Source of the DNA: Alphaproteobacteria bacterium | GTDB lineage: Bacteria; Pseudomonadota; Alphaproteobacteria; UBA7985; JAUIBT01 | Assembly (NCBI GenBank): GCA_030428565.1 | Contig: JAUIDR010000001.1 | Coordinates: 146,431 to 185,142 of the forward strand | Reading direction: 5' to 3' | DNA: 38,712 nucleotides | Shown here: positions 1 to 38,712 of the stretch, piece after piece | Layout: the number at the start of each line of letters is the position of its first letter | Position numbering within the stretch: position 1 is the stretch's first letter | Notes under the pieces: model-generated | Seen by the model: only the letters and a program-made list of their open reading frames with translations | Databases searched by the model: none | What the model was told of the DNA's origin: nothing | Made by a program: the position numbers and the translations under genes

Positions 1-411
1 GCCGCTGAGTTCGGGGACGTTGGCCAATAAAGCAACGATTTGCTTGCTGGTCAGTCCTTCGGGAATTGTTACCGAATAGCTTCGCGACCGGCCCGAGGAC
101 AAAATATCAAAGACCTCATTCATGGAAGCAGCGGCCGGGATCTCGTATTCGCCCGCCTTAAAAGCGCGCGGCTGCAATCGCAAAGCGACCCGCGCGATAA
201 GTTCGGATGCGATCAAGCCCTGCCCTTCAAGCTCGGTCAAAACGCTGCGCGCGGATTGGCCTGGCGCGACGTCAAAGACTTGAGTCTGCGTGCTTGTACC
301 TGGCGCTTCTAACTGGCCGTCGAGCCATACAGGGCCATAGAAGAAGGCCCCTGCCGCCAGACCAGCGAGTAAGGTGAGCAGCACTAGGATGGTTGCAAAA
401 AAACGCAGCAT
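1..411 (-). CDS. mltG: MltG endolytic murein transglycosylase, N-terminal part (cut by window edge)
   Basis: The minus frame is open from an ATG at 411 to the window edge, 137 codons with no stop. Residues 1-25 form one hydrophobic membrane anchor (MLRFFATILVLLTLLAGLAA). The following segment reads like the LysM-like N-terminal part of the MltG/YceG family, including KAGEYEIPAAASMNEVFDIL and VTIPEGLTSKQIVALL. The catalytic C-terminal half lies outside the window. The family cleaves nascent peptidoglycan glycan strands at the inner membrane and sets their length. The gene follows fabF on the same strand, as in many proteobacteria, but a strong terminator at 659-689 separates them, so it probably has its own promoter in 412-650. 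Confidence 0.88.
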   Translation of the reverse strand, partial: MLRFFATILVLLTLLAGLAAGAFFYGPVWLDGQLEAPGTSTQTQVFDVAPGQSARSVLTELEGQGLIASELIARVALRLQPRAFKAGEYEIPAAASMNEVFDILSSGRSRSYSVTIPEGLTSKQIVALLANVPELSG

Positions 412-550
412 AGAAACGTCCAAATTTGAGATCGCGGTCTTCTGGTTCCTGTGACTGGGGGCCTTCGGTTAATCCCCCCATACCAGGCAATTTATGCCTC
501 GATTTCGGGCCTTATATCCCCGATCAAATTTTCAGGGCATAAATCTTGAG

Positions 551-576
551 CATAAACCCAGGACATAAACCCAGGG
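551..576. repeat. Tandem duplication, 13-bp unit x2, upstream of mltG
   Basis: The unit CATAAACCCAGG(A/G) occurs twice back to back (551-563 and 564-576) in the 247-base gap between the fabF terminator and mltG. Nothing suggests a regulatory role. It is one of several short tandem duplications in this window. Confidence 0.7.
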
Positions 577-652
577 TCAAATTCCATCTGGCAGTTTTGA
601 CGGCGTCCCTGTCGCTGGTTCGGCCGCACGACGGCGTCGAAACAGTATTTTG

Positions 653-689
653 CAGCAAAAAGGCTCGCTGGTTTTGCCCGCGAGCCTTT
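653..689 (-). terminator. Rho-independent terminator after fabF
   Basis: A perfect 10-bp inverted repeat (AAAGGCTCGC at 659-668 and GCGAGCCTTT at 680-689) has an 11-base loop. Read on the minus strand, the stem ends in a run of T. It lies 34 bases past the fabF stop and should end the fab transcript before mltG. Confidence 0.85.
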
Positions 690-722
690 GCCGGTCATTT
701 TGTGGCCGCTTGCCAGTTTCGC

Positions 723-1997
723 TTAATCGCCCGAATATTCTTTGACGACCAACGAAGCGTTGGTGCCACCAAAGCCAAACGAATTGGACAGCGCAGCGCG
801 AACGCGGCGCTCCTTAGCAGTGTGCGGCACCAGATCCATACCCTCGGCTTCGGGCGTAGGATCGTTCAGGTTCAATGTCGGCGGCACGATTTGATCGCGA
901 ATCGACAAGATCGAGAAAATGGCCTCGACCGAACCCGCACCACCCAACAAGTGACCAATGGCCGACTTGGTAGAAGACATGGAGATATTCTTCGCGTTAT
1001 CGCCCAGCAAGCGCTTGACCGAGTTCAGCTCAATCTCATCGCCCAGCGGGGTCGAGGTGCCGTGCGCATTGACGTAATCAATATCTTCAGCGTTCAAACC
1101 TGCGCGCTTAAGGGCTGCCTGCATAGAACGGAAACCGCCATTGCCGTCTGGGGCTGGCGCGGTGATGTGGTGGGCATCGCCGGACAAGCCATAACCTACG
1201 ACTTCCGCAATGATATTAGCGCCCCGCGCTTTGGCATGATCGAGCGATTCTAGCACCAGCGCGCCCGCGCCCGCGCCCATTACGAAACCATCGCGGCCCT
1301 GATCCCAGGGGCGAGAGGCCGTGGTCGGCGCATCGTTGTATTTGGTCGACAGCGCGCGTGCGGCAGCAAAACCGGTGATGCCCAGACGGGTGATGGCCAT
1401 TTCCGCCGAACCCGCTACCATGACATCTGCGTCGTCAAGCGCGATCAAGCGCGCGGCATCGCCAATTGCGTGTGCACCGGTCGAACAGGCCGTTACCACT
1501 GAGTGATTCGGGCCCTTTAGGCCGTGGCGCATTGAGACCTGACCTGAGATCAGGTTGATCAAGACAGAAGGAATCATAAAGGGACTAACGCGGCGCGGTC
1601 CCTTTACGTCCAATACCCGGCCATAGTGGTCGATGGAGTGCAGACCGCCGATGCCAGAACCCATCAAGACACCCGAGCGGCAGCGCTGTTCGTCGCTGTC
1701 AGGGTTCCATCCTGAGTTCTGTAAGGCTTCATCCGCCGCTGCAACGCCAAACAGGATGAACTCGTCGATCTTGCGACGTTCTTTTTCCTGCATGACAGCA
1801 TCGGGGTTGAGCTGGCCCGGCGCTTCGCCGATCGGCACATAACCCGCGATCTTGCAAGGCAAGTCACTACAGTCGAAACTGTCAATGTCCTTGATGCCGG
1901 ACTCGCCTTTGAGAAGGCGCGACCAAACATGATCAATGCCAATCCCGAGCGGGGACACAATCCCCATACCGGTGACGACGACTCTGCGTAATTCCAT
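723..1997 (-). CDS. fabF: 3-oxoacyl-[acyl-carrier-protein] synthase II (KAS II)
   Basis: This 424-residue protein is full length for FabF. It condenses malonyl-ACP with a growing acyl-ACP in type II fatty-acid elongation. The thiolase-fold active site is visible: Cys171 in TACSTGAHA, His312 in NAHGTSTPLGD and His349 in STKSAIGHLLGG. The N-terminus RRVVVTGMGIVSPLG is typical. The gene starts with ATG 22 bases after acpP, so the two are co-transcribed, and a strong terminator follows. The Cys-His-His triad separates it from the FabH type (Cys-His-Asn). Confidence 0.97.
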   Translation of the reverse strand: MELRRVVVTGMGIVSPLGIGIDHVWSRLLKGESGIKDIDSFDCSDLPCKIAGYVPIGEAPGQLNPDAVMQEKERRKIDEFILFGVAAADEALQNSGWNPDSDEQRCRSGVLMGSGIGGLHSIDHYGRVLDVKGPRRVSPFMIPSVLINLISGQVSMRHGLKGPNHSVVTACSTGAHAIGDAARLIALDDADVMVAGSAEMAITRLGITGFAAARALSTKYNDAPTTASRPWDQGRDGFVMGAGAGALVLESLDHAKARGANIIAEVVGYGLSGDAHHITAPAPDGNGGFRSMQAALKRAGLNAEDIDYVNAHGTSTPLGDEIELNSVKRLLGDNAKNISMSSTKSAIGHLLGGAGSVEAIFSILSIRDQIVPPTLNLNDPTPEAEGMDLVPHTAKERRVRAALSNSFGFGGTNASLVVKEYSGD

Positions 1998-2019
1998 GAT
2001 GTCCTAGCCGTTCTTCGCC

Positions 2020-2253
2020 TTAGGCAGCTTCGTCAACGAACTTTACAGCGTCGCCAACAGTTGAAATGCCTTCAGCGGCGTCATCGGGGATTTCGATGCC
2101 GAATTCTTCTTCGAACGCCATGACCAACTCAACGGTGTCCAGTGAGTCAGCGCCCAGGTCGTCGATGAAGCTAGACTCCAGTGAGATTTCGCCCGCGTCC
2201 TTGTTCAGGTGCTCGGCAACGATTTTTTTGATGCGCTCAGCAGTATCGCTCAT
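2020..2253 (-). CDS. acpP: Acyl carrier protein
   Basis: This 77-residue acidic protein carries growing acyl chains on a 4'-phosphopantetheine arm. The attachment site is Ser37 in the signature [12 protein letters not shown]. Length and acidity are standard. The ATG is preceded by AAGGAAAG at good spacing. It sits between fabG and fabF in the canonical order. The AcpS enzyme that would load its prosthetic group is encoded in the same window at 20304-20714. Confidence 0.97.
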
Positions 2254-2509
2254 GATCTTTCCTTAGTGATATATCGAACTTGTACTCATCCCAATTGGCC
2301 AGGATTGAGGGTCTTTCTAAAAGACTTTGCGAAATTCTACGCGACTTGACCAGCAGGTTGGCGGCAAACAAGACCATCGTCGTGCGGAATGCAAGCGGAA
2401 AAATCCTGGGTCTGGCCATCATTGCTTGCATAGCTCGGTTTGCCAAGCCTCAAATGCGCGCTTCTTGTCTGCAAATTCCTTCCTTATCCGTTAGCGAGCC
2501 CCCGTAGGC
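2254..2509. other. Intergenic region between fabG and acpP
   Basis: This 256-base gap has no convincing gene; short frames in it lack a ribosome site and family resemblance. It is long for the middle of a fab operon and probably holds an acpP promoter, which would let the abundant carrier protein be expressed separately. No clear -35/-10 pair was identified. Confidence 0.4.
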
Positions 2510-3247
2510 CTACAGCATGGCCATGCCGCCGTTAACGTGCAGGGTCGCACCGGTCATATAGCCAGCCTCTTCTGAGGCCAAATAGACCGCCGCGTTGGCT
2601 ATGTCGTTGGGCGCGCCAAGGCGGCCAGCGGGAATGGTGGTCAGCAGTTTTGATTTTTGGTCGTCGCTCAAGGCATCGGTCATTTCGGTGCCGATGAATC
2701 CCGGCGCGATACAGTTGACGGTAATGCCGCGCGAGGCGACTTCGGCTGCAATAGCCTTGCTCATGGCAACCAGACCGCCCTTTGAGGCAGCGTAGTTGGC
2801 CTGGCCGGGGTTACCGGTCGCGCCCACGACAGACGACATATTGATAATGCGGCCCCAACGCTGTTTCATCATGCCCTTAATGGCTGCGCGGGTCAGTACG
2901 AAGTTGGCGGTCAGGTTGACATCAAGCACCGCGTCCCAGTCTTCATCTTTAAGGCGCATGGTCAGGTTATCGCGGGTCAAGCCTGCGTTGTTGACCAAAA
3001 TATCCAAGCCGCCCATGGCTTCGACGCTCTGCGGCACCAATTCGGCGACCGATGCACGGTCGGACAAGTTACAAGTGATGATTTCCACCCGCTCGCCCAA
3101 TTCGTTGGCCAGGCCCTCCAAGCGCTCTCGGCGGGTGCCAGAAATAACGAGTTGAGCGCCCTGTGCATGGAATTGACGCGCAATAGCTCCGCCGATTCCC
3201 CCACTGGCCCCGGTTACCAAGGCGCGCTTGCCGCTGAGATCAAACAT
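2510..3247 (-). CDS. fabG: 3-oxoacyl-[acyl-carrier-protein] reductase
   Basis: This 245-residue classical short-chain dehydrogenase performs NADPH-dependent reduction of 3-oxoacyl-ACP. The cofactor loop is TGASGGIG at residues 12-19, and NNAG follows near residue 86. The catalytic residues read as Asn111, Ser139, Tyr152 and Lys156 (ANYAASKGG). The C-terminus YMTGATLHVNGGMAML is typical of FabG. Position between fabD and acpP makes this assignment much safer than for an isolated SDR. It lies 81 bases downstream of fabD. Confidence 0.96.
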   Translation of the reverse strand: MFDLSGKRALVTGASGGIGGAIARQFHAQGAQLVISGTRRERLEGLANELGERVEIITCNLSDRASVAELVPQSVEAMGGLDILVNNAGLTRDNLTMRLKDEDWDAVLDVNLTANFVLTRAAIKGMMKQRWGRIINMSSVVGATGNPGQANYAASKGGLVAMSKAIAAEVASRGITVNCIAPGFIGTEMTDALSDDQKSKLLTTIPAGRLGAPNDIANAAVYLASEEAGYMTGATLHVNGGMAML

Positions 3248-3328
3248 GGTGTTTTCCTTTTTTCTCTTAATCTTACTGCCCGCCCTTCGGCGCGCGCACT
3301 CGTTTTGCCGTTCTGGTCGCCTTTTGGC

Positions 3329-4291
3329 TTAGCCGTTTAGGGCTTCTAGAACTTTGTCCAGATCTTCCGGTCCGTCCAAGTTTAGCGACGACAAGTCCTT
3401 TGCGATACGGCGATTGAGGCCCGACAAGACCTTACCCGAACCCATTTCAATCGCGTGGGTCACACCTTGAGCGGCCATCCAGGCCACCGATTCAGACCAA
3501 CGCACGCGGCCAGTCACCTGCTGAACCAGCAAGTCAGCCGTCTTAGATTCGTCCTGATAGGATTCGGCCATTACGTTGGCCACGACCGGCGCGCGCAAGG
3601 GTGCGATACTGGCCTTGGCCAGCGCTTCTGCCATTTCATCTGCCGCCGGGGCCATCAAAGAACAGTGGAAAGGCGCCGACACCGGCAGCTTCAGACCGCG
3701 CTTGGCACCTGCTTCTTTCGCCAGCACGATCGCACGATCAATGGCTTCTGCGTGACCCGAAATCACGATTTGGCCCGGCGCATTGTCGTTGGCGACTTCG
3801 CAGACCTGGCGCGTACCGTCTTCGGCCTCTGCAGCCTTCGTGCAGACTTCTTGCACGACCGGCATTTCCAGACCCAACAGCGCCGCCATAGCGCCCTGCC
3901 CTTCTGGAACCGCGCGTTGCATAGCTTGACCGCGCAAACGCAACAAGCGCGCCGAATCGCTCAGGTTAAGGGCGCCAATCGCGGTGAGCGCCGAATATTC
4001 TCCCAAGGAGTGGCCCGCCACGAACTCGGCCTTGTCCGCCAGGCTAAAGCCGCCTTGCTTTTCAAGCACGCGAACCGCCACCATTGAGGCCGCCATGAGC
4101 GCGGGCTGGGTATTGGCGGTCAGCGTCAGATCTTCAATCGGGCCTTCTGCCATCAGTTTGGACAGACTTTGCGACAGAGCCTCGTCAACCTCTTCAAGTA
4201 CGAGGCGCGCTTCTTCAAAGCTCTCAGCCATCTTTTGGGTCATGCCAACGGCCTGGCTTCCTTGGCCGGGAAAGGTGAAAGCGACGCGCAT
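3329..4291 (-). CDS. fabD: Malonyl-CoA:ACP transacylase
   Basis: This 320-residue FabD-family acyltransferase moves malonyl from CoA to ACP to supply chain elongation. It opens with AFTFPGQGSQAVGM; the nucleophile is Ser95 in GHSLGEYSAL, with a later His in APFHCSLM. Length fits the family. It is the first gene of the minus-strand fab cluster and starts opposite rpsF, so the 308-base region between them must hold both promoters. AAAGGA precedes the ATG. Confidence 0.96.
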   Translation of the reverse strand: MRVAFTFPGQGSQAVGMTQKMAESFEEARLVLEEVDEALSQSLSKLMAEGPIEDLTLTANTQPALMAASMVAVRVLEKQGGFSLADKAEFVAGHSLGEYSALTAIGALNLSDSARLLRLRGQAMQRAVPEGQGAMAALLGLEMPVVQEVCTKAAEAEDGTRQVCEVANDNAPGQIVISGHAEAIDRAIVLAKEAGAKRGLKLPVSAPFHCSLMAPAADEMAEALAKASIAPLRAPVVANVMAESYQDESKTADLLVQQVTGRVRWSESVAWMAAQGVTHAIEMGSGKVLSGLNRRIAKDLSSLNLDGPEDLDKVLEALNG

Positions 4292-4599
4292 GGTCCTTTG
4301 CCCTCTCTTGTTATGTTTCGTTATACAGTAAGGACCGGGCGTCTCACCTTAGGGTTTAAATGTCAAGCCATGCCGCCCGCTTGCCCGGGGGTTTTTGACA
4401 CCCGGCGGTGAATCAGGGGTTGCATTTGGTCAAAAACCGGTTAGAAAACGTCCTCCGCAAAACTCCTTGCCAGTTCTAGCGGACGCACCCGCTTGCGTCA
4501 GATCTGGCTGAAAACGGGTTGAGCCCCGCCAGTGCCCCGGCCCTTTGCCCAGGCTTGGCGTCGCGCTTGGACCGTTTGATAGGCCATAAGGAGTAAACC
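4292..4599. promoter_or_regulatory. Divergent promoter region, fabD / rpsF
   Basis: This 308-base non-coding interval lies between the divergent starts of fabD and rpsF, so it must contain both promoters and the rpsF leader. I could not pick out confident sigma-70 boxes or a defined autoregulatory leader structure. Confidence 0.5.
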
Positions 4600-5058
4600 A
4601 TGGCACTATATGAATGCGTGTTTCTAACACGCCCTGATCTGAGCCAGTCTCAGGTCGAAGCTTTGGCAGAACAGTATGCCGAAGTCGTTCGCGAAAATGA
4701 CGGTGAAGTCACCAAGACCGAATTTTGGGGTCTGCGTAACTTGGCCTACCGCGTAAACAAAAACCGTAAAGCCCACTACGTTATGCTGAACATCGCAGGC
4801 AGCTCTGCTGGTGTTGACGAGATTGAGCGCCGTATGCGCCTGTCTGAAGACGTTATGCGCTTTTTGACCGTGCGCGTTGATGCATTGGAAGAAGGCCCGT
4901 CTGCCGTGATGCGCGCCCGCGCTGCTGGCGAACGTGATGACCGCCGCGGCGGCCGTGGCGATCGCGGTGACCGTGGCGATCGCGGTGGTGATCGTCGAGG
5001 CGGCGGCCACTTCGACTCTGGTCGTCGTGCCCCTGCAAAAGCCGAAGCGGAAGCATAA
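4600..5058 (+). CDS. rpsF: 30S ribosomal protein S6
   Basis: S6 binds the central domain of 16S rRNA with S18. The N-terminus [21 protein letters not shown] and the segment [20 protein letters not shown] are family signatures. At 152 residues it is longer than a minimal S6. The extra C-terminus, from about residue 112, is rich in Arg-Gly-Asp repeats ([17 protein letters not shown]) and ends in Ala/Lys/Glu; Arg/Gly tails are common on alphaproteobacterial S6. The ATG follows AAGGAGTAAACC. It is the first gene of the rpsF-rpsR-rplI operon, 10 bases before rpsR. Confidence 0.97.
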
Positions 5059-5068
5059 GGAGTAAATC

Positions 5069-5302
5069 ATGTCAGCAGCACGCCGTCCTTTCTTCCGTCG
5101 CAAGAAGTCTTGCCCCTTCTCTGGCCCCAACGCACCCAAGATTGACTACAAAGACGTCAAGCTTCTGGGCCGTTATCTGTCAGAGCGCGGCAAAATCGTT
5201 CCCAGCCGTATCACCGCGGCTTCCGCCAAAAAGCAACGTGAGCTTGCCCGTGCGATCAAGCGCGCCCGCCAGCTTGCTTTGTTGCCCTACGTGAATAAGT
5301 AA
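5069..5302 (+). CDS. rpsR: 30S ribosomal protein S18
   Basis: This 77-residue basic protein of the 30S platform is the partner of S6. The core is visible: [16 protein letters not shown] at the N-terminus and [18 protein letters not shown], followed by [20 protein letters not shown]. Length is normal. GGAGTAAATC precedes the ATG. It lies between rpsF and rplI with 10- and 11-base gaps, so translation is probably linked across the operon. Confidence 0.98.
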
Positions 5303-5313
5303 GGAGACGATCA

Positions 5314-5898
5314 ATGGCAGCCACAATGGATGTGATCCTCCTTCAGCGGATCGAAAAGCTGGGCCAGATGGGTGACGTTGTCACCGTCAAGCCAGGCTAT
5401 GCACGCAACTTCTTGTTGCCGCAAAAGAAGGCCCTGCGCGCCACCGAGGCGAACAAGACTTTCTTTGAGACCCAAAAGGCTCAGTTGGAAGCCGACAACC
5501 TGAAGCGCCGCCAAGAAGCGGAAGCTGTTGCCGAGAAGATGGACGGCGTGACCGTTACTCTGATCCGCGCGGCCTCTGAGACCGGCGCGCTGTACGGCTC
5601 TGTTTCCACCCGCGACGTCGCCGAGCAGGTGACCGAAGCAGGCTTTACCTTGAACCGCAGCCAAGTGGTTTTGGACAAGCCAATCAAAGAGCTGGGTGTC
5701 CACAACCTGCGCGTCCAACTGCACCCTGAAGTGCTGGTTGATATCCGCGCGAACGTCGCCAAGTCAGCCGACGAAGCAGAGGCCCAGTTGGCCGCTGCCG
5801 ACGGCAAGCCGCTTGTCAGCGCTGAGGAAGAAGAAGCCGAAGCCCTGTTCGACACAGCAGACGACGAAGCAGACGCTGATGAGGGCGACGAGGCCTAA
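5314..5898 (+). CDS. rplI: 50S ribosomal protein L9
   Basis: L9 binds 23S rRNA near the base of the L1 stalk and affects frame maintenance. The N-terminal domain shows [20 protein letters not shown] and [15 protein letters not shown]; a long helix and the C-terminal domain follow. At 194 residues it exceeds the usual ~150 because of an acidic tail from about residue 165 ([20 protein letters not shown]), common in alphaproteobacteria. AAGGAGACGATCA precedes the ATG. It is the last gene before a strong terminator. Confidence 0.97.
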
Positions 5899-5927
5899 GC
5901 CTCCTGCCCTTCCTTAGCGAAGAATTG

Positions 5928-5964
5928 AAAAAGCCGCAGGCTCGATAGAGACCGCGGCTTTTTT
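5928..5964 (+). terminator. Rho-independent terminator after rplI
   Basis: A perfect 10-bp stem, AAAAAGCCGC (5928-5937) with GCGGCTTTTT (5954-5963), is followed by T residues 30 bases after the rplI stop. The A-rich left arm means it could also act on the minus strand against the convergent 6037-6966 gene. Confidence 0.88.
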
Positions 5965-6036
5965 GTTGACTAGGCCCTGCTAGCGTGAAAGCTGGAGCGG
6001 GCGCCAGGGCGCCCAACCCCGCGCCGTCTTAGTGGC

Positions 6037-6966
6037 TTATTCCCACTCCATCTCAGAATAGACTTGTTGCGCATTGCGTCCCGCCAGAGCCTCGAATTGC
6101 AGCAAATGCTTAAAGCCGCTTTGGTCAATTTTGGTAGAGCCCTGCATGTCGCCGCCGTCGTCGATATAGGCGCCGATCTCGCTTCTCAGGTGCTTGAGAT
6201 AATCCAGCGTCTCGGCACTAGCGCGCGCCAAGTCGGTCGGGTGGCCGTGTCCGGGCACAATATGCTCTGGCGCATAGGCTGCCATGGCCTCAAACACCTC
6301 GATCCAACTGCCCGCGTGGGATTGAGACCCGACGCCTAGCATGCGCTCGGTGTAGACGATATCGCCGGTGAACATGACGCTTTGTTCGGGCAGCCAGATG
6401 AAGCTGTCGCCGGGCGTGTGGGCTTGCCCGACATGGTGCAGTTGGAGCTCGACGCCGCCTAGGGTCAGGGTCAAAGCCTCATCAAAGGTCTGATCGGCAT
6501 AGGAAGGCTCGGTGCCGTCCAACTTCTCGCCAATCAAAACCGCCAAGCCGCTCATTTGCATAGAACCGCGATCTTGGTGGTCGGCGACGGCTTCATTTGA
6601 GGCGATGACGGTCGCCCCTTTTGCCTGCCAATAGCCGTTACCAAGCCAGCGATGATCCTGGCCACCGCTGTTGATAACGTGGGTGACGCGGCAGTCGCTG
6701 ACCGTTGCGATGGCCTGCTCTAGGGCTGCCGCGCCCTGCCAAGAGCCGCCGGGATCGACCAGCACACAGCCGTCAGCGGTCTCAATCAGGCCGAAGGTGG
6801 CGTTGTTGCCCAGGTTTTCGGGGCTGCGCTGCTCAAAGGGCCCCACGATCGCGTAGACCTGCTCGGTGACCGGCTGGACTTCCAGAGGCGCCGCATGACT
6901 GGCACTAGCCAGGCTCAACAGCGTCAGGCTAATCGGGACAGAGAGTAGAGTGAAATGACGGCGCAT
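6037..6966 (-). CDS. Exported metallo-beta-lactamase-fold protein with altered metal site
   Basis: This 309-residue protein has a Sec signal peptide (MRRHFTLLSV to about Ala26). The metallo-beta-lactamase fold is recognisable, but the first motif, normally HxHxDH, reads SGGQDH (Ser100, Gly102, Asp104, His105), so the two first-site histidines are absent. The other ligand positions are kept: His183 (GQAHTPGD), Asp202 (FTGDIVY) and His240 (VPGHGH). The substrate is unknown. The start at 6966 is chosen because GGGAG lies five bases upstream; an ATG at 6978 is also in frame. It converges on the rplI terminator and has no same-strand partner nearby. Confidence 0.8.
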   Translation of the reverse strand: MRRHFTLLSVPISLTLLSLASASHAAPLEVQPVTEQVYAIVGPFEQRSPENLGNNATFGLIETADGCVLVDPGGSWQGAAALEQAIATVSDCRVTHVINSGGQDHRWLGNGYWQAKGATVIASNEAVADHQDRGSMQMSGLAVLIGEKLDGTEPSYADQTFDEALTLTLGGVELQLHHVGQAHTPGDSFIWLPEQSVMFTGDIVYTERMLGVGSQSHAGSWIEVFEAMAAYAPEHIVPGHGHPTDLARASAETLDYLKHLRSEIGAYIDDGGDMQGSTKIDQSGFKHLLQFEALAGRNAQQVYSEMEWE

Positions 6967-7876
6967 GCGGGCTCCCATTATTGTGTGTGGGCTTGGATTT
7001 GGAAGCTAGGTTAGGAGCCGCCGCACTGGCCTGCTAGGGACGAATGATCGCGTCCTAGCCACCGTAACAAGTGGCCCTACGCGCGCTTGCGTGACTAATC
7101 CGTCGCGACTGCCGATCCGAGCAATACAGCCCTTTATTAGAACGTCCAGAACTGCACCATGAGTTGGCCGTCTCCCTTCCTCCCCCTTGATGCGCTGCCA
7201 ACAAAGCTGCCTTTCACGCTTTTCGACTTGGCATGGCTGCACCTAGTCTCGAAGAGGTCGATCTCTCGATGGCTTGCCTCAGCGGACAACGGTCGACCGC
7301 AAGGTTCAAATTCGCAGCGGTAATGCACTTGCCCAGCAGCCTATTCACGTCCGGCATTCCAAAGGCTGCCAGGACTGCTTTCTGAAACGCCCCTTTCATG
7401 GGTTCTAGCCAGATCTGACGGTCGATGACGCCTGGCCTGATCTGCGCCCCTTTAGCTGAGAAAGGACGAAACGACATGTTGGTACTTGCGGATGGCATCG
7501 TCTTGCGAAAGACCGCCCTGATTTGCTGATCCGCCGAGGCAATAGCCTTTTCATGCCGAACGAAGCTGAATTCAATATCCTGAAGCGGTCGGAGTGAGGA
7601 ACACTGTACAACATCTTTACCGCGTTGCCCGCAGTGCAGAATTTCTGCGAGCCGGCTGCAGGACTTGGCATTCTGGTAGCGCGGGATTGACGATGGAAAG
7701 GGGTGCAGAGGCGCCGCAAAGGTTTCAAAAGAGCCCACCCCACAAGAGACGTTGGACGAAAGCCAGATCGTGCAACTTTGCAGGTGGCAACTTCCTTTCA
7801 AAAAATAGGGAATGGCAGTCGGCGAACCGCCATTCTCATATAGTTTTTTAGCAAAATTCGTGGCTAATTAATCCCA
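6967..7876. other. 910-base region without a recognisable gene
   Basis: No frame here matches a family I recognise. The longest, on the minus strand at 7214-7801 (195 codons), has unusual composition, no clear ribosome site and competing overlapping frames, so I do not call it. The stretch may be decayed accessory DNA; the adjacent genes up to 11.1 kb look acquired. Confidence 0.4.
7803..7850 (-). terminator. Probable bidirectional terminator after the cyclase-family gene
   Basis: GAATGGC (7811-7817) pairs with GCCATTC (7830-7836). The hairpin is flanked by an A-run at 7799-7806 and a T-run at 7845-7850, so on the minus strand it ends in a T-run about 40 bases past the stop of the 7877-8695 gene. 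It could work in both directions. Confidence 0.65.
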
Positions 7877-8695
7877 TCACAACATGGCAAAAATTCTAGC
7901 CGGTCCGCCTGTTCCTCCGCGATGCTTCGGCGCACCGATCACGAGCGTCGCGCCTGCGACCGGGACGCGGTCCAGATTGGCAATGTTTTCGATGCCAAAG
8001 CGACCCGCCGGCAGCCATGCATAGTGGGTGTCATATGTCGTCGACGCACCGATGTCTAAGGACAGTGTGTCCGAAGCAAGCGACGCCGCGTTCGACTCTT
8101 CGAGCAGCATCCTGGCCGCCTCTACGTGAAATCCGGGGTAGTGCTGCACCCCGTTGTCGTCCGCACCCCGAAACTTGGCACCAGAAACGTATTGTCCCCA
8201 TCCGGAATGCATGGCGACACAGGCCCCATCCGGGATCGGTCCGTTATTTGCTATCCATGCTTTGATGTCATCGGGTGTAACGCTTGAGTCGGGATCTTCA
8301 TTTGCCCGTTCCGCGATATCGATCACACACAAGGGAGCAATCAGCTGTGACACCGGAATTTCATTGACGGCGGCTCCATCAGCCGAAAAGTGCAACGGAG
8401 CGTCGATATGTGTTCCGGTATGCTCATTGAATGTTATTTTAGACACGTTAAAGCCGTGTTCGGCGAAGTTGAACATCTTTTCAGACGAAATGCCGGGGAC
8501 CCCGAAATAGGTCGGAAAGTCCTCGGAGAGTTCGTAGGTCATATCTTCGACCGAACCGTGGCCTGCTGCCATGGCAGGCGTAGCAGTAGTCACCCCGACT
8601 GCGCCAACAGCACCGGCGGACGCGGCCGCTCTGAAAAAGTTCCTGCGAGAAATCATTCTCTCTTTGACCGAGTTCATCACGCATATATCGCACAT
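7877..8695 (-). CDS. Tat-exported cyclase-family (kynurenine formamidase-like) hydrolase
   Basis: This is a cyclase-family metal-dependent hydrolase (Pfam Cyclase). The metal motif HxGTHxDxPxH is intact: His92, His96, Asp98 and His102 in EHTGTHIDAPLHF. The N-terminus carries a twin-arginine signal, SRRNFFRAAASAGAVGAVG (residues 16-34), then Ala-rich sequence, so the folded enzyme is predicted to be exported. Family members hydrolyse amides or lactones such as N-formylkynurenine; the substrate cannot be told here. ATG 8695 lies seven bases after GGAG; GTG 8698 and an internal ATG just before SRRNFF are alternatives. It appears to be a single-gene unit with its own terminator. Confidence 0.85.
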   Translation of the reverse strand: MCDICVMNSVKERMISRRNFFRAAASAGAVGAVGVTTATPAMAAGHGSVEDMTYELSEDFPTYFGVPGISSEKMFNFAEHGFNVSKITFNEHTGTHIDAPLHFSADGAAVNEIPVSQLIAPLCVIDIAERANEDPDSSVTPDDIKAWIANNGPIPDGACVAMHSGWGQYVSGAKFRGADDNGVQHYPGFHVEAARMLLEESNAASLASDTLSLDIGASTTYDTHYAWLPAGRFGIENIANLDRVPVAGATLVIGAPKHRGGTGGPARIFAML

Positions 8696-9039
8696 CACTC
8701 ATCTCCTTTTTCTATGGCTGGTGACGGCGATACTAACATGACAAGCGTGGCACATAAAAAAATTCTACATATCGCAAGTAGTCGTGAACGCTGGTTGGTC
8801 CAAGTCTTCCCCCTTCGCGGGCCGCGCAGTGAGTGGCGATTTCTGCTCGTGCGGTCGCGCTGCTCACGTGCCCGCTTTTTATGCCGGATCGCGATCCCAG
8901 CGCCGACATGCCCCACTCTGAAGATGGCAGGGCTAGGCGCGCCATTTCAGGAGCCAACTAGAGGCGTTTATGGGCAGGATATTTCGGGGAGCTCTCCGGC
9001 AGCAGATTGCTTGCCGCAAGAGCCGCTCCCCAAGGAAAA
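8696..9039. other. Intergenic region upstream of the cyclase-family gene
   Basis: This 344-base gap between two minus-strand genes must hold the cyclase-gene promoter. I see no confident gene, hairpin or operator in it. The AscI-type palindrome GGCGCGCC at about 8937 also occurs at the tRNA-Arg 3' end, but eight bases are too few to call an attachment site. Confidence 0.35.
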
Positions 9040-10428
9040 TTAATCCGCGCCGTTACAGTTTTTTGTCGCCTGCGTATAATCGTGACCATCGCTTATGTTC
9101 CGGCGGAAGCAAGAGATGGTAGCGGCGGCCGAAGGGGTGTTTTTGCAAAGTTCCAGAGCGTTGCTCCAACTCCACTTGTCCCCGCCACCGTAGCTAAGCC
9201 CCCCGTGCATCACATGCTGGAAGCAGGTCGCAGGTTCGGTGGAGTTTACCGTCCCACAAAGCCTGTCAATGTTGGACTGGTTCCAGGTCTTGCTGCCCTG
9301 GTAGTCCCAAGCAATTTTGCCCTGGATTGCTTCGGCGCAGGAGGCTGAGGTTTCCTTGTTCGCCGGCTTAAATCGGAAGGTTGCATCTCTGCGAAGCAAG
9401 CTGGGCGATTGCACGCTTGCCAGATCGAGTTTCAAAACGAAGCCCTGATGGCGCAGGAACTGCCCAGGAAATGCAACAGACTCAAAGCTTACAAAGCTGC
9501 CCGCCACGGAGGATTCGAGCGGTCCGCGCACAATAAACTGTGTTGCTGGATCGAACTCACTATCACCCAGCCCTGCGCTGTTGTCCGCTGGCTTCAGGAA
9601 CTTGCCGATATGGGGTCCAGAATGAAGTCGAAGCGCAATTTTTGTGTGGTCTACAGGAACAACGTCGAAACCCTGCCCGATATTGATGCCCTTCAAGATC
9701 TTGCCTGCCTCTCCGTCGAAGGCAACATGGTAATCTGGTGCGGCATCCGCGCTGCCACGTACTTGGTTGTTTATGGAATATGCGAGCAACTTGACCGCTT
9801 CCGGTAGGGCCGGGGCCGTCGCCTCAACCGTCTCGCCGTTCAGCTCAACTTTCGCCGACTTCAGCCTATTGTTTACGGCACAGTTATCAACCTGTGTAAT
9901 GACCACTCGGTTGCGGCCTTCGACCATGAGGGCCTGTAGGTCTTTTGTCCCGGTCTCACCGATCTTGACATAGCTCCCTTCTACAATCGTTCCGTTGGGG
10001 TGCTCGGAGTTGAAAACAGAGATTCGCGCTCCGTCATCCATGCCATCAAATTTTATCTTGAATTCAGTCACTGAAGTACTGGCAGGCACAGAAACGAACG
10101 TCTGGAAGTATGTGTAATCAACCATCTTTTGACAGTTCAGGGTCCACTCGCCCGGAATTTCAGATCTGACATCCATACCGATGATGTCAGGGTCGGGTGC
10201 ATCGCCCCAACCGCTATCCGTCTCACTGGGGATGACGGCAAGCACGTAAGATTCCTCTTCGTTTTCGCCAGTCAGCTTTGACGCAAGTGGCAAGACACTT
10301 TTGCCTTTGTGCATCTGCCAACTGGTGCGGCTAACCCCAGTTTCCTGTGCTATCACCACGCTAGATGACAAAGACACAAGCGCGGTGGCCAACATGCACC
10401 GCAAATAACCATTACAGCTCAACTTCAT
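9040..10428 (-). CDS. Secreted protein with AbfB-like domain and Trp/Cys-rich tandem modules
   Basis: This 462-residue protein has a signal peptide (to about Ala27). Residues ~90-200 form a beta-rich domain of unknown type with one Cys pair. Residues ~296-356 resemble the AbfB/CBM42 arabinose-binding beta-trefoil: SFVSFESVAFPGQFLRH, then FVLKLDL and DATFRFKP. Residues ~371-443 hold two copies of a module with the pattern W-x-x-x-N-(5)-L-C...T-x-x-CF, and a partial third follows. No catalytic domain is evident, so it may bind polysaccharide rather than cleave it. The gene stands alone on the minus strand between the cyclase gene and an integrase remnant, in a region that looks acquired. Confidence 0.75.
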   Translation of the reverse strand: MKLSCNGYLRCMLATALVSLSSSVVIAQETGVSRTSWQMHKGKSVLPLASKLTGENEEESYVLAVIPSETDSGWGDAPDPDIIGMDVRSEIPGEWTLNCQKMVDYTYFQTFVSVPASTSVTEFKIKFDGMDDGARISVFNSEHPNGTIVEGSYVKIGETGTKDLQALMVEGRNRVVITQVDNCAVNNRLKSAKVELNGETVEATAPALPEAVKLLAYSINNQVRGSADAAPDYHVAFDGEAGKILKGINIGQGFDVVPVDHTKIALRLHSGPHIGKFLKPADNSAGLGDSEFDPATQFIVRGPLESSVAGSFVSFESVAFPGQFLRHQGFVLKLDLASVQSPSLLRRDATFRFKPANKETSASCAEAIQGKIAWDYQGSKTWNQSNIDRLCGTVNSTEPATCFQHVMHGGLSYGGGDKWSWSNALELCKNTPSAAATISCFRRNISDGHDYTQATKNCNGAD

Positions 10429-10907
10429 AGTGATTATACTCCCTAGATATATATTTTAGTGAAATTTCGATTGCAGATTCTCCGATTACGGGCTCGTCTA
10501 CAATCGATACCTCCCTTCAAACAGAGCTTTGGCGGGAGGCCATCCATTTGCCAGACCTATTGAAATTTAGGCTTCCAAGACTTGGAGTCTGAAGCGGCAC
10601 AAGCAGTAATGCTGTCCTTAGTCATCATTGGCTAGTCTGGAGCGCCATTGAATTCCTAATCGCCTGTTGCACCTCCAAAAGCCGAATAAAGAGTGCACAC
10701 CTCTGGGGTAGGCCGTCAAGATATGCAGCACTGCTTTTGCGCCAACAATAGGTAAACTAGTGGTTTTTTCCGCCATTCTGTGCGCTGGCCTATACCTTTG
10801 AGTAGCCGTGGCGGGCAAAATACGTTAACCGGATATGCGGTGTGACTCGAGATCGCATTGACAGAGCCCGTTGCGGCTTTGGACTCCGATGATATTGCAT
10901 CAACAGC
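10429..10907. other. 479-base non-coding region next to the integrase remnant
   Basis: No gene is supported here. It is more A+T-rich near 10440-10480 than the core genes. It must hold the promoter of the 9040-10428 gene and may be the eroded body of the integrase gene whose C-terminus survives at 10908-11114, although I could not recover further integrase motifs in any frame. Confidence 0.35.
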
Positions 10908-11114
10908 TTGGGCGCTTGCTATAGCTATGGCCGAGATCGCAGGCACTTGTGGGCCGACCGATCCCTGGGCACATGCGAGCGCGGGGCAAGCCCGACGACC
11001 AACCAACTAGACGCCCTGTTCTTCGGTTGGTCGGGTGGCGACGTGGCCGCCCTCTATTCGCGCGACGCGAATCGCAAAAGGCTAGCTCTTACGGCCTGGT
11101 CTGAGCTGAGCTGA
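10908..11114 (+). pseudogene. Tyrosine recombinase (integrase) C-terminal remnant
   Basis: In this 68-codon frame the last ~45 residues read like the C-terminal end of a phage-type integrase: ASPTTNQLDALFFGWSGGD, then VAALYSRDANRKRLALTAW. The Tyr in ALYSRD fits the catalytic nucleophile and RKRLA the usual tail. The Arg, Lys and HxxR parts are missing and upstream sequence shows no integrase motifs, so the gene is truncated or decayed. It ends inside the CTGAG repeat and lies ~120 bases beyond the 3' end of tRNA-Arg, the classic place for an integrase after integration into a tRNA gene. The similarity is judged by eye. Confidence 0.55.
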
Positions 11115-11135
11115 GCTGAGCTGAGCTGAGCTGAG
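11101..11135. repeat. Pentanucleotide tandem repeat (CTGAG)x7
   Basis: Seven perfect copies of CTGAG overlap the end of the integrase remnant, whose stop codon falls inside the array. A perfect run of this length is unusual and is a likely site of slippage. Confidence 0.95.
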
Positions 11136-11149
11136 AATATTACCCGATT

Positions 11150-11183
11150 CCGCCCGCACCTCAGATCGAGCCGCCCGCACCTC
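11150..11183. repeat. 13-bp direct repeat beside the CTGAG array
   Basis: CCGCCCGCACCTC occurs at 11150-11162 and again at 11171-11183, separated by eight bases, between the integrase remnant and the tRNA-Arg 3' end. It could be an integrase arm site or a simple duplication; the sequence does not decide. Confidence 0.6.
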
Positions 11184-11231
11184 GATTTTTGTCATTTTAA
11201 ATTAATCACTTACAAAGCCGAAATCAGACTT

Positions 11232-11308
11232 TGGCGCGCCCTGTAGGATTCGAACCCACGACCGTCCGCTTAGAAGGCGGATGCTCTATCCAACTGAGCT
11301 AAGGGCGC
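11232..11308 (-). tRNA. tRNA-Arg (anticodon UCU)
   Basis: The cloverleaf is complete: 7-bp acceptor (GCGCCCT at 11302-11308 with its complement at 11236-11242), D loop with AGCTCAGTTGGATAGAGC, anticodon stem TCCGC/GCGGA with loop CTTCTAA, and T loop GGTTCGAATCC. The discriminator is G, and CCA is encoded at 11232-11234. The integrase remnant just beyond its 3' end suggests use as an integration target. Confidence 0.97.
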
Positions 11309-11453
11309 GACGCGGCGCATCATGGCCAGGTTGGTGGCCAAGATCAAGTCCATCCTAACGCCTGAGCTGAAGCATTCCAGTTCCAACACACGGGCCGCTA
11401 GTCAGGCCTCGACACAAGGCTCTACGCTTTCGTGCCAACGGGTGTTGCGCCCA

Positions 11454-12944
11454 TCACCCGACCCAAGGCACGCGAGCGCCAAACTCGATATGCATGGACT
11501 TGATCTGCGTATATTCCTCAACGCCATAAATGCCGGTCTCGCGCCCCCAACCAGACTGCTTAAAGCCGCCGATCGGTAGCTCGGGCCCGCCCGCTAGCGT
11601 ACAGTTGACCCAAACGCGTCCCGCTTGCACCCGTCGGCCCATTTGCACGGCCGTGTCGATGTCCTTGGACCAAATGCTCGCGGCCAGGCCGTAAACGGTA
11701 TCGTTAGCAATGGCGACCGCTTCTTCGAAATCATCGAAGGGCTGCACCGCCAAGACGGGCCCAAAGATCTCATCGCGCAACAAGGCCGAGCCCGCAGCCA
11801 CATCGGCGAACAGGGTCGGCTCTACAAAGGCGCCCTGCCCGATCTGAAGCGGCTTGCCGCCGCAGACGAGGCGCGCGCCCTCGGCCTGGCCGGCCTCGAT
11901 GGCGGCCAAAATCTGCTGGTTTTGCGCATGGGTGGTGATGGCCCCGACCTGAGTATCCAAATCCAAAGGATCGCCGACGCGAATGCGCGCCAATTTGGCC
12001 GCCACCATGGCTTCGAAGGTCGCCGCGACCGAGCGCTCGACCAGCAAACGGCTGCCGCTGACACAGCACTGGCCCGAGTTAAAGGCCATAGCGAAGGCCA
12101 CCCCATCGGCGGCCGCTTCAAGGTCAGCCGAGGCAAAGACGATATGCGGGTTTTTACCACCGAGCTCCAGGCCCAGCTTTTTAAAGTTGCCAGCGGCCGC
12201 GCTCACGCAGCGCCGCCCCACCGCTGTCGAGCCGGTAAAGGACACCATATCAACTTGCGGGTGGTCCAGTATGGCCTGCCCCACCGTCGAGCCCTCGCCC
12301 GTCACCACGTTGAACACACCGTCCGGCAACCCGGCTTCGGCCAAGATTTCGGCCATCATCAGCGACGTGGCTGAGGTGAACTCGCTGGGCTTACAGACAA
12401 TCGTGCAGCCGGCAGCCAGGATGAACGGCACCCGCTCAGCCAAGATAAAGAACGGGAAATTCCAAGGCGTTATCAGGCCGACGACGCCGATAGGCTCGCG
12501 CGTGACCAGGCCCAACATCTTGTCACCCAGATTGTTGAAGCTGTCACCGTGCAGCGCCCGTGCGGCGCCTGCGGCGTACTCATAGATATTGGCTGCGCCT
12601 TCAACTTCACCGCGCGCCTGAGCCATGGCCTTGCCGTTTTCCAGGGTCTCGTAGTAGGCAATCTCATCGCGACGCTCGCGGATCAGAGCCGCCGCTTTTA
12701 GCAAGATCTCGGCCCGCTCTGCGCCACTGCGAGCCGACCAACGCCGATGATCAAAAGCCCGGCGCGCGGCTTGCACCGCCCGCTCGACATCCGCGGTACC
12801 GCAACGCTGAACTTCGCTCACAGCCCGCGCGTGCGCAGGCGAATAGCGCGTCACCGTCTCACCGCTTTGCGCCTTTTGCCAGGCGCCATCAATAAAGCAA
12901 TCAAAGGCACGAATCTGAGATGGTGGGCGGCTGTAGTCAGTCAT
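11454..12944 (-). CDS. NAD(P)-dependent aldehyde dehydrogenase, betaine-aldehyde dehydrogenase-like
   Basis: This 496-residue aldehyde dehydrogenase superfamily enzyme oxidises an aldehyde to its acid. The cofactor/active-site segments are intact: TPWNFPFFILAERVPFILAAG, FTGSTAVG, catalytic Glu in LELGGKNPH and nucleophile Cys in FNSGQCCVSGSRL. Conserved EIFGPVLAVQPF and GGFKQSGWGRETG follow. These resemble betaine/aminobutyraldehyde dehydrogenases, but the substrate is not determinable. ATG 12944 is preferred because GAGG lies six bases upstream; an in-frame extension to 13016 lacks support. It is divergent from a TetR gene, its likely regulator. Confidence 0.9.
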   Translation of the reverse strand: MTDYSRPPSQIRAFDCFIDGAWQKAQSGETVTRYSPAHARAVSEVQRCGTADVERAVQAARRAFDHRRWSARSGAERAEILLKAAALIRERRDEIAYYETLENGKAMAQARGEVEGAANIYEYAAGAARALHGDSFNNLGDKMLGLVTREPIGVVGLITPWNFPFFILAERVPFILAAGCTIVCKPSEFTSATSLMMAEILAEAGLPDGVFNVVTGEGSTVGQAILDHPQVDMVSFTGSTAVGRRCVSAAAGNFKKLGLELGGKNPHIVFASADLEAAADGVAFAMAFNSGQCCVSGSRLLVERSVAATFEAMVAAKLARIRVGDPLDLDTQVGAITTHAQNQQILAAIEAGQAEGARLVCGGKPLQIGQGAFVEPTLFADVAAGSALLRDEIFGPVLAVQPFDDFEEAVAIANDTVYGLAASIWSKDIDTAVQMGRRVQAGRVWVNCTLAGGPELPIGGFKQSGWGRETGIYGVEEYTQIKSMHIEFGARVPWVG

Positions 12945-13052
12945 AGAGGCCTCGATCATTGGCAGGCTGAAAGGAATTGGAAATTGCAACTGGACGCATA
13001 AAACGCGCAGACGCATTGGCCAAATTCGTTGGCAAACGTTGGCCCTTAATTC

Positions 13053-13066
13053 ACTAAGTAGTTAGT
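13053..13066. promoter_or_regulatory. Candidate TetR-type operator between ALDH and tetR genes
   Basis: The palindrome ACTAAGTAGTTAGT (ACTAA-N4-TTAGT) lies in the 228-base divergent gap, about 110 bases from each start. A short symmetric element between a TetR-family gene and a divergent enzyme gene is a standard operator layout. Binding is inferred, not shown. A direct repeat CGTTGGC x2 lies just to the left (13027-13043). Confidence 0.4.
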
Positions 13067-13172
13067 TTCATAACGCAATCTTGTCAAGCCTGACCGAGGC
13101 GCGCTGGTGGCTGTTTTGCCCTAGGGCTACATATCTGCTAGACCTAGGCCAGAACCGCTTTTAGCACCAATT

Positions 13173-13856
13173 ATGAAGGCAGATGCCACCTTGACCGACG
13201 ACAAGGCGACCGGCGCCACATCCGGCAAAAAGCCCCCGAAAAAACGGGACGCACAGGCGACGCAAAAACGCATTCTAGCAGCGGCCAAGCGCGAATTTGC
13301 GCGCAATGGGCTTGGAGGCGCTCGGGTGGACGTCATCACCGAAAAAGCGAACGTTAACAAGCGGATGATCTACCACTACTTCGGCAGCAAGGATCAGCTC
13401 TTTAAGCGCATTTTGGAGGAAGCCTGGACCGATATTCGCACCGCCGAACAAAAGCTGGAGCTGGACCACCTGCCTCCCAAAGCGGCGCTCGAAAAACTGG
13501 TGCGTTTCACCTGGCAGTACTATTTGAAGAACCCCGAATTCATCAATTTGGTAAACTCGGAAAACCTCCATCGCGGGGCCCACATCAAAAAATCGGAGAC
13601 TATCGAGGCGCTGAGCACCCGCTTCATGGCGATGGTCGGCGACATCCTCAGGCGCGGCGAGGCCGACGGCAGCTTTCGCGCCAACATCGACCCGGTACAA
13701 CTCAACATCACGATTGCGGCTATTGGCTATTATTATCTTACGAACCGCTATACGGGTTCTATTATCTATAAGCGCGAACTCATGGACGAAAAAGCGCTCG
13801 ATGAGCGCCTGTCCTTCAATATCGAGACCATCATGCGCTTGGTGGCCGCGGACTAG
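13173..13856 (+). CDS. TetR/AcrR-family transcriptional regulator
   Basis: This 227-residue protein has a basic, disordered N-terminus (~30 residues). A TetR helix-turn-helix follows at about residues 30-80: KRILAAAKREFARNGLGGAR, VDVITEKANVNKRMIYHYFG, SKDQLFKRIL. The ligand/dimer domain includes FINLVNSENLHRGAHIKKS, which resembles TetR regulators of aromatic or amine catabolism, but no ligand can be named. It is divergently transcribed from the aldehyde dehydrogenase gene with a palindrome between them, so it likely represses that gene and itself. Confidence 0.88.
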   Translation: MKADATLTDDKATGATSGKKPPKKRDAQATQKRILAAAKREFARNGLGGARVDVITEKANVNKRMIYHYFGSKDQLFKRILEEAWTDIRTAEQKLELDHLPPKAALEKLVRFTWQYYLKNPEFINLVNSENLHRGAHIKKSETIEALSTRFMAMVGDILRRGEADGSFRANIDPVQLNITIAAIGYYYLTNRYTGSIIYKRELMDEKALDERLSFNIETIMRLVAAD

Positions 13857-14075
13857 CTTACGGCGCTGCGGCGGCAATGCAGGCAGCTAACGAAGGGCGA
13901 AAAATCCAAGCGCGTTACGCGTATGAAATGCAACCGGGTGCCAACGCCTGGTTCGGGCGCAATGCTTTGAAGTTGACCATGTAGAACGGCGCACAAGTTA
14001 GGCCAACCGCGCGCGCGAAACCAACGCGACCGCTATGGCCGCCACATCAAAAGCTTTGATTTTATGAGAGAAAAC

Positions 14076-14150
14076 TGGAGCGGGCGATGAGATTCGAACT
14101 CACGACCCTTACCTTGGCAAGGTAATGCTCTACCCCTGAGCTACGCCCGC
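14076..14150 (-). tRNA. tRNA-Gly (anticodon GCC)
   Basis: The acceptor GCGGGCG (14144-14150) pairs perfectly with 14080-14086. The D arm reads AGCTCAGGGGTAGAGC, the anticodon stem is TTACC/GGTAA with loop TTGCCAA, and the T arm is GAGTTCGAATCTC. CCA is encoded at 14076-14078. Confidence 0.97.
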
Positions 14151-14303
14151 ATCCGTTTTTGCTGTCGACCTGGGTGGTGTTGGCCTCAGCGATGAGCGGG
14201 TTTATATACCGGCAAAAATGAATTGCAAGCGGAAAGTTGATCTGTTTTTTGTTCCGTGCATTTTTTCTCCGATCCCCCCAATTCGAAGGACGAACAACCG
14301 CCC

Positions 14304-14819
14304 ATGACCGACACCCTTGCCCCCCCAAAGACGGCGGTTGAACTGCTGGCTAAACTGGACGCACTCAACATCACGCACCGGACATTTCAGCACGAGCCGG
14401 TCTTTACGGTCGAAGAGAGCGAGAAGATAAAACTTGAAATGCCCGGCGCCCATTCCAAGAACCTGTTTTTGCGAAATAAGAAGGGCAAGATGTGGTTGTT
14501 TTCCACCTTGGGCAACAAGCGCATTGACCTGAAGCTTCTGGGCGAACAACTCGGTGCGGGCCGCCTGTCGTTTGGCTCACCCGAGCGGCTGATGCATAAC
14601 CTGGGCGTTATTCCCGGTGCGGTGACACCTTTTGCCACCATCAACGATACGCAAGGCGCGGTGCAGATGGTGCTGGATGACGACTTTATGAGCTATGACA
14701 TTGTCAATTTCCACCCGCTGGACAACGCCATGACGACGGCGCTCGCCCCCAACGATCTGCTGCGTTTTCTAGAAGCGGTGGACCATCCTGCCCAGCTCTT
14801 GACGTTCCAGGGCGGCTAA
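14304..14819 (+). CDS. ProX/YbaK-type aminoacyl-tRNA deacylase (PrdX-like)
   Basis: This 171-residue YbaK/ProRS editing-domain protein resembles the free-standing ProXp-ala/PrdX group, which hydrolyses mischarged Ala-tRNA(Pro). Visible signatures are THRTFQHEPVFTVEES, GAHSKNLFLRNKKGKMWLFS, the conserved Lys in GNKRIDLK, LGVIPGAVTPFAT and VNFHPLDNAMTTAL. ATG 14304 is preferred over a GTG at 14256, because the extension carries no family sequence and GAAGGA lies upstream. No partner gene is adjacent; it runs away from tRNA-Gly. Subfamily specificity is inferred from motifs only. Confidence 0.87.
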   Translation: MTDTLAPPKTAVELLAKLDALNITHRTFQHEPVFTVEESEKIKLEMPGAHSKNLFLRNKKGKMWLFSTLGNKRIDLKLLGEQLGAGRLSFGSPERLMHNLGVIPGAVTPFATINDTQGAVQMVLDDDFMSYDIVNFHPLDNAMTTALAPNDLLRFLEAVDHPAQLLTFQGG

Positions 14820-15024
14820 GCAAGCCGCTGCGCGCTATGCCAGCGCTCCAGCCTCCATTTCGGCACTGCAGACCCGAATCAGCAAAAAAGTGCCTCACGG
14901 AATTGTAATGGCCCACCTGCCCTCCCATCTGTTTTGCAATAGTTCGGCGGGGTTTATTCGGCCCGCCCTCGCCCTCCTCTCAAGCCGCCTTGGCGGCCGA
15001 TTTTCCTGACCAAAGGTTTATGTC

Positions 15025-15966
15025 ATGTCCTCCCTGCTTGGCCTCACGCCCGACGCCCCCCAGACAGCAAACGCAGACGCCAGCGCGCTGATCAAAGAGA
15101 CCAGTGAAGCCGAATTCGCCCAAGACGTTATCCAAGCTTCCGAACAAACGCCGGTGATTGTCGATTTCACCGCGCCTTGGTGTGGCCCTTGCAAGACCCT
15201 GATTCCGCTTTTGGAAAAGCACGTCACCGCTGCTAAGGGCGCGGTTAAGATGGTTAAGGTTAACATCGACGAAAATCAAATGCTGGTCTCGCAACTGCGC
15301 ATTCAATCTGTGCCGACGGTCTACGCTTTCTTCCAGGGCCGTCCAGTGGATGGCTTTCAAGGCGCCGTGCCAGAAAGCCAGGTCAAAGAGTTCGTCGGCA
15401 AATTGGCCAAGATGGGCGGCGGCGGAGTCGATGAGAACGCCATCGCAGAAGCCCTAAACGCGGGGCAGACGGCTTTGGACGCCAAAGACGGGGCAGCGGC
15501 CATTGAAGCCTTTCAAGCGGTCCTCATGCAGGACGAGACCAACAAAGCAGCCTACGCAGGTCTGGCCTCGGCCGTGGCTTTGCTGGAAGGGCCGGACGCA
15601 GCACGCGAGTTGATCGACGGCCTAGAGCCGGAATATGCCGACTCGCAGGAGATGAAATCGGCGCTGGCCGCCATCAAGCTGGCCGAAGAAAGCGCCGGAC
15701 TAGTTGAGGAATTGCAGCCCTTGGAGCAGCGCTTGGCCGCCGATCCCAACGACCACCAAGCCGCATTGGACTTGGCGCAAGCCTTGGCGGGCATGGGTGA
15801 AAAAGATCGTGCGGTCGATACGCTGATCGCCTCAATTCGCCTGGATCGAGATTGGAACGATGGCGCGGCGCGCGCCAAGCTGCTAGAACTGTTCGAAGCA
15901 TTTGGACACGGCGATGCGGCCACAAAAGCAGGCCGCCGCAAACTATCCTCTTTGCTGTTCAGCTAG
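15025..15966 (+). CDS. Thioredoxin-TPR chaperedoxin, CnoX/YbbN-like
   Basis: This 313-residue cytoplasmic protein has an N-terminal thioredoxin domain (~residues 25-135) with a complete active site WCGPCK (Cys53, Cys56), followed by an Ala/Leu-rich helical TPR-like region (~140-300). The combination is that of CnoX (YbbN), a redox chaperone that protects clients from over-oxidation and hands them to GroEL or DnaK. In E. coli the active-site pair is degenerate, whereas here both cysteines are kept, so reductase activity is plausible. A GC-rich hairpin lies upstream (14984-14997). The LON-domain gene follows within 100 bases on the same strand. Confidence 0.88.
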   Translation: MSSLLGLTPDAPQTANADASALIKETSEAEFAQDVIQASEQTPVIVDFTAPWCGPCKTLIPLLEKHVTAAKGAVKMVKVNIDENQMLVSQLRIQSVPTVYAFFQGRPVDGFQGAVPESQVKEFVGKLAKMGGGGVDENAIAEALNAGQTALDAKDGAAAIEAFQAVLMQDETNKAAYAGLASAVALLEGPDAARELIDGLEPEYADSQEMKSALAAIKLAEESAGLVEELQPLEQRLAADPNDHQAALDLAQALAGMGEKDRAVDTLIASIRLDRDWNDGAARAKLLELFEAFGHGDAATKAGRRKLSSLLFS

Positions 15967-16048
15967 GCTTTCGAACGCGCGCCCACCGAAAGGCGAAGGG
16001 CGCGCGTCGGGGGCTTTACAAACCGCCCGGGTGAGACATGTTGAGGGT

Positions 16049-16771
16049 ATGACAGCTTTTGCCCCTAAAACACTTGATGCGCTTCCCAGCCGTCTGCCCA
16101 TTTTCCCGCTTACCTCGGCTTTGTTGATGCCCCAAGGGCAGTTGCCCTTGAACATCTTCGAGCCGCGGTACCTGGCCATGGTGAACTATGCGCTGGCGCA
16201 TGAGCGCTTGATTGGCATGATACAACCGCGCCAGCCGGGTCAGCCCATGGGCGAAGCCGACGTGTTCTCCGTCGGCTGTGCGGGGCGCATCAGCGCCTTT
16301 GGAGAGACCGACGACGGGCGTTATCACATCACGCTGACAGGCGTTTGCCGCTTTGCCTATAAAAACGATCAAACGATCGCTGAGGGCTTTCGGATGGCCG
16401 ACGTAGATTTCGCGCCATTTGCCTTTGATCTGGCCACAGAGAGCTCTGAGGGGGCTACAAGCGCTGTTGGGGACGAAAGCGAGACCGGAGCAGACGATCA
16501 ACGCGCCGAGCTGATGAAGAGCCTGACCGGCTATTTTACACTCAAAGGCTACAGCGCAGACTGGCAGAAATTGCGTAACACGCCGACGCTGACCTTGGTC
16601 AACTCTTTGGCCATGATCCTTCCGTTTGAGCCATTAGAAAAACAGGCGCTGTTGGAAGCCAAGCACCTGCCCGAGCGCGCCAGCATGTTGACCTCGTTGA
16701 TGGACATGGCGAGCCGGAGCCAAGACGAAGAGAGCGCCAACGACGACAATGGGCCGCGTAGCTATCAATAG
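16049..16771 (+). CDS. LON N-terminal substrate-binding-domain protein
   Basis: This ~240-residue protein is a stand-alone LON N-terminal domain (PUA-like) without the ATPase and protease parts of Lon: LPIFPLTSALLMPQGQLPLN, IFEPRYLAMVNYAL, IGMIQPRQPG, GCAGRISAF and YHITLTGVCRF. Stand-alone forms are common in alphaproteobacteria, usually beside a thioredoxin-TPR gene as here; their role is not established. The start is uncertain: ATG 16049 or GTG 16031. The frame stays open back to 15902, but that part overlaps the upstream gene and shows no family sequence. The last codons lie in a 24-bp tandem duplication. Confidence 0.85.
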   Translation: MTAFAPKTLDALPSRLPIFPLTSALLMPQGQLPLNIFEPRYLAMVNYALAHERLIGMIQPRQPGQPMGEADVFSVGCAGRISAFGETDDGRYHITLTGVCRFAYKNDQTIAEGFRMADVDFAPFAFDLATESSEGATSAVGDESETGADDQRAELMKSLTGYFTLKGYSADWQKLRNTPTLTLVNSLAMILPFEPLEKQALLEAKHLPERASMLTSLMDMASRSQDEESANDDNGPRSYQ

Positions 16772-16798
16772 AACGGGCCGCGTAGCCATCAACAGTTA
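16751..16798. repeat. 24-bp tandem duplication spanning the stop of the LON-domain gene
   Basis: Two imperfect copies beginning GGGCCGCGTAGC (16751-16774 and 16775-16798) lie back to back. The stop codon at 16769 is in the first copy, so the second copy is untranslated. The unit length is a multiple of three. Confidence 0.8.
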
Positions 16799-16995
16799 GT
16801 AGCCGACAGGCTTGGCGTGGTAGAAATTGTTTATTGCCACGCCCTTGCCTCCAAACAAGGCCCGAATGGCCAGCTTGCTCGAACAATGCGGCTTTTCGCA
16901 ATTGCGCAAAGGCGTTACATTGCTTGAAACTCTGAAGGCCGAAAATCGTCGGCCTCCAACTATCACGGTTCCAATCCGACGAGGCCCTAGTAAAC

Positions 16996-17223
16996 ATGTC
17001 CCAGACAAGCCGCGACGTTGACCCTGCCCTGCTTGAAGTCTTGGTCTGCCCATTGACCAAAGCCACGCTGACCTTTCAAGCCGACAGCAACGAGCTCATT
17101 AGCTATGAAGCCGGGCTGGCGTTCCCAATCCGTGGCGGCATCCCGATCATGCTGGAAAGCGAGGCCCGGCCGCTCGAAGAACGCGAGCGCGCCAAGCCGA
17201 AAGCCAACGCCGCCCCCGCGTGA
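16996..17223 (+). CDS. Trm112-family small protein
   Basis: This 75-residue protein has the Trm112/YcaR fold signature: [16 protein letters not shown], then [18 protein letters not shown]. Bacterial members are small stabilising partners or zinc-ribbon-like proteins. Here the first conserved position is CP, but the other zinc-ligand cysteines are absent, as in many bacterial homologues. The Lys/Glu/Ala tail is variable. It is the last gene of the plus-strand series (thioredoxin-TPR, LON-domain, Trm112), a common alphaproteobacterial neighbourhood, and converges on era. Confidence 0.88.
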
Positions 17224-17424
17224 ACGCCCCAGGGTGGTGGCTTGGACTGGAGACCAGATCGACCAAAACGCTTGCGCCGCTACAAGATAATGTAAGGCAG
17301 CAGCGCTAGCGGCAGCGCCTGCAAGCTCACGGCCATCCAAGTTGCAGCGTCATTCGGCCGCCGTGCAGCCTGCGTCCCTGCCCTGCCATCGTTGGCAAAC
17401 GGTGCGATCGGACAGCGGTTTGCA

Positions 17425-18399
17425 CTAAGAGCGTAAGGTCAGGCCCATTTGACGATACCGTTCTGGATCGTTCATCCAGTTTTCGCGCACCTTGACGAAC
17501 AAGAACAGGTGTACCGGTCGCGCGAACAGATCTTGCAGCTCGCGGCGCGCCGCCGCTCCAACTTGCTTGATCGCGGTGCCGCCCTTGCCCAGCACGATGC
17601 CTTTGTGGTTATCGCGGCTCACATAGACAACCTGCTCCACCCGGATCGAACCGTCTTTGCCGACCTTCCAATCCTCCGTCTCAACGGTCAGATTGTAGGG
17701 CAGCTCTTGGTGCAAGCGTAAAAACAGCTTCTCGCGCGTGATCTCGGCCGCTAGCAAACGGTTCGGCAGGTCCGTAACCTCATCTTCGGGAAAGAGCCAA
17801 GGCCCTGTCGCCAACCCGTCGCGCAAATGCGCCTCCAGCTCCGCCAGCCCGGAACCGGTCTTGGCCGATACCATGAAGATATGGTCAAAGAGCCCCGTTT
17901 CATTCATCCGCTCGGCCAAAGGCAGCAACTTGTCCGGCGAGACCAAATCAACCTTGTTCAAGACCAAGCTGGCCTTACGCCCTTCTTGGGCGAGGCGCTC
18001 GATAATGTGCTCCACGTCCTCGCTGAGCTGGCGCGGCGCGGCATCGACGACCAGCATCAACCTGTCACCGTCGTTGGCCTCTTGCCAAGCACGGTCCAGC
18101 ATGGACTGCTCCAGCGGGCGCTTGGCGCTCTTGAAGATACCAGGGGTGTCCACAAAGATGATCTGATCCCCGTCAATGGCCAAAATGCCGGTGACGCGCG
18201 TTCGCGTGGTTTGAACCTTCGGGCTCACGATCGAGACCTTTGTGCCAACCAAGGCATTGACCAAACTCGACTTACCGGCGTTGGGCGCGCCCAGTACCGT
18301 CACAAAACCACACCGCGTATCCGGGCCTTCTGGCGCCCTCGCTTCCTGTGAGTCCAAGTGCGGAACATCAGATTCTGGGTCGTTGTTCGGATCGGTCAA
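17425..18399 (-). CDS. era: GTPase Era
   Basis: Era binds the 3' end of 16S rRNA and couples 30S assembly to growth. This 324-residue protein has the G motifs: GAPNAGKS (37-44), DTPGIF, NKVD and VSAKTGSG. A KH RNA-binding domain follows, with VYVSRDNHKGIVLGKGGTAI and the ending YRQMGLTLRS. An N-terminal extension of ~28 residues is non-conserved. The only usable start appears to be TTG at 18399: no in-frame ATG or GTG precedes the G domain, and the next in-frame stop upstream is the rnc stop itself. It follows rnc by ~50 bases. Confidence 0.95.
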   Translation of the reverse strand: MTDPNNDPESDVPHLDSQEARAPEGPDTRCGFVTVLGAPNAGKSSLVNALVGTKVSIVSPKVQTTRTRVTGILAIDGDQIIFVDTPGIFKSAKRPLEQSMLDRAWQEANDGDRLMLVVDAAPRQLSEDVEHIIERLAQEGRKASLVLNKVDLVSPDKLLPLAERMNETGLFDHIFMVSAKTGSGLAELEAHLRDGLATGPWLFPEDEVTDLPNRLLAAEITREKLFLRLHQELPYNLTVETEDWKVGKDGSIRVEQVVYVSRDNHKGIVLGKGGTAIKQVGAAARRELQDLFARPVHLFLFVKVRENWMNDPERYRQMGLTLRS

Positions 18400-18450
18400 T
18401 GCGGTGCTTTCTGGTTGGATGGTTCGATTTGTTTGTGCTGCTCTGGCGGT

Positions 18451-19236
18451 CTAGGGGTCGAGCGTTGGAATATTGGGCGCGTGTTGGGCCAACAAGGCCT
18501 TAGCCGCAGCCTGCTCGGCCCGGCGCTTGGAATTGCCGCTGCCGCGCGACGGCGGCAATCCTAGCACCTGGGCTTGCATCACAAACTCCGGCGAATGCGA
18601 CGGCCCCGAGCGCTCGATTTCAGAATAGACGGGCAGCGGTTTGCCTTGACTTTGAGCCCACTCCTGCAGCGCGGTCTTGGCATCGCGCGGCGGCTTACGC
18701 TCTTGATCGACAAAGGGGCACCAATGGCGATCGATGAAAGCGGTGGCTGCGGCCAGCCCGCCATCGACGTAAAGGGCGGCGATCAGCGCCTCTACCACGT
18801 CGCAGACCAAGGAGGGGTTCTTGCGCCCGCCGTTGCTCTCCTCTGCGCGCGAGACCCGGATAAAGCGATCAATGCCGAGTTCTAGACCGATCTGCGCCAG
18901 CGTCTCTTTGCGCACCAAATCGACCAGGCGGCGCGACAGCAGTCCCTCATCCTCTTTAGGGAAACGGCGCCACAAAACCTCTGCGATGACCAGACCCAGC
19001 ACCCGATCGCCCAGGAACTCTAGGCGCTCATAAGTCCCCTTGGCCGCGTTAGCGTGACTGCCGTGGGTCAGAGCGCGCAGCATCAAACTGCGGTCGCCGA
19101 AGCGGTGGCCCAGCAAGTCCTCCAGCGCCTGCAGCTTGTCGGTTTGTGGCGCGCCCACAGCCTCGTCTCTGCGCGGCTTGAGGCCGAGCGTTTCGCGCGG
19201 CGACTGCGGTGTTGGACTGTCTTTGCTGGCGGCCAC
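18451..19236 (-). CDS. rnc: Ribonuclease III
   Basis: This 261-residue endonuclease cleaves double-stranded RNA, including the rRNA precursor. The RNase III signature is ERLEFLGDRVLGLVIAEVLW, with the second acidic cluster DVVEALIAALYVDGG. A double-stranded RNA-binding domain occupies the last ~75 residues, with GSGNSKRRAEQAAAKALL. The start is GTG at 19236 with GGGGGAG upstream, 10 bases after lepB. The first ~30 residues are non-conserved. The order lepB-rnc-era is the standard cluster. Confidence 0.95.
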   Translation of the reverse strand: MAASKDSPTPQSPRETLGLKPRRDEAVGAPQTDKLQALEDLLGHRFGDRSLMLRALTHGSHANAAKGTYERLEFLGDRVLGLVIAEVLWRRFPKEDEGLLSRRLVDLVRKETLAQIGLELGIDRFIRVSRAEESNGGRKNPSLVCDVVEALIAALYVDGGLAAATAFIDRHWCPFVDQERKPPRDAKTALQEWAQSQGKPLPVYSEIERSGPSHSPEFVMQAQVLGLPPSRGSGNSKRRAEQAAAKALLAQHAPNIPTLDP

Positions 19237-19246
19237 GCGCTCCCCC

Positions 19247-20002
19247 TTAATTGATACCGCGGAAGAAGCGCGTCAGGCTGCGCCAAGAAAAGACGATGAC
19301 TTGCGCCCGGCCCACCAGGTTTTCATAAGGCACAAAGCCTACATCAGGAAAACGGCTGTCCTGTGAGTTGTCACGATTATCGCCCATGAAGAAGAAGTGC
19401 CCCTCGGGAACGGTGATCTTCTCGGATCGGCAGCTATAGGGGAACTGCTCAATTTGAATGCAGTTGCTGGCCAAGCGTGGGTCAGGATCCATGGGGCCTT
19501 CGCGGCGAATGCGATGGGTATGGCCGTCGGGGAAAGTCTCGTCAAAGAAGCGCGCTTGTCCGCCTTGATAGCCTCCGCGTTCGACAACGCGCTCGATTTC
19601 TGACTTTTCACCGTTGATGTACAAAATGCCATCATGGATTTCCAAGGTATCCCCAGGCAAAGCGATCAGACGCTTAATGTAATCCTTTTTCACGTCGCTG
19701 GGATAGCGGAACACCACGACATCGCCGCGCTCGGGCATGCCGCCCCAGATGCGATCGGGCAGCAAGGCCGGCAGCAAGCGGCCCAACGGCAGCGAATAGC
19801 GCGAATAGCCGTAAGAATATTTGGTCACGACAATATAGTCGCCAACCCGAAGCCCTGGCTCCATCGACTGCGAGGGGATGTGGAAGGGCTGAATGAACAG
19901 CGTCCGAATGACCAGAGCGACCGACAAGGCGATCGCCAAAGTGCGCACTAGATCAACAATACGTTCGCGCAGACTCATGGGCTCGGACTTAGCTTTTTCC
20001 AT
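19247..20002 (-). CDS. lepB: Signal peptidase I
   Basis: This 251-residue membrane protease removes Sec signal peptides. One N-terminal transmembrane helix (~residues 18-38) precedes the catalytic domain. The Ser-Lys dyad is Ser46 in IPSQSMEPGL and Lys110 in DYIKRLIALPGD; the C-terminal box GDNRDNSQDSR is present. It is upstream of rnc and era with a 10-base gap, so the three are co-transcribed. Exported products in this window, such as those at 6037, 25639 and 32907, would be its clients. Confidence 0.96.
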   Translation of the reverse strand: MEKAKSEPMSLRERIVDLVRTLAIALSVALVIRTLFIQPFHIPSQSMEPGLRVGDYIVVTKYSYGYSRYSLPLGRLLPALLPDRIWGGMPERGDVVVFRYPSDVKKDYIKRLIALPGDTLEIHDGILYINGEKSEIERVVERGGYQGGQARFFDETFPDGHTHRIRREGPMDPDPRLASNCIQIEQFPYSCRSEKITVPEGHFFFMGDNRDNSQDSRFPDVGFVPYENLVGRAQVIVFSWRSLTRFFRGIN

Positions 20003-20303
20003 AACGGACTCATTTGCTCTCTGACTAGAGCCCGGGACGAAAACGCAAGCTTGCGCGGACTCTGATTAATTGACGGGAACCGACTGCCTCTAAGACACAA
20101 GGGGCGCACCTGAGCCTCTTGCTTGAACATCGCGCATGATCATCTTGCACGATCATCTTGCACGATCACTGGGCGCAAATCAGCTCACCTTAGCGACAGG
20201 CCCAGAAACACGCGAAGCGGTGCAGTGATTACAAAACGCATAGGGTTCTGCGCACAGCCGGCTCCCAAACTCTGGCTGCATATTTGCGGTCTGCCGCGTC
20301 AAT
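20003..20303. other. Intergenic region between acpS and lepB, with short repeats
   Basis: This 301-base gap between same-strand genes has no supported coding frame. It holds the 13-bp tandem repeat at 20138-20169. In relatives other genes may occupy this position, but nothing gene-like remains here. A lepB promoter is probable but not identified. Confidence 0.4.
20138..20169. repeat. 13-bp tandem repeat, ~2.5 copies, upstream of lepB
   Basis: GATCATCTTGCAC is repeated at 20138-20150 and 20151-20163, then GATCAC follows. It lies ~140 bases upstream of the lepB start on the opposite reading sense. Its function is unknown. Confidence 0.85.
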
Positions 20304-20714
20304 TCAAGAAAAAACGTCTTTTGGGCGACATTCTATGATGACAATGGCGGTCGCATAGGGTGGTTCGTCGGATATGGAGACGTGCAAGACCGGATCATGG
20401 CCTTGAGGCATCAGGGTCTCCAGCCGAGCCAGGGCGCCACCTTTCAGTCGCAAATAGGGCTTGCGCCGCGGCTCACGAAACAGCTCGATACCACGCCAAG
20501 CCACCCCTTGGCGCATACCGGTGCCCAGGGCCTTGCAGGCCGCTTCTTTGACCGCATAGTGGCGCGCGAACGCCGCCGCTGGATCGGGTCGAGCCTGGCA
20601 AAAGGCTATTTCATTAGGGCAAAACACGCGCTGCACGAAGCGCGAGCCAAAGCGGTCCAAGGAGTCTTGAATGCGCCTGATGTCGATCAGGTCTATACCT
20701 GTGCCCAAAATCAT
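20304..20714 (-). CDS. acpS: Holo-[acyl-carrier-protein] synthase
   Basis: This 136-residue AcpS-type phosphopantetheinyl transferase moves the 4'-phosphopantetheine group from CoA to Ser37 of the ACP encoded at 2020-2253. The Mg-binding Asp8 lies in ILGTGIDLIDI and the conserved Glu in ARHYAVKEAACKALG. Length fits the trimeric AcpS family. It starts with ATG, 46 bases after rsh on the same strand. The usual neighbour pdxJ is not present between rsh and acpS. Confidence 0.95.
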   Translation of the reverse strand: MILGTGIDLIDIRRIQDSLDRFGSRFVQRVFCPNEIAFCQARPDPAAAFARHYAVKEAACKALGTGMRQGVAWRGIELFREPRRKPYLRLKGGALARLETLMPQGHDPVLHVSISDEPPYATAIVIIECRPKDVFS

Positions 20715-20760
20715 GCGCGCCCCCGCCGTTCCATTTCAACTAGTATCATCGTGGCAGATG

Positions 20761-23166
20761 CTAGCGCCGCTTCCGCTCGACGTGTGAGACATAACGCGAT
20801 GCGCGAAGCGATGCGATAACGTTGTTGAGCTGATCCACGTCTTTGACCTCGACATCCAGCGATAGCGTGAAGAAGTCGTGGCTACGGTTTGTAAACTTGA
20901 GGTTGAGAATATTGCCTTGGTTTTTACCAATCAAGGTTGAGAGCGTGCCTAGGCTTCCTGGCTCGTTTGAGATTATGACCTCTAAGCGCGCGATGTGACC
21001 GTTGCCTTGCCCCTCGATATCCCAAGACACCGCCAAGAAGCGTTCGGGCTGGTCCTGGTAATTCAAAATGTTATCGCAGTCGCGGGTGTGCACCGTCACG
21101 CCTTTGCCCGTGGTGATGATGCCCAAAATTGGGTCGCCCGGAATGGGGTGGCAACACTTGGCCATATGGACCGCCAACCCTGGCACCAAGCCGCGAATCG
21201 GCACCGCGAAATCGTGGCGTACCGCCTCTTCCTTATTGACCCGTGACCGCGCGGCGCGGTCCGACGCCGCCACCGCGGCCGCTGCAGCGCGTGATTTCAG
21301 GCCAGGGTGAACGGTCTCTACGATGGGGCGGGTGGTTTGGTTGCCCATAGAGACAGCGGCATACACGTCGTCGAGCCCGTGGAAGCCCAAGGCCTTGCCC
21401 GCTTTGGCGATGGCTTCTTCGGTAAAATCCAGATCCTCGGCACGGAAGGCGCGGTGGACCATCATCTTACCCATGGCAATGTGCTGGTCTTTTTCCTTCG
21501 AGCGAATAAACCGGCGGATTTGGGCTTTGGCTTTGCCGGTGACCGCAAAGGCTTCCCAATCGGGGCGGGGCTCGGCGCTCTTTTTGGTCATTATCTCGAC
21601 CTGATCGCCGTTTTGCAGCGTGTACGACAAAGGCCGGATGTGACCGTTGACCTTGCCGCCAATACACTGGTTACCAACCGCTGTATGGACCGCGTAGGCA
21701 AAATCTACGATGCAGGCCCCTTGCGGCAAGACGATCAGCATGCCTTTGGGTGTGAAGACGAAGACTTGATCTTGGTACATCTCCATTTTGGTATGTTCCA
21801 AGAACTCCTCAGAACTGGAGGCGTTGTCCAAGATCTCCCGCAGCTCACGTACAAAGGCGTACTGCATGCCGTCCACGTCGCCTTGTTCAGAGCTTTGCTT
21901 GTATTTCCAGTGCGCTGCAACCCCGCGCTCGGCCTGCAAGTGCATGTCTTCGGTTCGGATTTGCACTTCGATTTTGTGGCGAAACGGACCGATAAGCCCC
22001 GTGTGGATCGACCGGTAGCCATTGGACTTAGGGGTTGAGATATAGTCCTTAAAGCGGCCAGGCACCATGGGATATGAAGAGTGCAACACCCCCAGAGCGT
22101 GGTAGGCATCGCTGATGCTATCGACGACCACGCGGAAGGCGACAATGTCGGACAACTGCTCAAAATTGATGGATTTGCGCTGCATCTTTTGCCAGATCGA
22201 ATAGGGCGTTTTAACCCGCCCGCTAATCTCAGCATGGAGCCCACTGGACAAGAGCTTTTGACGCAATTCGGCGATAATGCTCTCCGACACCTCGCTCCCG
22301 CGTTCCAGCACCTCGCCCATCAAAGAGGTGATGTTCGAACGCGCCTCAGGATTGAGCTGTTCGAATGCGATATCATCCAGCTCCTCTTTGATATAGCGCA
22401 GTCCGATACGCTCGGCCAAAGGCGCATAAATTTCTGCGGTCTCCAAGGCAATGCGCCGACGCTTTTCTTCGCGTAAGTGCTGGATGGTGCGCATGTTGTC
22501 CAGGCGATCGGCCAGCTTGACCAGCAGCACCCGAATATCCCGCGACATGGCCAAGAACAGCTTGCGAAAGTTTTCGGCAGATTTGGAAAACTGCCCCTGT
22601 ACTTTGACCTGGGATAGCTTGGTGACACCATCGACCAGCTCGGCAATTTCCTTGCCAAATTGTGCGGCAATTTCTTCGCTCGTGGCCTCCGTGTCCTCGA
22701 CCGTGTCGTGCAGCAAAGCGGTGATTATCGACTGGTGATCTAGGCGCATATAGGCCAACGTAGTCGCGACAGCCACCGGGTGGACGATGTAGGGCTCGCC
22801 CGATTTTCTCTTTACGCCGCGATGGTGATACTCCGCGAATTCGAAGCCCTTTGTAATCAACCCTTTGGGAAGATAGGGGTCGTAGGCGGCCACCATCGCC
22901 TCGAGCGTCATGACCTCGTGGGCCAGATCCATCTCTGCGACAGGCTCAATCGACGGCACCAGGTGTCCTGGCGCCTCAATAACGCTGCTCAGATTTTCAA
23001 AGTGCAGGTTGCTGGTGTCAGCGATGGTCTGCGGGGCTTGCGCACTCTTCGGATCGCCGGCAGACGAGCGCTCGACCGCCTCACCGCTCGTGCGCCCTTC
23101 GACAGGGACCGCTTGAGGCGTAGACGTAATGCCCGCCTCGGGACTTCGCTCGGAGACTTCAGCCAC
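20761..23166 (-). CDS. rsh: Bifunctional (p)ppGpp synthetase/hydrolase, Rsh (RelA/SpoT)
   Basis: This 801-residue full-length RelA/SpoT homologue has a ~100-residue variable N-terminus and then the HD hydrolase domain (YIVHPVAVATTLAYM, then LLHDTVEDT). The synthetase domain has GRFKDYISTPKSNGYRSIHT; its RxKD motif, rather than ExDD, is the bifunctional type. TGS (FVFTPKGMLIVLPQGACIVD) and a C-terminal ACT domain follow. Alphaproteobacteria usually carry this single enzyme for the stringent response. It starts with GTG, AGGAAA seven bases upstream. It follows rpoZ, though a terminator separates them. Confidence 0.96.
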   Translation of the reverse strand: MAEVSERSPEAGITSTPQAVPVEGRTSGEAVERSSAGDPKSAQAPQTIADTSNLHFENLSSVIEAPGHLVPSIEPVAEMDLAHEVMTLEAMVAAYDPYLPKGLITKGFEFAEYHHRGVKRKSGEPYIVHPVAVATTLAYMRLDHQSIITALLHDTVEDTEATSEEIAAQFGKEIAELVDGVTKLSQVKVQGQFSKSAENFRKLFLAMSRDIRVLLVKLADRLDNMRTIQHLREEKRRRIALETAEIYAPLAERIGLRYIKEELDDIAFEQLNPEARSNITSLMGEVLERGSEVSESIIAELRQKLLSSGLHAEISGRVKTPYSIWQKMQRKSINFEQLSDIVAFRVVVDSISDAYHALGVLHSSYPMVPGRFKDYISTPKSNGYRSIHTGLIGPFRHKIEVQIRTEDMHLQAERGVAAHWKYKQSSEQGDVDGMQYAFVRELREILDNASSSEEFLEHTKMEMYQDQVFVFTPKGMLIVLPQGACIVDFAYAVHTAVGNQCIGGKVNGHIRPLSYTLQNGDQVEIMTKKSAEPRPDWEAFAVTGKAKAQIRRFIRSKEKDQHIAMGKMMVHRAFRAEDLDFTEEAIAKAGKALGFHGLDDVYAAVSMGNQTTRPIVETVHPGLKSRAAAAAVAASDRAARSRVNKEEAVRHDFAVPIRGLVPGLAVHMAKCCHPIPGDPILGIITTGKGVTVHTRDCDNILNYQDQPERFLAVSWDIEGQGNGHIARLEVIISNEPGSLGTLSTLIGKNQGNILNLKFTNRSHDFFTLSLDVEVKDVDQLNNVIASLRASRYVSHVERKRR

Positions 23167-23534
23167 AGACTTTTCCTATGTAAGATCAAGCCAAACACAC
23201 AAGAGATAAAGTCTAGCCCTCGTTGCTTATAATTGGCAAGTGCGCACGATGTGCCAGCTCGGCTTATCGCGTCGCGGCTTTACGGTTTGCCGCTCGCCGC
23301 CTGCCCCCGCCTAACCCGCAGCGGCCCGGCAGTGGAGTCCGGTTGAGTTTGGTGGAAACTGCCGCAAAAAAAACCACGCCCAGAACGAGCGCGGTTTTAA
23401 GCATCAAACGATTTTCACCATATCTGCGAGCGCTATCCGCCTTGCGGTCGGCGCAAGATTTCAAGCTTTGCAGGCGCGTATCCCGACTCTGGTTCAGGAC
23501 CGGCGTTCCTAAGAAGCGCCAAAGACTACTCGCT
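23167..23534. other. Intergenic region between rpoZ and rsh
   Basis: This 368-base stretch holds the rpoZ terminator and, presumably, the rsh promoter. A small minus-strand frame overlapping the terminator looks spurious. Confidence 0.4.
23366..23398 (-). terminator. Rho-independent terminator after rpoZ
   Basis: On the minus strand AAAACCGCGC (23398-23389) pairs with GCGTGGTTTT (23379-23370), a 10-bp stem with one G-U pair and a 9-base loop, continuing into eight T residues. It lies ~135 bases after the rpoZ stop. Confidence 0.85.
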
Positions 23535-23918
23535 CTAGTCTTCCGGCACTTCCATTTCGGGCATGTCTTCAAAGTGCATGACCGGGCCATCGCTGGACGA
23601 AGCAGCCAGTCGGCGGAACATCTCTTCGCCTTCGTCATAGCTGGTCGTTGGCGTGTCGATCAATTCTGGCAGCTTTTCGATGTCATCGTTTTCAACGCGG
23701 CGCTGAAGGTTCTTGACCACGCCCTCTCGCAGATCCTGGATATTAACCATATCCTTTGAAATCTCACGCAGAGCCACAACGGGCATCTTGTCGTCGTCTT
23801 GTTCGACCATGTTTTGAGCGCCCGCATTGAGCTCACGGGCGCGTTGTGCTGCCAGCACCACCAGCTCAAAACGGTTATCAATGTGCTCCATGCAGTCTTC
23901 GACTGTGACGCGTGCCAT
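23535..23918 (-). CDS. rpoZ: DNA-directed RNA polymerase omega subunit
   Basis: This 127-residue RpoZ helps assemble beta' into RNA polymerase and forms part of a ppGpp site in some bacteria. The conserved core is at the N-terminus: ARVTVEDCMEHIDNRFELVV, then LAAQRARELNAGA and VVALREI. The longer acidic C-terminus is typical of alphaproteobacteria. It lies upstream of rsh, a conserved pairing of the alarmone enzyme with an RNA polymerase subunit, but a terminator intervenes. Confidence 0.95.
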   Translation of the reverse strand: MARVTVEDCMEHIDNRFELVVLAAQRARELNAGAQNMVEQDDDKMPVVALREISKDMVNIQDLREGVVKNLQRRVENDDIEKLPELIDTPTTSYDEGEEMFRRLAASSSDGPVMHFEDMPEMEVPED

Positions 23919-24104
23919 ACCTTGGTTCCGATATTTGGGGAGAATTGAGCGCGGAATAATAAACGAAAGCGCTCAACATTCAAGCGGAGAGTTGATAAAC
24001 GGGATAAGAGGCTCTGGCGGGCGGGCCGCCTTGGTTATCCGCTTTTTGCCTCCCGCTTCACCAGCCGCCCTGCCCGCGTCATCACCCCGGCGAAGTAAGA
24101 GGCA

Positions 24105-24139
24105 GCCAACTGGATCAGCCAACTGGATCAGCCAACTGG
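24105..24139. repeat. 13-bp tandem repeat, ~2.7 copies, after folK
   Basis: GCCAACTGGATCA occurs at 24105-24117 and 24118-24130, then GCCAACTGG at 24131-24139. It lies 28 bases past the folK stop in the rpoZ-folK gap. Its function is unknown. Confidence 0.9.
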
Positions 24140-24166
24140 CGCAACCCCTAGGATTAGCCCGCGATA

Positions 24167-24718
24167 TCAGCCATCAAGACTAGCCTGCGGCTCAACGCTA
24201 AAGGGCGGCGCGATCACCTCCAAATCGCTGATATCTAGGGGCGCCAGCAGTTCGCGAGCCGCTTGCTGGGTCTCGGGATGGCGCCAGTCCGGCGCGACAT
24301 CGACCAAAGGACGCAAGACAAACCCACGCTGATGCATGCGCGGGTGCGGCAAGGTCAAATCAGGCTCGTCCAGGATAGCATCGCCCTGCGCAATCAAGTC
24401 CAAGTCAAGCGTGCGCGCCGCATTGGGGACGCTCCGCTCGCGACCAAACTCCCGCTCAACGCTCAACAGGCATGCCAAGACTTGCTGCGGCGACAGGTTT
24501 GTCGCAAACAGGGCCACACCGTTGACATAGAGCGGTTGGTCGCTGGGCGGAACGGGGTTGCTGCGATAGAGCGCTGACACCTTGAGCGCTGTGCCCAACA
24601 CGCTCGCCAGCCGCTGGAGTCCCGCGCGAATGACTGCCTGACTGTCTGCGTACTCCCCAAACCTTAGGTTTGAGCCAAACGCCACCAAACAAACCGCTGA
24701 TTTTTCGCCAATTTGCAT
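24167..24718 (-). CDS. folK: 2-amino-4-hydroxy-6-hydroxymethyldihydropteridine pyrophosphokinase
   Basis: This 183-residue HPPK of folate synthesis transfers pyrophosphate from ATP to 6-hydroxymethyl-dihydropterin. Motifs seen are VAFGSNLRFG at the N-terminus, LLSVEREFGRERS, ARTLDLDLIAQG (metal-binding Asp pair) and LPHPRMHQRGFVLRPL. The start is set at ATG 24718 because family sequence begins there; an in-frame extension to 24805 is not conserved-looking and would reach the divergent NYN promoter. It is upstream of rpoZ on the same strand. Confidence 0.94.
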   Translation of the reverse strand: MQIGEKSAVCLVAFGSNLRFGEYADSQAVIRAGLQRLASVLGTALKVSALYRSNPVPPSDQPLYVNGVALFATNLSPQQVLACLLSVEREFGRERSVPNAARTLDLDLIAQGDAILDEPDLTLPHPRMHQRGFVLRPLVDVAPDWRHPETQQAARELLAPLDISDLEVIAPPFSVEPQASLDG

Positions 24719-24845
24719 TTTTGTTATTGCATCCTTAGGTTTAGTTTGCCATATTCTGGTCACTTTAGATCGGCCGCTCTCGTCATTTCCGGCTGCCACG
24801 ACCACATTTAGCGCCTTTTGGCGCGCCTTAGCGGAATTGTTGATA

Positions 24846-25427
24846 ATGCGATTTTTTCAAAACGAACGCATCGCCCTTTTCATTGATGGCTCTAACCTCT
24901 ACGCAACCGCACGCGCGCTCGGCTTTGATATCGACTATAAGTCGCTATTAAACGTCTTTGACCAGAACGCCTACATGGTTCGCGCCTTTTACTACACAGC
25001 GCTGCTGGACGATCAAGAATATAGTCCGATCAAGCCCCTGGTCGATTGGCTCGACTACAACGGCTATTCGATTGTGACCAAGCCGACCAAAGAGTTCACC
25101 GACAGCGCAGGCCGCCGCAAAATCAAGGGCAACATGGACATTGAGTTGGCCATCGATGTCATGGAAATGGCCAACCGTTTGGACCACATTATTTTGTTCT
25201 CGGGCGACGGTGATTTCCGCAGCCTGGTGCAAGCCGTCCAGCGCAAAGGCGTCAAGGTCTCGGTGGTCTCAACTATAAAGTCGAATCCGCCGATGATCGC
25301 CGACGAGCTGCGTCGCCAGGCCGATGCCTTTATCGAATTGAGCGACCTAAAAGATCGCATTGCCCGCCCCACCGCGCCCGTCAGACCGACCGCGCCGCGC
25401 CCCATGGGCATGGACTACGACGACTAG
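24846..25427 (+). CDS. NYN-domain (LabA/DUF88) putative ribonuclease
   Basis: This 193-residue NYN-domain protein belongs to the PIN-like nuclease fold. Acidic positions that would bind metal are present: IALFIDGSNLYATARALGFD, KGNMDIELAIDVMEMA and ILFSGDGDFRSLVQAV, followed by KGVKVSVVSTIKSNPPMIAD. The C-terminus is Pro/Arg-rich. Family members are predicted RNases and substrates are unknown for most. ATG 24846 is chosen; TTG 24837 is in frame. It is divergent from folK with ~127 bases between starts and ends before a bidirectional terminator. Confidence 0.88.
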   Translation: MRFFQNERIALFIDGSNLYATARALGFDIDYKSLLNVFDQNAYMVRAFYYTALLDDQEYSPIKPLVDWLDYNGYSIVTKPTKEFTDSAGRRKIKGNMDIELAIDVMEMANRLDHIILFSGDGDFRSLVQAVQRKGVKVSVVSTIKSNPPMIADELRRQADAFIELSDLKDRIARPTAPVRPTAPRPMGMDYDD

Positions 25428-25586
25428 ACCAAGGCGCAAGCGTCTGCCCGCGATTGCGACGCTGCATGTGCTGTAAAATCATGCAGATAGAGCGGCTGGA
25501 CGATACATATTCAACGCGATGCGGCCCAGATGGGAGTCGGCTCCCCGCGGCGCCGCTAGCGATTCGCACATTTTTCCGACGCACGC

Positions 25587-25620
25587 AAAAAAGAGGACCC
25601 ACCGGGGCCCTCTTTTTTTT
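25587..25620. terminator. Bidirectional terminator between the NYN gene and the porin
   Basis: A-run plus GAGG(A)CCC, loop ACCG, then GGG(C)CCTC and a T-run form a strong near-perfect hairpin with A/T tails on both sides. It lies between two convergent genes and can serve both; the porin stop is only 19 bases away. Confidence 0.9.
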
Positions 25621-25638
25621 GTGGCAGTCAAAACTTGC

Positions 25639-26730
25639 TTAGAACGAGACCTTGACCGATACGCCAGCGATCCAGTCGCGCTTTTCGTCAACCAGGTTGA
25701 AACCCTTGCCGGACACGCCGCTGAAATCGGCCATCAGGCTCGTGTCATAGATGGATGCCGAGGTATTGTTGGCTGAATCGCTGTCCAGATTGGCGACCCC
25801 CACCCGGACCATCAAGCCATCCGCCAGCTCATAAGAGGCACCGGCGAAATAGTTTGTCTCGATCTCTTCGCCGCTAACGGCTCCATGGCGAATTTCGGTC
25901 TCAATACCGCTACCAATGGTCAGGGCACCTGCTTTGTAGCTGGCACCAGCAGCAACGTATTCAGTGGTGGCGCCCACTTCTTCCTTGGCATAGTTGACGC
26001 CAAAAGACAGACCGTTTGCCGAGACACCGATTGAGCCCGCTAGCATGTCTTGTTGCGCCGAGATGCCCAGCGCAACGTCGGCCATGCCGACGGCCGCACC
26101 GTAACCAACACCGAGGGCCCAGTTGGCATCATCATCGACTGACGCTTCAAAGTCGATACCGGCGAAGGAATTGGTGAACAGGACTTGCTCCAGCTCCTGG
26201 CCGCTGTAGGCATCGCCCTCGATGGCACCGACCAGATAGGGCACATTCAATTGGTTTGACGCATTACCGGCCGAACCCGTATCGCCCAGCTTGAAGGTAC
26301 CAAAGGAAGACGACAGGTAGACGAAGCCGTCATTGAAGCTGATGCTATCGCTGGCAAAACGGTCTTGTTTTTCCATGCCAAGCGAGGTGACAGTTATTCC
26401 GTCACGATCTAAAAACTCGAATGTCGCGCCAGAACCGGCCAAGCTGTCCACGTCCGACTGATCCATGTCCAACTCAATATGCGCCCCGTAGGACAGGCCC
26501 GCTTTGGTCTCGTTGGAGTAGTCGAAGGTCAGCCGTGCATCTACGCCATAATCCAGATTATCGATGCCAGTATTGTTGGGATAGCTGCCGCTGCCATCAC
26601 TGCGAACTACATCGTAGCCCGCGCCATACGCGGCCAGGAAATCAACGAAACCACCAGCGGTGAGGTCTTGTGCGTTAGCAACGCCTGCAACTGCACCGAT
26701 CATAGTCGATGCGATCAAAATCTTTTTCAT
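25639..26730 (-). CDS. Outer-membrane porin (alphaproteobacterial Gram-negative porin type)
   Basis: This 363-residue beta-barrel protein has a signal peptide MKKILIASTMIGAVAGVANA and then alternating beta-strand sequence rich in Gly, Asp and aromatics. Typical porin segments are GSFGTFKLGDTGSAGNASN and ASYELADGLMVRVGVAN. The C-terminal residue is Phe (AGVSVKVSF), the outer-membrane assembly signal. It forms a diffusion channel; specificity is unknown. ATG 26730 matches the signal peptide, and the longer frame to 26841 is spurious. It is divergent from the glycan operon with a 381-base gap. Confidence 0.92.
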   Translation of the reverse strand: MKKILIASTMIGAVAGVANAQDLTAGGFVDFLAAYGAGYDVVRSDGSGSYPNNTGIDNLDYGVDARLTFDYSNETKAGLSYGAHIELDMDQSDVDSLAGSGATFEFLDRDGITVTSLGMEKQDRFASDSISFNDGFVYLSSSFGTFKLGDTGSAGNASNQLNVPYLVGAIEGDAYSGQELEQVLFTNSFAGIDFEASVDDDANWALGVGYGAAVGMADVALGISAQQDMLAGSIGVSANGLSFGVNYAKEEVGATTEYVAAGASYKAGALTIGSGIETEIRHGAVSGEEIETNYFAGASYELADGLMVRVGVANLDSDSANNTSASIYDTSLMADFSGVSGKGFNLVDEKRDWIAGVSVKVSF

Positions 26731-27111
26731 TAAATCGATCCGTAAAAGGGTGTCAAAAATATTTGAGCCGTAAAAATCGGCCTTCTTTAAAAACATCCTT
26801 AGCTTGAGGAGTCCGCGGATTCGCCGGCAAGAAAAAAACAAAGATCAGCCGCAAAAAAGCGGGTATCTGTTGCAAATAAGCCACAATATCGCGGGGCAGG
26901 CTTCAATTTCAGCGCCCTCATCGACTTTGATAAGCATTTTTTTCGCAAGGCTAGCTTGTGAATCACCCCAATCCTCCCTCAAAAGTGGAACCCTATCTTG
27001 CGTCGGAGCGGATTTTCCGTGACAGCTTGCAGGTGGTAGCTGATAAAGTTCAATGGCTCGCTTAGGCTGACCGCTGGCGGGGACGCAGCGAACGAAATAG
27101 GGCTGTTTTTC
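26731..27111. promoter_or_regulatory. Divergent promoter region, porin / uxs operon
   Basis: This 381-base non-coding interval must carry the promoter and leader of the porin (minus) and of the four-gene glycan operon (plus). It is more A+T-rich than flanking genes, with several A/T runs between 26820 and 26945. I cannot assign individual boxes. Confidence 0.5.
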
Positions 27112-28050
27112 ATGAAGAAGGTTCTCGTCACAGGTGGCGCCGGTTTTCTGGGCTCGCACTTGTGTGATCGGCTCATAGAAAAAAAGTACGACGTGCTTTG
27201 TGTCGATAATTTCTTCACCGGTGGCAAAGAAAACATACGCCACCTACTGGCCAATCCCTATTTCGAGCTTATGCGTCACGACGTGACCTTTCCGCTCTAT
27301 GTCGAGGTCGATCAAATCTACAATTTGGCCTGTGCGGCCTCACCGATCTATTACCAGAGCGATCCGGTCCAGACGACCAAGACCAGCGTGCACGGTGCGA
27401 TTAACATGCTGGGCCTCGCCAAGCGGCTCAAGGCGCGGATCCTGCAAGCGTCAACATCCGAAGTCTATGGCGATCCTGAAGTCCATCCGCAGGACGAGAG
27501 TTACTGGGGCCGCGTGAACCCGATTGGCATCCGTTCTTGCTACGATGAAGGCAAACGCTGTGCCGAGACGCTGTTTTTCGACTACCACCGCCAACACGGA
27601 CTAGAAATCAAGATGGCGCGGATATTCAACACCTATGGTCCGCGCATGCATCCCGATGACGGTCGCGTTGTCTCAAACTTCATCGTTCAGGCCCTAAAAG
27701 GCGAAGCGATTACAATCTATGGCGACGGCTCGCAGACCCGGAGCTTTTGTTACGTTGACGACTTGATCGACGGCATCTTGCGTTTGATGGAGAGTCCGGC
27801 GGATTTCGTTGGGCCGGTCAATATCGGCAACCCGGCAGAATTCAGTATGCTGGCGCTTGCTGAAAAGGTGCTGGCGCTTGTCGGCGGGCCGTCAAAGCTG
27901 GAATACCGCCCCTTGCCTCAAGATGATCCCATGCAGCGCCAACCCGACATTACGCTCGCGGGTCGCGCGCTCAACTGGACACCAACCGTGCCTCTGGAAG
28001 ACGGCCTGCGCGAGACGATTGCCTATTTTCGACGGACGCTAGACCTATGA
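27112..28050 (+). CDS. uxs: UDP-glucuronate decarboxylase (UDP-xylose synthase) or close extended SDR
   Basis: This 312-residue extended short-chain dehydrogenase converts UDP-glucuronate to UDP-xylose through an NAD-bound 4-keto intermediate. NAD loop GGAGFLG (8-14), the Uxs signature [20 protein letters not shown] (71-90), then STSEVYGDP. The Tyr-Lys pair is Tyr144/Lys148 in [11 protein letters not shown], followed by [20 protein letters not shown]. This strongly resembles bacterial Uxs rather than GalE or RmlB. It is the first gene of a four-gene operon; its stop overlaps the next start (ATGA at 28047). Confidence 0.92.
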
Positions 28051-29027
28051 CGCTTGCGGTTGTGATGCCGGTCTTCGAAGACGTAAAAGCAACCGCACAG
28101 CTCGTGCGAAATCTCGGCGCGACCCTCGGTCCTGATGTGTTTATTGTTGCGGTCGATGATGGCTCGGTGACGCAGCCCCTGACCCCTGTAGCGATCGCTG
28201 AGGCAGGCCTAAAAGGGGTCATCATCAAGATCAAGCGGAATGTCGGCCACCAGCGCGCCATTGCGGTTGGAATTGGCCATGTCGCCGCGACCATGCCCAA
28301 AGCCACCTGTGTCGTCATGGATTGCGATGGCGAAGACAAGCCCGAGTCGGTCCCAGAGCTGCTTGCAGCTCTAAATGATGATGGGGTCGATGTCGTGGTC
28401 GCCAAACGCGCCAGCCGCATCGAGACCCTGCGCTTCAAGATTTTCTACCTAATCTATCGCTATTTGTTTCTCGCATTGACCGGGCGCGAAATTGCCTTCG
28501 GCAACTTCATGGCCTTGAAACCCAAGGCGACGCAGCGCCTAGCGCAAATGCAGGAAGTCTGGACGCACGTTGCCGCCAGCGTTATCGCGTCCAAACTACG
28601 GGTCCGCCCAATTCCCATTCATCGCGGCCCACGCTACGTCGGACAGAGCCGTATGAACTTCGCGAGCCTCGTACTGCACGGCTTCCGAGCCTTCACCGTT
28701 TTCGCAGAAGACGTTCTGGTGCGCGTCGGACTGGCTTGCGTCGTCGTCATCGCCCTGTCGGTCCTGGGCATTCTTGCCTCGATCCTTCTAAAATTCCTTG
28801 GCATGGCAACGCCGGGGTGGTTCTCGCTGGCGCTGGGCGTCCTGGTTTTGATCGTCTTTCAAACCGGCACCCTGACGCTGATCTCCCTGATGCTTGCCGG
28901 GATTGCGCGCAACAGCAATTTGACCGCCATCGACTACAGGAGCCTGATCGATGAGATCTTGCCACTGCCCTGGCGGCGGCCAACTCACCCCGCAGCGACA
29001 ACTGAAAACCGCGGCTTGGCCTTCTGA
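28047..29027 (+). CDS. Family 2 glycosyltransferase, polyprenyl-phosphate sugar transferase type
   Basis: This 326-residue GT2 enzyme resembles dolichol-phosphate-mannose synthase and ArnC. The GT-A domain shows VAVDDGS (35-40), the DxD-like [10 protein letters not shown] (Asp92, Asp94) and [14 protein letters not shown]. Two C-terminal membrane helices (~228-254 and ~262-290) anchor it. By family it should move a sugar from a UDP donor to a lipid phosphate on the inner face of the inner membrane. The adjacent uxs gene suggests the donor is UDP-xylose or a 4-keto pentose, which is an inference. It overlaps uxs by four bases. Confidence 0.9.
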
Positions 29028-29029
29028 CT

Positions 29030-29638
29030 ATGATGGATAATCGGCACAAGACCCTGGCGGCCCTTGGGCTCACCGCGCTCTACGCAACGGTACTAGTCGC
29101 GGTCTACCTGTTCCATGCGCTCTGGCTGCCGGTAAACGTCATCTTTTACAGCGCCATGCTAGACGCGCTGATAGCGGTGCTCCTGCTCAGCGTTCTGCTG
29201 GTCTTCGTTGGGCGGCGGTTTTCCGGTTTCGAAAAAGGGCTGCTTGTCACCATCTGGTTGCTTTGCGGCTATGCCTTTGCCTTGTCGGGGCCGACCGTCC
29301 TGGACCGCTCGCTTTCCTTCTATCTGTTAGAAAAACTGCAACAGCGTGGCGGCGGCATTCGCGCCGATGCGATCGAACAGGTGTTCGTTCGCGAGTACAT
29401 GCCCGAGTTTCGGCTCGTCGACGTGCGCCTGACCGAGCAGCTCGAGAGCGGAACCATCACGATTGAAAATGGCTGCGTAAAGCTGACCGCCAAAGGCAAG
29501 CGCTTGGCTTCGTTCAGCCGCTTTGTGCGGCAAAATCTGCTCGCCAAGAACCGCCTGCTCGCCGGCGAATACAGCGATGATCTGGTGGACCCCTTCAAAA
29601 ACAGTCAGACGCGAGCCGTAGGCTATGAGTGCGGATAG
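29030..29638 (+). CDS. Membrane protein of unknown function with winged-helix-like C-terminus
   Basis: This 202-residue protein has three predicted membrane helices in the first ~95 residues (~10-30, ~38-60, ~70-88). A soluble C-terminal part follows, with LTEQLESGTITIENGCVKLT and AKGKRLASFSRFVRQNLLAK, whose pattern looks like a small winged helix. I do not recognise the family. It starts two bases after the glycosyltransferase stop and its end overlaps the next gene by 14 bases, so all four genes are translated together. Its role is presumably in transferring or flipping the lipid-linked sugar. Confidence 0.8.
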   Translation: MMDNRHKTLAALGLTALYATVLVAVYLFHALWLPVNVIFYSAMLDALIAVLLLSVLLVFVGRRFSGFEKGLLVTIWLLCGYAFALSGPTVLDRSLSFYLLEKLQQRGGGIRADAIEQVFVREYMPEFRLVDVRLTEQLESGTITIENGCVKLTAKGKRLASFSRFVRQNLLAKNRLLAGEYSDDLVDPFKNSQTRAVGYECG

Positions 29639-31499
29639 TGCAGATCACCCAGGTGAGCGCCCAGGTGAGCGCCCAGGTCAGCATCCAGGTGAACGCCCTA
29701 TTTCTCGCCTGGGTTCTCGCCACGCAGGGCACCCGCCGCCGCCTCGAGCGCAGCGCCCCACCACGGCCCCACCCGGCAGGTCGTGGCTCGATCTACTTTT
29801 CCCGCTGCTGGGCCTGACGGCTGCCTGGTTTAGCTTCTTCGGCCCGCTTTACTTGGGCGAACAAGACATGCCGGGCGGTCTGGGCGATACGCGATTTAAT
29901 ATGTTCGTCCTGGAGCATATCTGGCAATGGGCCTCTGGGCGCGCGCCCAGCCTAGTCTCACCCCAGGTGTTCTATCCCTACCCTTACGTGCTGGCCTTCA
30001 GCGACACACACGCAGGCACGGCCTGGGCTTTTGTGTTGGCGCGCTTTTCCGGCGCGGACATGTATTTGGCGTTCAAAATCTGGTTTGCTTTGGGCTACCT
30101 GGGCTCTTTCCTAGCGGCTTATCATGTCTTGCGAACATTGCAGCCAAGCCGCGTCTTCGCGCTTGCTGGCGCCTTCGTGTTCGCGTTTAGCCTGCCTTCT
30201 ATGGCACAAATCGGGCACCCCCAGCTCGCCTGGCGGGTTGCCATCCCCTATTGCTTTTTCTTTGCCCTAAGGTTTGGGCGCTTTGGGCGTCCAACGTCGG
30301 CGCTCGGTTTCCTGTTCGCCTGCTCGATTCAAATTCTGATCAACGTCTACCTTGGTCTGTTTGCCCTAATTCTATGTGGCATCGTCTATTGCGCGGCCGT
30401 CGCCACAACGCGCACACAACGAATAAGGTGCCTGAAGAGCGATTGGCGCCGCTTGTCACTGATGTTGCGATATCCGACCCCGGCCCAAGGCCTCCTCATC
30501 GCCGCAACAGCGGTTGCTGTGGCCTGCATGGCGACGGTGATGGGGTTTCATGCCTATGTCAGCATGCTTTACGGCTTTGCTCGCTCCTGGAGTGAGACCG
30601 CTACCATGGTTCCCCGCCCGCAGTCCTACCTCATTATGGATCGTTTGCCCTATTGGCGGCCGATTTCAACCTGGCTGCCGGAGGTTCCGGTGCGCAGCGA
30701 GCATGAGATTTTCTTAGGCATCCCAACAACCTTGCTTGTGCTCTGCGCGCTGGGTTGGGCGCTGGTTTGGGCGCCGCGTTGCGCGCCGGGTTGCACGCTG
30801 GCCCGCCCCCGTGACCTGTTTGCGAACAGCCGCATTCTGGCTAACGCCGCGCTTGTTACCTTCGCGCTTTTCACCGGTATCGGCAGCGTGTCAGCGTTTT
30901 TCGTCTTGGCGAGCCTTCCCGGCTTTGACGCTTTGCGAGCCGTAGCGCGCTATATGATAGTCTTTAGCTTCCCGCTCCTGCTTCTTATCGGCCTGCTGCT
31001 CCAAGAAATCCAAAACAGGGTCAACCTTCGAGCGCTAACCAGCGCCGTTGGGCTCGTCCTCTTTCTTTGGCACGCCGCAGACGTCAGGCTGGTGCAAAAA
31101 TCCAATTACGCTTCAGAAGACTCGCGAACTCAGATTAGAGCGCTAATTGCTCAGGCGGGCCCGCCAGATCGCCGCGAGCTGCTGGTTGTCGCACGCGCGC
31201 CTCATATATTTTACATTCGCGATATTGGCGCCATGCTCGCCGCGCAACAGATCGGACAACCCTTGTATAACGGCTATTCCGGTAACTGGCCGCATTCCGC
31301 TTACTTTGAACTCAGCAAAAGCTATGAATGTGAAAAAATCGCCGACGGTTTACGCGCCTATGGCGTCTGGGCGCAAAGGCATCGATTTCCATCGCTGGAG
31401 CAGGGCATTGATCGTATCCAGGTTTTGGGCCTTCCCGGATGTAGTATTGAGCTTGCTGACATCCGTCGCCGCCCTGCGCTGGTCGATATGAAAAATTAA
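29625..31499 (+). CDS. Large polytopic membrane protein, probable GT-C-type glycosyltransferase
   Basis: This 624-residue protein has about ten or more hydrophobic helices between ~50 and ~480 and an extracytoplasmic C-terminal part (~490-624). An early loop after the first helix contains Asp residues (DMPGGLGDTRFNMFVLEH), which fits the acidic first loop of GT-C enzymes that use polyprenyl-phosphate sugars. The first ~50 residues are a Pro/Gly/Arg-rich tail built from a repeated [RH]PG[EQ] unit. It is the last gene of the operon, overlapping the previous one by 14 bases, and a terminator follows. Function is inferred from topology and context. Confidence 0.8.
   Translation: MSADSADHPGERPGERPGQHPGERPISRLGSRHAGHPPPPRAQRPTTAPPGRSWLDLLFPLLGLTAAWFSFFGPLYLGEQDMPGGLGDTRFNMFVLEHIWQWASGRAPSLVSPQVFYPYPYVLAFSDTHAGTAWAFVLARFSGADMYLAFKIWFALGYLGSFLAAYHVLRTLQPSRVFALAGAFVFAFSLPSMAQIGHPQLAWRVAIPYCFFFALRFGRFGRPTSALGFLFACSIQILINVYLGLFALILCGIVYCAAVATTRTQRIRCLKSDWRRLSLMLRYPTPAQGLLIAATAVAVACMATVMGFHAYVSMLYGFARSWSETATMVPRPQSYLIMDRLPYWRPISTWLPEVPVRSEHEIFLGIPTTLLVLCALGWALVWAPRCAPGCTLARPRDLFANSRILANAALVTFALFTGIGSVSAFFVLASLPGFDALRAVARYMIVFSFPLLLLIGLLLQEIQNRVNLRALTSAVGLVLFLWHAADVRLVQKSNYASEDSRTQIRALIAQAGPPDRRELLVVARAPHIFYIRDIGAMLAAQQIGQPLYNGYSGNWPHSAYFELSKSYECEKIADGLRAYGVWAQRHRFPSLEQGIDRIQVLGLPGCSIELADIRRRPALVDMKN
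29643..29697. repeat. 12-bp repeats encoding [RH]PG[EQ] units
   Basis: About four copies of a CCAGGTGAGCGC-like 12-mer lie at the start of the 29625 gene. The unit is a multiple of three, so copy-number change would lengthen or shorten the cytoplasmic tail without breaking the frame. Confidence 0.85.
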
Positions 31500-31519
31500 T
31501 CCCTCAGACCGCAAGCATG

Positions 31520-31555
31520 CCCCAGGCCTTCCCTAAGGTTTGGGGGCCTTTTTTT
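31520..31555 (+). terminator. Rho-independent terminator of the uxs operon
   Basis: CCCCAGGCCTT (31520-31530) pairs with AAGGTTTGGGG (31535-31545), 11 bp with two G-U pairs and a four-base loop. GCC and a run of seven T follow. It lies 20 bases after the last stop. Confidence 0.9.
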
Positions 31556-31661
31556 GTGCCCGGATCTAGCACCGTAGTAACGCCGTTTGCTCCGCGTTAC
31601 TACGCAAGGGCGACCCTGCGAAGTTCAAAATCTGATAACTTATTGCTTTTCATAAGAAAAA

Positions 31662-31737
31662 TGGCTCCGCGAGCAGGGCTCGAACCTGCGACCCACTGAT
31701 TAACAGTCAGTTGCTCTACCAACTGAGCTATCGCGGA
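31662..31737 (-). tRNA. tRNA-Asn (anticodon GUU)
   Basis: The acceptor TCCGCGA (31731-31737) pairs perfectly with 31666-31672. The D arm reads AGCTCAGTTGGTAGAGC, the anticodon stem is ACTGA/TCAGT with loop CTGTTAA, and the T arm is AGGTTCGAGCCCT. The discriminator is G, and CCA is encoded at 31662-31664. Confidence 0.97.
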
Positions 31738-31952
31738 ACAATGGCGACGAGATAGCAGGCAATGCCCGGTCCATCAAGTCATTTTTTGCTTTGAAACAGG
31801 GTATTAAAAGCGTCCCATTTTGGCCAACCAGCCGTCCGCGGCACCGCCCTGTTTCAAGGTTCGCCGTCTTTAGCCGACCGCCCTGCTGCTGTCAACACAG
31901 GATATGCACGCCGGCCAGAAAAAAGCACCTTGCGCCTGCTTTGGCGCCAACG

Positions 31953-31998
31953 GGCCTAGCTCTTCTGGCCTAGCTCTTTTGGCCTAGCTCTTCTGGCC
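31953..31998. repeat. 14-bp tandem repeat x3 over the 3' end of the LuxR-type gene
   Basis: GGCCTAGCTCTTCT is present three times (31953-31966, 31967-31980 with one change, 31981-31994). The stop codon of the 31984-32634 gene lies in the copy nearest the gene, so the extra copies are downstream of translation. Confidence 0.9.
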
Positions 31999-32634
31999 GA
32001 TCAGCATGTCCAAGACGTTTGAGACCAGCTGCTGCTTACTGGATACGCCCGCCTTGCGGTAGACCGCACTGCACTGATTTTTGACGGTGCCTTCGCTCTT
32101 TTCGCGAATGCTCGAAATCTCAGAAATACTGAAGCCTTTTATCAGCAACAAGGCTATCTCACTCTCGGCATCGGTCAATTGCCATTCGCGAAAGACGTCA
32201 GCGACCAGGGTCTCAAATTTTTTCTGAACATTGCCGACCCGGCGCGTCAGACGCGAGTTGTCTCGATAGAAACGGAATGTCGCCGTCATACCCGACACAA
32301 AGCCCAACACCGCAAAAACAACTTCTGCAATTTCGATGTACTCAATGTACTTCCAGTCAATTTTGATGGCGCTGTCGTTGAGCACGAGGACAAATTCAAC
32401 AAAGGCCAGCAGGCACAAGATTGTCGAAAAGAATATCGTCAGAAATATCCAAAGTCGGTTATCCGACATGCGGCTCTCCTTGGCATGGTCGCTTGTGGTT
32501 AGGGCACTTGCAGCTTGGGCGGGCCAGCTAGCCCTGAAGGCCACGTTAGTCGCGGTCGTTGGGAAAGCGGTCCTCCTGGCTCGAGCAGTCAAGCGCGCAG
32601 TTAGCAGCCTTCGCAGTTTCGATAGGTAGTCCAT
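31984..32634 (-). CDS. Membrane-anchored LuxR-type HTH regulator (two candidate starts)
   Basis: The frame encodes 216 residues from ATG 32634 or 161 from ATG 32469. Two membrane helices (LWIFLTIFFSTILCLLAFVE and EIAEVVFAVLGFVSGMTATF, ~61-80 and ~104-123) precede a short charged linker. A C-terminal LuxR/GerE helix-turn-helix follows: LTDAESEIALLLIKGFSISE, then ISSIREKSEGTVKNQCSAVY. No receiver or autoinducer domain is present. Both starts have good ribosome sites: AGGAGG five bases before 32634, and AAGGAG about six bases before 32469. The extra 55 residues are Arg/Ala-rich. Its target is unknown; the exported proteins upstream on the same strand are candidates. Confidence 0.83.
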   Translation of the reverse strand: MDYLSKLRRLLTARLTARARRTAFPTTATNVAFRASWPAQAASALTTSDHAKESRMSDNRLWIFLTIFFSTILCLLAFVEFVLVLNDSAIKIDWKYIEYIEIAEVVFAVLGFVSGMTATFRFYRDNSRLTRRVGNVQKKFETLVADVFREWQLTDAESEIALLLIKGFSISEISSIREKSEGTVKNQCSAVYRKAGVSSKQQLVSNVLDMLIGQKS

Positions 32635-32855
32635 ATCAGCCTCCTAACGGCTGGTCCACGCAAGCAATCATGCTGCGGCATTAAACCAAAAGCGGCGACC
32701 GCCCTTCAGGTGCGATCGCCACGTCCAGGATTTGCGCCAATGTAAATGCCAAGGAGCTTCTAACATCGCGACAAGCGGCGTAGCAGAAGCGGAGCACGCT
32801 GGCCCTTGCGATGCAGCAAAGGCCGCCGTTTTGGCAGCTCTAGAGTGATCCGTAT

Positions 32856-32890
32856 TTTAAGGGGCAGCAGGCGCTTTGCCCGCCTGCCCC
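32856..32890 (-). terminator. Probable terminator after the Asp/His-rich gene
   Basis: On the minus strand GGGGCAGGCG (32890-32881) pairs with CGCCTGC...GCCCC (32873-32861) with a three-base bulge, followed by TTAAAA. It lies 17 bases past the stop of the 32907-33383 gene. The T-tract is weak. Confidence 0.55.
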
Positions 32891-32906
32891 GATACATCTG
32901 GACCGA

Positions 32907-33383
32907 TTAGTCGTCGTCATGCCCATCATGACCGTCGTCATCGCCGCTATCGTGGCCGCTATCATGGTCGCTATCGTGACCATCATTGTGATCGTCGTAA
33001 CCACCGTCGTCATTGCTGCCACCATAGCTACCATGGTCGTCGTCATTGCTGTCGTCGTAGCCGTCATTATGATCGTTATCACCATAACTATTGCTATAAC
33101 CGCCATTGCTGCCATGCGAGCGCTCATCGTCCCGTTCGCGTCGATCACGGAAGACATGGCCAGTATTGGGATCGATGATGATCTCTCGCGAATCCCCGCC
33201 TTTCTTAGCTTCGATTTTATAGCGTCCCATCAAAGTCCGCTGAACTTCGACGTTGCGATAGCCTTGTGATCGCAGCTCATTGACGAAGCGGCTGACCTTT
33301 GAGCCATACTGCGCCAGGGCGGCGGATTGCATAGCGGCGGTTAGCGCCAAGCCCATCAGGCCAATTTTGATCATGCGGTTCAT
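32907..33383 (-). CDS. Exported PepSY-like protein with Asp/His-rich repetitive tail
   Basis: This 158-residue protein has a signal peptide (cleavage near AALA-Q, residue 24). Residues ~28-80 form a PepSY-like domain: FVNELRSQGYRNVEVQRTLM, then YKIEAKK and IIIDPNTGHVFRD. The last ~75 residues are low-complexity Asp/His/Gly/Ser (HDSDHDSGHDSGDDDGHDGH), very acidic and able to bind divalent metal ions; this is inferred from composition. AAAGGAG precedes the ATG. A perfect CRP-type palindrome lies ~225 bases upstream. It is between the LuxR-type regulator and the rhodanese, all on the minus strand. Confidence 0.82.
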   Translation of the reverse strand: MNRMIKIGLMGLALTAAMQSAALAQYGSKVSRFVNELRSQGYRNVEVQRTLMGRYKIEAKKGGDSREIIIDPNTGHVFRDRRERDDERSHGSNGGYSNSYGDNDHNDGYDDSNDDDHGSYGGSNDDGGYDDHNDGHDSDHDSGHDSGDDDGHDGHDDD

Positions 33384-33606
33384 TGTTTTCTCCTTTCGGC
33401 GTGTCAGCTCAGGGCAAGTTGGGGAGGTTTGAGCTGGCGGTTGCAGTGAGGGAGTGCGGTGTGCGGCTCGCCTCGGCTGCCCAAGAAGTCGGGGAAAACG
33501 ATGAAGAAAGATATGGGCTAAGGGTTTGTTTGGCCGGGCCTGTGCAGTTCGACCAGGCCTTTACCGCCTGGGGGCGTAGGCTAGCGGTGGCCGCATGCCA
33601 GCCCTA

Positions 33607-33622
33607 TGTGACGCTTGTCACA
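33607..33622. promoter_or_regulatory. CRP-type palindrome TGTGA-N6-TCACA
   Basis: TGTGACGCTTGTCACA matches the CRP consensus arms exactly with the canonical six-base spacer. It sits in the 278-base gap between the rhodanese stop and the start of the Asp/His-rich gene, ~225 bases upstream of the latter. A CRP/FNR-family regulator could use it; the short spacer also allows a small hairpin, but no T-tract follows on either strand. Confidence 0.45.
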
Positions 33623-33661
33623 TGCGCCGCTGCGGCTAAACCAACGCTTATTGCACCCATG

Positions 33662-34216
33662 TCAGGGCTGATAGGCCGTCAGCCATTGGCGCTGCACCAG
33701 CCCCGCCCAGTCCGGGCCATAGGGATGCAGCTTGTCGGTGCTGCCCGACACGTTCACAAGTGGGCGTGATTCGTTATGCCAGCGAAATATGCCGCCGCGC
33801 AGGTTGCTAATCGCACTCGCCCCCTGCCCTGCAAGCTGTGGTGCCAGGACATCGGCCAATTCCGAGCTACGCCAACCGATGGAGCAATAAAAGATCAAAT
33901 GCTTGCCCCGCACTTGGTCACCAAAACGCTGAACAAAGGCCTGCGGATCAATATTGGGGTCGACCCGCCGGGCACCCTCAAGGTGCGATACCGCGTATTC
34001 AGCTTCTTCGCGAACATCGAAGACCAGCAGGTTGTCCTTATCTTCGGCTTGCATACGGGCAAAATCTTCAGGCGCCAGTTGGTCCACCTTGAATTGCCAA
34101 TCTATCCTTTGCTGCCAAACCCAAAGATTTTGAGCCTGGCCTGGCTGAGGTGCAAGCCAGCCCCCCGCGGTCAGGCTAACCAGGAGAAGGGTCAAAACAG
34201 ACAATAGGCGGGTCAT
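33662..34216 (-). CDS. Exported rhodanese-domain protein
   Basis: This 184-residue protein has a signal peptide (about residues 1-29, ending PGQAQ) and one rhodanese domain. The substrate-entry segment LLVFDVREEAEYAVSHLEGA precedes the active loop CSIGWRSS with nucleophile Cys111. The rest follows the family: IFYCSIGWRSSELA, then ISNLRGGIFRWHNESRPL. The family transfers sulfane sulfur or acts as a periplasmic redox or regulatory domain; the acceptor is unknown. It is upstream of the Asp/His-rich gene on the same strand with a 278-base gap. Confidence 0.88.
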   Translation of the reverse strand: MTRLLSVLTLLLVSLTAGGWLAPQPGQAQNLWVWQQRIDWQFKVDQLAPEDFARMQAEDKDNLLVFDVREEAEYAVSHLEGARRVDPNIDPQAFVQRFGDQVRGKHLIFYCSIGWRSSELADVLAPQLAGQGASAISNLRGGIFRWHNESRPLVNVSGSTDKLHPYGPDWAGLVQRQWLTAYQP

Positions 34217-34490
34217 TCGGTGGCGCTTTCCATGATGGTTGGAGGGCTATGCAAGTTCTATCCCCCTCAGCGCCTGTGACAAACCAACAAAACAGTGAGC
34301 GCGCTGGACCGACACAGGCGTCGGGCGCCAGTCCCCTGCCGGCCTCGCGGCATTGCGAGCCCGCCAGTGGCGGCCAGTGGCACTCAGTGTCGGCCTGTGT
34401 CGGGCCAATGTCGGCGAATGACGTCTCGCACTGGCGAAATTCCTAAGCGATCGCTCATGCTCGGCAAGCCCTCACACAATGGCGAAACGA

Positions 34491-35279
34491 CTATGCGTTC
34501 CCAGCGGCCACCGGTTGTCTCGATCTGTGAACCGGCCGATCTTCATAAATGAAACCCGAACGGATCTGACTGATGGGATCATCGCGCAGATCATGGTCCG
34601 AGGCGTGGGTGTGGACTATGACTGTACGCTTGCTGCCCTCGGCGGGCGGCGTCACCCGCGGGCCCGCCGTGCTCCGGCGCATGAGATAGCAGGCCCCGGC
34701 CGGTATATAGAGACTGCGCACCTGCCGTGTCGACAGCAGCTCACATAGCTGTTCGCCTGAACTTTCTCGCTGCCAGTCTTTGAAATTTACGTACTCGACC
34801 TTGCCCGCATTGCTTTGATCGGGGGTATCTATGACCCAGACCAGGGCGAAGGTATAGTCATCAAAGCGCCATCCCTTGGCTTCGTCTGGTTTGGCGGGCG
34901 ATCGGATGGCGTACTCATCGGGCCCATAGGGGCAAAGGTAGAGTTCTTCGCTGGACCGACCGCCTAGAAAACCGCGAACAGAATCTTGTTCAAAAATCCG
35001 GCGAATGACATCGTCATCAGCGCCGATCACAACTTGGCCCACCGCGTCCAAGGCCTCAAGCCCATCGCGCGCAGAAACCGCATCAGACGGGCATTTCTGG
35101 TCCGCGTTCAGCAGCAAAGTACCCGCTCTAGTAGGCTCCATAGTCTTCATATGATCGGGCAACAAATACGACAGAGGAACCACCAAATTCTTATCGAACT
35201 GATCCTTGACCTTGTTGTCAAATTGCTCCGGCAAACTCTCAAGACTGAATATTGCCGCTTTGCCAGTGTCGCTGGGCAT
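34491..35279 (-). CDS. Protein of unknown function paired with an AraC regulator
   Basis: This 262-residue protein is probably cytosolic: no signal peptide or membrane helix is evident. I do not recognise the family. The C-terminal half contains YTFALVWVIDTPDQSNAGKV, then VEYVNFKDWQR and SLYIPAGACYLMRR. The start at ATG 35279 is chosen because GGGAGG lies six bases upstream; ATG 35285 abuts that site and is less likely. It begins 57 bases after the AraC-type gene on the same strand, so the two are probably one transcript. Codon use looks ordinary for the window. Confidence 0.8.
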   Translation of the reverse strand: MPSDTGKAAIFSLESLPEQFDNKVKDQFDKNLVVPLSYLLPDHMKTMEPTRAGTLLLNADQKCPSDAVSARDGLEALDAVGQVVIGADDDVIRRIFEQDSVRGFLGGRSSEELYLCPYGPDEYAIRSPAKPDEAKGWRFDDYTFALVWVIDTPDQSNAGKVEYVNFKDWQRESSGEQLCELLSTRQVRSLYIPAGACYLMRRSTAGPRVTPPAEGSKRTVIVHTHASDHDLRDDPISQIRSGFIYEDRPVHRSRQPVAAGNA

Positions 35280-35336
35280 GGTCATCCTCCCAATTTCGGC
35301 AACCGCCGATTGCTGATGACAAAACGCTAGCGAAAC

Positions 35337-36149
35337 CTAGCCTTTCGTTCTTGAACGTTGGTGTAGTCGGGAAAATCTGCCCGGCGGCATTCCATATGCA
35401 CGGCAGAAAAAGCGCGTGAAGTGGGCTTGATCTGCAAAGCCAAGCTCATTGGCCACGCGTGCAATGGGAACGCCGAGTTTGAGCATTCGCCGCCCTTCAC
35501 GCAAGCGCACTTGGCGCTGCCAACGCGCCGATGGCAGGCCTGTCGCGCCCGAGAACATGCGCAACATTTGCGGCTTGCCTATGCCGATCTCGTTGGCTAA
35601 CTGATCAAGCGAGGGCGTTGCACCTAAGTCACTGAGCAAAAGCTCTTTTATTTGCCGAACGCGCCAGTCGTTGCATGTAGGAATAGCCTTCAAGTGCGCC
35701 ACATCGCGTGTCTGACTGCGGCTGCTTTGACGCTCAAAAGTCGGCAAGATCGCTTCGATGACCATTTCCTCCAAAAGCGAGCCATGGTCGTTGTTGAGAA
35801 CTGGGCTTATCAGACCCTGCATCGCTTTCAAAAGGCCTTTGTCAAAGACCACAGGCCGATCAAAATGCACCTGTTGGGAAGCGCCGAATTCTTGTTGCAA
35901 GTAGTCCGGCTGCAGGTAGACGCTGACCAATTGTGAGGTGCCTTCGCCCGACTGAATATCCGCCGGATTATACAAGGTCGTCGCTCCCTCTGGCGCAACG
36001 TGCGGCTTTCCGTTTAGCTGTAGCATTTCGTCGCCGATAACGTTGGCGCTGATGACAAACTCATCATGGCCGTGCGGTTCAAAGACCAAGTTGTCCCCGA
36101 TGATGACGGCAACTTCGATCCGATCGGTCACGATACGCCGTTGTTTCAC
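35337..36149 (-). CDS. AraC-family transcriptional regulator
   Basis: This 270-residue regulator has a cupin-like AraC-binding sensor domain (~15-150; FEPHGHDEFVISANVIGDEM). A C-terminal double helix-turn-helix follows (~180-265): LDQLANEIGIGKPQMLRMFS, ARWQRQVRLREGRRML and IARVANELGFADQAHFTRFF, ending FCRAYGMPPGRFSRL. The start is GTG 36149 because AGGAGG lies seven bases upstream; the frame extends to 36185 without support. Ligand and targets are unknown, but the gene directly downstream (34491-35279) is the obvious candidate. It is next to the left boundary of an integrated element. Confidence 0.9.
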   Translation of the reverse strand: MKQRRIVTDRIEVAVIIGDNLVFEPHGHDEFVISANVIGDEMLQLNGKPHVAPEGATTLYNPADIQSGEGTSQLVSVYLQPDYLQQEFGASQQVHFDRPVVFDKGLLKAMQGLISPVLNNDHGSLLEEMVIEAILPTFERQSSRSQTRDVAHLKAIPTCNDWRVRQIKELLLSDLGATPSLDQLANEIGIGKPQMLRMFSGATGLPSARWQRQVRLREGRRMLKLGVPIARVANELGFADQAHFTRFFCRAYGMPPGRFSRLHQRSRTKG

Positions 36150-36637
36150 CGGAAACCCTCCTCGTTCTGCTCGCGTGCAACCCACGCCTATCGCGAGTTC
36201 ACGATGCCCTAAGTAAAGTAACGTTCTAAAAACCCTACATCTAGATGCGCCGAGTGTTCAAAAACTTTGTACCACATTTAGTCTACATTGAGCACTCAGA
36301 TAAGAGTTGGGGCTCAAACTAACTGGCTGCAAAACGAGATTACGGCTGACGCGTTGAGGGCCGTTTACTTCTTATCAGGCACTACGAAGGGGTGAAGCAA
36401 TCCAAGCGGGCAAGCGTCAATATGCGCGAACAGACCCAACAGAGCCCAAATAGCGGGCGAAAGCACCGCTACATTTGCCAATCATGTTGTGATTTTCTTC
36501 AAAAATGGTGCTGCTGGGGAGCACTGAACATTCATTCATCAAGGCCCATCTGTATGCTTCTAATTTCTTATATTCATAAAAACCAATGCATTATTGTACT
36601 TGATTGCATTTCATCGTCTATATATATCCAATAATGT
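36150..36637. other. 488-base A+T-rich region at the left end of an integrated element
   Basis: No gene is supported; an 80-codon plus frame at 36392-36634 has Cys/Ile-rich content with no family sign or ribosome site. The last 120 bases are markedly A+T-rich, ending in TATATATCC before the integrase start. The near-palindrome GAGTGTTC (36252-36259) / GAGCACTC (36290-36297) is the only structured element seen. The chromosomal attachment junction should lie here, but no repeat partner is visible within the window. Confidence 0.45.
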
Positions 36638-37837
36638 ATGGTGGATGGAAAGGTGGATCAAATGCAAGCTCGCCACAAGCTAACCGCAGCCTTCATCAAA
36701 TCTGCACCACCCGGAAAACATTGCGATGGCGGGGGGCTATGGTTTGTCAAACGTAGGGACGGAGGCGGTCAGTGGGTCTTTCGCTACACGTGGGGGCAAC
36801 GCCGGCCAGAAATGGGATTGGGAAGCCAAGCTGACGTCACCTTAAAGCAGGCCAGGGAGAACGCAGCGAACGCGCGAGCTCTGTTAGCTCAGGGAAAGTC
36901 GCCGATCAAAGAGCGTGAGCGCAAAACAAGGGAAGCCAATCGCATTAGCATGACACTAGAAAATATCGCTGCGGGTGCCTTTGAGGCCAGGAAGGCAGAA
37001 CTGAAAGATGATGGCAAGGCCGGTCGTTGGTTCAGCCCTCTGGAACTTCACGTGCTGCCCAAGCTTGGAGGATTGCCAATTGAAGACATTGATCAACGAG
37101 ACCTAAGAGATGCGCTGGGCCCTATTTGGCATGACAAAGCAGCGACAGCAAAGAAGGCCCTGAACCGTCTTAGTATTGTTTTTAGGCACGCAGCCGCACT
37201 GGGGCTAGACGTTGACCTGCAAGCCACGGATAAGGCTAGAGCTTTGCTAGGAAAGCAGCGCCACGAAACCACCCATGTTCCGGCTATGCCCTGGCGCGAT
37301 GTGCCCGATTTCTATTCCAGCATTTCAGAGCCAATAGTAACCCACCTTGCACTCCGGCTTCTAATTCTAACGGGCTTGCGCTCGAAACCAATCCGCTTCT
37401 GTAGGCCTCAGGACATAGTCGCAGATATTTGGACTGTACCAGCCGCGGATATGAAAGGTCAAAAACACCGAACCCAAGAGTTTCGGGTGCCATTGTCAAA
37501 TGAGGCCCTACGCGTAATTGAACTGGCAAAACCTTTCGCACGAAATGGGTTTTTGTTCCCGTCCGCTAGAAAGGGCGTAATTTCTCACGCAACAATGTCC
37601 CGAATGATGGAGCGGCGAGGATTGTCCGCACGGCCACACGGCTTTCGTACAAGTCTCAGAACATGGCTTGCTGAAGAAACTGACGCTCCCCATGAGGTAG
37701 CAGAGACGGTACTCGGCCATACAGTCGATAGTGCTGTAGTTCGCGCCTATAGACGGACTGACTACATTGAGCAACGGCGCGTCCTGATGGAAAAATGGGC
37801 AGGGCATGTCGCGAGCGATGGTTTGGGCAGAACATGA
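36638..37837 (+). CDS. Tyrosine-type site-specific integrase
   Basis: This 399-residue integrase has an N-terminal arm-binding domain of the DUF4102 type (LTAAFIKSAPPGKHCDGGGL, then GQWVFRYTWGQRRPEMGLG). A core-binding domain (~105-205) and a complete catalytic domain follow. Catalytic residues are Arg248 (LTGLRSKPIR), Lys273 (ADMKGQKHR), His334 and Arg337 (RPHGFRTSLRTW), His361 (VLGH) and Tyr371 (VRAYRRTDY). It should integrate and excise the element that begins here. No tRNA adjoins it, so the target site is not obvious. Its stop overlaps the next start (ATGA at 37834), tying that gene to it. Confidence 0.94.
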   Translation: MVDGKVDQMQARHKLTAAFIKSAPPGKHCDGGGLWFVKRRDGGGQWVFRYTWGQRRPEMGLGSQADVTLKQARENAANARALLAQGKSPIKERERKTREANRISMTLENIAAGAFEARKAELKDDGKAGRWFSPLELHVLPKLGGLPIEDIDQRDLRDALGPIWHDKAATAKKALNRLSIVFRHAAALGLDVDLQATDKARALLGKQRHETTHVPAMPWRDVPDFYSSISEPIVTHLALRLLILTGLRSKPIRFCRPQDIVADIWTVPAADMKGQKHRTQEFRVPLSNEALRVIELAKPFARNGFLFPSARKGVISHATMSRMMERRGLSARPHGFRTSLRTWLAEETDAPHEVAETVLGHTVDSAVVRAYRRTDYIEQRRVLMEKWAGHVASDGLGRT

Positions 37838-38444
37838 AAAACCTAGGCGAGACGGAGAAGAACGCCCTAGTAGCTTTCATTGCCATGAAACTAATGCCTC
37901 TATTGTTTGGACCAAAAAATGACGGGAATTTCGCTAGTGCCCAAACAGCGAGTGAAAGGTTCAGGAAAATGCAGCTAGACGTTGGCGCTCTTGCCTCATT
38001 TGATGCAGATCTCGAAGGTCTGATTGGGGCGTCCGAAAACTCGATAGACGCGTATGACACCCTAAAATACGCAATTGGACAGCATTTAATACGGCGACCA
38101 ACCGAATTACTTCCATTTCTTGCTCATGCATGGCTTTCGTTATTTCTTCTGGGCGAAATTGTTGCACCTCCCCAAAGAAAACAAGGTCGCCCCAAAGAAA
38201 ACAAGGTCGCCCCAATGAAATCGGAAAGAAACTTATGATCTGGCGCATTCTGCTGAAGCTAAAAGAATTTGGTATCAACCCCACTAGGAACGACGCTACC
38301 GATGCGGCAACCAATCCTTCGGGCTGTGATCTCGTAGCCGAGGCACTTTCTCGACTTGGAGAAAAACCCAAAAGTTATGATGCTGTCAAGCGGATCTGGA
38401 ATGAGATACACAATGACACAAAAAGCAAAAGCGCCACGGGATAA
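37834..38444 (+). pseudogene. Unknown accessory gene split by a 20-bp tandem duplication
   Basis: As written there are two frames: 37834-38238 (134 residues, MKNLGETEKNALVAFI to SERNL) and 38235-38444 (69 residues, MIWRILLKLKEFG to SKSATG). Removing one copy of the 20-bp repeat at 38170-38209 joins them in one frame, reading QRKQGRPNEIGKKLMIWR across the junction, to give ~196 residues. The present ATGA overlap is then incidental. I do not recognise the family; the C-terminal part resembles small accessory proteins encoded beside integrases. The gene may be dead, or may switch if the repeat copy number changes. Confidence 0.7.
38170..38219. repeat. 20-bp tandem repeat x2 plus half copy, frame-breaking
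   Basis: A 20-bp unit beginning CCCCAAAGAAAA occurs at 38170-38189 and identically at 38190-38209, with a partial copy after. Because 20 is not a multiple of three, gain or loss of a unit changes the frame of the gene it sits in. Confidence 0.95.
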
Positions 38445-38455
38445 ACCGTTTTTAG

Positions 38456-38712
38456 CGGGCAGATCTGACAATTCATCGAGAGTTTCTGCCTGCTGATTTA
38501 CGGGACCCGTCGGATCGCATGTCTAGGCTGCGCACCTGTCAAGAGCGGCTCTTGCGCGAAGCGGACGAACAACGTGCCAGACAGCAGGCCAAAATCGAGG
38601 CACGAGCTGTCGAGGAAGCCGCGAGCGGCAAGAAAAAGCCTGGCCGCAAGCCAAAATTGCCTGACGACACCGTGACCGAGGATGCAAAGGCCAACGTGAC
38701 AGATCCGGACAG
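38456..38712 (+). pseudogene. IS1182-like transposase, 5'-truncated, continues past the window
   Basis: The plus frame is open from a stop at 38453 to the window edge. It encodes a middle section typical of IS1182-family transposases: RLRTCQERLLREADEQRARQ, an Ala/Lys-rich stretch, then GKKKPGRKPKLP and ANVTDPD, the approach to the conserved catalytic region. The ~200 N-terminal residues and left inverted repeat are missing: upstream of 38453 is unrelated sequence. So the element is truncated on its left, probably by deletion. Family is judged from the GRKPK...N.TDPD pattern only, and the rest lies outside the window. Confidence 0.65.

Follow-up and report, generated by a model that had tools for sequence, protein, structure and literature searches.

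A 20-bp tandem duplication splits a gene coupled to a tyrosine integrase in an alphaproteobacterial draft genome

The DNA analyzed here, referred to as the window, is a stretch of 38,712 nucleotides that forms the end of a contig in a draft genome of 114 contigs. In its last part a tyrosine integrase gene is directly followed by a gene that is spread over two overlapping reading frames. The features of this region, all on the plus strand, are as follows.

36638 to 37837, plus strand: tyrosine integrase, full length, 399 aa (Pfam Arm-DNA-bind_3, Phage_int_M and Phage_integrase)
37834 to 38238, plus strand: N-terminal fragment of the split gene, 134 aa, its ATG overlapping the integrase stop (ATGA); this frame carries the match to profile positions 68-128
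38170 to 38189, plus strand: first copy of the 20-bp tandem repeat, CCCCAAAGAAAACAAGGTCG (tandem-repeat scan and sequence)
38190 to 38209, plus strand: second copy, identical to the first, which shifts the frame (tandem-repeat scan and sequence)
38210 to 38220, plus strand: partial third copy, CCCCAATGAAA, in which 10 of 11 bases equal the start of the unit (sequence; putative priming role)
38187 to 38444, plus strand: C-terminal frame, SPQRKQGRPNEIGKK..., with an HTH-like domain; this frame carries the match to profile positions 119-197
38235 to 38444, plus strand: possible restart ORF, 69 aa (putative product), in ATGA overlap with the stop of the first fragment (sequence)

The two copies of the 20-bp unit are exact and lie head to tail. 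Identity at period 20 extends over 26 bases, and the duplication is the top-scoring tandem repeat of the whole window (score 95). In five shuffled windows, exact tandem duplications of 12-60-base units were absent, and 1.14 Mb of related loci held three other exact duplications with units of 15-60 bases (16, 21 and 42 bp), together with one 7-bp array at the end of a locus. Short exact duplications of the 20-bp kind are natural and uncommon, not unique. Elsewhere the window has four more tandem repeats that are exact and have periods of at least 12 (11101-11135, 20138-20168, 24103-24139 and 29648-29678), namely a CTGAG array and repeats with 12-13-bp units.

According to the first-pass annotation of this DNA, the two copies put the frame that opens at 37834 out of register, and the first protein ends at 38238 with a possible restart at an ATGA overlap. 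Both statements were confirmed from the repeat and the open reading frames: the ATG at 38235 shares bases with the TGA that closes the first frame, and the second frame, which ends at 38444, carries NEIGKKLMIWR. This C-terminal frame is open from upstream of the repeat onwards and reads SPQRKQGRPNEIGKKLMIWR...; it has a QRKQGRP of its own, encoded by copy 2, so that the segment shared by both frames is visible without any base change.

Residues R248, H334, R337, H361 and Y371 of the integrase, which we take to be the usual catalytic positions, are invariant in an alignment with four relatives. Integrases with 55-69% identity are present in many Rhodobacterales and other Alphaproteobacteria. 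The start of the split gene at 37834 overlaps the integrase stop at 37837, and the same overlap of a start with the integrase stop is found in the related loci L044, L015, L100 and L107. On pSymB of S. meliloti (L037), an integrase of 65% identity is followed by an overlapping 280-aa gene of different sequence (7184-8026) and then by an AlpA-type regulator. The slot behind this integrase is therefore variable. The 280-aa gene was not recovered by the profile described below and was left out of the counts.

Upstream of the integrase, the protein encoded at 34494-35285 (minus strand) matches HalD (Halogenase D) in Pfam with 9e-40 and lysine chlorinase BesD in NCBIfam with 7e-18, the latter far below the cutoff; a gene for an AraC-type regulator (35340-36185, minus strand) adjoins it. 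Two genomes of the same genus (G001 and G002) lack the split gene, and the window's own genome contains no second copy of it. The flank of the gene had no match in G001, and in G002 it matched in the AraC/HalD region only; two places in G002 are similar to this region. On the other side of the split gene, an open frame at 38456-38712 (plus strand) runs into the contig end and occurs once in the genome. An assignment of this end of the window to a known insertion sequence was not confirmed: there was no NCBIfam match, and the one match, of 69%, was to a hypothetical protein of the Xanthobacter plasmid pXAUT01. The frame could be left over from another mobile element.

Related integrases were then fetched, and the DNA behind 157 of them was read. 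Behind these integrases a recurring protein was found, in most cases starting at or overlapping the integrase stop. In tblastn searches against these loci, the C-terminal frame of the window matched L057 (Paradonghicola) with 7e-13 and L044 (Tropicibacter) with 2e-11, and the N-terminal fragment matched the same two loci weakly, in the same frame as the C-terminal match. A family profile of 18 relatives was run on all three frames behind each integrase. Members rated convincing or plausible turned up at 25 loci, the weakest being remote (L049, L063 and L088), and at each of these loci the match was one uninterrupted frame segment. Only in the window was it spread over two frames, with profile positions 68-128 in one and 119-197 in the other, overlapping at the duplicated linker QRKQGRP. 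The one-frame state was repeated by leave-one-out for the 18 relatives (1e-13 to 1e-42), and a profile built without the window found its C-terminal frame with 1e-20 and its N-terminal frame with 6.5e-6. Thus, the comparison of homologues proposed in the first-pass annotation gave 25 of 25 relatives in a single uninterrupted frame, 18 of them confirmed by leave-one-out. A sample of the class yielded three additional members, L170 and L171 among them, and these too had no internal stop. Among nine relatives checked for an exact tandem repeat within the gene none had one, and all nine gene lengths are divisible by three.

In an alignment with the relatives, the PQRKQGR of both window pieces falls in the same linker columns. 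The family has a C-terminal motif, TRN...SACDAVA...(S/T)(Y/F)..V...W, of which TRN, S-CD-VA and the final tryptophan are retained in the window. The profile leaves the N-terminal third uncovered, and the first 67 residues had no profile match. When the N-terminal fragment was searched directly, no true relatives were obtained in genome contigs, viral contigs, plasmids and 385 genomes of the class; weak matches in L003 and L005 lay at unrelated places, contained stops and were attributed to chance. No relatives of the L057 protein were found in phage and plasmid collections, and a search of viral contigs with the exact pattern found neither the single-copy nor the duplicate site.

Like its relatives, the window gene lies directly behind a tyrosine integrase and has a helical N-terminal part, a basic linker and the conserved C-terminal motif; in contrast to the relatives examined, all of which are single-frame, it is split. 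It matches the profile and has the family position behind the integrase, but does not have one uninterrupted frame. The window copy is a disrupted member of an integrase-coupled two-domain family. Other members include L102 (a Rhodobacteraceae MAG), L078, L056, L062, L170 and L171, the last two of which, both read out in full, sit behind integrases of other subfamilies. The junction with the integrase is often an ATGA, GTGA or TGATG overlap. No credible family model was found in Pfam, NCBIfam, PHROGs or PADLOC, and the library searches gave no match to an excisionase family. Judged from sequence, this is a family of undescribed two-domain proteins located directly behind tyrosine integrases in Alphaproteobacteria. 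Position and fold allow a guess that they act as integrase partners, direction factors or regulators.

The domain anatomy was assessed on structure models. The model of the L057 protein (mean pLDDT 85) has predicted helices at 20-36, 53-67, 69-78, 80-95 and 102-112, a low-confidence linker at about 113-126 and then helices at 127-144, 160-171 and 178-196. On this model the break in the window would fall in the linker that joins the helical N-terminal domain to a small HTH-like domain. The C-terminal frame of the window, modelled together with relatives, gave three helices (pLDDT 87). Fold searches of the L057 model returned no firm match, and Foldseek with the C-terminal model returned none with E below 1. 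In a second look, the best matches of the C-terminal model were the DNA-binding domain of StbA (Z 5.3, 64 aligned, rmsd 4.8), MntR (Z 4.3) and LexA (Z 4.3), and its matches, with Z of 3 to 5, were mostly HTH or winged-helix proteins (StbA, MntR, LexA and IdeR). This is suggestive of an HTH-like DNA-binding domain in the C-terminal part. Since the break lies at the linker of the modelled relative, the duplication would part the helical domain from a probable DNA-binding domain.

The two-domain gene that is coupled here to the 3' end of the tyrosine integrase gene has probably been disrupted recently, by a spontaneous event that inactivated it. We infer a single-copy ancestor from relatives that share no more than about 40% identity with the window gene. 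In this ancestor the ATG at 37834 would have opened one frame that encoded an N-terminal domain of five helices, then the basic linker PQRKQGRP, which contains glycine, and finally an HTH-like domain of three helices before the stop at 38444. Before the event, the single unit would have been flanked by CCCCAAAGAAA and CCCCAATGAAA, a pair suited to slippage. A replication slip between these short direct repeats (CCCCAA exact; 10 of 11 bases alike) probably duplicated the 20-bp linker stretch, and misalignment by one step would give exactly the present sequence. As 20 is not a multiple of three, translation goes out of frame beyond the first linker copy and meets a stop at 38238. The main product would lack the putative DNA-binding domain, and the gene has probably lost its function. 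The event would be recent, as suggested by the identity of the copies and the otherwise intact fragments. In E. coli, short repeats of less than 200 bp delete by RecA-independent replication slippage (PMC2991278). The same repeat could be removed by a further slip and the mutation would therefore be revertible in principle. The earlier suggestion of one ancestral gene split by the duplication is borne out by the relatives, which are single proteins with one linker segment.

The first-pass annotation had left open whether the duplication represents a recent inactivation or a reversible switch. Inactivation fits the evidence; the switch fared less well. In the latter case one copy would mean on and two copies off, as a selected phase variation for the mobile element. 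The repeat is perfect and removable by a single slip, and precedents are on record. The passages on the pneumococcal capsule genes cap3A, cap8E and tts in PMC4022640 and PMC4243769 (citing Waite et al. 2001, 2003) describe spontaneous, reversible tandem duplications within genes that cause phase variation. As in the capsule type, a short, frame-shifting exact tandem duplication inside an ORF would inactivate the gene here and be revertible in principle; in pneumococcus, however, variants were observed and reversion was measured, according to these passages, whereas here there is one static sequence in a gene of a mobile element. For fission yeast ssp1, the section in PMC13207564 on the work of Dan et al. 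2021 reports reversible, microhomology-mediated tandem duplications in which, as here, a short segment bounded by short direct repeats is present twice and a premature stop results. That case, as reported there, is eukaryotic with reversion shown, whereas the window case is bacterial and read from one sequence. Against a switch, none of the nine relatives checked has a repeat at this place, and no more than two full copies make up the array. Being revertible does not by itself amount to a switch, since a 9-bp pneumococcal duplication reverts at no more than about 1e-5 by the figure in the pertinent part of PMC4022640. We regard a selected switch as unlikely; it is less likely than plain inactivation and not needed as an explanation.

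Alternatively, re-initiation at the ATGA overlap could provide the second fragment alongside the first, and the two domains would work in trans. The break would sit in the interdomain linker of the model, the restart ATG at 38235 falls shortly after the start of the first C-terminal helix, so that almost the entire domain could be produced, and residues conserved in the family are kept in both pieces. However, neither the profile nor the leave-one-out search found any relative as two proteins, the ATGA arises from the ancestral codons CTT ATG ATC without a need for selection, and the restart product would lack the basic linker. We therefore give this reading little credence. Quite unlikely, too, is the broader proposal that the window captures a switch state, or a tolerated split, of an undescribed integrase partner in which attaching or detaching the DNA-binding domain would control movement of the element.

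An error of sequencing or assembly, with one copy only in the cell, appears very unlikely. The assembly is a draft, the window lies at a contig end and the species is represented by one genome, but usual short reads exceed the 40 bp of the array, which sits about 500 bases from the contig end. Repeats also tend to be collapsed by assemblers rather than invented. The chance of a programmed frameshift by which the two-copy sequence would still yield the long protein is negligible: the required change is formally -1, but inspection of CCC CAA AGA AAA CAA GGT CGC CCC AAA GAA AAC AAG by eye showed no X XXY YYZ heptamer in the register required, and the relatives need no shift.

Overall, spontaneous inactivation of an integrase-coupled gene remains the preferred reading. 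As a mutation, the duplication would be an ordinary and instructive case in which a slip between direct repeats of six bases breaks a mobile-element gene at a domain boundary. The integrase-coupled family may deserve more attention than the duplication itself, and the lasting value of the locus may lie in the family that the comparison has exposed.
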